Origin: Caulobacteraceae bacterium
Lineage (GTDB): Bacteria; Pseudomonadota; Alphaproteobacteria; Caulobacterales; Caulobacteraceae
Direction of reading: 5' to 3'
Length of the DNA: 64,000 bases
Assembly: GCA_947476555.1 (NCBI GenBank)
Contig: CANJRI010000007.1
Location: 1-64,000, forward strand
The translations under genes and the position numbers were made by a program. Shown here one piece after another: positions 1 through 64,000 of this stretch. The first letter of the stretch is position 1; each line of letters begins with the position of its first letter. The notes below the pieces were generated by a model, which ran no database searches, had not been told where the DNA came from, and saw nothing but the letters and a program-made list of their open reading frames with translations.

Positions 1-7
1 CAAATAC

Positions 8-34
8 AAGATTGACGCGGGGCGGAGCAGCCCC
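8..34 (+). repeat. Partial duplicate of the tRNA-fMet 5' end
   Basis: This stretch repeats positions 96-122, which hold the eight bases before the initiator tRNA and its first 19 bases. Over 26 aligned bases only one differs (position 23 versus 111), and similarity stops after that, inside the D-arm. The copy lacks anticodon and T-arms, so it cannot give a tRNA. It looks like a truncated tandem duplication or the scar of an event at the tRNA gene. Confidence 0.75.
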
Positions 35-35
35 A

Positions 36-55
36 GGGATTTTGTCAAAAATCCC
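36..55. other. Short perfect hairpin next to the tRNA duplicate
   Basis: GGGATTTT, a three-base loop and AAAATCCC form an inverted repeat directly after the truncated tRNA copy. It is AT-rich compared with its surroundings and has no clear U-tract on either side. It could be a weak terminator for whatever lies left of the window, or part of the duplication scar. Confidence 0.4.
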
Positions 56-103
56 GCAAACAAAGACTCCGGGCTGCGCAATACAGTCCGACCATAAGAT
101 TGA

Positions 104-180
<77 letters not shown>

Positions 181-199
181 ACCTTCTCGTAAGCGTTCC

Positions 200-223
200 A
201 AGGCCCCCGCAAGGGGGCCTTTT
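200..223 (+). terminator. Rho-independent terminator of tRNA-fMet
   Basis: AAGGCCCCC, loop GCAA, then GGGGGCCTT and more T residues. The nine-pair GC-rich stem with a trailing T-run lies 20 bases after the tRNA and before the convergent TonB receptor gene. Confidence 0.85.
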
Positions 224-251
224 GCGTTTCAGGCGCACCGCGCCGCGTGGC

Positions 252-2210
252 CTAGAGATCCGTCGTGATCCGCAGGCTGACCTGCCTTTGGGCCGTGTAG
301 AAGTACACGCCCCCGCCCAACACGTTCCAGGAATAGTCGTTGAACAGGTTCGAAGCCTGCAGGCGCAAGGTGACTGGCCGACCCATAGCGGCGGTCGAAT
401 AGCGCAGCCCCGCCCCGACGATCTGACTGGCCGGCACCCTCAGGGTGTTCGCGGAATTGGCCGGCAGCTCGCCGAGGCGGGTCAGGGTGACATCCGCCGA
501 CAGTCCGGCGACCCAGGGCAGCTTAAAGTCCGCGCTGAGCAGCAGGTTCGTCGGGGGCGCGCCGACCGGCCGTTTGCCGATCGCGCCCCGATCGACGTCC
601 TCGCCGGAGACCGTGGCGTCCAGCAGCACCGCGCCGCCGACGACGCGAAGCTGCGGCCCGAACTGGCCGACCAGCGAGATCTCGACGCCGCGGTGGCGGA
701 CCTCTCCGAGTTGGCGGTAGCGACGGGCCTCGTCGACGCTGAAATAAGGCTTCTCCACATTGAACAGGCCGGCGACGAGCTTCATTTGCGGTGTCACCGT
801 CCAGCGCACCCCACCATCATACTGCCGCGTCATGATCGCCGGCGGCGCCTCGTCGCGATTGCTGGCGAAGTTGGGGGCCGCGGGGCTTTCCTCCAGCCCC
901 CGCGTGTAGCTGCCGTAGAAGGCTAGCCGCGGCGACAAGGTCACGGCGGCGCCGGCGTTGAACAGCCAGGGCGAGGCCTCGGTCGGCGGGTCGGCCCGGT
1001 CCGGACGAAGGATGTCCTTACGGTAGTCCACGCGTTGCAGGCCGAGCGTCAGCTCGCCGAGATCCTTCCACCGCCCCTGATAGCCGATGGCCAGGGATTG
1101 CTGGCGGACGTGGTCGCGGGTGGAGGGGCCGAAGGCGAACAGCGGCTTCGCCACAGTCGTGGCCTCGTCGATCGCGACTCGACCGAGATCAACCTGGCTG
1201 CCGCCGCCATAGCGCCGTTTGCGGTCCCGGGCCCGGGCCGCGACGATGAAGGTATGCAGGCGCGGTCCTTCGGCCAGGCTGTGCGACACGCGCAGCTCCC
1301 CCGAGGTCGAGGTGAATTTCTGCCCGGGAGAGGCGGTGAGCAGATGTCGCCCCGCGACGCCGCTGGCGCTCACGTCCGTGAACAGGTCGCTGAAGGTTCC
1401 TTCGTTGACCGCCACCGAGCGAAACACGCCGGCGGCGACCTCGGTATCGCCCGCCCGCCACCGGCCCAGGGCGCCGAAGTTCTGGTCAACGCCTTTGTAT
1501 TCGGCCCAGGACTGGGTGAGGAAACGCCCGCGCTCGATTTCGGCGGGAAGGAAGGCCCCGGAGGGCGCGATGGTCGGGGCGACGTCCATCCCGTGATGGC
1601 GGAAGCCGCTCCAGAAGGGCAGGATTTCGAGCTCCGCGGTGGGACGAATCCGAAAAATCAGCGCCGCAGAGGAATGCACCCCGCCGCCGTAGAAGGCGTA
1701 CTTGTCGCTCGACAGGTGCACACCGCCGCTCACCGCCAGCGCGTCGCCGAGGATGGGTGTCTGGCCGTCGATCTCGGTGTTGACGCCGCCCCAGGAGTTC
1801 ACCGAGCCGACGATGCTGAGCGCGGCCTCCGAGCCGGGCAGGCGGAGGCTGTTATCGGCGATGCCGGTAGGCGCGGGAAACGGGTAGCCTTGCGCCGATA
1901 TGCCGACCCGCACCGTGGACCCACGGATCAGCCGTCCGTTGAATCCGACCGCGGCGTCGTAATAGAGCCCTTCCAGCCGCACGTTGCCCGCCGCGAGGGG
2001 CGAAAAGCCCCGCACGCTGCTCGGCGAATAGAGGCCGATGCTTTCGTTTCCAATGCTGCTGCCAAACGCATCCTCGGCGGAGCGGACCGCGTTCTCCCCC
2101 GCGCGCTGAGCCAGGGCTGGCGAGGCGATCAGGGCAAGCGAGCAGGCCCCCAGCAACAGGCGCCATGCGCGACCTGAATCGCGCCGCATGGCCATTCCCA
2201 ACCCGGTCAT
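252..2210 (-). CDS. TonB-dependent outer membrane receptor
   Basis: A 652-residue protein with an N-terminal signal peptide (basic residues, hydrophobic run, cleavage near SPALAQ). The plug-like motif VRGFSPLAAGNVRLEGLYYD around residues 66-85 is followed by alternating polar/aromatic strands of a 22-stranded barrel, ending in VSLRITTDL. TonB receptors import scarce ligands (ferric chelates, sugars, cofactors) using inner-membrane energy; the ligand is not readable here. The terminal residue is Leu rather than the usual aromatic, and the protein is at the short end for the family. The first ATG is kept because AAGGGGGA lies just upstream. It is the last gene of a receptor-LytTR-receptor series, and a direct repeat precedes it. 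Confidence 0.88.
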   Translation of the reverse strand: MTGLGMAMRRDSGRAWRLLLGACSLALIASPALAQRAGENAVRSAEDAFGSSIGNESIGLYSPSSVRGFSPLAAGNVRLEGLYYDAAVGFNGRLIRGSTVRVGISAQGYPFPAPTGIADNSLRLPGSEAALSIVGSVNSWGGVNTEIDGQTPILGDALAVSGGVHLSSDKYAFYGGGVHSSAALIFRIRPTAELEILPFWSGFRHHGMDVAPTIAPSGAFLPAEIERGRFLTQSWAEYKGVDQNFGALGRWRAGDTEVAAGVFRSVAVNEGTFSDLFTDVSASGVAGRHLLTASPGQKFTSTSGELRVSHSLAEGPRLHTFIVAARARDRKRRYGGGSQVDLGRVAIDEATTVAKPLFAFGPSTRDHVRQQSLAIGYQGRWKDLGELTLGLQRVDYRKDILRPDRADPPTEASPWLFNAGAAVTLSPRLAFYGSYTRGLEESPAAPNFASNRDEAPPAIMTRQYDGGVRWTVTPQMKLVAGLFNVEKPYFSVDEARRYRQLGEVRHRGVEISLVGQFGPQLRVVGGAVLLDATVSGEDVDRGAIGKRPVGAPPTNLLLSADFKLPWVAGLSADVTLTRLGELPANSANTLRVPASQIVGAGLRYSTAAMGRPVTLRLQASNLFNDYSWNVLGGGVYFYTAQRQVSLRITTDL

Positions 2211-2283
2211 CCCATCCCCCTTTTTTCCGCGAAGCTGGCGGTTGGAGGGAGTTTGCCCAGGCTTGAGACGCGTGCGACCGGAT

Positions 2284-2328
2284 TGGGATGAAGTGACGGC
2301 CGCCGCGTCAGAAATGGGATGAAGTGAC
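2284..2328 (-). promoter_or_regulatory. 14-bp direct repeat, candidate LytTR operator
   Basis: TGGGATGAAGTGAC occurs identically at 2284-2297 and 2315-2328, start to start 31 bp (about three helical turns). It lies 74-118 bases upstream of the TonB receptor start, between that gene and the LytTR regulator gene. LytTR domains bind direct repeats on one DNA face, usually about two turns apart. The link to this regulator is inferred. Confidence 0.55.
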
Positions 2329-2336
2329 CAACCCGC

Positions 2337-3080
2337 TCAGAGGTCCGCGAGGTTTGAACGATAGGCGTCGCCCACCGGGATCTCGGCGCCGTCGCTCATC
2401 CGAATCGTTCGCCGTCCCTGCTGCGTGGCCACCGAAGCCCGATTGACGATCACCGAGCGATGCACCTGGACGAAGGTGTCGCGCGGCAGTTGGTCCGCCG
2501 CCTGGCGCAGCGTCATGCGGATCAGGCGGGTCGCTCCGCCGACATGGACCTCGACATAGTTCCCGGCCGCCTTCACCCAGTCGATGCTCTTCGCGGGGGG
2601 CAGGCTGGCCGTCGCGGCGGCGGCGCGTTCGGCCACCTGCTTCCGCTGGAAAAAGTACCAGGCGAGCGCGGCCGCCGCGATGGTCAGCGGCCCCAGACGC
2701 TGGGCGGCCAGCACCCGGATCGTGGGATTTGCCGGCAGCATGATGTCGACCGTGGTGCGCAGGGCGGTCGCGCAGGCCAGGGCAATCAGGAAGGTCAGGG
2801 CGATGACGACCAAGCCCCAAGCCCCCCTTGGGGCTCGCTTCGACAGCTCGAAGGCCGCCAGCGCCGGCACGATGTCGAGGAACGCCAGGATGACGGAGGC
2901 GCCGAGGGGCATGGGTCCCTGATGCGGCCTCATGAACGCGATCAGGCACCATAGCTGACAATAGATCGTACCCGCCGCCAGCATCGCGACGGCGACAGCG
3001 GCGAACTCCTTCGCTGACAGGCGGCGCTTGAGGAGGTGGGTAAACGGCTGACGGATCTGGACAAGCAGGTCGGCTGTCAT
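2337..3080 (-). CDS. Membrane-anchored LytTR transcription regulator
   Basis: A 247-residue protein. The N-terminal half has about four hydrophobic segments (roughly residues 25-47, 60-80, 88-110, 120-140), and the C-terminal part is a LytTR DNA-binding domain (about 145-245) with IDWVKAAGNYVEVHV and the DTFVQVHRSVIVNRASV helix-strand core. Membrane-LytTR proteins act as one-component regulators without a receiver domain. It lies between two TonB receptor genes on the same strand, 48 bases after the upstream receptor, so it probably controls one or both. The signal sensed is unknown. No strong ribosome site is visible before the ATG, which suggests cotranscription with the receptor upstream. 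Confidence 0.85.
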   Translation of the reverse strand: MTADLLVQIRQPFTHLLKRRLSAKEFAAVAVAMLAAGTIYCQLWCLIAFMRPHQGPMPLGASVILAFLDIVPALAAFELSKRAPRGAWGLVVIALTFLIALACATALRTTVDIMLPANPTIRVLAAQRLGPLTIAAAALAWYFFQRKQVAERAAAATASLPPAKSIDWVKAAGNYVEVHVGGATRLIRMTLRQAADQLPRDTFVQVHRSVIVNRASVATQQGRRTIRMSDGAEIPVGDAYRSNLADL

Positions 3081-3128
3081 GGCGAAGTCAGCTTATCCAT
3101 CTCGTCTTCAGGCGCCCAGCCGCCAGGC

Positions 3129-5198
3129 TCAGAACTGTTTCCGCGCCCGCACCATGAGCATCGATTGCAGCGACACTTCCCGATGTTCGATGGAGTTCAC
3201 CACGCCGGCGGAGCGCGGCCCGTCGAACAGGATGCGCTCGCGGATCCGCGCGCGGCTGGTGAAATTCTCCCACTGGAAGCGGATGAGGAAGTTGGGATCG
3301 GGGTTCCAGTCCCAGATCAGCTTCCAACTCGGCAGCTCCTTGACGGTGCGGATCTCGCTGATGCGATAGGACGTCTCCTCGAAGCCCAGCGAGCCGAGGC
3401 CGCCGCCGGCCTCAAGGATGACCGAGGAATTCCACCTGGGGAGCGACTTGGTGATCGTAACGTCGGCCTCGAACGGACGCTGCAGCGAAATGCGCCGCTC
3501 CTGGCCGGTGACGGGATCGATCACTGTGGAATCCCGCCAGGCCGCGTTGAAGCGAACCTGACCCCGGGGGATCCCCAGGTTGTCCAACGGCAAGGTCAGA
3601 TTGACCTTCGCCTCATCTCGCGTGCCGTCGCCGATGTTACCGGGGGCGTCGAACTGGTTCGCGATGGGAATGAGGTCGACGACGCTCTGCACCTCTTCAT
3701 GCTTGAAGGTCAGCACCAGGGCGCCGCGGCTCCAGAACCGCCGCTCAAGCGCCAGTTCGAACACCCAGCTGCGCTCAGGTTCGAGGTCCGGGTTGCCGGC
3801 GTTCACCGTGCCTATGTCGACTTCCGCCGAGGCGGCGAAGTCCCTGAAGTTCAGTTGGCCGACGACGCGCTCGGCGCGCACCCGCACCTGGCTGAGGCCG
3901 TCCGGCGCCCAGGTGACGATGGTGCGCGGCTTGAGGAAGGACAGGGTCTTTTCCTTGTTGGCCCCGCCCGTCTGGCTGATCGTCGAGGTCTCAAAGCGCG
4001 CGCCCGCCTCGATGGTGAGGTTGTCGCGTGGCTTGGCGGTGAATGCGCCGGAGCCTTCGGCCCGCTTCTCCTCCACCCGCACATTGGCGGACGGCACGAT
4101 CACCGGCGCGCCGCCCACCAGCAGGGAGGAGGCGGCGTCCAGGTAGTTGAGGGCGCCCTCGGCGCCGAACTCGAACTGCAGGCGCGGGGAGCGGACCGCC
4201 GACAGGCTGCTGCGCAGGATGGTCTCGCCCGACTCGGCGGTCTCGCGGGACTGCCGGGTAGGCCCGCGGGTGAGCGACAGGCCGTTGAGCCGGTCCTCGC
4301 GCATGGTCTTGAGCGCCAGAACCCGCCCAGTGATCCCGCTGGTGAAGGCCCGCTCATAGTCGGCGCTGATCTCGGCCTTGTCGTTGCGTGCCTTGTTGCG
4401 GGAGCGCTCCAGGAAGGCGAGGCCCGCGCTGGTGACCAAGCTGGCCAGCTCGTTGCGGTCGGTATCGCTGCGATCGACGGCGGCATTGAGGTGATAGGTG
4501 CTGACATCGCCCCGGTACTCGCCGTTGAAGTTGGCGCCGACGGTGTCGCTGTAGTGGTCAGCCGCGAACGCTCCCTCCTCGAAGACCACGCCGTTGGCGC
4601 GGTGACGCCTCAGGTATCCGTCGCCGGATTCGTAGCTCCGATCGTGCCGGCCGCCGAGGCCGAGATCGATCGACAGGCGCCCGGACCGGGTGCTTAGCTC
4701 CAGGCGGGGATTGTAGACCACGAAGTCGCCGCCCAGGTGGGGCTTGACCATCATCTGGACGCTGCGGACCGTGGAGGTGCCCTTCTTGCGGATGACGTTC
4801 GCCACCACGGTGTAGCCCTGCATGTCGATGCCGGGCGCGCCGCCCCGGATCAGGTCGATCCGTTCGATGGTGCTGAACGGTATCCGCTGCAGCATCGCAT
4901 CGAGGCTGACGGACTTCGCCGTCGGGCGCTGGCCATCGATCAGGACATTGCCGGCGGCCCCGCCGAACCCGCGCACGCTCTCGCCGGTGGTGAAGGTGAA
5001 GCCGGGGAGCCGCTGCACCGCGTCGCTGGCGCTGATCGGGCGGAATTCGGCGAAGAATGGCGGCGGATAGGCGATCACCCCAACTTCGGCCTGGACCGCG
5101 GGGGCAGGTTCGATGACCTCCACCGCCTGCGCCTGGCCGAGACTTGGAATAGCGGCGGCCAGCGCGCACAGCGCCGCCCCCGCCCACAACCGATCCAT
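3129..5198 (-). CDS. TonB-dependent receptor with plug domain
   Basis: A 689-residue outer membrane receptor. The signal peptide ends near SLGQAQA. The plug domain (about 55-165) carries ASDAVQRLPGFTF, RGFGGAAGNVLIDGQRPTAK and TIERIDLIRGG, and the barrel ends in the canonical aromatic residue (RARKQF). AAGGGGAAGCAGGC precedes the ATG. It is the first gene of the minus-strand set receptor, LytTR, receptor. The substrate is not evident; the ANVIRKKG segment is typical of the wider ferric/sugar receptor group and is not diagnostic. Confidence 0.92.
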   Translation of the reverse strand: MDRLWAGAALCALAAAIPSLGQAQAVEVIEPAPAVQAEVGVIAYPPPFFAEFRPISASDAVQRLPGFTFTTGESVRGFGGAAGNVLIDGQRPTAKSVSLDAMLQRIPFSTIERIDLIRGGAPGIDMQGYTVVANVIRKKGTSTVRSVQMMVKPHLGGDFVVYNPRLELSTRSGRLSIDLGLGGRHDRSYESGDGYLRRHRANGVVFEEGAFAADHYSDTVGANFNGEYRGDVSTYHLNAAVDRSDTDRNELASLVTSAGLAFLERSRNKARNDKAEISADYERAFTSGITGRVLALKTMREDRLNGLSLTRGPTRQSRETAESGETILRSSLSAVRSPRLQFEFGAEGALNYLDAASSLLVGGAPVIVPSANVRVEEKRAEGSGAFTAKPRDNLTIEAGARFETSTISQTGGANKEKTLSFLKPRTIVTWAPDGLSQVRVRAERVVGQLNFRDFAASAEVDIGTVNAGNPDLEPERSWVFELALERRFWSRGALVLTFKHEEVQSVVDLIPIANQFDAPGNIGDGTRDEAKVNLTLPLDNLGIPRGQVRFNAAWRDSTVIDPVTGQERRISLQRPFEADVTITKSLPRWNSSVILEAGGGLGSLGFEETSYRISEIRTVKELPSWKLIWDWNPDPNFLIRFQWENFTSRARIRERILFDGPRSAGVVNSIEHREVSLQSMLMVRARKQF

Positions 5199-5497
5199 GC
5201 CTGCTTCCCCTTGGCGGTCTTTTTTTGCCGCGGCCGACCTATAGGGCAGAAGCGGATCGGCGTCATAGATGTGTCGCCGCGGCGTCCAAAAAGATGATCC
5301 TGTGTCAGGCGCCCCACACCCTCAAACCGGCGGATGAGCGGCGATCGAACAGGAAGCGCGACTGTTTCCCTAAATCCACGGCCGGCCGGTAAAGCGCCGC
5401 CTAAGGTCGCATTACGGCGAATTATCTTTCGCTTCATCCTAGCGCGCGACATTAGAAGGCGATCGGCGCTGGGGGGCGTCGCTAGGAGCTGAGCGCC

Positions 5498-7339
5498 TTG
5501 CTCGCCGTCACCACCGCCGCCTTATCCCTGCTGGCCCAGGGACCGTCCCTGCCAGAGCTGCCGCGTTTGCCGCCGATCCGGCGCGACCCGCAGCTCACCT
5601 ATGTCGACCGAACCGGCGCGGTGCTGGGCGTGCGCGGCGGGAAGATCCCACCGCCGGTGGATCTGGCGCGGCTGCCAGCCCACGTGCCGGCGGCTTTCAT
5701 CGCCATCGAGGACCGTAGATTCTGGGGCCACACCGGCTTCGACCCGGCCGGCCTGGCGCGGGCGGTGATCACCAGCGTCGACAAGGGCGGCCGCATCTCG
5801 GCCACCTCGACCATCACCCAACAGACCGCGCGCATGCTCTGGCTGAACCAGGACCGCACCCTGGAGCGCAAGACCCGCGAGCTGATCTACGCGGTCCAAC
5901 TCGAGCAGACCTATTCCAAGCGCGACATCCTCGGCCTCTATCTGTCCCGCGCCTACTACGGCGCCGGCGCGACCGGCCTGGAGGCTGCGGCGCAGCGCTA
6001 CTTCAACAAGCCCGCCGCCCGCCTGAGCATCCGCGAGGCCGCCATGCTGGCGGCGCTGATGAAGTCGCCGACCAACTACAATCCCGCCGAGAACCCCGAG
6101 GCCTCGGCCGGACGCACCAAGCTCGTGCTCGACGCCATGCGGGAAATTGGCGCGATCACCCCGGCCCAATATCAGACGGCGCTGAAGGCCAAGCCGCGCG
6201 TCTGGCGCACGGCGCCCAACGCGCCGGCGCAATATTTCCTCGACTGGGTCGATGACCAGGCTCGGGCCGTCGTGGGGACGCCACGCCAGGACATCGTCGT
6301 CGAGACGACCCTCGACATGGCCATGGAGACGGCCGCGGCGGAGGCCGCCGTCGGCGCCGTGAACCGGGCCAAGGGGCTGCGCGCGGAACAGGCCGCGGTG
6401 GTGGCGGTGGACGGCGCCGGCCGGGTGCGGACCATGGTGGGCGGCACCGACTATGTCCGCGCGCCCTACAACCGCGCCGCCAGCGCCCGGCGGCAGGCCG
6501 GCAGCGCCTTCAAACCCTTCGTCTATCTCACCGCCCTGGAGGCGGGCCGGACCCCTGACACCCCGGTGATGGACGAACCGGTGACGATCAACGGCTGGAC
6601 GCCGGTCAACTACACCCCGGGAAACGTCGGGGCGCTGACCCTGGAGCAGGCGCTCGCCCAGTCCGTGAACACCGTGGCCGCCCGGCTCGCCGACGAGGTG
6701 GGCCGCGAAAGCGTGGCCGCCACCGTGCATCGCCTTGGCGTCACCTCCGCCGTGAACACCGATCCGGCGATGGCGCTCGGCACCAGCCTGATCTCGCCCC
6801 TCGAGTTGACCCAGGCCTATGCGGTCTTCGCCAACGGCGGAAACAAGGTCGCCGCCTATGGCGTCGAGCGGATCCGCACCCCGGCGGGCCGGGTGCTCTA
6901 CCAACGCAAGGCGCCCGTCTGGACGCCGGTGCTGGCCAATCCGGCCCTGTCCGATCTGAACCGGATGATGCGCACCGTCATCACCAACGGAACCGGCGGG
7001 CGCGCCGCCGTCCCCGGCCAGGACCTGGCGGGCAAGACCGGCACCACCTCCGACTATCGTGACGCCTGGTTCTGCGGCCACACCGGGGGCCTGGCGGCCT
7101 GCGCCTGGATGGGCCGCGACGACAACGCGCCCATGGGCCCGATCACCGGTGGCGGCGCCCCGGCGGAGATCTGGCGCGGGCTCATGACGACCGCCGTGCG
7201 CCGCATCGCCGTGCAGGCGATCCCCACCGGCCCGCCGCCGCCCGAACCGCCGCCGCCGCCCCTGCCGCCGGTCGAGGAGCCGCAGGCCGTGGAGCAGCAG
7301 GCCTCGGCCTCCGGGATTCTACCTACGGCGCCGCCCTGA
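5498..7339 (+). CDS. Class A penicillin-binding protein (GT51 + transpeptidase)
   Basis: A bifunctional peptidoglycan synthase of 613 residues. The GT51 part has the catalytic motif EDRRFWGHTGFDP (Glu71), STITQQTARM and a KTRELIYAVQLEQ helix, which polymerise lipid II. The transpeptidase part has SAFK (Ser336, Lys339), SVN (389-391) and KTG (513-515) and makes cross-links. A Pro/Glu-rich tail follows. The start is TTG with AGGAG nine bases upstream; an in-frame stop at 5483 excludes a longer cytoplasmic tail. The N-terminal hydrophobic stretch is short and uncharged, weak for a signal anchor, so membrane attachment is unusual for the family. Confidence 0.93.
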   Translation: MLAVTTAALSLLAQGPSLPELPRLPPIRRDPQLTYVDRTGAVLGVRGGKIPPPVDLARLPAHVPAAFIAIEDRRFWGHTGFDPAGLARAVITSVDKGGRISATSTITQQTARMLWLNQDRTLERKTRELIYAVQLEQTYSKRDILGLYLSRAYYGAGATGLEAAAQRYFNKPAARLSIREAAMLAALMKSPTNYNPAENPEASAGRTKLVLDAMREIGAITPAQYQTALKAKPRVWRTAPNAPAQYFLDWVDDQARAVVGTPRQDIVVETTLDMAMETAAAEAAVGAVNRAKGLRAEQAAVVAVDGAGRVRTMVGGTDYVRAPYNRAASARRQAGSAFKPFVYLTALEAGRTPDTPVMDEPVTINGWTPVNYTPGNVGALTLEQALAQSVNTVAARLADEVGRESVAATVHRLGVTSAVNTDPAMALGTSLISPLELTQAYAVFANGGNKVAAYGVERIRTPAGRVLYQRKAPVWTPVLANPALSDLNRMMRTVITNGTGGRAAVPGQDLAGKTGTTSDYRDAWFCGHTGGLAACAWMGRDDNAPMGPITGGGAPAEIWRGLMTTAVRRIAVQAIPTGPPPPEPPPPPLPPVEEPQAVEQQASASGILPTAPP

Positions 7340-7394
7340 ATGGCGGCGTCCCGAGCTTGGGCTAACGTCCGGTCAAGCTTCGAGGACATGCCGG

Positions 7395-7625
7395 TTGAAC
7401 GCCACCTTCCACGCCCCGCCGATCCCGGCTCCGGCCCTGGTCGCGCGGACGGGACCCGATCACGGGGATCCGCGCGACTATCTGCTGATATCCGCCCACG
7501 GCCACCCGCAATGGGTGGCCGACCCCTTTGCCGCCACGGCGTTCGAATCCATGCGCGAGGCCACGCGGATGGCCATGCGACTGCCGTCGGACTTGCGGGC
7601 GTTCGGCCTGCCGGCGCCACGTTAG
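7395..7625 (+). CDS. Small hypothetical protein
   Basis: A 76-residue soluble protein, not recognised. It starts at TTG with GAGG about nine bases upstream. It contains HGHPQWVADPFAATAF and a short helix with several Met residues, but no membrane segment or signal. Codon use looks like that of its neighbours, and it fits neatly between the PBP gene and the next coding region, which supports its being real. No function can be assigned. Confidence 0.5.
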   Translation: MNATFHAPPIPAPALVARTGPDHGDPRDYLLISAHGHPQWVADPFAATAFESMREATRMAMRLPSDLRAFGLPAPR

Positions 7626-7653
7626 CGCCCTTTTGCTGGGCGATCCGCCCAGG

Positions 7654-8124
7654 ATGAACGCCGCCCTCTTCCTCGCCGCCGCCCTGGCCGACCCGACCGT
7701 GATGCCGGACTTCGAGGTCCGCTCGGCCCTGGGCGCCTGCCTCTCGGCGATCATCGACAAGGCGCCGGTGGGCAATGTGAAGGGCCAGCACGTCGAGATT
7801 CGTCGCGAGACCAACCCCGACGCCTGCACGCTTCGCGTCGACGCCGGCGAGCCCGACGCGGTGCGCGCCGCCGCCCTGGAGGCCATCAGCCGCCGAAAGG
7901 AACGTTTCGCCCCAGCCAAGACCGCGTGGGATCCGGCCGGCTTCGCCTCGCGCGAGACCTTCTGCAACGCGCCGGGCCGGCGCGCCTTCAACGTGCTCCT
8001 GAGCACGGCCAAGCCCGGTGAGCCGCTAGTGCTCACCGCGACGGTGTTCGAGGCCAAGGCGCGGGATGCCCGCTGCGACCGCGACGAGGGCGTGCAACGG
8101 CCGATTCTTCCGCCCACGCGGTGA
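7654..8124 (+). CDS. Hypothetical exported protein
   Basis: A 156-residue protein, not recognised. A short hydrophobic N-terminus (MNAALFLAAALA) suggests a signal peptide. Four cysteines (ALGACLSA, DACTL, TFCNAPG, DARCDRD) could form two disulfides in the periplasm. The frame stays open upstream to about 7528, but the ATG at 7654 avoids overlap with the preceding small gene and gives the signal sequence. It lies between that gene and the RTX esterase; no operon partner is obvious. Confidence 0.55.
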   Translation: MNAALFLAAALADPTVMPDFEVRSALGACLSAIIDKAPVGNVKGQHVEIRRETNPDACTLRVDAGEPDAVRAAALEAISRRKERFAPAKTAWDPAGFASRETFCNAPGRRAFNVLLSTAKPGEPLVLTATVFEAKARDARCDRDEGVQRPILPPTR

Positions 8125-8192
8125 TCGGCGGGAACCGGGGCCTCAGTTAGGAGTCTAGCTGCGGGCGCCGCTCGTTTCCGGAGATCTTCCGC

Positions 8193-9554
8193 TTGGTTTT
8201 CGTCGTTTTCGCCGGCCAGTCGAACATCGGCGGCTATGGCATGACCGCCGCCGGACGGTCGCAGCCCTGGACTGTCGATTCGAGCATCCAGATCTGGAAC
8301 GAGGCCGGCGGGCGCTGGGAGGCCATGCAGGTCGGCGTCAACACCGGCTACGGCCAGTCGCCGGACGCCTGGGGTCCGGAAGTCCAGTTCGCCCTCGACT
8401 TCAAGGCGCGCTTCCCGTCCGAGACGCTCCATATCGTCAAGTCCGCGCACGGGGGCACCCCGCTGCAACAGGACACGGTGCAGTGGCACTATGACTGGTC
8501 GCCCGAGAGCGCCGACGAACTCTTCGATCGCACCGCCGCGGTGATCACCCAGGCTGGCGCCGCGCTGGGCGGCGCCAAGCCAACGGCGGTGTTCTGGGGG
8601 CAGGGCGAGGAGGACGCCAACTACGCCGGGGCGGCCGCCGGGTATCAGACCAACCTGAGCGCCCTGCTCACCGCGATCCGCGCCGAATGGATGGGCGATG
8701 CGGCCGGCAAGGTCGGCTTCTTCCGTATCGGGACCGGCCCGGCCTACGCCGACCAGGTCCGGGCGGGCGAGCTGGAGGTGGACCGGCAAGACGGCAACGC
8801 AGAGAGTTTCGATTCCACCTTCTTCTCGCGCCAGAGCGACGCCCTTCACCTGGCGGCGTCGGGGCATGACATGTCCGGGTCGAGCTTCTTCCAGCTCTAC
8901 GCCGGATGGCGCGGGGCGGGTTCGGCCGGTCAGGGCGGCCAGGCCCTGAACGGTTCGCCGGGACCCGACACCCTGATTGGCGGCGCCGCCGCCGACAGCA
9001 TCGCCGGCAGCTGGGGCGAGGACTTCCTGCGCGGCGGCGAAGGCGCGGACCTGATGAGCGGGGGCGACGGCTTCGACGATATGCACGGCAACCAGGGGAA
9101 CGACACCCTGGCCGGAGACGAAGGCGGCGACTGGGTGGTGGGGGGCAAGGACGACGATCGGCTGTTCGGCGGCGGCGGGGCTGATGTCGTGCTCGGCAAC
9201 CTGGGCCGCGACTTCACTGACGGCGAAGACGGAAACGACGTTGTCCGCGGCGGTCAGGACGACGATTTCGTGTTCGGGGGCGCCGGCGACGACTGGCTCT
9301 CAGGAGATCGGGGATCCGACTCCGTCACGGGCGGGCCGGGCGCAGACATCTTCAATTTCTTCAGCGAGGCCGGGCTGGACCGGATTACCGACTTCTCCCG
9401 CGCCGAAGGTGACAGGGTGCGCGTGGAGGGCGGCGTCCAGTGGACACTGGCCCAGGAGGGCGCCGACGTGGTGGTGCAGGTCGGCGACGGTCGGATGGTG
9501 CTGGCCAATCTCACCCTCGCCTCGCTCGGCGACGGCTGGATATCCGCTGGCTGA
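8193..9554 (+). CDS. SGNH-type esterase fused to RTX calcium-binding repeats
   Basis: A 453-residue two-part protein. Residues 1-240 resemble the SGNH / sialate O-acetylesterase (CE6-like) group: FAGQSN with the nucleophile Ser, FWGQGEEDAN (block III-like) and SDALHL (Asp-x-x-His). Residues about 250-395 hold roughly fourteen glycine/aspartate nonapeptides (GGxGxDxLx type), followed by a serralysin-like end (GADIFNF, LDRITDF). RTX repeats bind calcium and go with type I secretion, and there is no N-terminal signal peptide. The start is TTG after GGAG (8180-8183). It likely deacetylates a carbohydrate outside the cell. No type I secretion genes are nearby. Confidence 0.85.
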   Translation: MVFVVFAGQSNIGGYGMTAAGRSQPWTVDSSIQIWNEAGGRWEAMQVGVNTGYGQSPDAWGPEVQFALDFKARFPSETLHIVKSAHGGTPLQQDTVQWHYDWSPESADELFDRTAAVITQAGAALGGAKPTAVFWGQGEEDANYAGAAAGYQTNLSALLTAIRAEWMGDAAGKVGFFRIGTGPAYADQVRAGELEVDRQDGNAESFDSTFFSRQSDALHLAASGHDMSGSSFFQLYAGWRGAGSAGQGGQALNGSPGPDTLIGGAAADSIAGSWGEDFLRGGEGADLMSGGDGFDDMHGNQGNDTLAGDEGGDWVVGGKDDDRLFGGGGADVVLGNLGRDFTDGEDGNDVVRGGQDDDFVFGGAGDDWLSGDRGSDSVTGGPGADIFNFFSEAGLDRITDFSRAEGDRVRVEGGVQWTLAQEGADVVVQVGDGRMVLANLTLASLGDGWISAG

Positions 9555-9603
9555 CGTCGGGGCTGGCATGGCCTAGGCTGGAGGCCGACCTGGGCGAAAG
9601 ACC

Positions 9604-11433
9604 TTGCCGGACGATCCGCACGCGGCCCCGCCGTACAAACCCCTGCCCCTGAAAGCCGCCGACGTCACCCTGGAGCGTCGCGCGGACGGGTCCATGCTGA
9701 TGTGGTCGAACCACGCGGTCGGCGTGGGGCCGCGGACCATTCCCCACCTGCTCGCCGATCGGGCCGCCGCTTTTCCGGACCGGCCGTTCATCCTGCAGCG
9801 GCAGTCGGGTCACGGGCCGTGGCGCCAGGCCACCTACGGCGAGGTGAAACGGGGGGCCGACGGGGTGGCGCAGTGGCTGCTGGATCGCGGTCTGGGCGCC
9901 AGCGACTGCGTGATGGCGCTGTCGGGCCCATCGATCGAACTGGGGATGCTGGTTTTCGGCTGCCAGACGGCCGGCGTGCCCGTGTCGCCCATCAGCCCGG
10001 CCTGTTCGCTCTCGGCCGATCACACCCGGCTCCGCCACTGCTTCGAGACGGTCCGCCCGGCGGTGGTCTTCGCCCAATCCGGCGAGGCCGTCGCCCAGGC
10101 CTTCGAGACGCTCCGGGACCTGGCGGACGACCTGATCTTCGTGACCGTGGACCAGGCGGCCGGATCGCTCGCCTTCGCCGAACTCCACAGCGCGACGCCC
10201 ACGGCGGCGGTCGAGGCCGCCCGCGAGGCGCTCGGCCCCTCCACCGTCGCCAAGTACATGTTCACCTCTGGCTCCACCGGCGCTCCGAAGGCGGTGATCC
10301 AGACCCAGGGGATGTTCACCGGCCTGATCGCGGCGCTGGAAGGCCTGAAGGCCGCCGGCCCCAACCTCGACGACCCGCCTGAGGTTCTGGACTGGGGCCC
10401 CTGGAGCCATATCTCCTCGGGCAACGCCATCCTTCACGCCTCACTGTGGAACGGGTCGCTCCACTACCTGGACGAGGGCAAGCCGGCGCCGGGCCAGTTC
10501 GAGCCCACCATCCGGAACTTCTACGAGGTGTCGCCGCGCGCCTTCGCCACGGTGCCGGCCGCCTACGACATGCTGGCGGAGGCCATGGAGCGCGACCTCC
10601 GGCTTCGGGCGAGCTTCTTTCGCAATCTGCGCACCATGAGCAGCGGCGGCGCGATGCTCTCCGCCGACGTGCGGGCCCGCATGCAGGCCCTGGCGGTGGC
10701 GGAGACCGGCTTTCGCATACCCTTCACCGCCAGCTACGGGTCGACCGAGTTCCAGGTCGCGGCCCAGGCCCATTGGATCACCGAGGCCCCGGGGATCATC
10801 GGCGTTCCGATCCCCGGCGTGGTCCTCAAGCTCGCGCCGGAGGGCGAGCGGCTGGAGTTGCGGGTCAAGTCGCCGATGGTCACGCCGGGCTTCCTGGGCG
10901 ACGAAGCGCGCACCCGCGCCGCCTTCGACGAAGAGGGCTTCTATCGGTCCGGCGACGCCGTGCGGTTCCTTGATCCGGATCGTTCCGAACAGGGCCTGGT
11001 GTTCGATGGCCGGATCGTCGAGGAGTTCAAGCTGAGCTCCGCCACGACCGTGCGCGTGGGGAGCCTGCGGGCGGAGTTGGTGGCGGCCTGCGGACCTTAT
11101 GTCCTGGACATGGTGATCGCCGGGGAGGGACGCGGGTTCGTTTCGGCGCTCGTCTGGCCCAGCGCCGGCGCCCTGGAGCAACATGGCCCGGAGCAGCTCG
11201 CCGAGATGATCCGCGACCGGCTCGCGGCCTTCAACGCTATGGCCGGCGGCTCGTCCCGATGGGTGCGTCGGTTCATTGTCCTCACCGAGCCGCCGTCATT
11301 GGACAGCGGAGAGGCGACCGACAAGGGCTATGTGAACCAGCGCGCTGTCCTGCGGCGCCGGGCCGAGGTCGTCGAGCGGCTCTATGCCGATCCGCCGGGC
11401 GCGGGTGTGGTGGTGTTGGAAGGTGGCCTATGA
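9604..11433 (+). CDS. fcs: Feruloyl-CoA synthase (acyl-adenylate family)
   Basis: A 609-residue AMP-forming CoA ligase. The phosphate-binding motif FTSGSTGAPKAV is near residues 218-229. The N-terminal segment (ADVTLERRADGSMLM) and C-terminal segment (TDKGYVNQRAVLRRRAEVVERLY) match the feruloyl-CoA synthase branch rather than fatty-acyl ligases. It activates ferulate or a related aromatic acid with ATP and CoA. The start is TTG. The stop overlaps the ATG of the crotonase gene (ATGA), so both are probably translated together for an aryl-propenoate pathway. Substrate choice within aromatic acids is inferred. Confidence 0.85.
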   Translation: MPDDPHAAPPYKPLPLKAADVTLERRADGSMLMWSNHAVGVGPRTIPHLLADRAAAFPDRPFILQRQSGHGPWRQATYGEVKRGADGVAQWLLDRGLGASDCVMALSGPSIELGMLVFGCQTAGVPVSPISPACSLSADHTRLRHCFETVRPAVVFAQSGEAVAQAFETLRDLADDLIFVTVDQAAGSLAFAELHSATPTAAVEAAREALGPSTVAKYMFTSGSTGAPKAVIQTQGMFTGLIAALEGLKAAGPNLDDPPEVLDWGPWSHISSGNAILHASLWNGSLHYLDEGKPAPGQFEPTIRNFYEVSPRAFATVPAAYDMLAEAMERDLRLRASFFRNLRTMSSGGAMLSADVRARMQALAVAETGFRIPFTASYGSTEFQVAAQAHWITEAPGIIGVPIPGVVLKLAPEGERLELRVKSPMVTPGFLGDEARTRAAFDEEGFYRSGDAVRFLDPDRSEQGLVFDGRIVEEFKLSSATTVRVGSLRAELVAACGPYVLDMVIAGEGRGFVSALVWPSAGALEQHGPEQLAEMIRDRLAAFNAMAGGSSRWVRRFIVLTEPPSLDSGEATDKGYVNQRAVLRRRAEVVERLYADPPGAGVVVLEGGL

Positions 11434-12221
11434 CCGATCGGGTGAGCGTGGAGATCAGCGGGGGGGTCGCGGACGTGCGCTTGTCGCGGCCCGAGAAGCT
11501 CAACGCGCTGGATCCGGCCATGTTCGCGGCCCTGGCGGCGGCGGGGGAACGGCTGAAGGCCGAACCCGGGCTGCGGGCGGCGGTGCTGTCGGGCGAGGGT
11601 AAGGCTTTCTGCGCGGGGCTCGACACCGGGGGCCTGGAGCAGACCTTGGCGGAGGGGCGCCGGCTCCTGGACGCGGCCCGTACGGCCGGCGGCGCAAACC
11701 CCCTGCAACAGGCGGCCATGGTCTGGCGCGAGGTCCCGGTCCCGGTGATCGCCGCGGTGCATGGCGCGGCCTTCGGCGGCGGCCTGCAGGTGGCCCTCGG
11801 CTGCGACCTGCGATTCGTCGCCCCCGATGCGAAGCTGTCGGTCATGGAGATCAAGTGGGGCCTCACGCCGGACATGGGCGGGATCGCGCTTTTGAGAGGC
11901 TTGGTCCGCGACGACATCGCGCGTGAGCTGATCTGGAGCGGCCGCGTGGTCTCGGGCGAGGAGGCGCTAGGACTTGGCCTGGCGACCCGACTCTGCGCGG
12001 ACCCACGATCGGAGGCGCTCGCCTACGCGCGGGAGCTCGCGGCGAAAAACCCCCAGGCTATCCGAGCCGGCAAACGGCTTGTGAACCACGCATCCGATGC
12101 GGACCTCGCCAACATACTGCTGGAGGAGAGCCGCGAGCAGGGGGACCTGCTCGGCTCGCGCAACCAGATCGAGGCCGTCATGGCCAACCTGGAGACGCGG
12201 CCGCCGTCGTTTTCGGACTGA
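11430..12221 (+). CDS. Enoyl-CoA hydratase/isomerase (crotonase) family
   Basis: A 263-residue crotonase. The oxyanion-hole elements are AFCAGLD and GAAFGGGLQVALGCD, followed by DAKLSVMEIKWGLTPDMGG. The start ATG lies inside the stop of the feruloyl-CoA synthase gene (ATGA), indicating translational coupling. In context it could hydrate or cleave the aryl-CoA product, but the sequence resembles generic crotonases more than classical feruloyl-CoA hydratase-lyase, so the reaction is uncertain. A long hairpin follows. Confidence 0.85.
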   Translation: MTDRVSVEISGGVADVRLSRPEKLNALDPAMFAALAAAGERLKAEPGLRAAVLSGEGKAFCAGLDTGGLEQTLAEGRRLLDAARTAGGANPLQQAAMVWREVPVPVIAAVHGAAFGGGLQVALGCDLRFVAPDAKLSVMEIKWGLTPDMGGIALLRGLVRDDIARELIWSGRVVSGEEALGLGLATRLCADPRSEALAYARELAAKNPQAIRAGKRLVNHASDADLANILLEESREQGDLLGSRNQIEAVMANLETRPPSFSD

Positions 12222-12245
12222 TTGCGCCTGAACGGGCCGCCCGAA

Positions 12246-12284
12246 GGAGCGCAACCGGCCGCCTTCGCAGCCGAGTTGCGCTCC
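12246..12284. terminator. Strong hairpin between convergent genes
   Basis: GGAGCGCAACCGGC pairs with GCCG-A-GTTGCGCTCC: 14 base pairs with one bulged A and a ten-base loop. It lies between the convergent crotonase and UrcA-family genes. There is no good U-tract, so it may act in 3'-end protection or Rho-assisted termination rather than as a classical terminator. Confidence 0.5.
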
Positions 12285-12293
12285 AGGGTGCGT

Positions 12294-12578
12294 TTAGCGG
12301 GAGGCCAGGGTGTCAGCCGGCTCGCTGATCGCTACGAGATCTGGAATCCCGGAGCCCGCCATCGCGGCTTCCGCCGTGGCCCGTCGACAGGCTCTAAATT
12401 CGTACATGTCGTATTTGGCCGTTTCCTTGAAGCAGACGGATCGGGCCGCCTTGTGGATATCGGCCTGGAGTTGCTCGATCGTCTTGCCCGCTGTGGGCAC
12501 CCGTATCGAGAGGGCGTTCGCCGGGGCGGCGACGCCGATGGCGGCCACAGCCGCCAGAGTTACGATGCGCATGATCAT
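12294..12578 (-). CDS. UrcA family protein
   Basis: A 94-residue exported protein. The signal peptide ends near APANALS. The mature part (TIEQLQADIHKAARSVC ... EFRACRRATAEAAMA) has the two cysteines and helical spacing of the UrcA family, small secreted proteins common in Caulobacterales and Sphingomonadales with no known function. ATG codons at positions 1 and 3 are both possible starts and neither has a strong ribosome site. A small terminator-like hairpin lies just upstream. Confidence 0.7.
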   Translation of the reverse strand: MIMRIVTLAAVAAIGVAAPANALSIRVPTAGKTIEQLQADIHKAARSVCFKETAKYDMYEFRACRRATAEAAMAGSGIPDLVAISEPADTLASR

Positions 12579-12593
12579 TTCAGTGGTTCCGTG

Positions 12594-12613
12594 AAAAGGG
12601 TTTCAAAAAACCC
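12594..12613 (-). terminator. Small terminator-like hairpin before the UrcA gene
   Basis: On the minus strand GGGTTT-TTTG-AAACCC is followed by TTTT. The six-pair stem is weak. It lies 16-35 bases before the UrcA start and about 225 bases after the topoisomerase stop, so it may end topoisomerase transcripts or attenuate UrcA. The rest of the 12579-12838 gap shows nothing I can name. Confidence 0.4.
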
Positions 12614-12838
12614 CCGTCCGGCGCTCCTCTCGGAAGGGTGCCCGGCGACTTGCGCTCCGGATGGCCCTTCCGAGTCGAAGGGTGTGCCTCCCTTACGCCA
12701 TTGGCAAGGCACGAATTTGCGACAGTCGGCCATTTATCGCAATTGCTGACCAGAAGGGCGCCTGGTGGTCGGGAAATCGTCATCTACTGGCGGCGGTCGC
12801 GGGATTCCGGCCTGTTCAGCGCCGGTTCGCCGGCGGAG

Positions 12839-13819
12839 CTAGCCTTCCAGGAACCTTAGCAACGCCAACTCGAAGGCCCGCTCGTCCTTCGCAGGCGTGA
12901 GGTCGAGCTCACCGGCGGCATAGGCCTCAAGCACCTTCGGATGGATGTAGGCGCTGCGGGCGACGGCGGCCGTGTTGCCCAATAGCCCGGCCACGGCTTT
13001 GACGCAGGCGGTGACGTTCCGCTTCACGTCCGAGTCGCTCGCACAGGCGGGAGCGGTGAGCAGCGCCCGTGTCGCCGCGACCGTGCCGGCCCAGGTCCGG
13101 AAATCCTTGGCCGAAAAATCCTCCCCCAGGGCCTCGCGCAGATAGGCGTTCACGTCGGCGGACTCCACCGCGCGCCGGTTCCCGTCCTCGCCCAGGTACT
13201 GGAACAGCCGCTGGCCCGGGAGGTCCTGGCAAGCCCGCACGATGCGGGCCAGGCGCCGGTCGTTGAAACCCGTCTGGTGGACCTTGCCGCTCTTGCCTCG
13301 AAACTCGAACTTCGCGCCGGCAGAGCCGACCTTCACATGCCGGTTGCGAAGGGTGGTGAGGCCGAAGCTCCGGTTGGCGCGGGCGTATTCCTCGTTGCCG
13401 ACCCGGATCAGCGTGAGCTCCATCAGGCGCACCACCGCCGCCAGCACCTTTTCACGGGGCAGGCCAAGCCGGGCCAGATCGTCTTCAACCCGGCGGCGCA
13501 GGCGGGGCAGGGCGCGCCCGAACGCCAGCACCCGGTCGTACTTGTGGCTGTCGCGGGCCTGCCGCCAACGGTCGTGGTAGCGGTATTGCTTGCGGCCCCG
13601 GGCGTCGCGTCCGGTGGCCTGGATGTGGCCGTTGGGCCTGGGGCTGATCCAGACGTCGGTCCAGGCCGGCGGGATGACCAGGGCGCGTATGCGATCCAGG
13701 GTGGCCTCGTCGGCGATCGGCTTGCCGTCAGGACCCTGGTAGTTGGAGCCATGGCCCCGCGCCTTGCGGCGGTGGATGCCTGGGTCGGTGTCGGAGACAT
13801 AGGCGAGGCCGGCTTCCAT
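12839..13819 (-). CDS. Bacterial DNA topoisomerase IB
   Basis: A 326-residue poxvirus-type topoisomerase IB. Catalytic residues can be placed: Arg139 in LIRVGNEEYA, Arg241 in KDFRTWAGT and the nucleophile Tyr291 in RSAYIHPKV. The SFGLTTLRNRH block is diagnostic. It relaxes supercoils through a 3'-phosphotyrosine link. The length is full for the small bacterial form. The ATG lies only about a dozen bases after the -10 element of a perfect EcfG promoter, so the mRNA would be nearly leaderless. The gene is divergent from rlmJ. Confidence 0.93.
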   Translation of the reverse strand: MEAGLAYVSDTDPGIHRRKARGHGSNYQGPDGKPIADEATLDRIRALVIPPAWTDVWISPRPNGHIQATGRDARGRKQYRYHDRWRQARDSHKYDRVLAFGRALPRLRRRVEDDLARLGLPREKVLAAVVRLMELTLIRVGNEEYARANRSFGLTTLRNRHVKVGSAGAKFEFRGKSGKVHQTGFNDRRLARIVRACQDLPGQRLFQYLGEDGNRRAVESADVNAYLREALGEDFSAKDFRTWAGTVAATRALLTAPACASDSDVKRNVTACVKAVAGLLGNTAAVARSAYIHPKVLEAYAAGELDLTPAKDERAFELALLRFLEG

Positions 13820-13831
13820 CAGCCCGGCCCC

Positions 13832-13857
13832 AACGTGGTATGCGCAAGGCCGGTTCC
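13832..13857 (-). promoter_or_regulatory. EcfG (general stress sigma) promoter for topoisomerase IB
   Basis: On the minus strand GGAAC (13857-13853), 17 bases, then CGTT (13835-13832): a full match to the alphaproteobacterial EcfG/SigT consensus. It sits immediately before the topoisomerase IB start and overlaps the rlmJ ribosome-binding region on the other strand. Confidence 0.75.
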
Positions 13858-13869
13858 GGAGGACGCCGT

Positions 13870-14694
13870 TTGAACTACCGCCATGTCTATCACGCCGGAA
13901 ACTTCGCCGATCTGGTCAAGCATGCCGCGCTGCTGCAGCTCGTGGCGCGACTGACTCAGGGACCGCCGCTGACGGTGATCGACACCCACGCCGGACGCGG
14001 ACTTTACGATCTCGCCAGCCCCGAGGCGCGCAAGTCCGGAGAGGCGGCGGCCGGCGTTGTCCGCCTGATGGCCGCGCCCGACGCTCCACCGGTCTTCGGG
14101 CCCCTGAAAGCCGCGACCCTGGCGCTGAACGGCAAGGGGGAGATCCTGAGGTATCCCGGTTCCCCGTGGCTGATCGCCCGCAGCCTTCGGCCGGGGGATA
14201 GCTACCTGGCCTGCGAACTGCGACCGGAGGAGTACGAGGCCCTGCGCGTGGCATTGCGGGATCGGCCCAATGCACGGACGGCGGAGGGCGACGGCTTCGC
14301 CCTGGCGGTGGAACGCTGCCCGAGCCAGGGGCGGGTGCTGCTGCTGATCGACCCGCCGTTCGAGCGGCCGGACGACTACGACCGGATCATCGCCACCCTG
14401 GCCGCCGCGCGCCGTCGCAATCCCAGGGCGCAGGCGCTGGTCTGGCTGCCCCTGAAGGACCTGGAGACCTTCGACGCCTTCCTGCGCGACCTGGAGGACG
14501 CCGAGTTGGGCCCGGCGATGGTGGTGGAGGCACGGATCCGCCCGCTTTCCGATCCGATGAAGATGAACGGATGCGCGCTGGTCCTGGTGGACGGTCCGGA
14601 TCTGACGGCCGCTTTTTCGGCGATCAGCCAATGGGTCGCCCAAAGCTTGGGCGAGGCCGGCCAATCCAGGGTCTATCCGCTTTCGTCATCGTAG
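13870..14694 (+). CDS. rlmJ: 23S rRNA (adenine-2030-N6)-methyltransferase RlmJ
   Basis: A 274-residue N6-adenine methyltransferase. The N-terminus NYRHVYHAGNFADLVKH matches the RlmJ signature, and the catalytic motif DPPF is at 161-164 with LLID before it. It methylates A2030 of 23S rRNA using SAM. TTG at 13870 is chosen over the ATG at 13840 because GGAGGA lies six bases upstream and the protein then begins as in RlmJ homologues. It is divergent from topoisomerase IB. Confidence 0.92.
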   Translation: MNYRHVYHAGNFADLVKHAALLQLVARLTQGPPLTVIDTHAGRGLYDLASPEARKSGEAAAGVVRLMAAPDAPPVFGPLKAATLALNGKGEILRYPGSPWLIARSLRPGDSYLACELRPEEYEALRVALRDRPNARTAEGDGFALAVERCPSQGRVLLLIDPPFERPDDYDRIIATLAAARRRNPRAQALVWLPLKDLETFDAFLRDLEDAELGPAMVVEARIRPLSDPMKMNGCALVLVDGPDLTAAFSAISQWVAQSLGEAGQSRVYPLSSS

Positions 14695-14764
14695 TTTCGC
14701 AACTGCGAAGATCGGAGCCATGTTATGCTGCATCGCACAATCCAGTGCGACCAGGAGCTCCGTC

Positions 14765-15310
14765 ATGGACCGTGACTACGACCTCAAGGATCTTCCCAAG
14801 GCGACCCTCCGACCCGAGCTGATGGTCGGGGCCATTTCTCCCCTCTGGGGCTACTTCGGCGCCGCCGCCATGGGCGGCATGGCGATGTGGTGGATGAGCC
14901 GTTGGGTCCGCCCGGACAATCTGGAAGCCATGTTCGACAAGCTCGACGGCTTGACCGCGTCGGCTGTGGAAACCGCTCAGGAAGCCCTCGGCGAGACCAC
15001 GCAGCTGGTCGAAGCCGCTGGCGAGGCGGCGCTCGAAACGGCCGACGAGGTGATCTCCGCCCAGGAGGAGGTCCTCGAGGAGGTGGAGGCCGTCATAGAG
15101 GCCGCGCCGGAGCCGCAGCTACCGCCCATCGGCGGGGAGGCAGCGCCGATCAGTCCGCTCGTGGCGGTCGACTTGGCGACCGACATCGCCGCGGACGCCA
15201 TCGCGGCCGTGGAAACGACGGTCGAGCCGATCGTCGAGGCGGTCACGGAGACCGTGGCCAAGCGCGGCAAGAAGGGCGACCCGGCGGTTCTGGACGCCGA
15301 CGAAGCCTGA
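14765..15310 (+). CDS. Ala/Glu-rich protein with one N-terminal hydrophobic segment
   Basis: A 181-residue protein, not recognised. Residues about 22-46 (AISPLWGYFGAAAMGGMAMWWM) form one membrane or amphipathic segment. The rest is a long Ala/Glu/Val helix (EEVLEEVEAVIEAAPEP and similar) ending in a basic patch (KRGKKGD). The ATG at 14765 has AGGAG upstream. The leader holds TGC-rich repeats (TGCTGCATCGCAC) that recall PhaR-type sites of phasin genes, so a granule- or membrane-surface role is possible. That is speculation from leader and composition only. Confidence 0.6.
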   Translation: MDRDYDLKDLPKATLRPELMVGAISPLWGYFGAAAMGGMAMWWMSRWVRPDNLEAMFDKLDGLTASAVETAQEALGETTQLVEAAGEAALETADEVISAQEEVLEEVEAVIEAAPEPQLPPIGGEAAPISPLVAVDLATDIAADAIAAVETTVEPIVEAVTETVAKRGKKGDPAVLDADEA

Positions 15311-15347
15311 CGTGGCGCGGCGGCGCGCGCCGCCGTAAGAACGGCGG

Positions 15348-15911
15348 GTGCTGAAGCGCCTTCTGGACCTTCTCGGCGCGGGCCTCGGGCTCGTCGTCCT
15401 CTCTCCGCTGCTGGTGGCGCTGGCCATCGCTGTCCGCCTGGACAGCCCGGGTCCGGCGCTGCACCGGTCCCGGCGGGTCGGGCGGGGCGGCCGCCTCTTC
15501 GCCATGCCGAAATTCCGCACCATGCGGATGGGCGCCCCCGACGTCGCCACCCACCTGCTGCCGGACCCCGATCAATGGGTGACCAAGCTCGGCCGGGCCC
15601 TTCGCCGCACCAGCCTCGATGAACTGCCCCAGCTCTGGTGCGTCCTGAAGGGCGACATGAGCTTGGTGGGTCCGCGGCCGGCGCTGTTCAACCAGGACGA
15701 TCTGGTGGCCCTGCGGACGCAGGCCGGGGTGCAGCGCCTGCGTCCTGGGCTGACCGGCTGGGCCCAGATCAACGGCCGTGACGAGCTGCCGATCCCCGAG
15801 AAGGTGCGGCTCGATACGGAATACCTGGAGCGGATGTCCATGGGCTTCGACCTGCGGATTCTGCTCGCCACCGCTTGCGCCGCGATCACCGGACGGCACG
15901 TGAGTCACTAG
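15348..15911 (+). CDS. Phosphoglycosyl transferase (bacterial sugar transferase)
   Basis: A 187-residue minimal polyprenol-phosphate sugar transferase. A re-entrant hydrophobic segment (residues 5-28) is followed by KFRTM, SLDELPQLWCVLKGDMSLVGPRP and PGLTGWAQINGRDELP, the catalytic and substrate signatures. It starts a glycan on undecaprenyl phosphate at the inner membrane. The start is GTG with a weak ribosome site. It is the first of two such enzymes in the window and lacks the long N-terminal membrane domain of WbaP. Which polysaccharide it serves is unknown. Confidence 0.9.
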   Translation: MLKRLLDLLGAGLGLVVLSPLLVALAIAVRLDSPGPALHRSRRVGRGGRLFAMPKFRTMRMGAPDVATHLLPDPDQWVTKLGRALRRTSLDELPQLWCVLKGDMSLVGPRPALFNQDDLVALRTQAGVQRLRPGLTGWAQINGRDELPIPEKVRLDTEYLERMSMGFDLRILLATACAAITGRHVSH

Positions 15912-15963
15912 TTTCGGACCCGTCGCCCGTTCCCGCGCGTTGAAGGGGCCGGAGATCCCACGC

Positions 15964-18093
15964 GTGAGCCACGAAGTTTCCCAACCCCCGAGACCCGGTC
16001 GCAGGCGCGCGCCCCAGCGCGCGCCGGCCCGGCGGCGTCCTATCCAGCGCGCAGAGGCGTGGGCTAAGGCCCGCTGGGCGACCACCCGCCAGCAAGTCGC
16101 CGACCTGAAGGCGCCCGAATTTAAGCAGCCCAGCCCGAAGGCGCTGAAGATCACCGGCGTGGTCCTGGCGGTGCTGGCCGTGCTGATCGGCTTCCTGATC
16201 GCGATCTGGGACTGGAACTGGTTCCGGGGCCCGGCCGAAACGATCGCCTCGGCGCGGATGCATCGCCAGGTCACCATCACTGGCGACATGGACGCCCACA
16301 TCTGGTCCTGGACACCCACCGCCACGGTGGAGGGGGTGCGGATCGCAAATCCCACCTGGGCCGGCCGCGAACGCATGGCCGAATTCGAGAAGATCACCGT
16401 CGCCATTCGCCTCGTGCCGCTGCTCTGGGGCAATGTCGACGTCCGCCTGCTCCGCTTCGACAAGCCGGACGTGCGCCTCTACGCCGATGCGCAGGGACGG
16501 AAGAACTGGGACTTCTCCGACGGCCGCGAGCAGGAGCCACTGCGCCTGCCGCCGATCCAAAGCTTCCAGATCCGCGACGGCCAGCTCTCCTATCTGGACG
16601 TGACGCGCGAGCTGCGGTTCCTGGGGGCCTTCAACGCCACCGAGAACCTGGGCTCCGCCACCCGCGGCTTTGAGCTGGTGGGGCAGGGCACGGTCAACGC
16701 CCAGCCGTTCCGCATGGAGGTCACGGGCGGCCCGCTGGTGAACATCGACCGCGCGAAGCCCTATCCCTTCGACGCGAATATCCGCGCCGGCCAGACCTAC
16801 ATCACCGCCAAGGGCGCGGTGCCGCGCCCCTTCGACCTTGGCCACTTCTATATGAACGCCACGGCCCGGGGCCCGGACCTGTCCGCCCTCTATCCGCTGA
16901 CCGGCGTGGCTCTGCCCAACACCCCGCCCTACCGCCTGAACGGGCGCCTTTCCCGTGACGACCTGATCTGGCGCATCGACGGTCTCGGCGGCCGGGTGGG
17001 CGACAGCGACCTCGCGGGGAATCTGAAGGTGACCACCGGCGGGGTCCGACCTCTCCTCGAGGGCGACCTGCGCTCCCGGAGCCTGGACTTCGACGATCTG
17101 GGCGCAGTGTTCGGCGGCGCGCCAGCCACGGGCGCCGGCGAGACCGCCTCGCCGGAACAGGTCGCCACCGCGCGCACCCTTGTAGCCCAGCAACGCCTGT
17201 TCCCCGATACGCCGCTGGACGTGACCCGGATGCGGGCCATGGACGCCGACGTCAACTACCGGGCGGCCGACATCCGCGATGCGCCCATCGACCTGCGCTC
17301 CGGACAGGTGCGGGTACGCCTGAACGCGGGGATGTTGCGCGCCGATCCGCTACGCGTGGACCTGCCGCGGGGCAGGGTGGCCGGTCACGTTAACCTGGAC
17401 GCCCGCAAGGCCGTCCCGGTCACCAGCCTCGACCTGCGGCTGACCAATGCCCGGATCGAGGAACTGGTCCCCATTCGATACAATGGTCAGACGCCGCTCT
17501 CCGGCCCGCTCGTGGGCCGGGCCCGGCTCACCGGTGAGGGCAACAGCATCCACAAGGCCTTCGCCAATTCCGATGGCGAGGTTACGGCGGTGGCCCCCGG
17601 CGGCGAGATCCGCAGGGCCTTCGCCGAACTCATGGGCGTCAACATCGTCAAGGGCCTCGGCCTGCTCAACAGCAACGAGACCACGCCGATCCGCTGCGCC
17701 GTCGCCAACTTCAAGGTGAAGGGCGGCACCATGGACGCGCGCAACATCGTGTTCGACACCGGCCCCGTGCTGGTCACCGGCTCCGGGACCATCAACCTGG
17801 GGACCGAACGGATGTCCATGCGACTGCAGGGGCACAACAAGAAGTTCCGGCTGGTGCGCGTGCTGTTGCCGATCAAGGCGGAGGGGCCGATCCTGGCGCC
17901 GAAGCTGGGGGTCCAGCCGGGTGCGGCCATCGCCCAGGGTGGCGCGGCGCTGGGCCTCGGCGCGTTGCTGTCTCCGATCCTCGCGATCCTGCCCTTCGTC
18001 GATCCTGGCCTGGCCAAGGACGCCAACTGCCAGGCGATGATCGCCGAGGCCCGCACCCAGGGCGCGCCGCCGGTTCGCAGCGCGTCCCGCTAA
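15964..18093 (+). CDS. AsmA family protein
   Basis: A 709-residue AsmA-like protein. A basic, Pro/Arg-rich cytoplasmic N-terminus is followed by one membrane helix (about residues 60-82, ITGVVLAVLAVLIGFLIAI) and a long beta-rich periplasmic domain with the AsmA N-terminal signature and a C-terminal block (LLPIKAEGPILAPKLGVQPG). AsmA proteins are thought to bridge inner and outer membranes for phospholipid transport. GTG at 15964 with GGAG at 15951 is preferred; TTG at 15940 would add eight residues. The gene stands alone on the plus strand. Confidence 0.85.
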   Translation: MSHEVSQPPRPGRRRAPQRAPARRRPIQRAEAWAKARWATTRQQVADLKAPEFKQPSPKALKITGVVLAVLAVLIGFLIAIWDWNWFRGPAETIASARMHRQVTITGDMDAHIWSWTPTATVEGVRIANPTWAGRERMAEFEKITVAIRLVPLLWGNVDVRLLRFDKPDVRLYADAQGRKNWDFSDGREQEPLRLPPIQSFQIRDGQLSYLDVTRELRFLGAFNATENLGSATRGFELVGQGTVNAQPFRMEVTGGPLVNIDRAKPYPFDANIRAGQTYITAKGAVPRPFDLGHFYMNATARGPDLSALYPLTGVALPNTPPYRLNGRLSRDDLIWRIDGLGGRVGDSDLAGNLKVTTGGVRPLLEGDLRSRSLDFDDLGAVFGGAPATGAGETASPEQVATARTLVAQQRLFPDTPLDVTRMRAMDADVNYRAADIRDAPIDLRSGQVRVRLNAGMLRADPLRVDLPRGRVAGHVNLDARKAVPVTSLDLRLTNARIEELVPIRYNGQTPLSGPLVGRARLTGEGNSIHKAFANSDGEVTAVAPGGEIRRAFAELMGVNIVKGLGLLNSNETTPIRCAVANFKVKGGTMDARNIVFDTGPVLVTGSGTINLGTERMSMRLQGHNKKFRLVRVLLPIKAEGPILAPKLGVQPGAAIAQGGAALGLGALLSPILAILPFVDPGLAKDANCQAMIAEARTQGAPPVRSASR

Positions 18094-18173
18094 GGCCCCA
18101 CCTCGACCGTTGACGCCTTCGCCGTTCCAGTCTCACTCTCCGGCTTCCGGATTAGGCAGGGGAGCCTCCAGCT

Positions 18174-18668
18174 ATGAATTCCACCGCGAGAAACATCGGA
18201 CTGGCGCTCGGGCTGACGCTCGCCGTCGGCGCCGCGAGCGTCGCCTATAGCCAGCCCAGCAGGGCCCGCGCGATCGATAGTCGCGTGGCGGCCATGAAGA
18301 CCATCCAGGCCAGCATGGGGGCCATCAACGCCGAGCTGAAGAAGCCCATGCCGGAGACCGCGGCCGTTCAGAAGGCGGCCAAGACCCTCGCCCAGACCGC
18401 CAACGACGTGGAGAACATGTTCCCGGCCGGCAGCGGCGCCGCTGTGAAGCCGACCCGGGCCAAGGACGAGATCTGGAGCAACAAGGCCGGTTTCACCGCC
18501 GCCCTGTCCAGCTTCCAGGTGCAGACCTCGAAGCTGAACCAGGCCGCGCTTTCGGGCGACCTCGAAGCCGTTCGCGCCCAAGTCCCGCGGACCGCGGCCA
18601 CCTGCGGTGGTTGCCACACGCCGTTCCGGGGTCCCGCGCCGGCGGCTCCCGCGGCGCGACCGAGCTAG
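18174..18668 (+). CDS. Class II cytochrome c (cytochrome c')
   Basis: A 164-residue exported cytochrome. The signal peptide ends near VAYSQP. A four-helix region carries RVAAMKTIQASM, a possible Met ligand in helix 1, and the C-terminus has the heme motif CGGCHTPFRG, typical of cytochrome c'/c-556. A Pro/Ala tail follows. It ends only eight bases before the likely start of an FMN-dependent alpha-hydroxy-acid dehydrogenase, so the cytochrome may accept electrons from that enzyme. Confidence 0.88.
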   Translation: MNSTARNIGLALGLTLAVGAASVAYSQPSRARAIDSRVAAMKTIQASMGAINAELKKPMPETAAVQKAAKTLAQTANDVENMFPAGSGAAVKPTRAKDEIWSNKAGFTAALSSFQVQTSKLNQAALSGDLEAVRAQVPRTAATCGGCHTPFRGPAPAAPAARPS

Positions 18669-18676
18669 TCTGACCC

Positions 18677-19816
18677 CTGCGCCCGGCGTCGGTTTCGGAC
18701 TATCGCGAGCTCGCCCGGCGACGGCTGCCAAGGACGCTGTTCGAATACATCGACGGCGGCGCTTACGACGAGGTCACGCTCGGCCGCAATGTCGCGGATC
18801 TCCAGGCCATCGCCCTGCGCCAACGGGTGATGCGCGACACCAGCCGGCTGGACCTGACCGTCGAGACTCTCGGCCAGTCCATGGCCATGCCCATCGGCCT
18901 TGCGCCGGTGGGCCTGGCCGGCATGTTCGCCCGGCGCGGTGAAATCCAGGCGGCCCGCGCCGCGGCGACCGAGGGCCTTCCGTTCTGCCTCTCCACGGTC
19001 AGCGTCTGTCCGCTGGACGAGGTGGCCGCCGCGGCGCCACCGCCGTGGTTCCAGCTCTACATGCTCAAGGACCGCGGCTACATGCGGGCGCTGATCGCGC
19101 AGGCGAAGGCGCTCGGTTGCCCCGTCCTGGTCTTCACCGTGGACCTGCCCATCCCCGGCGCGCGCTACCGGGACGTCCGTTCGGGATTCACCGGCGCATC
19201 GGCTTTCGACAGCACCCTGACCCGAGCGCTGGACGGGATATCCCACCCCGGTTGGACGCTCGACGTATTCCTCGGCGGCCGGCCGCACAGTCTTGGCAAT
19301 GTCGCCGGGGCGATGGCGGCCGGGGGCTATGGCAGCGACTACCTGGGCTGGATCAAAGCCAACTTCGACCGGACGGTGACCTGGAAGGACATCGACTGGG
19401 TGCGCGAGGCCTGGGGCGGCCCAATCGTGGTCAAGGGCGTCCTCGACCCCGAAGACGCCCGCGAGGTGGTGCGCGCGGGGGCGCAGGGGGTGATGGTGTC
19501 CAACCACGGCGGTCGCCAGCTCGACGGGGTGAGGTCCTCGATCGCCGCCCTTCCGCGCGTCGTCGACGCGGTCGATGGGCAGGCCGAGGTCTATCTGGAC
19601 GGCGGCGTGCGCTCGGGCCTCGACGTCCTGAAGGCCGTGGCGCTCGGGGCGCGGGCCTGTTTCATCGGCCGACCCTGGGCCTGGGCGCTCGGCGCCGGGG
19701 GCGAGAAGGCGGTCGTGCGGATGCTCCAGACCCTTCGGGCCGAGCTGACGGTGGCCATGGTGTTGACCGGCTGCACCGACATCCGGCAGGCCGGGCGCGA
19801 GCTGCTGGACCTCTAG
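18677..19816 (+). CDS. lldD: FMN-dependent alpha-hydroxy-acid (L-lactate) dehydrogenase
   Basis: The frame encodes 379 residues with the family N-terminus (SDYRELARRRLPRTLFEYIDGGAYDEVTLGRN) and the active-site motif SNHGGRQLDG (His277), then DGGVRSGLDVLKA and GRPWAWALG for FMN phosphate. It oxidises L-lactate or a related hydroxy-acid to the keto-acid. The first ATG/GTG (18827) would cut 50 conserved residues. Between the in-frame stop at 18671 and that point no ATG, GTG or TTG exists, so CTG at 18677 is the best start. The stop overlaps the convergent acyltransferase stop (CTAG). Confidence 0.85.
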   Translation: MRPASVSDYRELARRRLPRTLFEYIDGGAYDEVTLGRNVADLQAIALRQRVMRDTSRLDLTVETLGQSMAMPIGLAPVGLAGMFARRGEIQAARAAATEGLPFCLSTVSVCPLDEVAAAAPPPWFQLYMLKDRGYMRALIAQAKALGCPVLVFTVDLPIPGARYRDVRSGFTGASAFDSTLTRALDGISHPGWTLDVFLGGRPHSLGNVAGAMAAGGYGSDYLGWIKANFDRTVTWKDIDWVREAWGGPIVVKGVLDPEDAREVVRAGAQGVMVSNHGGRQLDGVRSSIAALPRVVDAVDGQAEVYLDGGVRSGLDVLKAVALGARACFIGRPWAWALGAGGEKAVVRMLQTLRAELTVAMVLTGCTDIRQAGRELLDL

Positions 19817-20862
19817 GCGGCGGGGGCGATCTTCGGCCGACGGTGCGCCGACAGGCCCGTGTGGAAGAGCTTCTGCGCGGGCTGTTCAACCAGGCGATAG
19901 GCGATCAGCCCAGCGACCACGCCGGCGACGATCGAGGCGGTGAAGATCAATGCCGGAGCCTCCAGGCCGACCAGGGCCAGGGCCCGCACCGTGGCGGAGA
20001 TCGCCAGGCCGTGGATCAGGTAGAGCGAGTAGGACGCGTCGCCCAGCGCCCGCAGCGGCGCCAGGTTGGGGACCGGCCCGTTCCGCTCGATGCTCACCGC
20101 GCCGGTCACCAGCAGGAGGGCGGGAAGGCCCCAGAACAGCACCCGCGCCGGCGCGACGTCGATCCCGGCCAGGGTGACGGCCACGAAGCCCAGAAGGCCG
20201 AGGGCGGTCAGCGCCCAGCCGACGCTGCGGCCCGGCAGCCGGTCGTGCGACCATAGCCAGCCGAGCCACAGGCCCGCGCCGAACTCCAGCAGGATGGGAT
20301 TGGTGTAGGTCGCCCAGAGCGGATTTGCGGCGTCGCCGAAGGGACCGATCGCCACCAGGGCCGCCAGGGCGCCCGAGACCAGCCAGGGACGGAGCCTGTC
20401 CGGCGCCAGCAGGCCAGCGGCGAACAGGGCGTAGAAGAACATCTCGTAGTTCAAGGTCCAGCCCGGCACGATCAATGGCGCGATCAGCCCCTGGGGGTCC
20501 TGGTAGGGGATGAACAGCAGCGACTGGACCAGGGCCTGGCCGGTCACCTGCATGGCCGGGAAAGCCGCGGGGACCAACAGGGCGACGGCCGCCACCAGCA
20601 AGGTCACGCCCCAATAGAGCGGGACGATGCGCTGCGCGCGCTTGACCAGGAACTGACCCGGCGTGGGCGGCCTGCGGCAGGTCACCACCCACATGATGAA
20701 GCCGCTGATCACGAAGAAGACGTCGACGCCCGCCGCGCCGACCCCGAAATGCCAGCCAGCCCGCTCGGCGGCGTGGTAGATCAGCACCCCGAACGCCGCC
20801 AGGCCCCGCAGGTACTGGATCGAGCGTACTTCGCCCGGCGCCCGGCTCGCGTTCACTGGCAT
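19813..20862 (-). CDS. Acyltransferase family 3 (polysaccharide O-acyltransferase)
   Basis: A 349-residue polytopic membrane protein with about ten helices. It begins RSIQYLRGLAAFGVLIYHA, with the conserved His of acyltransferase-3 proteins, followed by DVFFVISGFIM and the SLYLIHGL block near the C-terminus. Such enzymes transfer acetyl or succinyl groups to exported sugars. It is divergent from the glycosyltransferase remnant and next to sugar transferases, so it probably decorates the same exopolysaccharide. Its last codon overlaps the lldD stop by four bases. Confidence 0.88.
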   Translation of the reverse strand: MPVNASRAPGEVRSIQYLRGLAAFGVLIYHAAERAGWHFGVGAAGVDVFFVISGFIMWVVTCRRPPTPGQFLVKRAQRIVPLYWGVTLLVAAVALLVPAAFPAMQVTGQALVQSLLFIPYQDPQGLIAPLIVPGWTLNYEMFFYALFAAGLLAPDRLRPWLVSGALAALVAIGPFGDAANPLWATYTNPILLEFGAGLWLGWLWSHDRLPGRSVGWALTALGLLGFVAVTLAGIDVAPARVLFWGLPALLLVTGAVSIERNGPVPNLAPLRALGDASYSLYLIHGLAISATVRALALVGLEAPALIFTASIVAGVVAGLIAYRLVEQPAQKLFHTGLSAHRRPKIAPAA

Positions 20863-20962
20863 TGGAAAATCGCCCCTCGGGGATGTGGCACAGCCATGGG
20901 TCCAAACGGTCGCTCGCGCGTTTGGTTCGCGTGCCGATGCTGAAGCTTTGGGGGCGCCCGTT

Positions 20963-21437
20963 TTGAAGCTGGCCTATTTCGTCCACGACCTCGCCGATCC
21001 AGCCGTTTCGCGCCGTTTGAAGATGTTGAAGGCCGGCGGCGCCGAGCCGGTGGTCATTGGCTTCCGGCGGACGGAAGCCGCGCCCGACCGACTGGAGGAT
21101 TGCCCGGTCGTCGACCTCGGCCAGACGTTCGACGCCCGTCTCGGCCATAGGGCGAAGATGACCGCGAAGGCCGCGCTGCGCTCTGGGCGGCTGCGCCGGC
21201 TGATCCGGGGCGCCGAGGTGGTGCTGTGCCGCCAGCTTGAGATGCTCGCCGTTGGTGAGGCCGCCCGCTGGACCTGCGGCCTGAAGGCCCGGCTGGTTTA
21301 CGAGGCTCTCGATATCCACCGGATCATGCTGCAGGACACCATCAAGGGCTACGCGATGCGGCAGGCCGAGAAGGCTCTGCTGCGCCGGACCGACCTGCTG
21401 ATCGTTTCCTCGCCAGCTTTCCTGGAGGCCTATTTTC
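20963..21437 (+). pseudogene. Glycosyltransferase remnant (HfsG-like), cut by IS66
   Basis: About 158 codons of a cytoplasmic glycosyltransferase begin at TTG 20963 (GGGGG upstream) with KLAYFVHDLADPAVSRRLKMLKAGG, as in Caulobacter holdfast/EPS glycosyltransferases. The frame runs to SSPAFLEAYFR and then enters the IS66 end, where a stop follows at once (21458-21460). Family members are about 370-400 residues, so the catalytic C-terminal half is missing and is not found on the far side of the element. The frame is open upstream to 20885 without a better start. Confidence 0.8.
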
Positions 21438-22803
21438 GTAATTACCCACCCCCTGTTTAGGCGAGCAATCAGGCGCTGACGACGCCGAGGATGGTCTGGA
21501 ACCGGTTGGCGCCGGGCCTGAGGCGTGCGGTGTCGACGACGGTGCGGATATCGGCTTCGCCCTGGGCGGCCCACATGGCGCGATAGCCATTGGTGATTTT
21601 GCGCTGGACCACGGCGGGTCGCAGATCCCTCTCGCAGGCGTTGTTGGTCGGCTCGACCTGACCGGGCCAGAGGGCGAAGGTCAGGAGTTGATCCTTGGCC
21701 CGCCTGAACTTGTTCTGGACCCCCCTGGCCAGTTCGCAGGATGTCGGGGTGTCGAGGATATCCTGAAGGGTCCGTTCCAGGGCGCGCCGCTTCGCCGCGA
21801 TCGTGGAGGCCGCAAGGGCCTCGATATCACGGGCCAGTCCGAAGGCCTTGTGCAGCCACAGCTTGAGCCGCATCGGCAAGACGTCCTCGCCGGCCTCGAT
21901 CGCATAGGCGACATCTCGGGCGAGGTGGGCCAGGCAGGTCTGGTGCGCATCGGCGTGGCCCTGTTGCGCCACATAGCGGTCCGAACACCAGACCTCGGGC
22001 CTGTGTCCATCCATCATGTCGCGGACCACCACGGCCCCGCGGGTCGGCGCGGCCTGATGCACCACCGCCTCGTTGCAGCGGAAAACCCAGTGGTAGGCGT
22101 TGCTGCCCTCGATCCGCACGCCGGTCTCATCCGAGCCGACCACCCTGGCCCGGCGCAGCCTGGCCACGGCGGCGTCTCGCCCGTCCTCGAAGCGACCCTG
22201 CGCCCGGCGCAGCATGTTCATCAGCCCACCCTGGCTGATCTCCACGCCGAACAGGTCGGCGAACGCCGCTTCGAGCCGCTCATAGGACAGAGCCTGGAAC
22301 GTCTTCAGATAGGTCGCCACCGCATGCAGCCGGGGTCCGAACGGCGTACCCTTCGCCGCGGCGGGCAGATCGGCCACCACCCGCAGGCCGCAAGATGGGC
22401 AGATCACCGCCAGTCGTCGGTGACGCTCCACCACCGGCGCGATCGGCGGCAGGTCGATCTTGTCGTGTTCGCTGACCGTCTCGCCAAGCAAAGCTGCCGA
22501 CAGACATACGCCACAGCCAGGGCATTGGTCCGGATAGTGGTCCACAGCCTGATCGAAGTCCTCGCTCAGCCGCCGGCTGTGACCTTCGTGACCAGGCTTG
22601 GCGCCGCCCGGCCGCGACTTGTCCCGCTGGGCCTTGCGATCCGTCGAAGGTGGCTTGGACGAGGTGCGAGACGTCTTGGCCGGCTGCTGAAGACGCAGCA
22701 CCAGATCGATCAGCTCCGCCTTGCTCAGACGCTCAAGATCGGTCCGGCCCATAACATCTTGAATCAGCGATCACACCGCGCCGCAAGGGGGGTGGGTAAT
22801 TAC
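21438..22803. mobile_element. IS66-family insertion sequence (single-ORF type)
   Basis: The ends are inverted: GTAATTACCCACCCCC at 21438-21453 matches the complement of GGGGGTGGGTAATTAC at 22788-22803. Ends beginning GTAA are usual for IS66. The element is about 1.37 kb and holds one transposase gene without the accessory tnpA/tnpB genes. The eight bases outside each end (CTATTTTC and GCAGTCCG) do not match, so no target duplication is seen. Because GTAATTAC is itself a palindrome, it could alternatively be read as an 8-bp duplication with shorter ends. Both flanking genes are truncated. Confidence 0.85.
21469..22752 (-). CDS. IS66 family transposase
   Basis: A 427-residue transposase that appears intact. 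The N-terminal region is basic and Ser/Lys-rich, followed by a zinc-binding part (CPGCGVC ... CPSCGLRV). The DDE catalytic core shows SDETGVRI, WCSDRY and the Glu of EPTNNACERDLRP. An ALSYERLEAAFADLFGV segment is typical of IS66 TnpC. It has no frameshift, so the element may still be active. Confidence 0.95.
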   Translation of the reverse strand: MGRTDLERLSKAELIDLVLRLQQPAKTSRTSSKPPSTDRKAQRDKSRPGGAKPGHEGHSRRLSEDFDQAVDHYPDQCPGCGVCLSAALLGETVSEHDKIDLPPIAPVVERHRRLAVICPSCGLRVVADLPAAAKGTPFGPRLHAVATYLKTFQALSYERLEAAFADLFGVEISQGGLMNMLRRAQGRFEDGRDAAVARLRRARVVGSDETGVRIEGSNAYHWVFRCNEAVVHQAAPTRGAVVVRDMMDGHRPEVWCSDRYVAQQGHADAHQTCLAHLARDVAYAIEAGEDVLPMRLKLWLHKAFGLARDIEALAASTIAAKRRALERTLQDILDTPTSCELARGVQNKFRRAKDQLLTFALWPGQVEPTNNACERDLRPAVVQRKITNGYRAMWAAQGEADIRTVVDTARLRPGANRFQTILGVVSA

Positions 22804-22883
22804 GCAGTCCGCGCCTTCGACCACACCACAACTGAGAGACCCGCTAGAAGCGGCCAGCTGGCGGCGAGCAGGATCGCTGTCAT
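22800..22883 (-). pseudogene. Truncated N-terminus of a membrane protein, cut by IS66
   Basis: Only 27 codons survive: MTAILLAASWPLLAGLSVVV then WSKARTA, with the stop formed inside the IS66 end. GAGGA lies about seven bases before the ATG, so this was a real gene start. The sequence is a clean first transmembrane helix, as in polysaccharide polymerase or flippase proteins, but too short to identify. It points toward the truncated glycosyltransferase across the IS, so both genes have lost their 3' parts. Confidence 0.6.
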
Positions 22884-23009
22884 GGTAGGTCCTCGTCGGG
22901 CCGCCCAAGAACACCCAGCGTGAGCGAGTGGCAAGCGTTTTGATCCAAGCTTGGCCAGGGCTTTCGAACAACAGTCGGTGATCCGACGCGACAGGCTAAG
23001 CGGGGCCTT

Positions 23010-23034
23010 GGAACCTCTAACGTGGCCGTGGGTT
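23010..23034 (+). promoter_or_regulatory. EcfG-like promoter upstream of the second sugar transferase
   Basis: GGAAC (23010-23014), 16 bases, then GGTT (23031-23034): one mismatch from the EcfG consensus. It lies about 55 bases before the ATG of the sugar transferase gene. The rest of the 22884-23090 gap shows no other clear signal. Confidence 0.35.
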
Positions 23035-23090
23035 TTGTGGCCGATTTTGGCGGGGAATGGCTTCGCCGAGCGCTTTCCGATCGAGCCTCA

Positions 23091-23768
23091 ATGTCAGATG
23101 TAACGCTTGCCCGCTTCGCTTCCGCCCGCCCGCGCTCCACCAAGCCGGCGCTCACCATCGATGCTTCGGTGACCGAGGCGATGAACCTGGCCCTGGCCCT
23201 GGTCGCCCTGGTCATCCTCGCCCCGCTGCTGATCTGCGCGGCCCTGGCGGTCTTCGCCCAGGATGGCGGGTCGCCGATCTTCGCCCATCGACGGATCGGC
23301 AAGGACGGCCGCCATTTCAAGTGCCTGAAGTTCCGGTCCATGGCCGTGGACGCCGAGGCGCGTCTCAACCAGCTGCTGTCCTCCGACCCGGTCGCCCGCG
23401 CCGAGTGGGAGAAGGACCACAAGTTGCGCAATGATCCGCGCGTCACCAGGCTGGGCGCGTTCCTGCGCAAGTCGAGCATCGACGAGCTTCCGCAGCTGTT
23501 CAACGTGCTGAGGGGCGAGATGAGCCTGGTTGGCCCGCGCCCCATCGTCGACGCCGAGGTCGGCAAGTACGGTCGCCGGTTCGCCAGCTACTGCGCCGTG
23601 AAGCCCGGCATCACCGGCCTCTGGCAGGTGAGCGGCCGTAATGACACCAGCTACCGCACCCGCGTCGCCCTGGACTGCGTCTACGCCGCCCGCCGCAGCG
23701 CCCTGCTGGACTTCAAGGTGATGTGCGCTACGGTCCCGGCCGTGCTCACCAGCCGAGGCAGCTACTGA
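23091..23768 (+). CDS. Exopolysaccharide phosphoglycosyl transferase (HfsE/PssY-like)
   Basis: A 225-residue sugar transferase. One hydrophobic re-entrant segment (MNLALALVALVILAPLLI) precedes HRRIGKDGRHFKCLKFRSM, SSIDELPQLFNVLRGEMSLVGPRP and KPGITGLWQVSGRND. Unlike the first enzyme in the window it carries a DPVARAEWEKDHKLRNDPR segment, as in the HfsE/PssY/PssZ group that primes Caulobacter holdfast and EPS. The ATG at 23091 is preferred; the frame is open to 23022. The PAP2 gene overlaps its end. Confidence 0.9.
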   Translation: MSDVTLARFASARPRSTKPALTIDASVTEAMNLALALVALVILAPLLICAALAVFAQDGGSPIFAHRRIGKDGRHFKCLKFRSMAVDAEARLNQLLSSDPVARAEWEKDHKLRNDPRVTRLGAFLRKSSIDELPQLFNVLRGEMSLVGPRPIVDAEVGKYGRRFASYCAVKPGITGLWQVSGRNDTSYRTRVALDCVYAARRSALLDFKVMCATVPAVLTSRGSY

Positions 23769-24478
23769 CCGCCACTCTCCGCAGCCTGACGCTAGCGCTC
23801 TGGCGGTTCGCCCGCCGCTTCGAGACCCGGGTCCTTCTCCTCCTGGCCGGCGTGGCCGGCGCGCTTTGGAGCTTTCTGGAGATCGCCGGCGAGGTCGCCG
23901 AAGACGAGACGTCCCAGGTCGACAGCCGCATTATTCTGCTGCTCCGCGAGCCGGGGGATCTGAACGATCCCATCGGCTCGCGCTCCTTCGAGGAGGCGGT
24001 GCGCGACGTGACCGCGCTGGGCGGAACCACCCTTGTGGTCATGGTGACCCTGGTCGCCGTCCTGGCCTTCGCCGCTCACCGCAAGTTCGCCCATGCCGCG
24101 GTGATGGGTGCGGCGGTGCTCGCCGCCTGGGCCTCCACCGACCTCACCAAGCTGCTCTACGGTCGGCCGCGGCCGGACCTGGTCCCGCACGCCTCCTATG
24201 TCTATTCGCACAGCTTCCCGAGCGGCCATTCCAGCCTGGCGGCGGCCGCATACCTAACCCTCGCGGTGCTGGCCTCCAGCCTGACGCAGCGCCGCTCGGC
24301 CAAGGCGCTGGCCTATCTGATGGCGGTGGCGGTGCTCATGGCGGTGGGATTCAGCCGGGTCTACCTGGGTGTCCACTGGCCCAGCGATGTGCTGGCCGGC
24401 TGGTGTCTGGGCGCGGCCTGGGCGATGGCCGCCTGGATCGCCCTGCGCGGGCTGGAAGCCCGCGTGTCAAAACCCTAA
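23723..24478 (+). CDS. PAP2-family membrane phosphatase
   Basis: A 251-residue phosphatidic-acid-phosphatase-type enzyme with about five helices. All three catalytic motifs are present: KLLYGRPRP, PSGHSS and SRVYLGVHWPSD. In this context it may recycle undecaprenyl pyrophosphate for glycan synthesis. GTG at 23723 overlaps the previous gene by 46 bases; the next usable start would remove the first helix, so the overlap or a CTG start at 23765 must be accepted. The stop overlaps the convergent regulator stop (CTAA). Confidence 0.88.
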   Translation: MRYGPGRAHQPRQLLTATLRSLTLALWRFARRFETRVLLLLAGVAGALWSFLEIAGEVAEDETSQVDSRIILLLREPGDLNDPIGSRSFEEAVRDVTALGGTTLVVMVTLVAVLAFAAHRKFAHAAVMGAAVLAAWASTDLTKLLYGRPRPDLVPHASYVYSHSFPSGHSSLAAAAYLTLAVLASSLTQRRSAKALAYLMAVAVLMAVGFSRVYLGVHWPSDVLAGWCLGAAWAMAAWIALRGLEARVSKP

Positions 24479-25218
24479 CGGACGCCGCTCACCAGCCTGG
24501 GCGGCTCGTAGTCGGCGATGCCACTGAGCGCTTCGGGTTGCAGCAGGATCGCCACGCCCGAACGCAGCTCGATCAGCCGCTCGCGCCGGAGCTGCTGCAG
24601 GGTGCGATTGACCTGCACGATCGACAGCCCCAGGGCGTCCGCCAGCACTTCCTGGGTCAGTGGCAGCGGGAACCGGCGTCCATCGCCCAGGCCCACGACC
24701 TCCAACCGGCTCTGGAGCTCGAGCAACAGGTGAGCGACCCGTTCGAAAGCGGTCTGCTGGCCCAGCCGGACCATATGGTCGAGCAACAGCTGCTGGTCGT
24801 GAATCTTGCCCTTGGCGATGGCGCGCGCGAGGCCAGGGGCCCGGTCCTCAGCGGTGGCCGCCAGGACGCTTTCGCTGTCGGCGGTCTCCAGCGCGGTCAA
24901 GGCCACGACGCTCCACAGGGCGTGGGGCGCGTCCTGGAATCCGATGGTGTCGCCGGGCAGGACGAAACGAAAGATCTGGCGCCGGCCGTCCGGCAGCATG
25001 CGTTGGCAGGCGGCCCAGCCGGCCACCACGAAGCGCCGCCGGCGGATCGGCTGGCCCTCGACGATCAGTTCTTCGCCGGGGCCGTGCTGCTCGCGGCGTT
25101 CGCCGGCCTCGCGGATCAGGACCTCGTCGGACTCGGAGATGGACGTCAGGGCGCGAAGGCGTTTGAGGACTGGCTCGATCGGCCAGACCGCGAGGCGTGG
25201 CTTGAAGCGTCCAGCCAT
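24475..25218 (-). CDS. Crp/Fnr family transcription regulator
   Basis: A 247-residue regulator. Residues about 30-150 form a cyclic-nucleotide-binding-like barrel (GEELIVEGQPIRRRRFVVAG, DGRRQIFRFVLPGDTIGF), and the C-terminal winged helix (LTQEVLADALGLSIVQVNRTLQQLRRERLIEL) binds DNA. No Fnr-type cysteine cluster is seen, so it is unlikely to be an oxygen sensor of that kind. The frame is open further upstream, but the ATG at 25218 gives a normal family length. It is divergent from the M13 peptidase gene. Confidence 0.87.
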   Translation of the reverse strand: MAGRFKPRLAVWPIEPVLKRLRALTSISESDEVLIREAGERREQHGPGEELIVEGQPIRRRRFVVAGWAACQRMLPDGRRQIFRFVLPGDTIGFQDAPHALWSVVALTALETADSESVLAATAEDRAPGLARAIAKGKIHDQQLLLDHMVRLGQQTAFERVAHLLLELQSRLEVVGLGDGRRFPLPLTQEVLADALGLSIVQVNRTLQQLRRERLIELRSGVAILLQPEALSGIADYEPPRLVSGVR

Positions 25219-25263
25219 TTTTGCAGCCCCCAAGCGCGGGCGCACGTCCCCGCGATCTGAAAA

Positions 25264-25288
25264 AGCGCCGTCGGGCCGAAAAAGTTCC
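25264..25288 (-). promoter_or_regulatory. EcfG-like promoter upstream of the Crp-type regulator
   Basis: On the minus strand GGAAC (25288-25284), 16 bases, then CGCT (25267-25264): one mismatch from consensus, about 45 bases before the ATG. It is a weaker candidate than those at 13832 and 49279. Confidence 0.3.
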
Positions 25289-25365
25289 TTTGGGGCCGCC
25301 AAATCAATCCGCTTGCGCGCGACGCCGCGTCGCGCTTTCACGGACGCCACATTGGGAGACGCGCC

Positions 25366-27432
25366 ATGACCTTGCGCCACGCCATCCTCGCCGGAGCCCT
25401 GGCCCTCGCGGCCTGCGCGCCGAGGGCCGAGGCTCCGCCACCCGCCAAGCCTCAGTACGGCGCCTTCGGCTTCGACACCGCCGGAATGGACTCCGCGGCG
25501 GCGCCCGGCGACGATTTCTTCCGCTACGCCAACGGCGGCTGGGTTGATCGCACCCCGATCCCCGAGGACCGCTCAAGCCTGAACAGCTTCGGGGTGATCG
25601 CCGAGACCGCAGCCGAGCGGACCCGGGCGATCATCGAGGAGGCGGCCCGCACGGCGCCGGCCGGCTCCGAGGCCCGCAAGGTCGGCGACTACTTCAACGC
25701 CTTCATGGACGAGGCCAGGATCGAGCAGCTGGGCGCCGCCCCGCTGAAGCCGGAGCTCTCCCACATCGCCGCCATCGGCGACCGCACGGCCCTGGCGCGC
25801 GAACTGGGTGGGGCCCTGCGCGCCGACGTCGACGCCCTGAACGCCACCAACTTCTACACCGACCGCCTGTTCGGCCTCTGGGTCGCCGAGGACCTCAACG
25901 ACACCACCAAATACCGGCCCTACCTGATGCAGGGCGGTCTCGGCCTGCCCGACCGGGAATACTATCTGGGCGCGGGCGAGCGGTTCAAAGAGGCCCGCGC
26001 CGCCTATCAGAAGCACATCGCCGCCATGCTGACCCTGGCCGGTTTCGCCGACGCTGACGCCCGGGCGGTGCGCATCCTCGCCCTGGAGACCGCCATCGCC
26101 CGGGTCCACTGGAGTGTTGACCAGACCAGCGACGTGGCCAAGGCCAACACCGTCTGGACCAGAGCCGAGCTGCCCGCCAGGGCGCCCGGGATGGACTGGG
26201 ACGCCTTCCTTTCCGCCGCCGGCCTGCAGGACCAGGACCGCTTCGGCGCCTGGCAGGCCAGCGCCATCTCCGGGATCGCCCGACTGGTTGGCGCCCAGCC
26301 GTTGGAAGCCTGGAAGGACTACCTCGCCTTCCACGCGGTGGAACGGGGCGCGCCGCGCCTGTCCAAGGCCTTCGTGGACGAGCATTTCGCCTTCAACGGC
26401 AAGACCCTATCGGGGACCCCTCAGCTTCGCGACCGCTGGAAGCGCGGGGTCGACAACACCTCCGGCGCGCTCGGCGAGGCGGTGGGCAAGCTCTACGTTG
26501 AGAAGCATTTCTCGCCGCAGGCCAAGGCCAAGGGCCAGGAGATGGCCAAGAACGTCCTGGCCGCTTTCCGCAAGCGGATCGACGCCCTCGACTGGATGAG
26601 TCCCGAGACCAAGGCCGAGGCCCGCAAGAAGCTGGCCAACTTCAAGGTGATGGTCGGCTACCCCGACAAGTGGCGCGACTATTCCGCCCTGGAGGTCAAG
26701 GCCGACGACGCCTACGGCAACGCCGAGCGGGCCGAGCTCTTCGATTACCGCCGCAACCTCGCCAAGCTGGGCGGGCCGGTGGACCGCGGCGAGTGGTTCA
26801 TGAACCCCCACACCGTCAACGCCCTCTTCGCCCCCTCGCAGAACTCGATCACCTTTCCGGCCGGGATCCTGGAGCCGACCTTCTTCGATCCGGCGGCCGA
26901 CGACGCGGTGAACTACGGCGCCATCGGCGGGGTGATCGGCCACGAGGTGAGCCACGGTTTCGACGACGTCGGCGCCCTGTTCGACTCCAGCGGCAACCTG
27001 CGCAACTGGTGGACACCGGCTGACATGGCCCGCTTCAAGGCCGAGACCAAGAAGCTCGCCGACCAGTACAGCGCCTACGAGCCGCTGCCGGGCCTGAAGC
27101 TCAACGGGAACCAGGTGCTGGGCGAGAACATCGCCGATGTGGCGGGGCTTTCCACAGCCTATGACGCCTACAGGCTGTCGCTGGCCGGCAAGGAGGCCCC
27201 GGTGCTGGACGGCTACACCGCCGACCAGCGGTTCTTCCTCGGCTGGGCGCAGAACTACCGCTCCAAGTACCGCGAGGCCGCCTTGCGCCGGGCGGTGGTC
27301 ACCGACGTCCACGCGCCGGGCCCCTACCGGGCGCTGACCGTGCGCAACCTCGACGCCTGGTATCCGGCCTTCAAGGTCCAGCCCGGCCAGAAGCTCTACC
27401 TGGCGCCCGCCGACCGGGTGAAGGTCTGGTAG
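25366..27432 (+). CDS. M13 family zinc metallopeptidase, lipoprotein
   Basis: A 688-residue neprilysin/PepO-type endopeptidase. The zinc site is HEVSH (His526, Glu527, His530), with the third ligand in ENIADVAG (Glu587, Asp591). A lipobox (LALAACA) with Cys near residue 17 suggests lipid anchoring in the periplasm, followed by a Pro/Ala linker. The C-terminus ends in VKVW, a typical end for M13 enzymes. It degrades peptides outside the cytoplasm. GGGAGACGCGCC precedes the ATG. Confidence 0.94.
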   Translation: MTLRHAILAGALALAACAPRAEAPPPAKPQYGAFGFDTAGMDSAAAPGDDFFRYANGGWVDRTPIPEDRSSLNSFGVIAETAAERTRAIIEEAARTAPAGSEARKVGDYFNAFMDEARIEQLGAAPLKPELSHIAAIGDRTALARELGGALRADVDALNATNFYTDRLFGLWVAEDLNDTTKYRPYLMQGGLGLPDREYYLGAGERFKEARAAYQKHIAAMLTLAGFADADARAVRILALETAIARVHWSVDQTSDVAKANTVWTRAELPARAPGMDWDAFLSAAGLQDQDRFGAWQASAISGIARLVGAQPLEAWKDYLAFHAVERGAPRLSKAFVDEHFAFNGKTLSGTPQLRDRWKRGVDNTSGALGEAVGKLYVEKHFSPQAKAKGQEMAKNVLAAFRKRIDALDWMSPETKAEARKKLANFKVMVGYPDKWRDYSALEVKADDAYGNAERAELFDYRRNLAKLGGPVDRGEWFMNPHTVNALFAPSQNSITFPAGILEPTFFDPAADDAVNYGAIGGVIGHEVSHGFDDVGALFDSSGNLRNWWTPADMARFKAETKKLADQYSAYEPLPGLKLNGNQVLGENIADVAGLSTAYDAYRLSLAGKEAPVLDGYTADQRFFLGWAQNYRSKYREAALRRAVVTDVHAPGPYRALTVRNLDAWYPAFKVQPGQKLYLAPADRVKVW

Positions 27433-28217
27433 TCCAGCCGGTCACCGATCCGGACGATCCGCGCATCGAGGGCTATCGCGCGGTCAAGGAGCGCGACCTG
27501 GTCGGCCGCCAGGGCCTGTTTGTGGCCGAGGGCCGGGTGGTGCTGGAGAAGGCTGCGCGGGCGATCCCGGATCGGCTGGTCTCGGTGCTGGTGGCCGAAA
27601 GCCGGCTGCCGGGCATGGCCGATGTGCTCGGCGGGCTGCCGCAGGCCTTGCCGGTCTATGGCGCCAGCCAGGCGGTGATGGACGCCATCGTCGGTTTCCC
27701 GATCCATCGGGGGGTCCTGGCGCTGGGGCGGCGGCCGGAACGGACGCTCGCGGACCTGATCGGCGGCCTGCCGGAACGGGCGCTGGTGGTGGGTCTGATG
27801 GGCATCGCCAACCACGACAACATGGGCGGGATCTTCCGCAACGCCGCCGCCTTCGGGGCCGATGCGCTGATGCTGGGCGCCGACTGCTGCGATCCGCTCT
27901 ACCGTAAGGCCATCCGGGTCAGCGTCGGGGCCGCCCTGACCACGCCGTTCGTGGTGTGCGAAGAGATGGTTGGCGCCCTGCAGACCGCCGGCTTCGAGGT
28001 CCTGGCGCTCAGCCCGCGCGGCGAGGTCGACCTTGCGGACCTGAAGCCGGCGGGCCGGACGGCGATCCTGTTCGGCGCGGAGGGCCCGGGCCTGCCGGAC
28101 GGCGTGCTCGCCCGGAGCCGCACGGTCCGTATCCGCATGGCCGGCGGCTTCGACTCGCTGAACGTCGCCACCACCAGCGGGATCGTGCTGCACCACCTGG
28201 CGGCGGCGCGGGCCTAG
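27426..28217 (+). CDS. SpoU/TrmH family RNA 2'-O-methyltransferase
   Basis: A SPOUT-fold methyltransferase. Motif 1 is HDNMGGIFRNAAAFGAD, motif 2 FGAEGPGLPD and motif 3 GFDSLNVATTSGIVLH. The usual first GTG (27522) would remove conserved N-terminal sequence (DPDDPRIEGYRAVKERDLVG). No ATG, GTG or TTG is in frame before it, so CTG at 27426, overlapping the M13 peptidase stop, is proposed and gives 263 residues. The exact RNA target is unknown. The stop overlaps the convergent dioxygenase-family stop (CTAG). Confidence 0.8.
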   Translation: MVVQPVTDPDDPRIEGYRAVKERDLVGRQGLFVAEGRVVLEKAARAIPDRLVSVLVAESRLPGMADVLGGLPQALPVYGASQAVMDAIVGFPIHRGVLALGRRPERTLADLIGGLPERALVVGLMGIANHDNMGGIFRNAAAFGADALMLGADCCDPLYRKAIRVSVGAALTTPFVVCEEMVGALQTAGFEVLALSPRGEVDLADLKPAGRTAILFGAEGPGLPDGVLARSRTVRIRMAGGFDSLNVATTSGIVLHHLAAARA

Positions 28218-28993
28218 GCGCCGAAGGCCACTGCCGAGACATCGACGTCCATCACCCGATCCTTGAAGGCGATCCGGCCCGGCTCGCCGCTCGCGGCGCC
28301 GGCGGCGATCATCAGCGGGATCAGATGCTCCTCGCGGGGATGGGCCTCGCGGGCGTGGGGCGCGGTCTCCCAATGGGCGAGGGCGGCGTCCCGGTTGGCC
28401 GTATCGGCCACCGCGCCCGCCAACCAGGCGTCGAAGCGCTCGGAGCGCTGGGTGAAGTCCGGGGTGAAGCCGCGCATGTTGTGCCAGCTCATGCCCGAGC
28501 CGACGATCAGCACGCCCTCATCGCGCAGCGGCGCCAGGGCCCGTCCGGCGGCCAGATGCTCGGCCGGATCGAGCCCGGCTTTCAGCGAGAGCTGCAGCAC
28601 CGGGATGTCGGCGTCGGGCGTCACTAGCTTCAGCGGCACGAACACCCCGTGGTCCCAGCCGCGCGCCGTGGCCTCGGCCGCGCCCAGCAGGGCGCGGACT
28701 CGGGCGGCGATCTCCGGCGCGCCGGGCGCGTCGAAGCGCAAGGCGTAGGTTTCCGCCGGGAAGCCGGAATAGTCGAAGATCAGCTCAGGCCGGACGGTGG
28801 CGCCCACCGTGAACTGCGGCGCCTCCCAGTGGCCGGAGACCACCAGGATCGCCTTGGGCCGCTCGGGCAGGGAGGCCACCAGCCCCTTCAGCCAGCCGGC
28901 CAGGGGATCCCACTCGTCGGCGGGGCCGCGGGTCCAGTCCATGAAGAAGCAGGGCCCCGCGCCGTGCGGAATGAAGAGGGTGGGCTGGCGCAA
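28214..28993 (-). CDS. DODA-type (LigB-like) extradiol ring-opening dioxygenase
   Basis: A 259-residue LigB/DODA (YgiD-like) family protein. Metal-site histidines are visible: His10 in LFIPHGAGP, His55 in SGHWE, His115 in WDHGVFVPL, plus SGMSWHN. Family members open catechol-type rings with iron or zinc; the natural substrate is unknown. The start is TTG at 28993, only one base after the stop of the FMN reductase gene, so the two form an operon. A LysR regulator is divergent, which suggests a response to quinones or aromatics. Confidence 0.88.
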   Translation of the reverse strand: MRQPTLFIPHGAGPCFFMDWTRGPADEWDPLAGWLKGLVASLPERPKAILVVSGHWEAPQFTVGATVRPELIFDYSGFPAETYALRFDAPGAPEIAARVRALLGAAEATARGWDHGVFVPLKLVTPDADIPVLQLSLKAGLDPAEHLAAGRALAPLRDEGVLIVGSGMSWHNMRGFTPDFTQRSERFDAWLAGAVADTANRDAALAHWETAPHAREAHPREEHLIPLMIAAGAASGEPGRIAFKDRVMDVDVSAVAFGA

Positions 28994-28994
28994 T

Positions 28995-29570
28995 TTAAGC
29001 CGCCTTCCGGATGGGTTCGTCCGCCAGGATACGCTCGATCCAGGCGACGAACGCTTGGCCATAGCCACGCAGGAATTCGGCCGTGCCGTCGTTGACCAGT
29101 TCGCCGGCCTCGTCGAACAGGGTGTAGGCCCCGCCGATATAGGCCTCCTGGCTGAGCAGGGGCACGTTCAGGAACACCAGCGACTGGCGCAGATGGTGGT
29201 TGGCGCCGAACCCGCCGATGGCGCCGGGGGAGACGCTGATCACCGCGCCGGGCTTGCCGTTCCAGACGCTGGCGCCGTAGGGGCGCGAGCCCACGTCGAT
29301 GGCGTTCTTCAGCACGCCCGGGACCGAGCGGTTGAATTCCGGCGTCACGAACAGCACCGCGTCGGCCGCGTCGACCTCCTTGCGGAAGCGCACCCAGGCG
29401 GCCGGCGGGTCGCCCTCCAGGTCCTGGTCGAAGTGCGGCAGGTCCCCGATCTCCACGAAGCGGAACTTAAGGCCCGGCGTGAGGGCGGCGAGCGCCTTGG
29501 CGGTCTTGCGGCTGACGGAGTCCTTGCGGAGCGAGCCGACCACGACGGCGACGGTGCGGGGGTGGGACAT
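28995..29570 (-). CDS. NADPH-dependent FMN reductase (quinone reductase-like)
   Basis: A 191-residue flavodoxin-fold reductase. The FMN phosphate loop is VVVGSLRKDSVSRKTAKAL, then TPEFNRSVPGVLKNAIDVGSRP and SVSPGAIGGFGANHHLRQSL, as in ChrR/YieF-type enzymes that reduce quinones, azo dyes or chromate. The ATG at 29570 has AAGGA eight bases upstream; the open frame extends to 29642 into the regulator-binding region. It is the first gene of the operon with the DODA-family enzyme and divergent from LysR. Confidence 0.9.
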   Translation of the reverse strand: MSHPRTVAVVVGSLRKDSVSRKTAKALAALTPGLKFRFVEIGDLPHFDQDLEGDPPAAWVRFRKEVDAADAVLFVTPEFNRSVPGVLKNAIDVGSRPYGASVWNGKPGAVISVSPGAIGGFGANHHLRQSLVFLNVPLLSQEAYIGGAYTLFDEAGELVNDGTAEFLRGYGQAFVAWIERILADEPIRKAA

Positions 29571-29632
29571 GAGGTGATCCTTCCTTGATGCAGGGAAGGT
29601 GGGGCTTGTCCTCAGTGTTGATAATCCCGCCA

Positions 29633-29660
29633 ATTTGGCCAAATATCCTGCCGAACAGGA
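29633..29660. promoter_or_regulatory. Candidate LysR operator in the divergent promoter
   Basis: Two inverted repeats lie side by side in the 99-base divergent gap: ATTTGGCCAAAT (29633-29644, perfect) and TCCTG-N5-CAGGA (29646-29660). LysR regulators bind dyads such as T-N11-A between their own gene and the target operon. The location fits; the binding itself is inferred. Confidence 0.5.
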
Positions 29661-29669
29661 AATAATCCC

Positions 29670-30587
29670 ATGGACCGCCTGGATGAGATCCGCGCCTTCA
29701 CGGCGGTGGCCGAGGCCCGCAGCTTCACCCAGGGCGCGCGCAAGGTCGGCGTCTCGGGCGCCCAGGTCTCCAAGCTGGTGGCCAGGCTGGAGAACCGCCT
29801 CGGCGCGCGGCTCCTCAACCGCACCACCCGGGATGTCTCGCTCACCGACGTCGGCCGGGCCTATCTGGAGCGCGCCCGGGAACTCCTGGAGGCGTTCGAC
29901 GCGCTGGAGGTCTCGGTTCGCGACCAGGGTGGGCCGAGCGGGCTCTTGAAAATCTCGGCCCCGGTGTCCTTCGGTCGTCGCCAGCTGACCCCCGCGCTCC
30001 TGGACTTCGCCGCGGGCTGTTCAGCCGTGTCCCTGGACGTGGCCTATTCCGACCGGATGGTGAACTTAGTGGAAGAGGGTTTCGACGTGGCCGTGCGGAT
30101 CGGCCAGCTTCCCGACTCATCCCTGGTCGCCCGGCGCCTGGCCGCCGTCCGGTTGGTGACCTGCGCCGCCCCGGCCTATCTCGCGCGGGCGGGCAAGCCG
30201 CTGTTCCCCGGCGACCTCGCGGGCCATGACGCCATCCTCGATTCCAACGCCAAGGATCCGACCCTGTGGCGCTACGGATCGGGCGCGGAGCTGCAGGAGG
30301 TGAAGGTCCACGGCCGGCTGAAGTTCTCCGGCGCCGAGGCCTGCGTCGCCGCCGCCGTGGCCGGCTTCGGCATCGCCTACACCCCGGCCTTCGCCGCCGA
30401 CGAGGAGCTGCGCGCCGGCCGGCTGGTCCCGCTCATGTGCGGCTACGAGACCGACACCATCCACGTCCACGCCGTCTACCCCCACGCCCGCCACCTGGCG
30501 GCCAAGGTCCGGGCCTTCGTGGATTTCCTGGCCGAGCGCTACGCGGGCGAGCCGGAGTGGCACCGGGGGTGGAGAGAGTCGGGGTAG
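29670..30587 (+). CDS. LysR family transcription regulator
   Basis: A 305-residue LysR protein. The N-terminal winged helix (MDRLDEIRAFTAVAEARSFTQGARKVGVSGAQVSKLVARLE) is followed by a periplasmic-binding-like effector domain of the PBP2_CrgA type (SVSFGRRQLTPALLDFAAG region, VAAAVAGFGIAYTPAF). It is divergent from the FMN reductase/DODA operon and probably controls it in response to an aromatic or oxidised ligand. The gap downstream (30588-30730) holds nothing I can identify. Confidence 0.92.
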   Translation: MDRLDEIRAFTAVAEARSFTQGARKVGVSGAQVSKLVARLENRLGARLLNRTTRDVSLTDVGRAYLERARELLEAFDALEVSVRDQGGPSGLLKISAPVSFGRRQLTPALLDFAAGCSAVSLDVAYSDRMVNLVEEGFDVAVRIGQLPDSSLVARRLAAVRLVTCAAPAYLARAGKPLFPGDLAGHDAILDSNAKDPTLWRYGSGAELQEVKVHGRLKFSGAEACVAAAVAGFGIAYTPAFAADEELRAGRLVPLMCGYETDTIHVHAVYPHARHLAAKVRAFVDFLAERYAGEPEWHRGWRESG

Positions 30588-30730
30588 GGGGGTGAGGGCT
30601 GCTTTTGGCGCGGCGCCAACATCATTGCTGACCCGACGGATCGCCGCGCCGGGTGGATGGCGGACCTGCGGCTAGCAGTCCACGGGCTGAGGCTGGCCTT
30701 CTCCTCGCGCCCGAGCTAGCAGACCGCCCC

Positions 30731-32359
30731 ATGATCCGCCTCGACAATATTTCCAAGCAGAACGGCCACCAGATCCTGTTCATCGACGCCTCGATGGGCG
30801 TCCAGAAGGGTGAGAAGGTCGGGCTTGTCGGCCCGAACGGCGCCGGCAAGACGACCCTGTTCCGTATGATCACCGGTGAGGAGCAGCCCGACGACGGGCT
30901 GGTGGTGATCGATCCGGGAATGACGATCGGCTATTTCAGCCAGGATGTCGGCGAGATGTCGGGCCAGAGCGCGGTCGCCGCGGTCATGGACGGCGTCGGC
31001 CCCGTCAGCGCGCTCGCCGCCGAAATGGCTGGGCTCGAGGCGGCTATGGTCGATCCGGACCAGGAGGGCCAGCTAGACGCCATCATGGAGCGCTATGGCG
31101 AGGTGCTGGAGCGGTTCCAGGAGTTGGACGGCTATGCGCTGGACGCGCGAGCGCGCGAGGTCCTGGCCGGCCTGAGCTTCAGCCAGGAACGCATGGACGG
31201 CGATGTCGGCCTTTTGTCTGGCGGCTGGAAGATGCGTGTGGCTCTGGCCCGCATCCTACTGATGCGCCCCGACGGCATGCTGCTGGACGAACCCAGCAAC
31301 CACCTCGACCTGGAAAGCCTCATCTGGCTCGAGGCCTTCCTCAAGAACTACGACGGCGCCCTGTTGATGACGTCGCACGACCGCGCGTTCATGAACCGCA
31401 TCATCGGCAAGGTGGTGGAGATCGACGGTGGCTCGCTCATCACCTATTCGGGCGATCTCGACTTCTACGACCAGCAGCGCGCGCTCGGCGAGCAGCAGCG
31501 CCAGGCGCAGTACGAGCGCCAGCAGGCCATGCTCGCCAAGGAAATCAAGTTCATCGAGCGATTCAAGGCCAGAGCCTCGCACGCCGCCCAGGTCCAGAGC
31601 CGGGTGAAGAAGCTCGACAAGATCGAGCGCGTCGAGGCGCCGCGCCGCCGCCAACAGGTCCAGTTCGACTTCAGGAGCCCGCCGCGCTCGGGCGACGACG
31701 TGATCGTCCTCAAGGGCGTCCACAAGGGCTACGGCGCCCAGCCGATCTACGAAGGCCTCGATTTCCTGGTGCGCCGCAAGGAACGCTGGTGCGTCCTCGG
31801 CGCTAACGGCGCCGGCAAGTCGACGCTGCTCAAACTGGTGGCCGGCGCCACCAAGCCGGACCAGGGTACGGTCAACACCGGCGCCAGCGTCCGGATGGGC
31901 TACTTCGCCCAGCACTCCATGGACTTGCTGGACGGCGAAGAGACGATCTTCGAGTCTCTCGACAGCGCATTCCCCCAGGCGGGCCAAGGCGCGCTACGCA
32001 CACTGGCGGGCTGCTTCGGCTTCTCCGGCGACGATGTGGAAAAGCCCTGCCGCGTCTTGTCCGGCGGCGAGAAGGCCCGCTTGGTCATGGCCAAGATGCT
32101 GTTCGATCCACCCAACCTGCTGGTGCTCGACGAGCCGACCAACCACCTCGACATGGCGACCAAGGAGATGCTGGTCGCGGCCCTGGCGGACTTCGAGGGG
32201 ACCATGCTCTTCGTCTCTCACGACCGCCATTTCCTGGGGGCGCTGTCGAACCGCGTGCTGGAACTGACGCCCGAGGGAATCCATCAGTACGGCGGCGGCT
32301 ATTCGGAATATGTGGCCCGCACGGGCCAGGAAGCGCCGGGGTTGCACCCGGGAGCCTAG
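30731..32359 (+). CDS. ABC-F family ATPase (ribosome-associated)
   Basis: A 542-residue protein with two ABC domains and no membrane part. Walker A motifs are GPNGAGKTT and GANGAGKST; signatures LSGGWKM and LSGGEKA; Walker B regions LLDEPSNHLD and LVLDEPTNHLD. The linker between domains is basic and helical (KEIKFIERFKARASHAAQVQSRVKKL), as in YbiT-like ABC-F factors that act in the ribosomal E site. No long antibiotic-resistance interdomain arm is evident, so a housekeeping translation role is more likely. The frame is open upstream to 30653; the ATG at 30731 gives the canonical start. Confidence 0.93.
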   Translation: MIRLDNISKQNGHQILFIDASMGVQKGEKVGLVGPNGAGKTTLFRMITGEEQPDDGLVVIDPGMTIGYFSQDVGEMSGQSAVAAVMDGVGPVSALAAEMAGLEAAMVDPDQEGQLDAIMERYGEVLERFQELDGYALDARAREVLAGLSFSQERMDGDVGLLSGGWKMRVALARILLMRPDGMLLDEPSNHLDLESLIWLEAFLKNYDGALLMTSHDRAFMNRIIGKVVEIDGGSLITYSGDLDFYDQQRALGEQQRQAQYERQQAMLAKEIKFIERFKARASHAAQVQSRVKKLDKIERVEAPRRRQQVQFDFRSPPRSGDDVIVLKGVHKGYGAQPIYEGLDFLVRRKERWCVLGANGAGKSTLLKLVAGATKPDQGTVNTGASVRMGYFAQHSMDLLDGEETIFESLDSAFPQAGQGALRTLAGCFGFSGDDVEKPCRVLSGGEKARLVMAKMLFDPPNLLVLDEPTNHLDMATKEMLVAALADFEGTMLFVSHDRHFLGALSNRVLELTPEGIHQYGGGYSEYVARTGQEAPGLHPGA

Positions 32360-32386
32360 CGGCGTTGGCTCCGAAGGACCCGATAC

Positions 32387-32902
32387 CTACCGCCCTCCAA
32401 CCCCCACCCGCCCCGCCAGCATCTCCAGCGCCGCGCGCAGCGCCTGCACTCGCACCTCCGCCCGGCCGACATCGCGGAACATCTCCCGCCGATGCACCGT
32501 GGCTTCCCCCCGCCGGGAGGCCGCGAAATGCACTAGGCCCGCCGGCTGGCCCGGGCCGCCTTCGGTGAAGCCGGTGATCGACACCGCCGCATCCGCCCGC
32601 GAGTGGGCGAGGGCGCCCTCGGCCATCGCCCGGGCGCAAGCTTCGGAGACCGCGCCGTCGGCGTCCAGCACGGCCTTCGGCACGCCCAGCATCTCGTGCT
32701 TGGCCTCGTGGGTATAGGTGACGAACCCGCGCTCGAAGGCGTGGGACAGGCCGGGCATGTCGGTGAGCAGGGAGGCCAGCAGGCCGCCGGTGCAGCTTTC
32801 CGCCGTGGCCAGGGTCAGGCCGGTGTCGCACGCCTGGCGCAGGATCGCCTGCGCCAGGTCGTCGATGTCCTTCGGGATGGCGGGGTCGAGGGCTTCGGCC
32901 AA
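32387..32902 (-). CDS. pncC: CinA C-terminal domain / nicotinamide-nucleotide amidohydrolase
   Basis: A 171-residue stand-alone CinA C-terminal domain. The catalytic motif TAESCTGGLLASLLTD carries the Ser nucleophile, and AVSITGFTEGGPGQPAGLVHFA is the conserved second block. It converts NMN to nicotinate mononucleotide in pyridine salvage. The start is TTG (32902), one base after the hemerythrin stop, so translation is coupled. The N-terminal COG1058 domain of full CinA is absent, as usual for this form. Confidence 0.9.
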   Translation of the reverse strand: MAEALDPAIPKDIDDLAQAILRQACDTGLTLATAESCTGGLLASLLTDMPGLSHAFERGFVTYTHEAKHEMLGVPKAVLDADGAVSEACARAMAEGALAHSRADAAVSITGFTEGGPGQPAGLVHFAASRRGEATVHRREMFRDVGRAEVRVQALRAALEMLAGRVGVGGR

Positions 32903-32903
32903 G

Positions 32904-33428
32904 CTAGTGCTTCGCCGGCCCGCCCATCTTGGCCGTCAGCTCGGCCTTGCGGGCGGCCATCTGTTCGCCGACGGTCTTGGTGTCCATCCCGTTCTTCTTG
33001 GCCTGCGGGAAGTACTCCTCTTCCTCCTCCTCGACGTGGTGCTCGATCATCTCCATCAGCACCTTGACCTTGGCGTCGTACATCTCGTCGGCGGGGCTCA
33101 TGGCCTCGAGCTGGGCCATCAGGTCCTTGGCCGAGGCGTGCTCCACCTCCGCCTCGTTGACGATCTCCTGGTCGTCCACGAACTCGCGGGAGGCGGGATA
33201 GAAGATCTCCTCCTCGATCCGCATGTGGACCTTCAGCTCGCCGCAGATCTGCATGCAGATCGCCTGCTTCCTGGTGTCGTTCTCCTTCGCCTCCTCGTAC
33301 TTGGCGAACAGCTTTTCGACGGCGCGGTGGTCGGCCTTCAGGAGGGCGATGGCGTCCTTGGCCCGGGTGGCGGCGGCCTTCTTGGCGGCGGCCTTGCGGC
33401 CGGCGCTCGGGGTCTGGGCGGTGGGCAT
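32904..33428 (-). CDS. Hemerythrin HHE domain protein
   Basis: A 174-residue protein. A Lys/Ala-rich N-terminus (residues 10-24) precedes a hemerythrin fold with ligands at His34, His68, Glu72, His97, His130/131 and Glu134/135 (DHRAVEKL, HMRIEEEIFYP, HHVEEEEEEYFP). Such proteins bind O2 or NO at a di-iron site. It is coupled to pncC downstream. A near-consensus EcfG promoter lies 38 bases upstream, suggesting stress induction. Confidence 0.92.
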   Translation of the reverse strand: MPTAQTPSAGRKAAAKKAAATRAKDAIALLKADHRAVEKLFAKYEEAKENDTRKQAICMQICGELKVHMRIEEEIFYPASREFVDDQEIVNEAEVEHASAKDLMAQLEAMSPADEMYDAKVKVLMEMIEHHVEEEEEEYFPQAKKNGMDTKTVGEQMAARKAELTAKMGGPAKH

Positions 33429-33465
33429 GAGGTCTCTCCCGTTGTTTCGAGGGGTAGGTCTTCTG

Positions 33466-33490
33466 AACCCATTGAGATAAGGGCGGTTCC
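33466..33490 (-). promoter_or_regulatory. EcfG-type promoter for hemerythrin-pncC
   Basis: On the minus strand GGAAC (33490-33486), 16 bases, then GGTT (33469-33466). One base differs from the CGTT -10 consensus. Spacing and distance to the gene fit the EcfG/SigT general-stress class. Confidence 0.5.
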
Positions 33491-33523
33491 GGGCCGATCG
33501 TTCGACGGAGGAACACCTTTCAA

Positions 33524-34558
33524 ATGAGGGACCAGGGGCCCGATGTGACCATCGCCGGCGCCGGCGTCCTGGGCCTTTCCTGCGCCCTGGCGCTGGCCGA
33601 GGCGGGCTGCCGGGTGAGCGTCCGCGACCCGGGCGGGCCGGGCGCGAATGCCTCGGGCGTGGCCGCCGGCATGCTGGCCCCGGCCTTTGAGGCGATCCTC
33701 GACGAACAGGCCCGGCCGCACCTCGGCCTGCTGCTCCACGCGCGGGACCTCTGGCCGGCCTGGGCGCAGAGGACGGGCATAGAACTCGATCGCTCCGGAG
33801 CCTTGGCGGTGGGCGACGACCAGTGGCTAGGCGAGCTGTTCAACCGCTTTGTCGCCCTCGACCTGCGGCCGGCCGAGCTGCCCGCCGCCGCCGCGCGCGG
33901 CCTGGCGCCCGGTCTCTCGGAGAGCGTCGGCGGGGCGCTGCTGACGCGGGAGGATTGGCGGCTCGACGCCCGCGTCGCCCTGACCGCACTCCGCGCGGCC
34001 GGCGAGGCGGCCGGCGTCACCTATAGCGCCGAACCGGTGAAGGCGCGGGAGGCTGGCCTCTTGGTAATCGCCACCGGCGCCTCCCCGTCGCTCGGGGACG
34101 TGGCGCCCGAGCTTTCCTGCCTCTCGCCGATCAAGGGACACATCGTGCGGTTCGCCGCGCCCTGGGCGGGCGGGGCGGTGGTGCGCGCCCGAGGCGCCTA
34201 TGCAGCGCCCGGCCACGACAGCCTCAGCATCGGCGCCACCATGGAGCCCGGCCTGGCCGACAGCGCGGTCGATCCGGGCAAGGCCGCCCCCCTGCGCGCC
34301 GCGGCGGGCGGATTGTTCCCGGCCCTGACGGGAGCCCCGTCAGAGATCTTCGCCGGCGTCCGGGCGGCGACGCCGGACGGCCTGCCGCTGGCGGGCGCCA
34401 GCACCGCGCCGGGGGTGTTCCTGGCGGTGGGCGCGCGGCGCAACGGCTGGCTGCTGGCGCCCCTGGTCGCGCAGGTCGTGGCCGCCGCGATCACCGGCGG
34501 CGATCCCGGCCGCTTCGCCAGCCGGCTGGATCCGGCGCGGCTGTCCGAGGGAGCCTGA
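33524..34558 (+). CDS. FAD-dependent oxidoreductase, ThiO/glycine-oxidase like
   Basis: A 344-residue DAO-family oxidase. The Rossmann FAD motif is VTIAGAGVLGLSCALALAEAG (about 8-28), followed by GANASGVAAGMLAPAFEA, typical of glycine oxidase ThiO, and a C-terminal RAATPDGLPLAGAS and GARRNGWLLAPLVA block for FAD and substrate. It oxidises glycine or a small amine; in thiamine synthesis ThiO supplies dehydroglycine. No other thi genes are in the window, so the pathway is inferred. Confidence 0.82.
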   Translation: MRDQGPDVTIAGAGVLGLSCALALAEAGCRVSVRDPGGPGANASGVAAGMLAPAFEAILDEQARPHLGLLLHARDLWPAWAQRTGIELDRSGALAVGDDQWLGELFNRFVALDLRPAELPAAAARGLAPGLSESVGGALLTREDWRLDARVALTALRAAGEAAGVTYSAEPVKAREAGLLVIATGASPSLGDVAPELSCLSPIKGHIVRFAAPWAGGAVVRARGAYAAPGHDSLSIGATMEPGLADSAVDPGKAAPLRAAAGGLFPALTGAPSEIFAGVRAATPDGLPLAGASTAPGVFLAVGARRNGWLLAPLVAQVVAAAITGGDPGRFASRLDPARLSEGA

Positions 34559-34575
34559 GCCGCCGCCGATCATGG

Positions 34576-34591
34576 TTAGCGAGGTGTTAAC
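34576..34591 (+). promoter_or_regulatory. CtrA-like binding site before the lytic transglycosylase
   Basis: TTAG-N7-TTAAC at 34576-34591 is one base from the CtrA consensus TTAA-N7-TTAAC of Caulobacterales. It lies about 23 bases before the preferred ATG of the transglycosylase gene. CtrA controls flagellar, pilus and cell-cycle genes, which fits a wall-remodelling enzyme. Confidence 0.45.
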
Positions 34592-34613
34592 CGACGTGGG
34601 GCATCCAGGTCCC

Positions 34614-35420
34614 ATGACGGTCCAAGGCATCCGCGGCTTTGTCGAGGCGGCGATCCAGCGCGCGTCCCAGGCGACGGGCGTCGACTTCGGATTCCTGATG
34701 AAGACCGCAGGGCGGGAGAGCGGCCTAAATCCCTCCGCCCGGGCCTCCACATCCTCGGCCGCCGGCCTCTTCCAGTTCGTCGAGCAGACCTGGCTCTCCA
34801 CCCTCAAGGGCCACGGCGCCAAGCACGGCTACGGCCGCTACGCAGAGCTGATCAGCCAGGGCGCCGACGGGCGTTTCCGGGTCGAAGGCGGCGCGCGTCG
34901 GGCGGTGATGGACCTGCGCCTGGATCCCAACGCCGCCTCGCTGATGGCGGGCGAGCTGACCGCCGGCCATGCCGCCTATCTGACCGGCCGGGTCGGACGC
35001 GCGCCGACCGGCGGCGAGCTCTACGCCGCCCATTTCCTCGGACCCCAGGGCGCGGCGCGGCTGATCGAGGCCGCCCAGAGTCGGCCCGGCGCCTCCGCGG
35101 CGGCCCTGTTCCCTGAGGCCGCGGACGCCAACGCCTCGATCTTCCAGCGCGAGGGCCGGCCCGCCACGGTGGGCGAGGTCTACGCCAACCTGACCCGGGG
35201 CGGGGGCCATCCGGCCGTGGACACCACCTCGCCGGACGAAGGCTTCATCCAGTACGCCTCGGCCGGCCGCGCCAGCGGGCGCCGCGAGCAGGACGCCCTG
35301 ATCTCGCTGATCCTCGGCGGCTCGAAATCCGACGATCAGCTGGGGACCGGCGGGCGCCTGACCAGCTCCATGTACACCAGCGAGATGCTGAAGGTCCTGT
35401 CGGACAGCCGCAAAGGCTAG
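34614..35420 (+). CDS. Lytic transglycosylase (SLT domain) protein
   Basis: A 268-residue SLT-like protein. The motif FLMKTAGRESGLNP carries the catalytic Glu and SSAAGLFQFVEQTWLSTL follows, as in lysozyme-like transglycosylases; ELYAAHFLGPQGAARLIEAA is a further conserved block. It cleaves peptidoglycan, possibly to let an envelope machine pass. No signal peptide is visible, so it may be secreted by a special route, as some flagellar or pilus muramidases are. The ATG at 34614 is preferred over 34572 because the CtrA-like site would otherwise be inside the gene. The stop overlaps the kinase stop (CTAG). Confidence 0.82.
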   Translation: MTVQGIRGFVEAAIQRASQATGVDFGFLMKTAGRESGLNPSARASTSSAAGLFQFVEQTWLSTLKGHGAKHGYGRYAELISQGADGRFRVEGGARRAVMDLRLDPNAASLMAGELTAGHAAYLTGRVGRAPTGGELYAAHFLGPQGAARLIEAAQSRPGASAAALFPEAADANASIFQREGRPATVGEVYANLTRGGGHPAVDTTSPDEGFIQYASAGRASGRREQDALISLILGGSKSDDQLGTGGRLTSSMYTSEMLKVLSDSRKG

Positions 35421-37138
35421 GCGGCTCGGGCCCGGGTCCCGGCCAGGGCCTCGGCGATCGCCCGCGCGACGGTTCCCGCCGACACGGGCTTCCTCAACAA
35501 GGCGTCGGCGCCGGCGGCGATACAGGCCTCGGCCTCCTCCGGATCGCCGCCGATCAGCGCCACCACCGGGGTGTTTCCGGCGCCGCCGGCGAGGGCCCGC
35601 AGGCCGCCGATGGACTCCGCGCCATCGACCACGGCCAGGTCCAGATCGCAGACGCGGACTATATCGGCCGCGCGTTCGCCGCCGGCCGCGCGAACCACCT
35701 GATGGCCGAGCTGCTCCAGGGCCGAGCGCAGCAGGGCCCCCTGCAGGCCTTCGAGCTCCACGGCCAGGATGCGCAGCCGCCGGTCCGCGCCGGTCGGCGC
35801 CTCCGCCGGCTCCACCGTCGCGGCCGGATCGTAGGGCAGGACCAGGGTGAAGCAGCTTCCCACCCCGGCCGCGCTGCGGCTTCTGACCTCGCCGTCCATC
35901 AGCCGCGCGAGCTGGATCGCCAGCGGCAGCCCGAGCCCGGCGCCCGGCGCCCCGGCGCAGGTGCGCGCCACCCGCCGGAACGGCTGGGCGGCCGCCGACA
36001 GCTCGGCTTCGGTGAGGCCGGGGCCGGTATCGGCGATCTCCACCGCGATCTGGCGGTCCCCGGCGGGCAGGAGGCGGGCCTCCACCCGGCCGCGCACCGT
36101 GAACTTCACCGCATTGCCGATCAGCGCCCCCAGGGCCTGTCGCGCCCGCGCCGGGTCGGCGATCGCCGCCCCGCCGGCCAGGGCCAGGTCGGGATCGACG
36201 TGGAGGGATATCTCCAGCCCTTTCGCCGCGGCGGCCGGCCGGTGCTGGGCGACGACCTCGCGGGCGAGGGCGGCCAGGTCCACGGGGCGGGGGGCGAGAG
36301 TGAGTTTCCCGGCTTCGGCGGCCTCGGAATCGACCGTGGTCTCCAGCACCACCTGCAGGGCGTTCACCGCGTCCAGCGCAGCCCCCAGCTGCTGACGCGA
36401 AGGCGCGGCGCGGCTGTCCCGGCCGGCGGCGGCGGCGAGCACCTGGGCGACGCCGGTCAGGCCGTCGCGGATCTCGTCCGAGAGGGTGGCCAGCAGGTCG
36501 GATTTCGAGCGCGCTAGCCGCCGGGCGGCCTCGGCTTGCTCGGCGCGTTCGGCCATCAAGGTCTCGCGCTCGCCGGCCAGGGCGAACTGGGCGCGCAGGA
36601 TGCGGTTGACCAGCAGGGCCAGCGCCAGGGCCAGGGCCGCGCCGGCTAGGGCCAGGCGCGCCAACCCACTGTCCTCAGGGCGGCCGAACAGGAAGAGCAA
36701 CGGCCCCGCCAGCGCCGCGGGGGCGACGATCAACAGGCTCGGCAGCCAGGGTGCGGCGAACAGCACGCAGATCGTCCCGGCGCCCAGCGACATCAGGAGC
36801 AGGGTTTCGCGGGCCGGCCCGGCCGCCTCGGCGAAGGCGGCGAGCTGGGCTACGGCGCCCGCCCAGATCAGGCCGCCCAGCACCTGCCCGCGCGCCCGGC
36901 GGCGCAGGTCTTGGGCCCGGGCTGTCTTCAGCCAGCCGACGATGGCGTAGAACGCCGCCCGGCCGATGGCAAACACCGCCAGGCTGGCGCTCATCCAGGC
37001 GGCGTTGGAGGCGTGGCTGCCGGCCCAGACCAGGACCGGCAGGGTGATCCCGAAGGCCAGCAGGGCATGCGGCAGCATAGCGGCCTGCGCCGCCATCCCT
37101 TGCGCGTCGGCCGAGAGGCTCTGGGGTGTCTGGTTCAC
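35417..37138 (-). CDS. Hybrid histidine kinase with Asp in place of the phospho-His
   Basis: A 573-residue sensor protein: about six N-terminal membrane helices (20-180), a DHp-like helix, an ATPase domain and a C-terminal receiver. The H-box reads KSDLLATLSDEIRDGL; position 221, normally His, is Asp (codon GAC at 36476-36478). The ATPase keeps the N box (LIGNAVKFT), G1 (DTGPGL) and G2 (GAGLGLPLA). The receiver keeps Asp in LAVVDGAES and Lys in RKPV but lacks the usual acidic pair at its start (ILAVELEG). It is probably a pseudokinase that signals without autophosphorylation on His, as the Tyr-type DivL does in Caulobacter. Confidence 0.85.
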   Translation of the reverse strand: MNQTPQSLSADAQGMAAQAAMLPHALLAFGITLPVLVWAGSHASNAAWMSASLAVFAIGRAAFYAIVGWLKTARAQDLRRRARGQVLGGLIWAGAVAQLAAFAEAAGPARETLLLMSLGAGTICVLFAAPWLPSLLIVAPAALAGPLLFLFGRPEDSGLARLALAGAALALALALLVNRILRAQFALAGERETLMAERAEQAEAARRLARSKSDLLATLSDEIRDGLTGVAQVLAAAAGRDSRAAPSRQQLGAALDAVNALQVVLETTVDSEAAEAGKLTLAPRPVDLAALAREVVAQHRPAAAAKGLEISLHVDPDLALAGGAAIADPARARQALGALIGNAVKFTVRGRVEARLLPAGDRQIAVEIADTGPGLTEAELSAAAQPFRRVARTCAGAPGAGLGLPLAIQLARLMDGEVRSRSAAGVGSCFTLVLPYDPAATVEPAEAPTGADRRLRILAVELEGLQGALLRSALEQLGHQVVRAAGGERAADIVRVCDLDLAVVDGAESIGGLRALAGGAGNTPVVALIGGDPEEAEACIAAGADALLRKPVSAGTVARAIAEALAGTRARAA

Positions 37139-37216
37139 GGGTCGAGCATGACCGGCCCGTCCCCAACGCCGGGTTACACGAAATCCTTAATCCACAGATT
37201 CCACGGCAAGCTCTCA

Positions 37217-37228
37217 TTAACCTTAACC
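37217..37228. promoter_or_regulatory. Tandem TTAACC motif in the kinase / DUF2336 gap
   Basis: TTAACCTTAACC lies in the 218-base gap between the divergent pseudokinase and DUF2336 genes; TTAATCC occurs at 37187. TTAACC is the CtrA half-site in Caulobacterales, but the spacing here is not the TTAA-N7-TTAA of a full site. The rest of the gap shows nothing else I can name. Confidence 0.3.
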
Positions 37229-37356
37229 GCGGATCATCAGACTCGTGGGACTCGGTCCTGCGGGCGTTGCGATTCCGGGGGGCCGGGCAAGACGTCGCTG
37301 TTGGAGTTTCCGGGCGGGCCGAATTGGCTTTGTCCGGGCGGGGGATTCTGGGGTCC

Positions 37357-38496
37357 ATGGCCACCACTCGGTCAGCGTTGACGGACGAGGACATCCGCAC
37401 GCTGGTGAAGGGCGCGACGCCCGATGAGCGCGCCGCCGCCGCCCGCAAGATCTGCACGAGCATCGACCGCGCGCCGCTCACCGATCCGGACCGGGAGCTG
37501 GCTGGCGAGATCCTCCGGGTCATGGCCGCGGACGCCGCCGTCCTGGTGCGCCAGGCCCTGGTCCAGACCCTGAAATCCTCTCCGGCCGTGCCGCGCGACG
37601 TGGCCCTGAAGCTGGCGCGGGACGTCGAGAGCGTCTGCCTGCCGATGCTGGCCTTCTCGCCGGCCTTCGACGACGACGATCTCGCCGAGATCGTGCGGCT
37701 GGGCGGACCGGTCCGCCAGCTGGCCGTCGCCCGTCGGCCGGAGCTATCCCGCAAGGTCACCGACCCGCTCGCCCAGCACGGCTCCGAGCGCGCGGTCGCG
37801 GCGGCCTGCGCCAACGACAAGGCCGACTTCGCCGAAGGGGCGCTGCAGACCGTCATGCAGCGCTTCGAGGCCTCCGAGCGGGTTCTGGCCGCGGTGGCCT
37901 ATCGCCGGGTGTTGCCGCTGTCGGTCACCGAACGCCTGATCGGCATGGTCTCCGACCAGGTCCGCGATCACCTTGTGAGCGCCCACGCCATCTCGCCGCA
38001 GACCGCTCTGGAGATCGCCACCGGCGCGGCCGAGCGGGCCACCGTCGACCTGGTGGACCAGGCCGGCCGCACCGCCGACGTCAAGGGCTTGGTGGTCCAG
38101 CTCAACGTCGAGAAGCGCCTGACCGCCTCGCTGCTGCTGCGCGCCGCGGCCCACGGCCACATGACCTTCCTCGAGTGGGGCGTGGCGGAACTGGCCGGCG
38201 TGCCGCATCACCGCACCTGGCTGATGATCCACGACGCCGGCCCCCTGGGCCTGCGGGCCATCTACGAGCGCGCGGGCCTGCCGGCGCGCCTCTTCCCGGC
38301 GTTCCGGGCGGCGGTGGACACCTACCACGCCATGGAGTTCGACGGCGGCGCGAAGGATCGCGAGCGATTCCAGGAGCGCATGCTGCAGCGTTTCCTCACC
38401 CAGCCCCAGTCCGCCGCCCGCGAGGACGTTGACTACCTGCTGGAGAAGATGGACCGGACCGCCGACGAGGTCCGCCAGGTGGCCGAGCGCGCCTAG
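37357..38496 (+). CDS. DUF2336 domain protein (A)
   Basis: A 379-residue soluble, all-helical protein of the DUF2336 family, with HEAT-like repeats such as VLVRQALVQTLKSSPAVPRDVALKLARD and VRQLAVARRPELSRKVTDPL. The family is largely limited to alphaproteobacteria and has no known activity; the repeats suggest a protein-binding scaffold. The ATG at 37357 is the first Met and begins the conserved part; the frame is open upstream to 37126. A second member lies 2.2 kb downstream, and both flank signalling genes. Confidence 0.85.
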   Translation: MATTRSALTDEDIRTLVKGATPDERAAAARKICTSIDRAPLTDPDRELAGEILRVMAADAAVLVRQALVQTLKSSPAVPRDVALKLARDVESVCLPMLAFSPAFDDDDLAEIVRLGGPVRQLAVARRPELSRKVTDPLAQHGSERAVAAACANDKADFAEGALQTVMQRFEASERVLAAVAYRRVLPLSVTERLIGMVSDQVRDHLVSAHAISPQTALEIATGAAERATVDLVDQAGRTADVKGLVVQLNVEKRLTASLLLRAAAHGHMTFLEWGVAELAGVPHHRTWLMIHDAGPLGLRAIYERAGLPARLFPAFRAAVDTYHAMEFDGGAKDRERFQERMLQRFLTQPQSAAREDVDYLLEKMDRTADEVRQVAERA

Positions 38497-38534
38497 CGCT
38501 CGACTTGAAGGTCGGGGCCGCATTAGTTGGCCGC

Positions 38535-39317
38535 ATGAGCCAAGCCTTCGATCCGGATATTCCGCGGCCGGCGGCCACCTTGCTGCTGCTGCGTGACGCG
38601 CCGTTCGAGGTGCTGATGGTCACGCGACACCACCAGATCGATTTCGCCGGTGGGGCCATGGTGTTTCCCGGCGGTGCGGCGCAACCCGGCGACCGTGATC
38701 CGGCCTGGCGCGATCACGTCGGCGGATGGGACGACCTCGACGAGGCCCAGCGCCCGCTGCGCATCGCCGCCATCCGCGAGGCCTGGGAGGAGGCGGGCAT
38801 CCTGGTAGCCGAGGGGCTGGAGGGGCCGGCCCACTGCGAACCCGAGCCCCGCGCCGCGGTCGACGCTGGCAAGGTGGCGTTCCTGGAGGTGGTGAAGGGG
38901 CTGGATGCGCGCCTGTCCCTGGACGCCCTGACCGTGTTCTCCCACTGGATCACGCCGCAGATCGGGGCCAAGCGCTACGACACCTTCTTCTTCCTGGCGC
39001 GGGCCCCCGCCGATCAGGTGGCGGCCTGTGACGGGCGCGAGGCGGTGGACGCGGAATGGATCGCGCCCGCCGAGGCGCTCCGGCTGGCGGAAGCCGGCGA
39101 ACGGCGGGTGATCTTTCCCACCCGCATGAACCTGAAGCTGCTCGCTGAGGCCTCCAGCGTGGAAGACGCCATCGCGCGCGCCAGGGCCCGCAGGCTGGTG
39201 ACCGTCCTGCCGGCGGTCGAGGAGCGTGAGGGTCGACGGCTGCTGATCCTGCCGCCGGACGCCGGCTATGGGGTGGTGGAGGAGCCGCTGGAGAACATCG
39301 CGGCGATCCGGACCTAG
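38535..39317 (+). CDS. NUDIX hydrolase
   Basis: A 260-residue NUDIX protein. The box is VFPGGAAQPGDRDP plus RIAAIREAWEEAGI, with the REAWEEAG metal-binding core intact and a long insertion between the two halves, as in the CoA-diphosphatase/NUDT19-like group. It hydrolyses a nucleoside-diphosphate-linked compound. The ATG at 38535 follows the DUF2336 gene by 38 bases. The stop overlaps the convergent Hpt stop (CTAG). Confidence 0.88.
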   Translation: MSQAFDPDIPRPAATLLLLRDAPFEVLMVTRHHQIDFAGGAMVFPGGAAQPGDRDPAWRDHVGGWDDLDEAQRPLRIAAIREAWEEAGILVAEGLEGPAHCEPEPRAAVDAGKVAFLEVVKGLDARLSLDALTVFSHWITPQIGAKRYDTFFFLARAPADQVAACDGREAVDAEWIAPAEALRLAEAGERRVIFPTRMNLKLLAEASSVEDAIARARARRLVTVLPAVEEREGRRLLILPPDAGYGVVEEPLENIAAIRT

Positions 39318-39805
39318 GCGCCGTATTCCCGGACGCGGCCTTCCAGTTCCTTGACCAGCGCCAGGCCGACCGGATGGTCTTCGCCCTTGATGCTGTCGCG
39401 CACGGCGGCCTTGATCGCATCGATGTGGGCGTCGATCAGGCTCATCGGCGCGCCCAGGCGCTTGGACTTGTCGTCGATCAGCCGGCACAGCAGGCCCGCG
39501 ATGCGGGTGATCAGCGGGAAGCCATAGGTCGCGCCCAGGCCCTTGAGGTCGTGGGCGCGCAGGTAGAGGCGCTCCATGCGCTCGGCGTCGACGCCCTGGG
39601 CGCGGACCTCCTGACGGGCGGCCTCCAGCTTGGCGATCTCATCGTTCAGCCAGCCGGCGAAATTGTCGGACAGACCCTTCAGCGCGGCTTCGGCCTTGGC
39701 GATGATCGCGGGATCCAGGGCGCCCATGCGGGGCGCCCCGCCGACCTTGGCGCGCAAGGCGGGGTTGGGCTGGATCATCTGGCCGGACTTGTACTGGGTC
39801 ACCAC
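39314..39805 (-). CDS. Histidine phosphotransfer (Hpt) protein
   Basis: A 163-residue single-domain Hpt protein. The phospho-acceptor is His85 in RAHDLKGLGATYG, within a helical bundle (about 30-160). It relays phosphate between a receiver of one protein and that of another. It begins at GTG with AGGAG upstream. It is near a hybrid kinase lacking its own phospho-His and between two DUF2336 genes, so it may belong to the same pathway. It resembles Caulobacter stand-alone Hpt proteins such as ShpA, but I cannot prove orthology. Confidence 0.87.
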   Translation of the reverse strand: MVTQYKSGQMIQPNPALRAKVGGAPRMGALDPAIIAKAEAALKGLSDNFAGWLNDEIAKLEAARQEVRAQGVDAERMERLYLRAHDLKGLGATYGFPLITRIAGLLCRLIDDKSKRLGAPMSLIDAHIDAIKAAVRDSIKGEDHPVGLALVKELEGRVREYGA

Positions 39806-39885
39806 GGGTCTCCTGCGGACCGGGGCAACCTAGATTGAACCTGTAAACAATCCCCTAGAGCCCGCGCGATTTGACCTGAGAAGGC

Positions 39886-40668
39886 CTAGGCGGAAAATTG
39901 CTCGGCCAGGACCCGTTCCTCCAGGCTCCGTTCGGCGTCGAAGAGCATGGTGATCGAGACCGAGCGGTCCTCGGCGACCTTCACTTCCTGCACCTTGCGG
40001 ACCTCGAAGTTGTCGGCCACCGCACTGACCGGGCGCTTGTCCGACTCCAGCACCTCGAAGGTTACCTTGGCGGTGTGGGCCAGGAGCGCCCCGCGCCAGC
40101 GACGGGGCCGAAAGGCGCTGATCGGCGTCAGGGCCAGGATCCGCGCGTCCAGGGGGATGATCGGGCCGTGGGCGGAGAGGTTGTAGGCGGTGGAGCCGGC
40201 CGGGGTGGAGATCAGCGCCCCGTCGCACTGCAACTCGCCCAGCCGCACCCGTCCGTCCACGGAGATGCGCAGCTTGGCGGTCTGGCGGGTCTGGCGCAGC
40301 AGGGAAACCTCGTTGAAGGCGAGGGCCTCGTGGACCTCGCCCGCCACGTCCACGGCCGCCATCCGCAACGGATGGATGACCGAGGGCTCGGCGGCGTTGA
40401 TCCGTTCGAGCAGGTCATCCTCGCTGTATTCGTTCATCAGGAAGCCGACCGAGCCGCGGTTCATGCCGTAGATCGGCTTGCCTGAGGCCATGTGCTCGTG
40501 GATCGTCTCCAGCATCAGGCCGTCGCCCCCCAGGGCCACGACCACCTGCGCGCGTTCACGGCCGGCGTCGCCGTAGAGTTGCGTCAGTCGCGCGAGCGCC
40601 TCCTGCGCCTCCGGACGGTCGGAGGCGGCGAAAGTCAGCCGGGTGACGAAGGGCTCAGCCTTGAACAT
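39886..40668 (-). CDS. nadK: NAD kinase
   Basis: A 260-residue NAD kinase. The phosphate-binding GGDG is at residues 47-50 ([13 protein letters not shown]), followed by [25 protein letters not shown] and [23 protein letters not shown]. It makes NADP from NAD and ATP. The length and all motifs fit the short alphaproteobacterial form. It lies 80 bases downstream of the Hpt gene start on the same strand. Confidence 0.95.
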
Positions 40669-40712
40669 CGAACCTCAGAAGGGGCCCAGGCCGCGCGGTC
40701 TGTCAAACCCGC

Positions 40713-41831
40713 TCAGAGCGCGCCGGCCGCCTGGCGGAAGGCCGCATGGGCCACCTTGGCGGTGACCGGGCCGAACGCCCCGGAGGCGCGGCGGGCCGAG
40801 TCCTCGCCGCCGCCGGGGCGGTCGGCGTTCAGTTCGCGGACCATCTGCAGGATGGCGGGGAACACCGAGCGGTCGATGCCCACGGCCGAGCAGGCCAGGG
40901 CCAGCAGTTCGGGCCGGTCGGAATCCAGCGCCCGCCGCACGTGGTCGGCGTCGAACCGGCCGAGCATGGCCAGGGCGGTCGCGAAAAGCGAAAGCCGACC
41001 TTCGCGCAGGGTGCGGACCAGATAGCCCGGCCGCAACTGACCAGCCTGGTGCAGCTTGTCGATCAGCTTGCGCTCCATCGCCTCGCGCTCCTCGGCGCTG
41101 GGCAAGGTCACGCCCTCGATCTCGTCGGGCGCGGCCGACTGGATCTCGGCGATCGCGGCGGCGATGGCCCGGTCCAGAGCGCGCTTGTCGAGGCGGAACC
41201 GTTCGGCAAGGGCCTGGCGCAGGGCGAGGCCAACCCAGAGGTAGAGCCGCTCGGCCAGGCGCTGGGTCAGCAGGGGATGGCGGGAAAGCGGGGTCCTCAG
41301 CGAGGTCACCTGCCGCGACATCTCCACCAGCTGCTCCATGTCGTCCAGGGAGAGTTCGGCGGTCTTATTGCTGGCCAGGGCGCTGAGCACCGCCGGCTCG
41401 GCCTTGGCCAGGATGGCGGCGACGGCCGTCTGAGGCAGGCGGGGCCGGCGGGCGATTTCGATCTGGTGCTCGACGGTCGCCTCGATCAGCAGGCGCAGAA
41501 GGTCGGTGTCCTGGAGCACGGGGCTGGAGGCGATGATCGGGGCGGCGATCTCGATCTCGTCGAGGGCCAGGACGTTGATCAGCGCCGGCGGCGCCCAGTC
41601 TGCGTCGGCGAGCTTCTCCGAAAGCCGTCGGCGGATGTCGCGTTCGGCCTCGACCACCAGGCTCATGAAGATCGAGTTCAGCAGCCCCTGGACCTGGGAG
41701 GCCTTCATCCCCTCGCCGCCGCCAGGCGCGTCGCACAGGTCGACGATCGCCAGCAGCAGGCGTTCCCGATCGGCGGGGGCGCGACTCTTGGCGAGGTCGA
41801 GCAGGCGGTCGCTGCTCAGGGCGAGACTCAA
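40713..41831 (-). CDS. DUF2336 domain protein (B)
   Basis: A 372-residue helical DUF2336 protein, diverged from copy A at 37357. It has ERDIRRRLSEKLADADWAPPALINVLALDEIEIAAPI and LSRHPLLTQRLAERLYLWVGLALRQAL segments. No catalytic or membrane motifs are visible. It precedes nadK on the same strand (44-base gap) and may be cotranscribed. With copy A it brackets the NUDIX, Hpt and NAD kinase genes. Confidence 0.85.
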   Translation of the reverse strand: MSLALSSDRLLDLAKSRAPADRERLLLAIVDLCDAPGGGEGMKASQVQGLLNSIFMSLVVEAERDIRRRLSEKLADADWAPPALINVLALDEIEIAAPIIASSPVLQDTDLLRLLIEATVEHQIEIARRPRLPQTAVAAILAKAEPAVLSALASNKTAELSLDDMEQLVEMSRQVTSLRTPLSRHPLLTQRLAERLYLWVGLALRQALAERFRLDKRALDRAIAAAIAEIQSAAPDEIEGVTLPSAEEREAMERKLIDKLHQAGQLRPGYLVRTLREGRLSLFATALAMLGRFDADHVRRALDSDRPELLALACSAVGIDRSVFPAILQMVRELNADRPGGGEDSARRASGAFGPVTAKVAHAAFRQAAGAL

Positions 41832-41922
41832 GCGGAACTCCGGGTTGCGAAATCGGTCAGTTCACACTCTGCTCGCTCCCGATGAAAAGATGTTTAAGGC
41901 GTGAGGAACGGAGACCAACCAC

Positions 41923-43419
41923 ATGGCCGAGCCGCTGATCCTGGCGCTGGACCAGGGCACCACCAGCACCCGGGCGATCCTGTTCGACGCCGCCGGGCGG
42001 GCGCTGGCCGAGGCCGGCCGCCCGCTGCAGCAGCATTATCCCGAGGATGGCTGGGTGGAGCACGACGCGGAGGAGATCTTCCGCGCCTGCGTCGAGGTGT
42101 TGCGGGAGGCGGTGGAGAAGTCCGGCCGCGATCTCTCGGAGGTCGCCGCCATCGGCGTCACCAACCAGCGCGAGACGGTGGTGCTCTGGGACCGGGTGAG
42201 CGGGCGGCCGGTGCATAAGGCCATCGTCTGGCAGGACCGGCGCACCGAGCCACGGTGCCGGGCGCTTCGCGACACGGGCCACGAAGCCAGGGTGACCGAA
42301 CTCACCGGCCTGCTGCTGGATCCCTATTTTTCGGGGACCAAGCTGGCCTGGCTGCTGGATCAGGTCCCGGGCGCCCGGGAACGGGCGCGAGCTGGGGAGC
42401 TTCTCGCCGGGACGATCGACGCCTGGGTGATCTGGAAGCTCACGGGCGGGCGGGTCCACGCCACCGACGCCACCAACGCGTCTCGCACCCTGCTGTTCGA
42501 CATCCACGCCGGGGACTGGTCGGCGGAGCTTGGGAACCTGCTCGGTGTTCCGCTGAATATCCTTCCACAAGTCCATGATTGCGCTTCCGATTTCGGGCAT
42601 ACGGACGAGGGTGTTCTTGGCCGAGCGATCCCCATCCGCGGCGTGGCCGGCGACCAGCAGGCGGCGCTGATGGGACAGGGCTGCATCCGGCCGGGCGAGA
42701 TGAAGGCCACCTACGGCACCGGCTGCTTCATGCTGGTCAACACCGGTGAGACGGCGGCCCCGTCGCGCGCCCGGTTGCTCACCACCGTCGCCGCGCGGGT
42801 CGGCGGCCGGACCACCTACGCCCTCGAAGGGGCGATTTTCATCGCCGGCGCCGCTATCCAGTGGCTCGGCGAAGGCCTTGGGATCGCCGGTGGGCCCAAG
42901 GCGGCCGAGGCCCTGGCGGCGACGGCGCGGGAGGATCATGGCGTGGTGCTGGTGCCGGCGTTCACCGGGCTGGGCGCGCCGTGGTGGGACGCCGACGCGC
43001 GGGGCGCGCTCCTGGGGCTGACCCGCGACGCGGGCCTGGCCGAGATCGCCCAGGCCGCCTTCGATTCCTGCGCCCTGCAGACCCGGGATCTCCTTGAGGC
43101 CATGCGTGGCGATGCGCCCGGGGCCTTCGCGGCGGGCGCCGAGCTACGTATCGACGGCGGGATGTCCCGGAGTCCCTGGTTCTCGCAACGCCTGGCCGAC
43201 CTCACCGGCTTGGGTGTTTGCCGCGCCACCTACCAGGAGACCACCGCCCTGGGCGCGGCGCTGTTCGCCGGGGTTGGCGCCGGCCTCTACCGGGACGTGG
43301 CCGAGGCCGCCACCGCGCGGCCCGAAACCCAGTCCTTCGCGCCGGCCATGGAACATGCCCGGCGCGAGGCCGCCTACGTCCGCTGGCTCGACGCCGTGAC
43401 TCGGGTGCGCACCGGATAG
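41923..43419 (+). CDS. glpK: Glycerol kinase
   Basis: A 498-residue FGGY kinase. [12 protein letters not shown] starts the ATPase fold, [13 protein letters not shown] and IVWQDRRT contact glycerol, [13 protein letters not shown] and the later [20 protein letters not shown] and [10 protein letters not shown] motifs are all present, as is the FGGY-like C-terminus. It makes glycerol 3-phosphate. The gene has no glpF, glpD or regulator beside it. GAGGAACGGAGACC precedes the ATG. Confidence 0.96.
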
Positions 43420-43573
43420 GCGGCCTTGCCCCCATCTCGGCGGGATGACGCTTTGCCCCCCTCACATTTCAGTCCGGCAACGCTAAGCCATTCGGTTGTC
43501 ACCGGTCCGCGTGTAGAGAAGCGGCTGATTCAGTCAGTTGAGCCGGGCCTGGCCCGCGACGGAGCATTACGGT

Positions 43574-44845
43574 TTGTTTAGACGGCACTTCTTCCTGATC
43601 GCCGCCCTGCTGATCCTCGGGGTGATGGTCGTGGCCGGTGGCTACAAGACCCTCACCATGCAGAAGGCGGGTCCGGGCGGCGGCGCCGGCGGCCCTGGCG
43701 CCGCGGCGGCCGGCGGCGGCGGTCCGGGCGGTCCCGGCGGACGACGCGGGCCGCCTGGCAAGGGCGGCGGTTTCGGCGGCGGCGCGGCGGTCAGCGCGAT
43801 CACGGCGCAGTCCCGGACCTTCATCGACACCATCGAAGTGTTGGGCGTGGCCAAGGGCCGCCAGTCCGTCACCCTGACGGCGGCCGCCAGCCAGCTGGTC
43901 GAGCGGGTCCGTTTCACCGATGGCCAGCACGTGGCCCGCGGCGCCGTGCTCGTCGAGCTTCGTGACACCGAACAGGACGCTGGCATCGCCCAGGCCGACG
44001 CCCGCCTCGTCCAGGCGGGCCGCGCCGCGGAACGCTACCGTCAGCTCGGCGAGAAGGGATTCGCGTCCAAGGCCGCTATCGACCAGTACGAAGCCGCCTT
44101 CCGCACCGCACAGGCGGACGTCGCCGCGGCCCGCGCCCGGGCCAGCGACCGGATTATCCGGGCGCCGTTCGCCGGCGTGGTGGGGCTTTCGGACATCGCT
44201 CCGGGCGCCCTGGTGACTCCCGGCGCGCCGATCGTGACGCTGGACGACGTTTCCGCCGTTCGTGTGGATTTCCAGGTGCCTGAACGTTTCGTCTCCCAGC
44301 TCAGCGAGGGTCAGACCCTCCTGGCCACGGTCGACGCCTATCCGGGGACCACCATCGCCGGCCGCATCGCCAAGCTGGACAGCCGCATCGACGAGCGAAC
44401 CCGCGCCATCACCGCGCGCGCCGAGTTCCCGAACGCCGGCGGCAAGCTCAAGCCGGGCATGCTGATCCGCGTCGGCGTCTCGCGGGGCACACGCCAGAGT
44501 CTCAGCGCGCCGGAACCGGCGGTCTCGGTGCAGGGCGACATGGCCTACGTCTACGTCATTCGCCAGCAGGGCGACCGCACGGTGGCCGAACAGCGGCCCA
44601 TCACCGCCGGGACGCGGCAGCAGGGCTTTGTGGAGATCCTCAGCGGGCTGCGGGCCGACGAGCGCATCGTCGCCGACGGCATGGACAAGGTGCAGCCGGG
44701 CATGCCCCTGCGGGTGGTGACCTCCGGTGCGCGGCCAGGCATGGCCAGTCAGGGCGGGGGCGCGCCCAACCCGGCGGCGCGTCCTCGGAGCGCCGGCCCG
44801 GTCAACCCAGGAGCGCGGCCTGACCGTCCGCGGCCGTCAGCATGA
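43574..44845 (+). CDS. RND efflux periplasmic adaptor subunit
   Basis: A 423-residue membrane-fusion protein. One N-terminal anchor helix is followed by an unusual run of about 40 residues that is nearly all Gly, Pro and Ala (GPGGGAGGPGAAAAGGGG type). Lipoyl halves (VTLTAAASQLVERV, RIIRAPFAGVVGLSDI), a helical hairpin and beta-barrel domain follow. TTG at 43574 with GGAG nine bases upstream is preferred over TTG 43538. Its stop overlaps the permease start (ATGA), so the two subunits are coupled. No outer-membrane factor gene is adjacent. Confidence 0.9.
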   Translation: MFRRHFFLIAALLILGVMVVAGGYKTLTMQKAGPGGGAGGPGAAAAGGGGPGGPGGRRGPPGKGGGFGGGAAVSAITAQSRTFIDTIEVLGVAKGRQSVTLTAAASQLVERVRFTDGQHVARGAVLVELRDTEQDAGIAQADARLVQAGRAAERYRQLGEKGFASKAAIDQYEAAFRTAQADVAAARARASDRIIRAPFAGVVGLSDIAPGALVTPGAPIVTLDDVSAVRVDFQVPERFVSQLSEGQTLLATVDAYPGTTIAGRIAKLDSRIDERTRAITARAEFPNAGGKLKPGMLIRVGVSRGTRQSLSAPEPAVSVQGDMAYVYVIRQQGDRTVAEQRPITAGTRQQGFVEILSGLRADERIVADGMDKVQPGMPLRVVTSGARPGMASQGGGAPNPAARPRSAGPVNPGARPDRPRPSA

Positions 44846-47800
44846 TGCTCTCCGACATCTCCGTCCGCCGCCCGGTTTTCGCCGCCGTGGCGGCGATCAT
44901 CCTTTGCGTGGTCGGGTTCGCCTCGTTCCTGGCCCTGCCGATCCGGGAGTTGCCGAGCATCGATCCGGTGACGGTCTCGGTCAGCACCGGCTATCCCGGC
45001 GCCTCCGCCGAGGTCATCGAAGAGCGGATCACCCAGCTCATCGAGCAGCAGGTAGCCTCGATCCCGGGGGTCGAGGAGGTGTCCTCCCAGTCCCGCGATG
45101 GCCGCTCGAACATCAACATCAACTTTGCGGTGGACCGTGACCTGGACCTCGCGGCCAGCGACGTTCGCGATGCGGTGAACCGGGTCATGAACCGGCTGCC
45201 GGAAGAGGCCGACCCGCCGCAGATCCTCAAGGCGAACGCCGACACCGCGCCGATCATCTTCATCGGCCTGACCTCCACGACGATGAAACCCCTGGAGCTG
45301 TCGGACTACGTCGAACGTAATGTCCGCCAGCGTTTCGCCACGATCCCCGGCGTCGCCCAGGTCATGATCCCGGGCCAGCAAATCTACAACATGCGCGTAT
45401 GGCTTGACCCTACCGCTATGGCTTCCCTCGGCGTGACGGTCGACGACGTCCGGACCGCGCTCAGCACCCAGAACCTGGAACTGCCCGCCGGCCAGTTGGA
45501 GGCCGCCGACAAGGACTTCACCATCCGCGTCGCGCGCAACTATGCCCGACCGGCCGATTTCGAGCGCCTGCCGATCTATCCCGGCGGCCAGGCGGCGGCC
45601 AGGACGAACCAGGGCGGAGGCGGTGCGGCCGTTGGCGGAACGGCCTCGATCGCCGGAGCGCCGCAGGGCGTCCGATCGGCGGTGACCGCCGCCGGGGTGT
45701 CCGGGGGCTATGTGATCCGCCTGGGCGACGTGGCCCGCGTGGTCGAGGAGACCAACGACGTTCGGCGCGTGTTCCGCGGGAACGGCGTCAATCAGATCGG
45801 GATCCTGATCATCCGGCAGGCGCAGGCCAATGACCTGGAGGTCGCCAAGGAAGTCCGCAAGACCATCGAGGAGGTCAACAAGACCCTGCCGCGCGGTACG
45901 GATATCCGCCTCAGCATCGACATGACTCAGTTCACCGAGCACGCCCTTAAGGAGGTGTGGGTCACCATGGGGCTGTCCCTGCTTCTGGTGGGGCTGGTGA
46001 ACTTTCTTTTCCTGGGAACTTGGCGGGCCGCGATCATCCCGACGGTCGTGGCGCCGATCTGCATCCTCTCGACCTTCATCGTCCTCGCCTCGCTGGGCTT
46101 CTCGATCAACCTCCTGACGCTGCTGGCTCTGGTCCTGGCGATCGGCCTCGTCGTCGACGACGCCATCGTGGTGACCGAGAACATCCAGCGACGGGTGGAC
46201 GATGGGGAGCCGCGGGTCGTCGCGGCTCAGCGCGGCGCGCGTCAGGTGTTCTTCGCCGTGGTGGCCACCACCCTGGTGCTGATCTCGATCTTCGCCCCCC
46301 TGATGTTCATGTCGGGCATGACCGGCAAACTGTTCGTCGAACTGGCCGTGGCCGTGGTGGCCGCCGTGTTCTTCTCGGCGGTCCTGGCGCTCAGCCTGTC
46401 GCCGATGCTGGCCTCCAAGGTGCTTAAGCCCGCCCAAGGCGAGGGCTGGATCGCGCGCACGGTCGACAGCGGCATGAACAGGCTGAAGGCCTCCTATCAC
46501 GCCTCCCTGGAGGTGCTTCTGCGGGGCCGCCTCGCCAGTATTTCGGCTGTCGGCCTCGTGGTGTTCCTGTCGGCCGTCTCGGTTGGCCTCTTCATGGTCC
46601 TGCCCAAGGAGATGACCCCGACCGAGGATCGCGGGCGATTGTCTGTCCAAGTGAACGCGCCTGAAGGGGCCAGCTTCGATTACATGCTGAAGCCCTTCCA
46701 GCAGGTCGAGGCCCGGTTGCTGGAATTGCAGCGCCAGGGCGTGATCGAGCGGGTCAATTCCCAGGCGGGCGGCGGCGGCGGTTTTGGTGGCGGCTTCAAT
46801 TCCGGGAACTTTACGGTGTTGCTGCCGCAGGGCCGCGACCGCAAGGGGACGTCAGACGAGCTTGCGGCCCAACTGAACCGCGAGTTCTCCTCCATCACGG
46901 CCGCCCGCGTGCAGGCTCAGCCCCAGCAAGGCTTCGGCGGCGGGCGAGGCGGCGGCCCCGGGGGCGGCAACGGCATCATCCTCGTGGCGCTGGGCAACGA
47001 TTATGCGGAGATCGCCGCGGCGATGCAGCCGCTTAGGGCGGCGGCCGAGGCCAACCCGGGCTTCCAGCGCGTCAACCTCAACTACGATCCCACCAGCCCC
47101 CGCGTCCGCGTCGAAATCGATCGGGAGAAGGCCGCTGCGCTGGGAGTCACGCCACAGTCCATTGGCCGGGCCTTGCAGTCGCTATTCGGCTCTGAGCGGG
47201 CGACCACCTACATCCGTGGCGGGCAGGAGTACGACGTGGTCCTGCAGGTGGAGCGCGCCCAACGCCAGGACGAGGAGGATCTCAACAAGATCTATGTCCG
47301 CAGCAACGGCGGCGTGCTGGTTCCTCTGTCGACGGTGACGACGACACGGATGTCGGGCGACACGCCCGATCGCCGGCGGGAGGATCGCCAGCGGGCCGTC
47401 TCGATCTTCGCCCAGCTCGCCCCGGGCTACACCGTCGGCGAGGCGATCTCCTTCTTTGAGGCCGAGATGGCCCGCCAGCCGAACCCGATGCCCTACAAGT
47501 GGCGGGGCGCGGCCAAGGACTATCTGGAGGCCGGCAGCGCGGTCGGCGTCGCGTTCGGCATGGCCCTATTGCTGGTCTTCCTGGTGCTGGCGGCCCAGTT
47601 CGAAAGCTGGGTGCACCCCTCGGTGATCATGTTGACGGTGCCAGTGGCGGCCGTCGGTGGGCTGTTCGGGCTGTTGATCACCGGCTCGAGCGTCAACCTC
47701 TACAGTCAGATCGGTCTGATCATCCTGGTCGGGATCGCGGCCAAGAACGGCATCCTCATCGTCGAGTTCGCCAACCAGCTCCGCGACCAGGGCCTGGCGA

Positions 47801-48102
47801 TCCGCGAGGCGGTGATCGAGTCCGCGGCCCTGCGTCTGCGGCCGATCATCATGACCTCGATCTCGGCCGCCGCCGGCTCGATCCCGCTGATCGCCTGGGG
47901 CGGAGACGGTGGCGAGGCGCGCAGGACCATCGGCGTGACCATCTTCTTCGGGGCGATCTTCGCGACCATGGTCACGCTGTTCATCGTGCCGGTGTTCTAC
48001 AACATGGTGGCGAGGTTCACCGCCTCGCCGCACGCCACGGCGCGGCGCATCGAGGCGTTCGAAGAGGCCGAGAAGTCTCGCCTCGCCAACGCCGCCGAAT
48101 AA
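44842..48102 (+). CDS. RND efflux permease (AcrB/MexB-type superfamily)
   Basis: A 1086-residue inner-membrane pump with 12 helices and two large periplasmic loops. The proton-relay helix has LALVLAIGLVVDDAIVVTEN. Distinctive glycine-rich insertions occur near residues 255-275 (NQGGGGAAVGG), 642-652 (GGGGGFGGGF) and 696-708 (GFGGGRGGGPGGG), in porter and docking regions. It exports hydrophobic compounds with the adaptor upstream. Translation is coupled (ATGA). The substrate is unknown. Confidence 0.95.
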   Translation: MMLSDISVRRPVFAAVAAIILCVVGFASFLALPIRELPSIDPVTVSVSTGYPGASAEVIEERITQLIEQQVASIPGVEEVSSQSRDGRSNININFAVDRDLDLAASDVRDAVNRVMNRLPEEADPPQILKANADTAPIIFIGLTSTTMKPLELSDYVERNVRQRFATIPGVAQVMIPGQQIYNMRVWLDPTAMASLGVTVDDVRTALSTQNLELPAGQLEAADKDFTIRVARNYARPADFERLPIYPGGQAAARTNQGGGGAAVGGTASIAGAPQGVRSAVTAAGVSGGYVIRLGDVARVVEETNDVRRVFRGNGVNQIGILIIRQAQANDLEVAKEVRKTIEEVNKTLPRGTDIRLSIDMTQFTEHALKEVWVTMGLSLLLVGLVNFLFLGTWRAAIIPTVVAPICILSTFIVLASLGFSINLLTLLALVLAIGLVVDDAIVVTENIQRRVDDGEPRVVAAQRGARQVFFAVVATTLVLISIFAPLMFMSGMTGKLFVELAVAVVAAVFFSAVLALSLSPMLASKVLKPAQGEGWIARTVDSGMNRLKASYHASLEVLLRGRLASISAVGLVVFLSAVSVGLFMVLPKEMTPTEDRGRLSVQVNAPEGASFDYMLKPFQQVEARLLELQRQGVIERVNSQAGGGGGFGGGFNSGNFTVLLPQGRDRKGTSDELAAQLNREFSSITAARVQAQPQQGFGGGRGGGPGGGNGIILVALGNDYAEIAAAMQPLRAAAEANPGFQRVNLNYDPTSPRVRVEIDREKAAALGVTPQSIGRALQSLFGSERATTYIRGGQEYDVVLQVERAQRQDEEDLNKIYVRSNGGVLVPLSTVTTTRMSGDTPDRRREDRQRAVSIFAQLAPGYTVGEAISFFEAEMARQPNPMPYKWRGAAKDYLEAGSAVGVAFGMALLLVFLVLAAQFESWVHPSVIMLTVPVAAVGGLFGLLITGSSVNLYSQIGLIILVGIAAKNGILIVEFANQLRDQGLAIREAVIESAALRLRPIIMTSISAAAGSIPLIAWGGDGGEARRTIGVTIFFGAIFATMVTLFIVPVFYNMVARFTASPHATARRIEAFEEAEKSRLANAAE

Positions 48103-48105
48103 TCC

Positions 48106-48137
48106 AAAAAAACGGCCTCCCCGGGCAGGGGAGGCCG
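48106..48137 (-). terminator. Rho-independent terminator
   Basis: CGGCCTCCCC, loop GGGCA, GGGGAGGCCG; on the minus strand it is followed by seven T residues (48112-48106). The ten-pair stem and T-run make a classical terminator for the minus-strand cytochrome c gene, and it may also stop plus-strand efflux transcripts. Confidence 0.85.
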
Positions 48138-48183
48138 AGATCGCATAGAGCCGGGACCGGGGGGGATAGGGGTCCTGGCGACC

Positions 48184-48204
48184 GTTCGCGGCAATGCCGC
48201 GAAC
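48184..48204. other. Perfect hairpin in the efflux/cytochrome gap
   Basis: GTTCGCGGC-AAT-GCCGCGAAC forms a nine-pair stem with a three-base loop, about 106 bases after the cytochrome c stop and 47 bases past the terminator at 48106. No T-run follows. It may be a protein-binding palindrome or an RNA 3' structure. Nothing else is identifiable between 48138 and 48309. Confidence 0.4.
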
Positions 48205-48309
48205 CGGGGGGATGTCGACTGGGCAGATATGTTCGACAGCTCACGATGCGCCGCTCCAGCACACCCGTCAAGGTTGTCGTTTGCGCCCAAGCACGCAATG
48301 GGCAGGGCG

Positions 48310-48768
48310 TTATGGCGCGGGCGGACTCTCGAGCATCAGATAGGCGATGACGTCGATCCGCTCCTGCGCCGCCTTGAGGCCGACGAAGGACATCTTGGTC
48401 CCCGGAACGACCGCCCTCGGCTCAGCCAGGTACGCGTCGAGCTTGGCTGGCTCCCAAACCAAGCCTGCCTGACGCATGGGGGCGGAATAGGCGTAGCCCG
48501 GCAGGGCGCCGGCGGGGCGTCCGACGACGCCGTGCAGGTTGGGGCCTGTCAGGTTCGCCCCGCCCGCGGTCACGGTGTGGCAGGAGCGGCACTGGCGGAA
48601 CAGCGCCCTTCCGTTCTCGAGGTCGGCGGTGCTGTAGGGCGCCGGCAAGGCGGCCTGGGCGGCCTTCAGCTCCTCGGGGCTGCGTTCGGGCGGGGCCGGC
48701 GCGCCGCCGCCGCAACCCGCCAGGCCGGCGGCGAGGATGAGAGCGGTGGCGGTTGCGGACAGGCGCAC
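48310..48768 (-). CDS. Class I cytochrome c, lipoprotein
   Basis: A 152-residue exported cytochrome. The lipoprotein signal is RLSATATALILAAGLAGC. The heme motif is CRSCH and the distal Met is in GTKMSFVG, with NGRALFRQCRSCHTV typical of cytochrome c-552/c2-like proteins. GTG at 48768 with CGGAG upstream is preferred to ATG 48795, because it places a proper lipoprotein signal at the N-terminus. It carries electrons in the periplasm; its partner is unknown. Confidence 0.87.
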   Translation of the reverse strand: MRLSATATALILAAGLAGCGGGAPAPPERSPEELKAAQAALPAPYSTADLENGRALFRQCRSCHTVTAGGANLTGPNLHGVVGRPAGALPGYAYSAPMRQAGLVWEPAKLDAYLAEPRAVVPGTKMSFVGLKAAQERIDVIAYLMLESPPAP

Positions 48769-48803
48769 GGGGAACTCCGGAAAAATGGGCGGCAAGCTCT
48801 ATC

Positions 48804-49256
48804 CTAGGGGCGACGCCTGCGCCAGCGCTGCACGGCTTCGTCCAGGGCCTGGAGGAACCTGGATCTGTCCGAACGGTCGAACGGGCGGGGGCCGCCGGTG
48901 ATCTCACCTGTCGAACGGATGTGCTCCATGATCGACCGCTGGGCGAGGGCTGCTCCGATGGAGTCGATGGTGAAAGCCCGGCCGTTGGGGGCGATCGCCG
49001 CGGCGCCGGCCTTCAGGGCCCGTTCGGCGAGGGGAATGTCGTTGGTGACGACGATATCGCCCGGCTGGGCGTGCTCGGCGATCCAGTCGTCGGCCACGTC
49101 GGGCCCGGCGTCCACCACCACCGCCTCGATCCGCGCCGAGGCTGGCAGGCGGATGAAGCTGTTGGAGACCACGAAGGTATGGAGGTCATAGCGGTCCGCG
49201 ACCTTGAAGACCTCGTCCTTCACGGGGCAGGCGTCGGCGTCCACGAAGATCCGCAT
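48804..49256 (-). CDS. YaiI/YqxD family protein (DUF188)
   Basis: A 150-residue DUF188 protein with a PIN-like fold: MRIFVDADACPVKDEVFKVAD, VVDAGPDVADDWIAEHAQPGDIVVTNDIPLAERAL and GRAFTIDSIGAALAQRSIMEHIR. The family is widespread and its activity is not established, though the Asp residues suggest a metal-dependent nuclease. It is followed by the cytochrome c gene on the same strand. Confidence 0.93.
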   Translation of the reverse strand: MRIFVDADACPVKDEVFKVADRYDLHTFVVSNSFIRLPASARIEAVVVDAGPDVADDWIAEHAQPGDIVVTNDIPLAERALKAGAAAIAPNGRAFTIDSIGAALAQRSIMEHIRSTGEITGGPRPFDRSDRSRFLQALDEAVQRWRRRRP

Positions 49257-49278
49257 GCCCTTCGCCTACCCTCGGAAC

Positions 49279-49303
49279 GGAACCTTGGCCAGCCTTGGCC
49301 GTT
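49279..49303 (+). promoter_or_regulatory. EcfG (general stress sigma) promoter, perfect match
   Basis: GGAAC (49279-49283), 16 bases, CGTT (49300-49303). This is a full consensus match, 28 bases before the GTG of the small membrane protein gene, in the divergent gap with DUF188. A second GGAAC at 49274 overlaps the first. Confidence 0.7.
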
Positions 49304-49331
49304 GGCGGTTTCTGCGCAGGGGAGCCTCGCC

Positions 49332-49661
49332 GTGTTTCGCAAACCTGTCGTTCCGCAAGGTGGCTTCGATAGCCTGCCGGAGCGCCCCGGCCGCCGTACG
49401 GCCGGCCTTCTCAACCATTCCACTGACAGGCTGGTCCTGGCGGCCCATCGGCTGGCCGTGCGGCTGGACTGGATCCCCCAGGAGTTCGCCACCGCCCATC
49501 CGGTCGATGAGAGCGACCCCAAGGCCGTGACCGCGGAGTGGCGGCGCCTGGCCAAGCTCTGGGCCGACTACAACGGGGAAACCCTGTTCGCCCTGAAGGC
49601 CGGAGCCCTGATGCTGGGTGTGGGGCTGGGCGCGGTCCTGCTCCTGGTGGCCATTCTCTGA
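49332..49661 (+). CDS. Small C-terminally anchored membrane protein, stress regulated
   Basis: A 109-residue protein, not recognised. A soluble, charged N-terminal part (LVLAAHRLAVRLDWIPQEF, EWRRLAKLWADYNGETLF) ends in one transmembrane helix (residues about 90-109), so it should sit in the inner membrane with its bulk in the cytoplasm. The start is GTG with GGGGAG eight bases upstream. It has a perfect EcfG promoter, which suggests a role in the general stress response. Confidence 0.65.
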   Translation: MFRKPVVPQGGFDSLPERPGRRTAGLLNHSTDRLVLAAHRLAVRLDWIPQEFATAHPVDESDPKAVTAEWRRLAKLWADYNGETLFALKAGALMLGVGLGAVLLLVAIL

Positions 49662-49778
49662 TAGCCTCACCGGCGACCAACCGCTCAACTCACGGGCGGT
49701 TGTGGGGGACCCGGCGGCGGCGCTAGCTGACACGAAGCGTCATCACGGGGCGGGGGCGCTCTGGAGCTGACCCAGCGA

Positions 49779-50537
49779 ATGCCGAGCGACGCCAAGCAAG
49801 CTTCCCGCCGGCGCAGGACCGCCGAGCCGTCCTCGGTCGCGGTGGCCGCGGCCAAGGCCCTGCGCCGGGAGATCCTCACGCGTAGCGACGACCAGATGTT
49901 CCTCGGCTCCGAGGACGATCTGGTCCGCTGGTTGGGGATAAGCCGCCCCACCTTCCGCCAGGCGGCCCGCCTGCTGGAATACGAGGAGCTGCTGGTGATC
50001 CGCCGTGGCGTCGGCGGCGGGTTCTTCGGCCGCAAGCCCAGCGTCGAGGCGGTGGCCCGGATGGCCGAGCTTTACCTGGTGGCCCAGGACGCCAGCTATC
50101 CCGACATCGTCCAGGTGCAGGCCGTCCTGGAGGGCGAGATCCTCCGCCGCATCGTCGCCCGGCCGGACCCCGAGGCTCGCGGCCGGCTGGCGGCCTATGT
50201 CCGCGACGATCCACGTCTCAGAGCGCCACACGATCTGAAGGAGGCCGTCCGCGCCATCGACGGCTATTGGCGGTTGGCGGCGGAACTGGCCGGCAGCCCG
50301 GCGCTGTCGCTCTTCCTGCGGGCCTCGCAGTCCTACGGCTACCGGGCCTCGCGCCTTCGGCTGACCGCGCCCCGCCTGGAATTCTACGCCGGGTGGCTGG
50401 CGAAGCTGTCGGCCGCGCTGCAGGCCGGCGACCTCGACGCCTCGTTGGCTCTCACCCGCGAGCGCTTCGCTGTGGTGCGGGGCTGGTTCGACGAACCGCC
50501 CACGCCCGATCCGATCGGGGATGCGCCGGCGGCTTAG
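49779..50537 (+). CDS. GntR/FadR-type (FCD domain) transcription regulator
   Basis: A 252-residue regulator. The N-terminal winged helix is LGSEDDLVRWLGISRPTFRQAARLLEYEELLVIRRGVGGGFFG. The C-terminal FCD-like helical domain (residues about 85-235) has YPDIVQVQAVLEGEILRRIVA and a Tyr/Arg-rich ligand pocket. Such regulators sense acyl-CoA or organic acids. No target operon is adjacent. The preceding gap has no clear operator. Confidence 0.83.
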   Translation: MPSDAKQASRRRRTAEPSSVAVAAAKALRREILTRSDDQMFLGSEDDLVRWLGISRPTFRQAARLLEYEELLVIRRGVGGGFFGRKPSVEAVARMAELYLVAQDASYPDIVQVQAVLEGEILRRIVARPDPEARGRLAAYVRDDPRLRAPHDLKEAVRAIDGYWRLAAELAGSPALSLFLRASQSYGYRASRLRLTAPRLEFYAGWLAKLSAALQAGDLDASLALTRERFAVVRGWFDEPPTPDPIGDAPAA

Positions 50538-50558
50538 GCCAGCGTCCGCAAGGCGGGA

Positions 50559-50634
50559 TGGTGCCGGATGCAGGACTCGAACCCGCGACCTTCGGTTTAC
50601 AAAACCGCTGCTCTACCAGCTGAGCTAATCCGGC
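50559..50634 (-). tRNA. tRNA-Thr (UGU)
   Basis: A 76-nt cloverleaf on the minus strand. The acceptor GCCGGAT pairs with ATCCGGC, the D-arm is GCTC/GAGC, the anticodon loop TTTGTAA carries TGT, the T-arm is GCGGG/CCTGC with TTCGAGT, and CCA is encoded. It lies between the GntR-type regulator and the TPR glycosyltransferase genes. Confidence 0.95.
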
Positions 50635-50731
50635 GCGCCGCTGGCTGTATGGGAAAATCTTGGCTCCGCGGCAATGACCAGCTTGCCTCAGGCCGCTGGA
50701 TCGCCGCCCGCTGACCGGCTACGCCAGAGCC

Positions 50732-52087
50732 ATGGCGGCGCGACCCGATGACGAGATCCAGGCGCTGAAGGCCCTGGTGCAGAAGGATCCCACAAACGTC
50801 CGGGCGCTGGCCGCGCTGGGCGGAGCGTTGCAGCTCGAGGGCCGCTACGACGAGGCCGCGGCCATGGCGGACGCGGCCCTGGCCGCCAATCCGGCCTGCG
50901 CGGCCGCTTGGCTTGTGCTGGGGGATTCCCGCTTCAACGCCGGCCGTCCGGACCTGGCGGCGGAGGCCTATTCGCGGGCGACCACCGATCCGGGCGCAGG
51001 CGTTCTCGCCCTCGTCCGCCTGGGGGGCTCCTACCGGGCGCTGGGACGGTTCGAGGAGGCCCTGAGGGCGCTGGACGCCGCGGCGGCGCTCGACCCGGCC
51101 GCCGCGCTTGCCCGCTATCAGCGGGGCGTGCTCCGCCTGTCCCTCCGCGATTTCGCGGCGGGGTGGGCCGACTACGAGGCGAGATGGCAGACGGAGCGTT
51201 TCGTGGAGGTCTCCCGCGGCTTTGTCGCGCCGGGCATGATCCCCCATCTGACCCTGTCGCCTACCGCCCAGTCCGTGGCGGGCCAACGGGTGCTGCTGGT
51301 GGGCGAGCAGGGGATCGGCGACCAGATCATGTTCGCCAGCATGATCCCCGACCTGGCCTCCAGCGCCGCCAGCGTCGTCTGCGCCTGCGAGCCGCGGCTC
51401 AGGGGTCTGTTCGAGGCGGCGTTCCCGCAGGTGGCCTTCGTCCATCCCAGCGGCGCGCAGGTGGAAGCCGACGTGCTGCTGGCCATGGGCAGCCTGGGAT
51501 CGGCCTTCCGGCCCAACGAGGCGAGCTTCCCCGGCGGGCCCTACCTCAAGGCTTCGGAAGGCGCGCGGGAGCGGTGGGAGGCGCGCCTGGGCCCGCAGTC
51601 CGGCAAGCTGCGGGTCGGCCTTTCCTGGCGGGGCGGGACCGCCGCCACCCGCAACCGCGCCCGCTCCATCGACCTGGCGAACCTGGCCCCCGTCCTCGAC
51701 CTTCCCGGCTGTGAGTTGGTCAGCCTGCAGTACGGCGAGGTCACGCAGGAGATCGAGGCGGCCAACGCCGGCCGCGCGAACCCGATCCGCCACTTCGATG
51801 ACGGGACGATGAGGGACTTCGACGAGCTGTCGGGGCTGATCGCCAACCTCGACGTGGTGGTGTCGGTGCAGACCGCGGTGGTTCACCTGGCGGGCGCGTT
51901 GGGCCGGCCTTGCCTCGCCCTGCTGCCGACCGATCCGGAATGGCGCTACCTGGCGCGGGGCGAGACCATGCCCTGGTATGGATCTGTCCGGCTCCTTCGC
52001 CAGACCACGGCCGGCGACTGGACCGCGGTCGTGGAGCAGGCGGCCGCGGCCCTGGCTAGGCGCGCCGCGCGGCCCGCTGCTGGATGA
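50732..52087 (+). CDS. TPR-containing glycosyltransferase (GT9-like)
   Basis: A 451-residue protein. About three TPR units (residues 5-150, for example VRALAALGGALQLEGRYDEAA and ALVRLGGSYRALGRFEEAL) precede a glycosyltransferase domain of the ADP-heptose/GT9-like type, with GQRVLLVGEQGIGDQIMFAS, VGLSWRGGTAATRNRARS and SVQTAVVHLAGALGRPCLALLP. TPR-GT proteins of this kind modify proteins such as flagellin or act on surface glycans; the target is not evident. The last 32 bases overlap the convergent potI-like gene. Confidence 0.85.
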   Translation: MAARPDDEIQALKALVQKDPTNVRALAALGGALQLEGRYDEAAAMADAALAANPACAAAWLVLGDSRFNAGRPDLAAEAYSRATTDPGAGVLALVRLGGSYRALGRFEEALRALDAAAALDPAAALARYQRGVLRLSLRDFAAGWADYEARWQTERFVEVSRGFVAPGMIPHLTLSPTAQSVAGQRVLLVGEQGIGDQIMFASMIPDLASSAASVVCACEPRLRGLFEAAFPQVAFVHPSGAQVEADVLLAMGSLGSAFRPNEASFPGGPYLKASEGARERWEARLGPQSGKLRVGLSWRGGTAATRNRARSIDLANLAPVLDLPGCELVSLQYGEVTQEIEAANAGRANPIRHFDDGTMRDFDELSGLIANLDVVVSVQTAVVHLAGALGRPCLALLPTDPEWRYLARGETMPWYGSVRLLRQTTAGDWTAVVEQAAAALARRAARPAAG

Positions 52088-52844
52088 GGTAGGCGGCGAT
52101 CACGCCGGTGGCGACCAGGCCGATCAGCAGGGTGGAGATGGCGTTGATCTTCGGGTCCACGCCGAGGCGCACCTGACTGTAGAGCCGCATGGGCAGGGTG
52201 GTGGCGCCCGGGCCGGAGGTGAAGGAGGCGATCACCAGGTCGTCCAGCGACAGGGTGAAGGCCAGCATCCAGGCCGCCGCCACCGCCGGGGCGATGGCCG
52301 GCAAGGTGATCTTGAGGAAGGCCATGGCCGGGGGACAGCCGAGATCCTGCGCGGCTTCCTCCAGGCTCCGGTCTATGCTCGCCAGCCGCGCCTGCACCAC
52401 CACCGTCGCATAGGCCAGGGTCAGGGTGGCGTGGGACAGGGTCACGGTCCAGAAGCCGCGCGGCGCGCCCACCGCTACGAACAGCAGCAGCAGCGACAGG
52501 CCGAGGATCACCTCGGGCATCACCAGGGTGGCGTAGGTCATGCCGGCCAGGCCCCACCGCCCGCGGAATTTCCCGGCCCGCACCAGCGCCACGGCCGCCA
52601 GAACCCCCAGCACCGTGGCCAGGGTGGCGGAAATCGCGCCCACCCGCAGGGTGGTCCAGGCCGCGTCCAGCATCTGCTGGTCCTTGGCGAGGGCGGCGTA
52701 CCAGCGGGTGGAGAATCCGCCCCATACGGTGACCAGGCTGCTGGCGTTGAACGAATAGAGGATCAGGAGCACGATCGGCAGGTAGAGGAAGACGAGCCCC
52801 GCCACGATCGCAGCGACGTTGAACGCCGAAGGACCCCGCCTCAT
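52056..52844 (-). CDS. potI: Polyamine ABC transporter permease (PotI/PotC-like)
   Basis: A 262-residue permease with six helices. The EAA loop reads EEAAQDLGCPPAMAFLKITLP. It forms the channel with the PotH-like protein. The ATG lies in the stop of potH (ATGA). The 3' end overlaps the TPR glycosyltransferase gene on the other strand by 32 bases. The presence of two permeases, an ATPase and a lipoprotein makes putrescine or spermidine the likely substrate. Confidence 0.9.
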   Translation of the reverse strand: MRRGPSAFNVAAIVAGLVFLYLPIVLLILYSFNASSLVTVWGGFSTRWYAALAKDQQMLDAAWTTLRVGAISATLATVLGVLAAVALVRAGKFRGRWGLAGMTYATLVMPEVILGLSLLLLFVAVGAPRGFWTVTLSHATLTLAYATVVVQARLASIDRSLEEAAQDLGCPPAMAFLKITLPAIAPAVAAAWMLAFTLSLDDLVIASFTSGPGATTLPMRLYSQVRLGVDPKINAISTLLIGLVATGVIAAYLIQQRAARRA

Positions 52845-53725
52845 CGCAGCACCTTGGGCGGCGCGCGCTCCAGCAGCATTATCGGGACCAGCAGGGTGAC
52901 CAGCAGCACGATGGCCACCGCCGAGGCCGCCGGCCAGTCGCGGTTGGCGAAGAACTCGATCCAGATCACCTTGCCCAGCATCAGGGTCTCGGAGCCGCCC
53001 AGCAGGTCGGGGATCACGAACTCGCCGGCCATTGGGATGAAGCACAGCAGCGCGCCGGCCGCCACGCCGGGCAGCGACAGCGGAACGGTCACCGTCCAGA
53101 AGGCGCGGGTCGGGCTGGCGCCCAGGTCCTGCGCCGCCTCGATCAGGCTTTCGTCCTGCCGGGTCAGCACGGCGTAGAGCGGCAGCACCATGAACGGCAG
53201 ATAGGCGTAGACCAGACCGAGGATCACCGCCGCCTCGGTGTTCAGCAGGTTCACCGGCTCCAGGCCCAGGGCGCCGAGGGCGGCGTTCAGCAGGCCCTGC
53301 GGCTTGAGGATCGCGATCCAGGCGTAGATGCGGATCAGGAAGCTGGTCCAGAACGGCAGGATCACCGCCATCAGCAACGCCTGACGTGGGCCCGGCGCGC
53401 AACGGGTAATGCCGTAGGCGATGGGGTAGCCGATGAGCAGGAGGATCACTGTCCCGGTCGCCGCCAGCCGCAGGCTGGACAGGTAGGCGTCGAGGTAGAG
53501 GTGGTCGCGGACCAGGCGGAGGTAGGTCTCTAGGTCGAGCGCGGCCAGGAAAGCCCGCACACCGTCCGCCCCTCGACTCAAGTCGATCTGCGGCGCGTAG
53601 GGCGGCATGGCCAGCACGCTGTCCGAGAGCGACAGCTTGGCCACCAGCAGGAACGGCACGGCGAAGAAGGCCAGCAGCCACAGATAGGGCGCCACCGCCG
53701 CGAGGGCCGCGCGCTCGGGTTTCAC
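52841..53725 (-). CDS. potH: Polyamine ABC transporter permease (PotH/PotB-like)
   Basis: A 294-residue permease. After the first helix there is a long periplasmic loop (about 35-75), typical of PotH, then five helices and the EAA motif IEAAQDLGASPTRAFWTVTVP. Both ends overlap neighbouring genes by four bases, so the operon is translated as one coupled unit. Confidence 0.9.
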   Translation of the reverse strand: MKPERAALAAVAPYLWLLAFFAVPFLLVAKLSLSDSVLAMPPYAPQIDLSRGADGVRAFLAALDLETYLRLVRDHLYLDAYLSSLRLAATGTVILLLIGYPIAYGITRCAPGPRQALLMAVILPFWTSFLIRIYAWIAILKPQGLLNAALGALGLEPVNLLNTEAAVILGLVYAYLPFMVLPLYAVLTRQDESLIEAAQDLGASPTRAFWTVTVPLSLPGVAAGALLCFIPMAGEFVIPDLLGGSETLMLGKVIWIEFFANRDWPAASAVAIVLLVTLLVPIMLLERAPPKVLR

Positions 53726-54867
53726 CGCTTCAGCACCACGGCGGCGTCGGGGGCGAAGGCGAGCCAGACCTGGTCATCCCACCCCAGGGGGGCTTCCACC
53801 CTTCGGGCGGCGTTGGCGCGGGCGGCGCGGATGACGCGTCCGGGCGCGATCTCCACGCCATAGGTCGTCCAGTCGCCAAGGTAGCCGATGTCGGAAATCC
53901 GGCCAGAAAGCCGGTTCGGGCCCTCGGGCGGCGGCTCAACGGTGAGGCGCATCTTCTCCGGCCGCACCGCCAGCCAGGCCGTGGCGCCGACCTCGGGCGG
54001 ATCGTCGTCGTCCGCCTCGAAGCGGCCCTCCGGCGAGGCAAGCCGCACGCGCCCACCGTCGACGCTGTCCAGCCGCGCCTCGAAGAGGTTCACGTCGCCC
54101 ACGAAGCCAGCCACATAGCGGTCGGCGGGCGCCTCGTAGATCTCGGCCGGCCGGCCGACCTGCGCCACCTCGCCGTCGCGCATCACGGCGATGCGGTCGG
54201 CCAGGACCATGGCCTCATCCTGGTCGTGGGTGACGATGACGAAGGTCATGCCCAGGGTCTGCTGCAGCGCCATCAGCTCTACCCGCGTCTCCTCGCGCAG
54301 CTTGCGGTCGAGGGCGGCCAGGGGCTCGTCGAGCAGCAGGATGCGCGGGCTGGGCGCGATGGCCCGCGCGAGGGCCACCCGCTGGCGCTGGCCCCCGGAG
54401 AGCTGGTCGGGGCGGCGCCGGCCCAGGCCCGCCAGCTTCACCAGCCCCAGCATCTCATCCACCCGGGCGTCGATCTCGGCCTTGGGGTCGCCGCGCTGCT
54501 TCAGGCCGAAGGCGACGTTCTGGGCCACCGTCAGATGCGGGAACAGGGCGTAGGATTGGAACATCATGTGCACCGGCCGTCGGTGCGGGGGCAGGGGGGC
54601 GATGTCCTCGCCGTCCAGCAGGATGCGGCCCGCGTCCGGCGTCTCGAAGCCGGCCAGCATCCGCATCAGGGTGGTCTTGCCACAGCCCGACGGGCCCAGC
54701 AGGGCGAAGAACTCCCCCTCGTAGATCGCAAGGCTCACCTCGCTCACCGCCGCCGTCTCGCCGAACCGTTTGGAGACGGCCTCGAAGCGGACGAGCGGCT
54801 TCAGGAGTGGGTCCTCCCAGGGGGCGAAGCTGGAGCGGATCGCGCCGATCTGGAGGCGGCCTGTCAC
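53722..54867 (-). CDS. potG: Polyamine ABC transporter ATPase (PotG/PotA-like)
   Basis: A 381-residue ATPase. Walker A is GPSGCGKTT, the signature [14 protein letters not shown], Walker [12 protein letters not shown] and the switch His is in VTHDQDEA. The C-terminal TOBE domain ([12 protein letters not shown]) is present. GTG at 54867 overlaps the potF stop (GTGA). Energy from ATP drives polyamine import. Confidence 0.95.
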
Positions 54868-55988
54868 TTGCCGGTCAGCACCCGGGTCCACTGGCGGTTC
54901 ACTTCGCGCAGCAGGGCCTGATCCTTGGCGGTGATAACGAACAGGCGCTTGGCCACCTCGGGCGTCGGATAGATGTTGGGATCGCTCCGCACCTCCTCGT
55001 CCACCAGGGACGTCGCCTTGAGGTTCGCGTTGGCGTAGGCGGTGTAGTTGGAGGCCCGGGCGATGATGTCGGGGCGCAGCATGAAGGCGATGAAGGCGTG
55101 GGCGGCGGCCGGGTGGGGCGCGCCCTTGGGAATGACGAAGACGTCGGCCCAGGCCTGGCTGCCTTCCTTGGGGATGACGTAGGCGATCTTGGCGCCACTG
55201 TCGGCGTCCTCGGCCCCGTCCCTGGCTTGCAGCACGTCGCCCGAGTAGCCGATGGCCAGGCAGATATCGCCGGCCGCCAGGGCGTCGATCAGCTCCGAGG
55301 AGTGGAACTTGCGGACGTAGGGACGGACCTTCATCAGCATCTCGGTGGCCTGGGTGTAGTCGGCAAGATTCTTCGAGTTCGGGTCCTTGCCCAGGTAGGT
55401 GAGGGCGATGGAGTACATGTCCTCGGAGGCGTCGAGGAAATAGACGCCGCAGTCCTTCAGCTTGGCCATGTTGGCCGGGTCGAACACCACCTTCCAGCTG
55501 TCGATATCCACCCCTGGCAGGTACTTGTGGATAGCATCCTCATTGTAGCCGATCCCGATGGTGCCCTGCATGTAGGGCACCGCATATCTCGCGCCGGGAT
55601 CGAAGGGCGCGAGGTAGCCCATCACCTCAAGCGAGAGGTTCTCCAGGCCCGGCAGCTTCGTCTTGTCGAGGGGCTCGATCGCGCCGGCGGCGATGTAGCG
55701 AGCCAGGTTGTTGTTGGACGGGACCACCAGGTCGTAGCCGGTGTTCCCCTGCAGGACCTTGGTTTCCAGGACCTCGTTGGAATCGAAGGTGTCGTAGATC
55801 ACCTTGGTCCCGGTTTCCTTGGTGAACTGCTCCAGCAGGGCCGGGTCGATGTAGTCGGACCAGTTGTAGATCCGAAGCTCGCCCCCCATCGGGCCGATCC
55901 CGGCCTTTTCGGCCTTCTGCCCGTTCTGACCGCAGGCGGCCGCCAGCAGCGCGGCGGCAAGGGCCAAGCCTGTCGTCCATCGCCTCAT
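54864..55988 (-). CDS. potF: Polyamine-binding lipoprotein (PotF-like)
   Basis: A 374-residue substrate-binding protein. The lipobox LLAAAC suggests inner-membrane lipid anchoring rather than a free periplasmic protein. LRIYNWSDYIDPALLEQFTKETG and YDLVVPSNNNLARYI are characteristic of PotF/PotD, and the YNWSDYI aromatic/acidic residues line the polyamine site. It is the first gene of the operon, with GGGGAGACGCCGATC before the ATG. Confidence 0.94.
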   Translation of the reverse strand: MRRWTTGLALAAALLAAACGQNGQKAEKAGIGPMGGELRIYNWSDYIDPALLEQFTKETGTKVIYDTFDSNEVLETKVLQGNTGYDLVVPSNNNLARYIAAGAIEPLDKTKLPGLENLSLEVMGYLAPFDPGARYAVPYMQGTIGIGYNEDAIHKYLPGVDIDSWKVVFDPANMAKLKDCGVYFLDASEDMYSIALTYLGKDPNSKNLADYTQATEMLMKVRPYVRKFHSSELIDALAAGDICLAIGYSGDVLQARDGAEDADSGAKIAYVIPKEGSQAWADVFVIPKGAPHPAAAHAFIAFMLRPDIIARASNYTAYANANLKATSLVDEEVRSDPNIYPTPEVAKRLFVITAKDQALLREVNRQWTRVLTGK

Positions 55989-56073
55989 GATCGGCGTCTC
56001 CCCAATCCAGCCCTGAAGGTTATAGGGTCAGGTTCGTCGCCGTTAAGCCGTTAATTGCCGGAGCCGCGTCCCG

Positions 56074-56427
56074 ATGACCACCCTATGGACGGCCACCCTG
56101 CCGATCCTGATGCTGATCGCCTCGAACGTGTTCATGACCTTCGCCTGGTACGGGCACCTGAAGATCGATCGCGGCCCGCTCTGGGTCATCGTCCTGGCCA
56201 GCTGGGGGATCGCCTTCTTCGAATACTGGCTGGCGGTGCCGGCCAACCGCATCGGGCGGGCGGTTTACGAGCCCGCCGAGCTCAAGGCCATGCAGGAGGT
56301 GATCACCCTGGTGGTGTTCGCGGTGTTCTCGGTGGCCTACCTGGGCGAGAAGCTGACGCTGAACCACGCGGCCGGGTTCGTGCTGATCGCGGCCGGGGCG
56401 TGGTTCGTGTTCAGGGGGCCGTTCTAG
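56074..56427 (+). CDS. DUF486 (DMT superfamily) membrane protein
   Basis: A 117-residue protein with four helices. The family signature ASNVFMTFAWYGHLK and GIAFFEYWLAVPANRIG are both visible. DUF486 proteins are small DMT-type carriers with no established substrate. It is divergent from the polyamine operon and convergent with the TPR protein gene. The 99-base gap that follows contains no clear terminator. Confidence 0.9.
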   Translation: MTTLWTATLPILMLIASNVFMTFAWYGHLKIDRGPLWVIVLASWGIAFFEYWLAVPANRIGRAVYEPAELKAMQEVITLVVFAVFSVAYLGEKLTLNHAAGFVLIAAGAWFVFRGPF

Positions 56428-56526
56428 CGGCCTGAATGAGGTTCAGCTTGGGTCCCGGCTTTCGCCGGGATGAGCGGTGACAACCTCCCGCGGGCGGGGG
56501 AGTGCGCCGGCGTGCGCCCGCCCGCT

Positions 56527-57342
56527 CTAGTTCGCGGTCGGTGGAGCGCTCACCCGTAGCTGCTCGACACGTTGCAAGGCGGCGAGCGTGGTGGGATCGC
56601 CAGGCACGAGCTTGAGCGCGGATTCATAGCTCTCCTTGGCGTCGTCGTACTGCTTCTGCTCGACCAGGACCGAGCCCATGCCGCGCCACATGAGCGCGGT
56701 GTCGGCGGGGTTGAGCTCGGCCTGAACGGGATAGTTCCGCGTCCAGGCGGCGTAGGCCCGCAGGGCTTCCGGGAGGCGACCCAGCGTGGCCAGAGCGCGG
56801 GCCCGCGCCTCGACCATCTTGGCGTTGTCGGGCTGAATGGAGGCGCCGACATTGAGGACGCTCAAGGCGGCCTCGGTGTCCTTCCGCTCGAGCGCCAGGG
56901 AGCTGAGGGCCAGGGCGGCGAAGCCGTACACATTGGGCTCGAAGCTGACTTTGACGGGCCCTGGAGGATCGGTCTTCGGCAGGTCCTTGGCCATGGCCGC
57001 GGCGATGGGCATGCCGATCTCGCGGTCGGCGCGCACCACCAGCTGGCCCTTGTAGTCCTCGTACAGCCTGAACTCGGTGGGGACGTGCGACATGATCAAC
57101 TTGAGTTCGCGTTCCACCTTGGCGAAGTCGGCGTTGGTCTTGGCCTGGGCCACCTTGTCGTAGATCCCCCGATCGAGGGCGAGGAGCCCGTCCTCGGCGG
57201 CGTCGCGCTTGGGCGGCGGGGCGTCGAACACGACCTGGGTGTCCGACGCCGGTTGCGCGCAGGAAGGCAGGGCGGCGCCGGCGAAGGTCGCCACCAGGCC
57301 GAAGACAAGCAGAATGCGATAGGCCACCGGGCGCCGCTCCAA
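56527..57342 (-). CDS. Exported TPR-repeat protein
   Basis: A 271-residue protein. The signal peptide ends near LPSCAQ; the Cys is not in a good lipobox. The mature part has about three TPR-like helix pairs, clearest at residues 130-265 (YGFAALALSSLALERKDTEAALSVL, ALMWRGMGSVLVEQKQYDDAKESYESAL). TPRs bind proteins. It is the last gene of the minus-strand exported cluster beginning with DUF1592 and is separated from the gene before it by 128 bases holding two hairpins. Confidence 0.8.
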   Translation of the reverse strand: MERRPVAYRILLVFGLVATFAGAALPSCAQPASDTQVVFDAPPPKRDAAEDGLLALDRGIYDKVAQAKTNADFAKVERELKLIMSHVPTEFRLYEDYKGQLVVRADREIGMPIAAAMAKDLPKTDPPGPVKVSFEPNVYGFAALALSSLALERKDTEAALSVLNVGASIQPDNAKMVEARARALATLGRLPEALRAYAAWTRNYPVQAELNPADTALMWRGMGSVLVEQKQYDDAKESYESALKLVPGDPTTLAALQRVEQLRVSAPPTAN

Positions 57343-57395
57343 TCAGGGACGGGACAAGTCTGTTCGATGATCGGGGCGCTTAGTCAACCCAGCGT

Positions 57396-57462
57396 CCGGG
57401 CGTGTCGGCGACGCCCGGGATCGGGAGGACTGGAGCGTAGCCTGCGCGGCTAGCGGCGCAGG
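57396..57462 (-). other. Two hairpins in the TPR gene leader
   Basis: CCGGGCGT-N7-ACGCCCGG (57396-57418) and CCTGCGC-N8-GCGCAGG (57441-57462) lie in the 128-base gap between the 385-residue protein gene and the TPR gene. Neither has a T-run in the direction of transcription. They could shape transcript stability or protect upstream mRNA. Confidence 0.45.
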
Positions 57463-57470
57463 TCCCCGGC

Positions 57471-58628
57471 TTACCGAACGGCGTAACGATCAGGCCGCGG
57501 CGCCTCGGCCCGCTGCGGGCGCGAAGGGCCGCCCGTCTCAGGCCGGTCGATGAAGGCCGGCACGGCGGTGATCGTCCAAGTCTGGGAGATCCGCGTCCGC
57601 TTGCCGTTCTTGGCCTTGTCGATGTCGGTGTCGGCGTATTTCTGCAGCGCCTGGTAGATGCCGGCGACGTCGCCCGACCCCAGGCCTTCGCCCTGGGCGG
57701 CGTAATCGCCGAACGGGAAGTAGATCATGGTGATCGGCAGATAGCCGCCGACGAAGCCTTGCAGGCCGCCGTCCGGCTGGAACTTGAGCCGCAGCCGCGC
57801 CTGCTTGAAGTCATAGATCGGCTGAAGGCGGGTGCTGGCGATGAACTTGAACTGCGGGGTGACCTCGGAGAGGAACACGCCGTCCTTGATCCTGCCCTTG
57901 AAGGTGGTGGTGGCCTTCGTCAGGTTCTTATTGGGATCGATGGTGTAGGTGACATTGCGCTGGAAGCCGGAGGCGCTCAGCACGGGGCTTTGCTGGCCCC
58001 GGTAGTAGGTCACCGTGACATTGTCCTCGTTCTGCATGTCGAGCGGGGCGTCGCGGTTGTTGTCCACTTCCAACAGCCAGGAGTTGCCCTCGATGTAGTG
58101 CAGCCAGCGCAGCTGGGTGTTGCCGACGGGGGCGTCCAGGGTGCCGCGGGTGCGGTCGATGCAGCCGAACACGCGCGCGGCCAGGTTATCGACGCCAGCT
58201 TCCTTGGTCAGGGGGTCGGTGTAGTCCATCGGCCCGACCTTGCCGTCCAGGTTGAAGCCGAAGCCTTCCTTCCCCTGCTCGAGCTTGATCGGCGGTTCCG
58301 GAACGGAGAGGGGGTGCTTGTAGACAAACACCGGCTTGCCGTCCTTGCGGCCGCGCATGGAGGCCTGCTCGCGGTAGTGCTGACCAAATTCCTGCGACTT
58401 GACCATGCGCTCGATGTCGGCCTGCGCCATGCCCAGGCCCTTCATCGAATAGGCGAAGACCTCGTGGGCGATGGGGCTCTTGCCCTCGGGGCAGCCGCTG
58501 TCGTCGACGTTGTTCATCGCCTGCGACCAGACGCTGATGACGTAGCCCTTGCTCTCGGCCTGGGCGACCTGACCGGCGCAGAGGGTCAGGGCGAGGGCCG
58601 CAGCGGGAATTGCGATCTGCTTGCGCAT
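57471..58628 (-). CDS. Exported protein of unknown function, cluster partner
   Basis: A 385-residue protein, not assigned to a named domain. The signal peptide ends near VAQAESK. The segment FNLDGKVGPMDYTDPLTKEAGVDNLAARVFGC (roughly residues 125-156) has an Asp-rich loop like a calcium site followed by a G-V-D-N motif and Cys. Much of the C-terminal half is beta-rich (TYYRGQQSPVLSASGFQ, LRLKFQPDGGLQGFVGGYLP). It lies 24 bases after the COG4315-like repeat gene in the cluster, so it is very likely cotranscribed. Confidence 0.75.
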   Translation of the reverse strand: MRKQIAIPAAALALTLCAGQVAQAESKGYVISVWSQAMNNVDDSGCPEGKSPIAHEVFAYSMKGLGMAQADIERMVKSQEFGQHYREQASMRGRKDGKPVFVYKHPLSVPEPPIKLEQGKEGFGFNLDGKVGPMDYTDPLTKEAGVDNLAARVFGCIDRTRGTLDAPVGNTQLRWLHYIEGNSWLLEVDNNRDAPLDMQNEDNVTVTYYRGQQSPVLSASGFQRNVTYTIDPNKNLTKATTTFKGRIKDGVFLSEVTPQFKFIASTRLQPIYDFKQARLRLKFQPDGGLQGFVGGYLPITMIYFPFGDYAAQGEGLGSGDVAGIYQALQKYADTDIDKAKNGKRTRISQTWTITAVPAFIDRPETGGPSRPQRAEAPRPDRYAVR

Positions 58629-58652
58629 AAGAACGGTCTCCAGCCTTTAGAT

Positions 58653-59996
58653 TCAGGGCACCAAGGCGCGCCACATCAGACCCATCCCGAATTCGGTCGG
58701 CAAGGCTTCGTTGCCGTATCCGTCTTCGAACTGGATCAAATACTGTTCGTTGCCGTCCAGGGACCCGGGCCGCTCGTTGGCGTGGGTGTAGATGGCGGAA
58801 TTCTTGTAGGCCCACTGACGCTTGCCGTCCGGACGATCGTAGATCGACCAATAGCCTTGCGGCTCGGCGTTGGCGGGGGCCAGGTACGGACGCCATTCCT
58901 TTTCGCAGGACTGGCTGCAGTGCTTGAGCCCGAGCGACGCGCCGATCCCGGGATCCATCGTGCCATTCGGCGGACGCATGTGATCCGGCACGTACTGCTC
59001 CAGCGCACGATCGCGGTAGTAGAGCGTCATGCCGGTGCGCGCATCGACCATGCGGCCGATGCTGAGGTTGTCCTTCTTGATCGCCACCTGCGAAGGCTTG
59101 GGATAGCGCAGGACCACCGCCGCGGCCATCCCGGGGGCCAGGCCCTCGCCGTTGAGATCGCCCGTGCTGACGTCGCAGGCGCAGCTGTACAGGGCGCCGC
59201 CGCGATAGGCCCACTGCCGGGTGGCGTCCGCGCGCTCATTGATCGTGAAGTCGCCAATCGGCTCCGATAGGCCGGAAGCCTCAAGCGGCGTGAACGCCCG
59301 GGGCAGCGCCTGCGCCTGCTCGGGCGTTCCCGAGAACACGTAGAGCGGCTTGCCCAGAGTGTTGGCGGCGGTGATGCCGACGGCGAGCACCTGGCCCGGC
59401 GCCACCCGGTACTCGGCCACCCCGATGCTGTACGGGGTCTTGATCCAGCTCTTCGGCGTCACCCGCACCAGGCGCATGCCGTTTTCGCCGCCATCCCGGA
59501 CCTCGAGGCTGGGGGTGGCGGGCGCGCGAAATGGGGTCTGGTTCCACTCGGGCATCACGAGGGGCGCGTCGACGCCCTCACCGTCGGCGGCGGTGTAGGC
59601 CAGGCGGCCCTGGAAGGCCCACTGGCTCCCGCCGGAGGGCAGGCCGACCAGCGTCCAGTCCTTGGTCGGGACCGCCTTGGGCGGGGCGATCGCCGGCCGC
59701 CATTTCTCCAGGCAGGCGCCCACGCATTCCGCGCCGGCGGCCTGGGTGAACAGCGGACGTCCCGCCTCATCGGCAAAGAGGACGGACGTCGTATTGCGGT
59801 TCCGGGTTTCGGCCTCGCCGTCGTTAGCGCTCGAGGTGACCTTCGCCGTGCCGGTTCGGATGCCAACCGGCAGGTCCGAGGCGACATTGGCGGTGGTCGT
59901 CGCCGCTTGGGCGGCGGTCAACGGGGCGGCCACGCACAGGAGCGCGCCCAGGCCGAGCGCCGATGCGGAGAAGAACTGAGACCGTCGCATCGCCAA
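58653..59996 (-). CDS. Exported protein with three COG4315-like repeats
   Basis: A 447-residue protein with a signal peptide (to about AAQAAT). Three copies of the secreted lipoprotein-15/COG4315-type unit can be read: around residues 70-135 (VLFADEAGRPLFTQ, CVGACLEKWRP, QWAFQGRLAYT), 215-270 (GKPLYVFSGTPEQ, QWAYRGGALYS) and 325-405 (GMTLYYRDRALEQ, CSQSCEKEWRPYLAP, QWAYKNSAIYT). The first and third keep a Cys pair; the second lost it. It lies five bases after DUF1552. The function of this repeat is unknown. Confidence 0.75.
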   Translation of the reverse strand: MAMRRSQFFSASALGLGALLCVAAPLTAAQAATTTANVASDLPVGIRTGTAKVTSSANDGEAETRNRNTTSVLFADEAGRPLFTQAAGAECVGACLEKWRPAIAPPKAVPTKDWTLVGLPSGGSQWAFQGRLAYTAADGEGVDAPLVMPEWNQTPFRAPATPSLEVRDGGENGMRLVRVTPKSWIKTPYSIGVAEYRVAPGQVLAVGITAANTLGKPLYVFSGTPEQAQALPRAFTPLEASGLSEPIGDFTINERADATRQWAYRGGALYSCACDVSTGDLNGEGLAPGMAAAVVLRYPKPSQVAIKKDNLSIGRMVDARTGMTLYYRDRALEQYVPDHMRPPNGTMDPGIGASLGLKHCSQSCEKEWRPYLAPANAEPQGYWSIYDRPDGKRQWAYKNSAIYTHANERPGSLDGNEQYLIQFEDGYGNEALPTEFGMGLMWRALVP

Positions 59997-60001
59997 CTCC
60001 C

Positions 60002-61348
60002 CTAGGCCACGATTTCTGTGATGGTGCGCGAGGTCTCCATCGAGTTGGTGCCGAACTTGTTGATCGGCACCTTGAAGACCTGCATCGCCGTCAGCCCGAG
60101 GCGCGTGCCCGGATCGCCCGCCAGATCCAGGTGCATGCCGGTCTTCAGCAGCCCGCCGGCCCGTCCCGCCGTGAAGGCCGGAATGTTGGACAGCGAGTGG
60201 GTGAAGGCCAGGCCGTTGTCGGAGTTCATGACCACCAGGGTCTGGTCGAGGAGGGTGCTGTCACCTTCCTTGAAGCTGTCCAGCATCTTGACGAACTCGG
60301 CCATCTGGATGGTGGTCTGCATGCTGTAGAACTTGCACTTCTCCTGGGGACCGGTGAGCGGCTCCTGGTGCGACCAGGTGTGATAGGAGGTCGCCTCGCC
60401 CGCCACCCGAAGGTTGGGGGTCGAATCCGAGAACATCATCCGGATCGAGCGGGTCTGGTCGCAGAGCAAAGCATGGGCCAGCAGCTGGCCCATGAGCTTA
60501 TGGGTCCGGATGGTGACGTCGAGCTGGTCGCTGACGGCGTATTCGTCCGGATTGTCCTTCGGCCGGACGCAGGCCTGCAGCGGCTCGGGCTTGGTGAGCT
60601 GCATGTCGATCTGCTGCTCCAGCTGGCGCAGCGAGGTGAAATACTGGTCGAGCCGCTGGCGATCCGCGGCGCCCAGGTCCAGCTCCACGGCCGTACGCTG
60701 GTCCTTCAGCGCCGAGATGACGCTGCGCTTGGCCATGACCTTCGGATCGGGCGTGAAGTTGGCCGCATTGGGATCGGTGAAGTCCGCGCCGAAGATGCGC
60801 GCGTACATCGCCGCCGGATTGACCTCGTTGGACTGCGCGACGCCGCCGTCCAGGAAGCTGACCGAGGTGCCCGGATTGCCGGTGCAGGACGCGCCGAGCG
60901 ATTTGAACCGGGTGCCGCCGCCGATCTGGTCGGAGATCATCGTATCGACGCTGGGCGCGGAGACGGTGGCGCCCGCCGGCACCGTTCCCTGCCAGGTGCC
61001 CTGCCAGCCCGTCACGTGGGGCCGGTTGGGCTTGCCGTCCGGCAGCACGTTCATGTGGGAGAGGATGTTGATCTTGTCCTTCACCACTTCGAGCGGGGCG
61101 ATCTCTTCGGGGAGGGTGACGCCCTTGAGGGAGCCGGTCTTGTCCGGCCACCACTGCTTGCCGGCGGTGAAGCCGTTGCCGAAGAACCAGTGGGCGAAAC
61201 GGACCCGGCGAGGGGTGCCGTCGGCCAGGGCGACGCCGTTCCCGTCCAGGAAGCAATCCAGGAACGGAAGCGCCAGGGTGACGGCGGATCCTTGCAGGAC
61301 CCCGTGCATCACGCGCCGGCGGCTCAACAGCCTTTCGGTGGCCCGCAT
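60002..61348 (-). CDS. DUF1552 domain protein, Tat-type export
   Basis: A 448-residue protein. A twin-arginine-like signal (LLSRRRVMHGVLQGSAVTLALPF) leads the DUF1552 domain: RFAHWFFGNGF, SHMNVLPDGKPNRPHVTGWQGTWQGT, and LVVMNSDNGLAFTHSLSNIPAFTAGRAGG near the C-terminus, which recalls the metal-site end of the related DUF1501/sulfatase-like fold. The ATG at 61348 has GAGGAAGG upstream; the frame is open to 61411. DUF1552 normally pairs with DUF1592 proteins in Planctomycetes and Myxobacteria. The activity is unknown. Confidence 0.85.
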   Translation of the reverse strand: MRATERLLSRRRVMHGVLQGSAVTLALPFLDCFLDGNGVALADGTPRRVRFAHWFFGNGFTAGKQWWPDKTGSLKGVTLPEEIAPLEVVKDKINILSHMNVLPDGKPNRPHVTGWQGTWQGTVPAGATVSAPSVDTMISDQIGGGTRFKSLGASCTGNPGTSVSFLDGGVAQSNEVNPAAMYARIFGADFTDPNAANFTPDPKVMAKRSVISALKDQRTAVELDLGAADRQRLDQYFTSLRQLEQQIDMQLTKPEPLQACVRPKDNPDEYAVSDQLDVTIRTHKLMGQLLAHALLCDQTRSIRMMFSDSTPNLRVAGEATSYHTWSHQEPLTGPQEKCKFYSMQTTIQMAEFVKMLDSFKEGDSTLLDQTLVVMNSDNGLAFTHSLSNIPAFTAGRAGGLLKTGMHLDLAGDPGTRLGLTAMQVFKVPINKFGTNSMETSRTITEIVA

Positions 61349-61407
61349 AGCAACCTTCCTCATCTCTGGCGCCGCGTCAGAGGCTCGGCGCGTTCTTCTT
61401 ATGGCCG

Positions 61408-61428
61408 CCACCCGGCGTCGCCGGGTGG
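61408..61428. other. Hairpin between DUF1592 and DUF1552 genes
   Basis: CCACCCGGC-GTC-GCCGGGTGG, a perfect nine-pair stem with a three-base loop, in the 89-base gap between the two genes. There is no T-run after it in the direction of transcription. It could set the 3' end or stability of the DUF1592 message within the operon. Confidence 0.5.
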
Positions 61429-61437
61429 ATCGAATTC

Positions 61438-63099
61438 CTAGGACGCGGGGGCGCCGGACTTGTCCGTCGTCACCCGATAGAAACCAGGATCGAGCGCGAT
61501 ACGCCGCATCAACCCTGAGATCTTATAACCCGAAGCGGTCCAATCCTTAAGCAGTTGATCCCGCACCCACTCCCGCTCGCCGTTCGTGGCCGGCCGGCCG
61601 ATGGCGTAGTTGTAGAGCCTGGTGGTCAGACACGCGGTCGCGCGCGGGTTGTCATGCAGCGCCTGGCCGAGGCCGCTGGCGTCTTTGTAGGAGACGCCAT
61701 CCAGGATTCCGCTGGCGTCGATCGGCTTGCCGGCGTCACGCGTGCGGAATTGGCCGCTGGTGTCGTAGTTCTCCAGCGCCAGGCCGAGCGGGTCCATCAG
61801 CCGGTGGCAACCGGCGCAGGCCGGATTGCCGGCGTGGGCCTCGATCGCCTCGCGCATGGAGGAGGACGGGCCGGCGGCCTCGAACTTGGAGAAGTCGACG
61901 TCCGGCGGCGGCGGCGGGATCTCCTGGCAGAGGAAAACCTCGCGCAGGGCCTTGCCCCGGAGGGTCGGCGAGGTCTTGCCCGAACCGGAATGCAGGGCGG
62001 CGAAGCTGATCTGGGTCAGGACACCCGCCTGGGGCATGGAGTCCGGCAGCCGGATCGAGCGCCATTGCTGGAAGTCGCCCCATTTCCCGGCGAGGGGGAT
62101 GCCATAGGCGGACGCCAGCAACGGCGTGACCTGGGTATCCCTGACCGTGAAGATGTCGCGGTAGTCGCCGTTGCGGACCACCAGCTCGTCGACGATCGTG
62201 CGCAGGGCCTGTTCCTGCGCCTGCTTGGCGATGTCGGCGCTGTAGTTTGGATAAAGGGCCGCGTCCTTGCTGACCGCCCTGAACATGTCGAAATGCAGCA
62301 TGTCGGCGAAGTAGGCGCGGACACCGGCCGCAAAGCGCGGCGAGGCGATCAGCCGGTCGACCTGCCTGGTCAAGCCGGCGCTGGTGCTCAGCTCACCGCT
62401 TTCCGAGGCGCGCAGCAGCTCCGCGTCAGGCGACGAGCCCCAGAGCAGCAGGCTGAGCCGTTGGGCCTTGCTCTGCGCCGTCAGCCGATAGGCGCCGGCC
62501 CGATCCGGATCGGGCTCGGCCCGGTCCTGCACGAACAGGAAGTTCGGCGAGGTGAGCAGCGCCGTCACGGCGAGTTGGATGCCGTAGTAGAAATCGCCGG
62601 CCTTCGTGGCGCCCTCGGCCGCGATCTGCAGCTCGCCGGCCAACTCCGCTTCCGTCAGCGGCCGGCGGAACAGCAGCCGTCCGGCCTTAGAGAGGAAGGC
62701 GCGGGCGCAGGCCTGATCGGGCGCCTTCGCATTGGCCGGCTTGCAGGAGATATATTCATCGCGCCGGGCCGGATCGACGACCTGCTGGGCGATGCCCATC
62801 GCCATGCGATCGTACTGTTCCAGGCCGCCGGGGGTGACCGTGGCCTTCGCGGCGCCTACCGCGATCAGCTGGGCGTCCCGGGTGTCCGGCTCGAACCGGC
62901 CGCCCAGGGTTACGTCCCCGAACACGTCCTTGATGGTGTTGCGGTACTGGTCTTCGGTGAGCCGGCGCATCGCCAGCGGCCCGCCGCTCAGCTCGCCCTG
63001 CGGACCGTCGGCCGCCACGCCAAGGCCAAGCGCCGCCATCGAAATCGCGGCTCCGGCGAGAAGCGCCCCGATGTGCCGTTTGCCAAGCGCCTTACGCAT
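61438..63099 (-). CDS. DUF1592-family exported c-heme protein
   Basis: A 553-residue protein. The signal peptide ends near LGVAADG. The order fits DUF1587/1595/1592/1588/1585 proteins: MRRLTEDQYRNTIKDVFG (N-terminal), RAFLSKAGRLLFRRPLTEAEL, RLSLLLWGSSPDAELLRAS, PTLRGKALREVFLCQEIPPPPPDV, and the heme-like CAGCHRLMDPLGLALENYD (CxxCH near residue 430). Such proteins are abundant in Planctomycetes and Myxobacteria and likely act as periplasmic or surface redox enzymes. It is the first gene of the exported cluster. Confidence 0.88.
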   Translation of the reverse strand: MRKALGKRHIGALLAGAAISMAALGLGVAADGPQGELSGGPLAMRRLTEDQYRNTIKDVFGDVTLGGRFEPDTRDAQLIAVGAAKATVTPGGLEQYDRMAMGIAQQVVDPARRDEYISCKPANAKAPDQACARAFLSKAGRLLFRRPLTEAELAGELQIAAEGATKAGDFYYGIQLAVTALLTSPNFLFVQDRAEPDPDRAGAYRLTAQSKAQRLSLLLWGSSPDAELLRASESGELSTSAGLTRQVDRLIASPRFAAGVRAYFADMLHFDMFRAVSKDAALYPNYSADIAKQAQEQALRTIVDELVVRNGDYRDIFTVRDTQVTPLLASAYGIPLAGKWGDFQQWRSIRLPDSMPQAGVLTQISFAALHSGSGKTSPTLRGKALREVFLCQEIPPPPPDVDFSKFEAAGPSSSMREAIEAHAGNPACAGCHRLMDPLGLALENYDTSGQFRTRDAGKPIDASGILDGVSYKDASGLGQALHDNPRATACLTTRLYNYAIGRPATNGEREWVRDQLLKDWTASGYKISGLMRRIALDPGFYRVTTDKSGAPAS

Positions 63100-63176
63100 G
63101 CCGACTCCCTATCCCCTTCTCCGCCCAGATTGGCGGGTAGGATTTCAGCGTTCCACATCCGCTTTCTTTGAGTATC

Positions 63177-63269
63177 TGTCAATACGCAAGCGATTGCGAC
63201 TCTTACTGACAAGATGACGCACAGAACTTGGTTTCCAGGGTGTTTTGCGAATCCGTTCTGAGCGTATTC
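63177..63269 (-). promoter_or_regulatory. Candidate promoter/operator region of the exported cluster
   Basis: The 221-base gap upstream of the DUF1592 gene is AT-richer than its surroundings. It holds TTGACA on the minus strand (63182-63177) without a convincing -10, and an imperfect 21-base palindrome GAATCCG-N7-CGTATTC (63249-63269, six of seven arm positions paired). The palindrome could bind a regulator. Neither has been tested. Confidence 0.3.
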
Positions 63270-63320
63270 AGTAAATCTCAGGACAATAACGCGTCAGCAA
63301 AACCCGCTCAGCCGGGCCGT

Positions 63321-63773
63321 TCACCCCGGCGGCAGCATCACCGTAAGCTCATTGGTCTTGGTCATGAACTTCACGCCCTTCACCCGGCCGTCGGTGTAGC
63401 GGTTCCAGGCGCCTTCGGCCTCGATGGCCGTGGGGGTCTCGCCCGCCGCCGTGGCCGGCTTGGTGGCGATCACGTCGACCTCGTAGATGCCGTCCGCGGG
63501 CGTGGCCGGATAGATCCGGGGCAGGAAGGCCGGATCGGCCCAGCCCGGCCCCGCGGACATGCCGGAAGCCTTCAGCACCACGCCGCCGGCCTGGCTGGGG
63601 GTCACCGAGCCCGACTGCACGGAGAGGATCTGCTCCTGCCCGGCGTACATTGGGGCGACCCGGGCCATGGATTTCCTCGGCGGCGGCGGCGCGGCGACCT
63701 CTTCCTCGGCCCCACCGCAACCCGCAAGCCCCAGGCAGGCCGCCAGGCCCACCGCCATGATTAGGCTGCGCAT
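63321..63773 (-). CDS. Hypothetical lipoprotein
   Basis: A 150-residue lipoprotein, not otherwise recognised. The signal MRSLIMAVGLAACLGLAGC has a good lipobox (LAGC). A Pro-rich linker follows, then a small beta-rich domain (YEVDVIATKP, GVKFMTKTNELTVML). The ATG at 63773 has GGGAGGAG upstream; the frame is open to 63839 without support. It lies upstream of the DUF1592 cluster on the same strand, 221 bases away, and could belong to it. It is divergent from metG. Confidence 0.7.
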   Translation of the reverse strand: MRSLIMAVGLAACLGLAGCGGAEEEVAAPPPPRKSMARVAPMYAGQEQILSVQSGSVTPSQAGGVVLKASGMSAGPGWADPAFLPRIYPATPADGIYEVDVIATKPATAAGETPTAIEAEGAWNRYTDGRVKGVKFMTKTNELTVMLPPG

Positions 63774-63930
63774 CAGCTCTCCTCCCCGTTCCGGCGGCCG
63801 GACTGCATCTGCGACTCGTGGGTCGCCGCCCTCTCCCACGGCGGAGTTTGCGCCGATGCCGGCGTTTGGCGAGCATTTCTTGCGGGCCGGCTTTTGCGAA
63901 GTCGCCGGTGCGGCCTATAAGCCCGGCCTC

Positions 63931-64000
63931 ATGTCGCGCATCCTGATCACCTCGGCCCTCCCGTACATCAACGGCGTCAAGCACCTGGGCAATCTGGCGG
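63931..64000 (+). CDS. metG: Methionyl-tRNA synthetase, 5' end only
   Basis: The first 23 codons: SRILITSALPYINGVKHLGNL. ITSALPYVNxxxHLGN is the class I nucleotide-binding (HIGH) region of MetRS, which charges tRNA-Met. The gene runs off the end of the window. It is divergent from the lipoprotein gene; the gap between them holds no clear signal. Confidence 0.9.
   Translation, partial: MSRILITSALPYINGVKHLGNLA

Follow-up and report, generated by a model that had tools for sequence, protein, structure and literature searches.

In Planctomycetes and Verrucomicrobia, proteins with PSCyt and PSD domains have long been puzzling, as have the unknown families that accompany them; according to the part of PMC5615132 available to us, nothing is known of their functions, and the parts of PMC6004670 and PMC7789669 available hold nothing on function. 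In the Planctomycete-type arrangement a PSCyt3/PSD (DUF1592) protein with one haem site is encoded next to what is probably a DUF1552 protein. Another family, DUF1501, is also paired with DUF1549/DUF1553. A Tat-type DUF1501 gene has furthermore been described beside a second unknown family, DUF1800, also next to bacterial chitin synthase genes (PMC5122149, accessible portion); these DUF1501-DUF1800 pairs parallel the locus analysed here by analogy only, the families being different. The locus resembles the Planctomycete-type pair in the adjacency of the two families and in its single haem site, but it has a distinct DUF1552 subfamily and is accompanied by a COG4315 protein, by an exported protein that we have designated ORPH and, in some loci, by electron-carrier genes. 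No description of this module was found in the literature searched. A proteobacterial version with fixed partners, which in some strains overlaps electron-carrier genes, offers a concrete handle on the PSCyt/PSD puzzle.

Genes and proteins of the cluster

The window (the whole stretch of 64,000 nucleotides that was analysed) had been interpreted from its sequence alone as encoding a cluster of exported proteins, and the claimed minus-strand genes with export signals were all present. The DUF1592-type haem protein (61438..63099, minus strand; 553 aa) has a Sec-type N-terminus and matched Pfam PSCyt3 (E 1.2e-27), PSD4 (2.3e-26), PSD5, PSD2 and PSD3, all above the curated cut-offs, in the domain order DUF1587-1595-1592-1588-1585. 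These domains and its one CxxCH place it in the DUF1592/PSCyt3 family, as had been proposed. The haem c attachment site, CAGCH (61804..61818, minus strand), was read in the sequence and in an alignment of homologues; CxxCH was kept in 82/83 homologues longer than 450 aa, and C428, C431 and H432 were invariant in 34 aligned homologues. None of the columns of this alignment that are invariant, or almost so, contained a Met that could be a second haem ligand, which leaves an open or bis-His haem site. Sequence searches of the PDB gave no convincing relative.

The DUF1552 protein (60002..61348, minus strand; 448 aa) begins with the twin-arginine sequence SRRRVM, and the ATG at 61348 was a better start than the listed GTG at 61411, to which the open frame extends. 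The Pfam match to DUF1552 (HXXSHH; E 1.8e-43, 149.7 bits against a cut-off of 30), with the twin-arginine start, bore out its description as a Tat-type member of this family. The HXXSHH motif proper was absent: the window protein reads HTWSHQE and the subfamily mostly H-x2-T/S-H-E-E, so that the first two His are kept and the third is not. Six ORPH-linked DUF1552 proteins that were fetched shared 38-43% identity with that of the window, and three unlinked ones 25-27%. An alignment revealed H111, D135, H323, H327 and H384 in 61/61 sequences and H406 in 59/61, giving five near-invariant histidines; Thr/Ser113, where a predicted helix begins, was present in 59/61 and in one of the three unlinked proteins. 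A sequence-profile search against solved chains gave no match at E<=1. The structural model (pLDDT 89.5) was placed by Foldseek in the sulfatase/alkaline phosphatase superfamily, with 28 matches at E<=1e-3 that included sulfatases and lipoteichoic acid synthases; the best had E 8.6e-6, probability 1.00 and TM-score 0.35, and query TM-scores were <=0.40 among the 50 matches listed. DUF1552 is thus predicted from its model to have an alkaline-phosphatase/sulfatase fold, although the usual ligand pattern of that superfamily was not plainly kept. The cluster had been said to lack a sulfatase; this holds for a separate sulfatase gene, but not for the predicted fold of the DUF1552 protein itself.

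The COG4315/Lipoprotein_15 protein (58653..59990, minus strand; Sec-type N-terminus) starts at the ATG at 59990, the open frame reaching a TTG at 59996. As a whole it matched the Pfam family at E 1.3e-11 (44.2 bits, cut-off 24.4). Its three repeats, noticed in the first reading, show up as three conserved Trp motifs when 16 relatives are aligned; taken singly, the segments gave weak Lipoprotein_15 matches that stayed under the cut-off (E 0.017 and 1e-4, and 2.3e-5 for the middle one). No convincing PDB relative was found by sequence. The SCO0930-type COG4315 lipoproteins belong to a common repeat family, and the NCBIfam model NF040526 scored 38.9 bits, far under its cut-off of 275; unlike these lipoproteins, the window protein has three repeats, no lipobox that could be seen, and a place in the module.

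ORPH (57471..58628, minus strand; exported, 385 aa) contains a GVDN motif, a D-rich motif and the invariant residues C46 and C156. It had been left without a family; searches of Pfam and NCBIfam up to E 0.1 gave it no match, and those of the PDB by sequence no convincing one. In a fold search with its model (pLDDT 86.3), nothing in the PDB reached E<=1e-3; the top candidates, a PknI sensor domain and a phenolic acid decarboxylase (both E 0.097), followed by weak ones such as avidin-like proteins, were rejected as a basis for naming. It is possibly a calcium-stabilised beta-rich protein. ORPH represents a widespread family of exported proteins with a predicted fold for which the search made returned no solved relative.

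Along the cluster, from the DUF1592 gene to the TPR gene, the intergenic gaps are 89, 5, 24 and 128 bases, the last separating ORPH from the TPR gene. The tiny spacers of 5 and 24 bases were as described, but the DUF1592-DUF1552 gap of 89 bases is longer than had been implied, because the ATG at 61348 was taken as the start. A promoter and terminator scan was uninformative (no promoter-like site against 0.6 in shuffles, and 7 terminator-like sites against 4.2 in shuffles, sd 2.3). The TPR protein (56527..57342, minus strand; TPR Pfam matches) had also been counted in the cluster, and the putative lipoprotein (63321..63773, minus strand; LAGC lipobox, no Pfam match) had been noted upstream of it. 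Neither had a BLAST homologue in 79 related loci (E<=1e-4) or in the own-genome contigs fetched (E<=1e-3); with homologues beside no other copy examined, both were judged to lie outside the module.

Recurrence of the module and neighbouring electron carriers

On sequence grounds, the DUF1592, DUF1552, COG4315 and ORPH genes are a real, co-inherited unit of four genes for exported proteins; their grouping is not attributed to chance because it recurs in the same genome and in 70/79 related loci. The genome has three complete four-gene sets, one on contig C7 and two on C38, and a DUF1592-DUF1552 pair cut off by the contig end on C43; its DUF1592 paralogues are the two on C38 and the one on C43. 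As the ORPH alignment was too diverse for ORPH to be kept as the query, genomes were scanned with DUF1552, and the 79 loci retained carry the DUF1552 subfamily of the window; they came from 63 assemblies, some of them related, and counts over them are therefore not independent. DUF1592 was present in 78 of these loci, ORPH in 70 and COG4315 in 56 (some COG4315 profile hits being weak), with some of the 23 loci lacking COG4315 cut by contig ends. The sequence-only reading had staked its case on the accessory families occurring beside DUF1592/DUF1552 elsewhere, and ORPH and COG4315 do so. In an order scan of 200 genomes, ORPH was found in 12, DUF1552 in 15 and both in 11 (Fisher p 4e-14), that is, DUF1552 was in 11/12 ORPH-positive against 4/188 ORPH-negative genomes. 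A phylum-wide search of 349 genomes (E<=1e-10) revealed ORPH in two and the DUF1552 subfamily in three, too few for statistics.

Genes for HiPIP, tri-haem cytochrome c, cytochrome c' or cytochrome b561 were found in 28/79 loci combined. HiPIP was present in 13, always <=1.8 kb from a module gene, tri-haem cytochrome c in 18 (17 within 2.3 kb of the module), cytochrome c' in nine and cytochrome b561 in five; Pfam confirmed the representatives tested (three HiPIP and one of each of the others). CxxCH frames outside the module made up 29/395 frames within 3 kb of it and 2/296 farther away (p 8e-6), the tri-haem family accounting for 17 of the 29. In strain Chol11, successive genes for ORPH, DUF1592, DUF1552, cytochrome c' and b561 share 4, 1, 4 and 4 bases. 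ORPH, DUF1592 and DUF1552 were consecutive in 4/4 plasmid regions examined, and in two of these cytochrome c' and b561 came next; on pTomTYG72a the overlapping fourth gene, considered as a cytochrome, encodes instead an exported glyoxalase-fold protein. Counted against an oxidation module, none of these carriers was found in 51/79 loci, including 20/42 with >2.5 kb on both sides. A CxxCH search that covered 50-64 kb of the window, the stretch adjoining it and C38 showed no other such frame near the sets.

Proposed function and alternatives

Since the module recurs, often adjoining electron-carrier genes, it probably oxidises compounds outside the inner membrane, and we lean towards a conserved exported (periplasmic) oxidation module in which the DUF1592 haem relays electrons to a carrier that varies. 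The redox system originally envisaged is partly supported, by the exported and co-inherited unit, the conserved CxxCH and the neighbouring carriers, some in one overlapping operon; membership of the TPR protein and the lipoprotein is not supported. In this oxidation module ORPH and the COG4315 repeats would bind or present an organic substrate, and DUF1552 would be a Tat-exported metalloprotein that forms a substrate or metal site on an alkaline-phosphatase scaffold. The single haem c of DUF1592 would take up electrons and pass them to a lineage-dependent carrier, which may be cytochrome c' with membrane cytochrome b561, tri-haem cytochrome c or HiPIP, and thence into the quinone pool or on to an oxidase. 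Each paralogous set would have a substrate of its own, perhaps a hydrophobic or a ring compound.

That the genes are chance neighbours, or hitch-hike on catabolic islands, seems very improbable. Homologues do sit on Sphingobium and Novosphingobium plasmids, and ORPH occurs alone in some genomes: three own-genome copies have no partner in view (one lies near a contig end), and genome G167 has nine ORPH copies and one DUF1552. The own-genome tally is six ORPH copies and not eight, as the contig-end pieces on C17/C30 and on C81/C112, which have 149 and 58 identical bases in common respectively, were each counted as one gene. ORPH was also missing from 9/79 loci, among them all four labelled Myxococcales. 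These observations were counted against the oxidation module. The unit is kept, in two main gene orders, across records labelled Alpha- and Gammaproteobacteria, Deltaproteobacteria (L089), Acidobacteria (L111) and Vicinamibacteria (L076). In some strains its genes overlap, and when ORPH, DUF1552 and DUF1592 are taken set by set, their pairwise distances correlate (rho 0.54-0.68 over 69 sets; 0/500 permutations as high, with shared species history remaining in the test).

An ordinary hydrolytic role, with DUF1552 as a periplasmic phosphatase/sulfatase-type hydrolase or transferase and the haem protein as its structural partner or sensor, would agree with the Foldseek grouping and with Thr/Ser113, which could be a nucleophile. 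We consider it unlikely: this residue is not kept in two of the three unlinked DUF1552 proteins, the query TM-scores among the 50 matches listed are at most 0.40, and CxxCH frames are enriched next to the module. Electrons could also flow in reverse, quinol feeding DUF1592/DUF1552 via b561 and cytochrome c' so that oxygen or peroxide is activated against the substrate, as in an oxygenase or peroxidase. The downstream position of both cytochromes in one operon, the missing Met as possible second haem ligand and the conserved DUF1552 His, which could hold a non-haem metal, fit such a flow; HiPIP and dehydrogenase-type tri-haem cytochrome c, however, usually take electrons from periplasmic oxidations, and we regard reverse flow as quite improbable.

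A more specific form of the oxidation module, doubtful at present, is that DUF1552 is a new redox metalloenzyme in which the hydrolytic site of the alkaline-phosphatase scaffold has become a His-rich metal centre that acts together with the haem c protein DUF1592, ORPH being a substrate binder of new fold. If true, the principle would extend to the DUF1552/DUF1592 (perhaps also DUF1501/DUF1549) sets that are present in many copies in Planctomycetes. The main texts on Chol11 (PMC12175502) and a tomatine-degrading Sphingobium (PMC10653915), in the portions available, do not contain the words 'cytochrome' or 'DUF'. The module is present in strains in culture, among them Chol11 and Sphingobium herbicidovorans MH, whose annotated ORPH is split into two pieces, and this makes the question of its function testable.

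The gene cluster and its copies in the same genome

The window is contig 7 of a draft genome that spans 2.56 Mb and 114 contigs. It carries on its minus strand the genes for DUF1592, DUF1552, COG4315 and ORPH (an exported protein of 385 amino acids without a Pfam or NCBIfam match), in that order and followed by a TPR gene, with a lipoprotein gene upstream. The gaps along the cluster were 89, 5, 24 and 128 bases, which confirmed the tiny spacers (5 and 24 bases) described in the sequence-only reading. The same reading had given the DUF1592 protein one CxxCH haem motif, and this was borne out, as the protein showed five planctomycete-type domains above the Pfam cut-offs and a single CAGCH. ATG 61348 was the better start for DUF1552 and yields a clean twin-arginine N-terminus. 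The four genes form a real, widespread and exported module of which no description was found in the literature searched. DUF1552 and DUF1592 were not found together in one paper of that literature, to which most subscription papers, preprints and supplements did not belong. PMC5615132 notes the gene pairing, in which the neighbour of PSCyt3 is presumably DUF1552, and calls the functions unknown.

Contig C38 of the same genome encoded two further complete sets, with proteins 51–85% identical to those of the window. One was ordered DUF1592-DUF1552-COG4315-ORPH on the plus strand and the other DUF1592-DUF1552-ORPH-COG4315 on the minus strand. Another DUF1592-DUF1552 pair, on C43, was cut by the contig end. 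Six ORPH copies were counted (C7, C38 twice, C3, C17/C30 and C81/C112), pieces at the overlapping contig ends of the last two being taken as one gene each. Those on C3, close to a contig end, C17/C30 and C81/C112 had no partner in view. Several contigs stop at or near module copies, presumably because related copies break assemblies. Two additional DUF1552 copies were present, on C38, where no DUF1592 was in view, and on C59. The C59 copy (L040, 2669–3856; 395 amino acids) was without the stretch bearing the histidine motif and may be a natural variant or have decayed. An SBP_bac_11 solute-binding protein and an exported-looking DUF4440 protein lay between the two convergent module copies on C38 (L038, 3452–4862).

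Co-occurrence across genomes

A scan of 200 genomes of the order, this one included, revealed ORPH in 12, DUF1552 in 15 and both in 11 (Fisher p 4e-14). Matches were weak for ORPH in G198 and for DUF1552 in G147. The remaining genomes with DUF1552 and no ORPH were G136, G144 and G165, whose proteins were 25–27% identical to the DUF1552 of the window, whereas six from ORPH-bearing genomes were 38–43% identical. Genome G167 encoded nine ORPH paralogues (L018, L023, L025, L027, L029, L031, L033, L035 and L036) against one DUF1552; in at least two cases (L029, L033) these adjoined TonB-receptor-like fragments, judged by eye.

A collection of species genomes was scanned with the ORPH-linked DUF1552, and the best 79 loci (from 63 assemblies by our own count) of at least 568 relatives were kept. 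DUF1592 was present in 78, ORPH in 70 and COG4315 in 56 (own profiles, E ≤ 1e-5), counts that take in fragments and some weak COG4315 matches and that are conditioned on the linked DUF1552 subfamily. The co-occurrence check proposed in the sequence-only reading thus came out positive for ORPH and COG4315, which stood beside DUF1592/DUF1552 in most of the best 79 loci. The most frequent orders were DUF1592-DUF1552-COG4315-ORPH (22 loci) and ORPH-DUF1592-DUF1552-COG4315 (10 loci). Nine loci had no ORPH: L073, L085, L110 and L115, which are all of the Myxococcales-labelled loci, and L074, L082, L091, L108 and L126, each a record of less than 10 kb. Pairwise distances of ORPH, DUF1552 and DUF1592 taken from one set correlated (rho 0.54–0.68, 69 sets; 0 of 500 permutations as high), a correlation that still includes shared species history.

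The haem site and neighbouring electron carriers

CxxCH was retained in 82 of 83 DUF1592 homologues longer than 450 residues. Outside the module genes, the motif occurred in 29 of 395 frames within 3 kb of the module versus 2 of 296 farther away (p 8e-6); of the 29, 17 belong to one tri-haem family and a few of the rest are unlikely to be real genes, while frames that come from related genomes do not count as independent. At least one electron-carrier gene was found in 28 of the 79 loci; among the 42 loci whose flanks each exceed 2.5 kb, 22 had one. These genes encoded tri-haem cytochrome c (18 loci, three CxxCH each), HiPIP (13), cytochrome c' (nine) and cytochrome b561 (five); the representatives tested, three HiPIP and one of each cytochrome, were confirmed by Pfam. 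An exported FMN-dependent dehydrogenase was near the module in three loci (one confirmed by Pfam, two by like sequence). Counting against a redox role, the 50–64 kb part of the window, the adjoining stretch and C38 showed no CxxCH frame apart from that of DUF1592. The redox nature proposed for the cluster from sequence is supported by context, namely the kept CxxCH and the carriers in 28 of 79 loci. A redox function was suggested earlier for the sister DUF1549/DUF1553 protein, as cited in a later paper.

A DUF1552 match was present in 15 plasmid records, 11 of them from Sphingobium Tom-series isolates, and in all four regions looked at ORPH, DUF1592 and DUF1552 were consecutive (by profile). 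These were followed on pTomTYG46a by cytochrome c' and then cytochrome b561 (annotation), and on pMSHV, whose annotation splits the ORPH gene into two pieces, by genes annotated as cytochrome c and cytochrome b/b6. On pTomTYG72a an exported glyoxalase-fold protein (Pfam; L140, 13,353–13,832), its gene overlapping DUF1552 by 4 bases, takes the place of the cytochrome c' of other plasmids. Around the set of the fourth record, which carries no gene annotation, no additional CxxCH frame was found. In Novosphingobium sp. Chol11, ORPH, DUF1592, DUF1552, cytochrome c' and b561 overlap successively by 4, 1, 4 and 4 bases. An exported protein resembling the glyoxalase-fold protein of L140 was seen by eye between DUF1552 and ORPH in L062 (11,776–12,282).

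Predicted structures, hosts and possible substrates

The DUF1552 model (mean pLDDT 89.5) matched 28 chains of the sulfatase/alkaline phosphatase superfamily at E ≤ 1e-3, the best being 8eg3 (8.6e-6). This is a superfamily match and not a close relative, since query TM-scores were at most 0.40 among the 50 matches listed. H111, D135, H323, H327 and H384 were invariant in 61 of 61 sequences and H406 was conserved in 59, and all six were retained in three unlinked DUF1552 proteins; the acidic residues behind the second histidine are an addition of the linked subfamily. H323-x3-H327, D/E377 and H406 may occupy the metal-ligand positions of alkaline phosphatase. The ORPH model (pLDDT 86.3) had no match at E ≤ 1e-3 in the PDB search. 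In ORPH, the invariant residues C46 and C156 hint at a disulphide, and the conserved D/N/G loops at bound calcium.

Named hosts in the DUF1552 scan include Chol11, Sphingobium, Hydrocarboniphaga, Solimonas, Steroidobacter, Aestuariicella and Parahaliea. The Sphingobium Tom series is described as alpha-tomatine degraders in PMC10653915. One cluster of TonB-receptor-like proteins was represented in 12 of the 79 loci (by eye). Hosts and receptors together point towards ring compounds as possible module substrates, which we take as a lead.

Other genes near the module encoded GH106-like proteins (alpha-L-rhamnosidase family; L070, 1497–3890, confirmed by Pfam; L079, 4623–7826; L083, 13,539–16,673), CHRD-type exported proteins in five loci (L057, L104, L112, L130, confirmed by Pfam, and L132) and creatininase-like proteins in six (L075, L092, L114, L116, L123 and L125, the last confirmed by Pfam).
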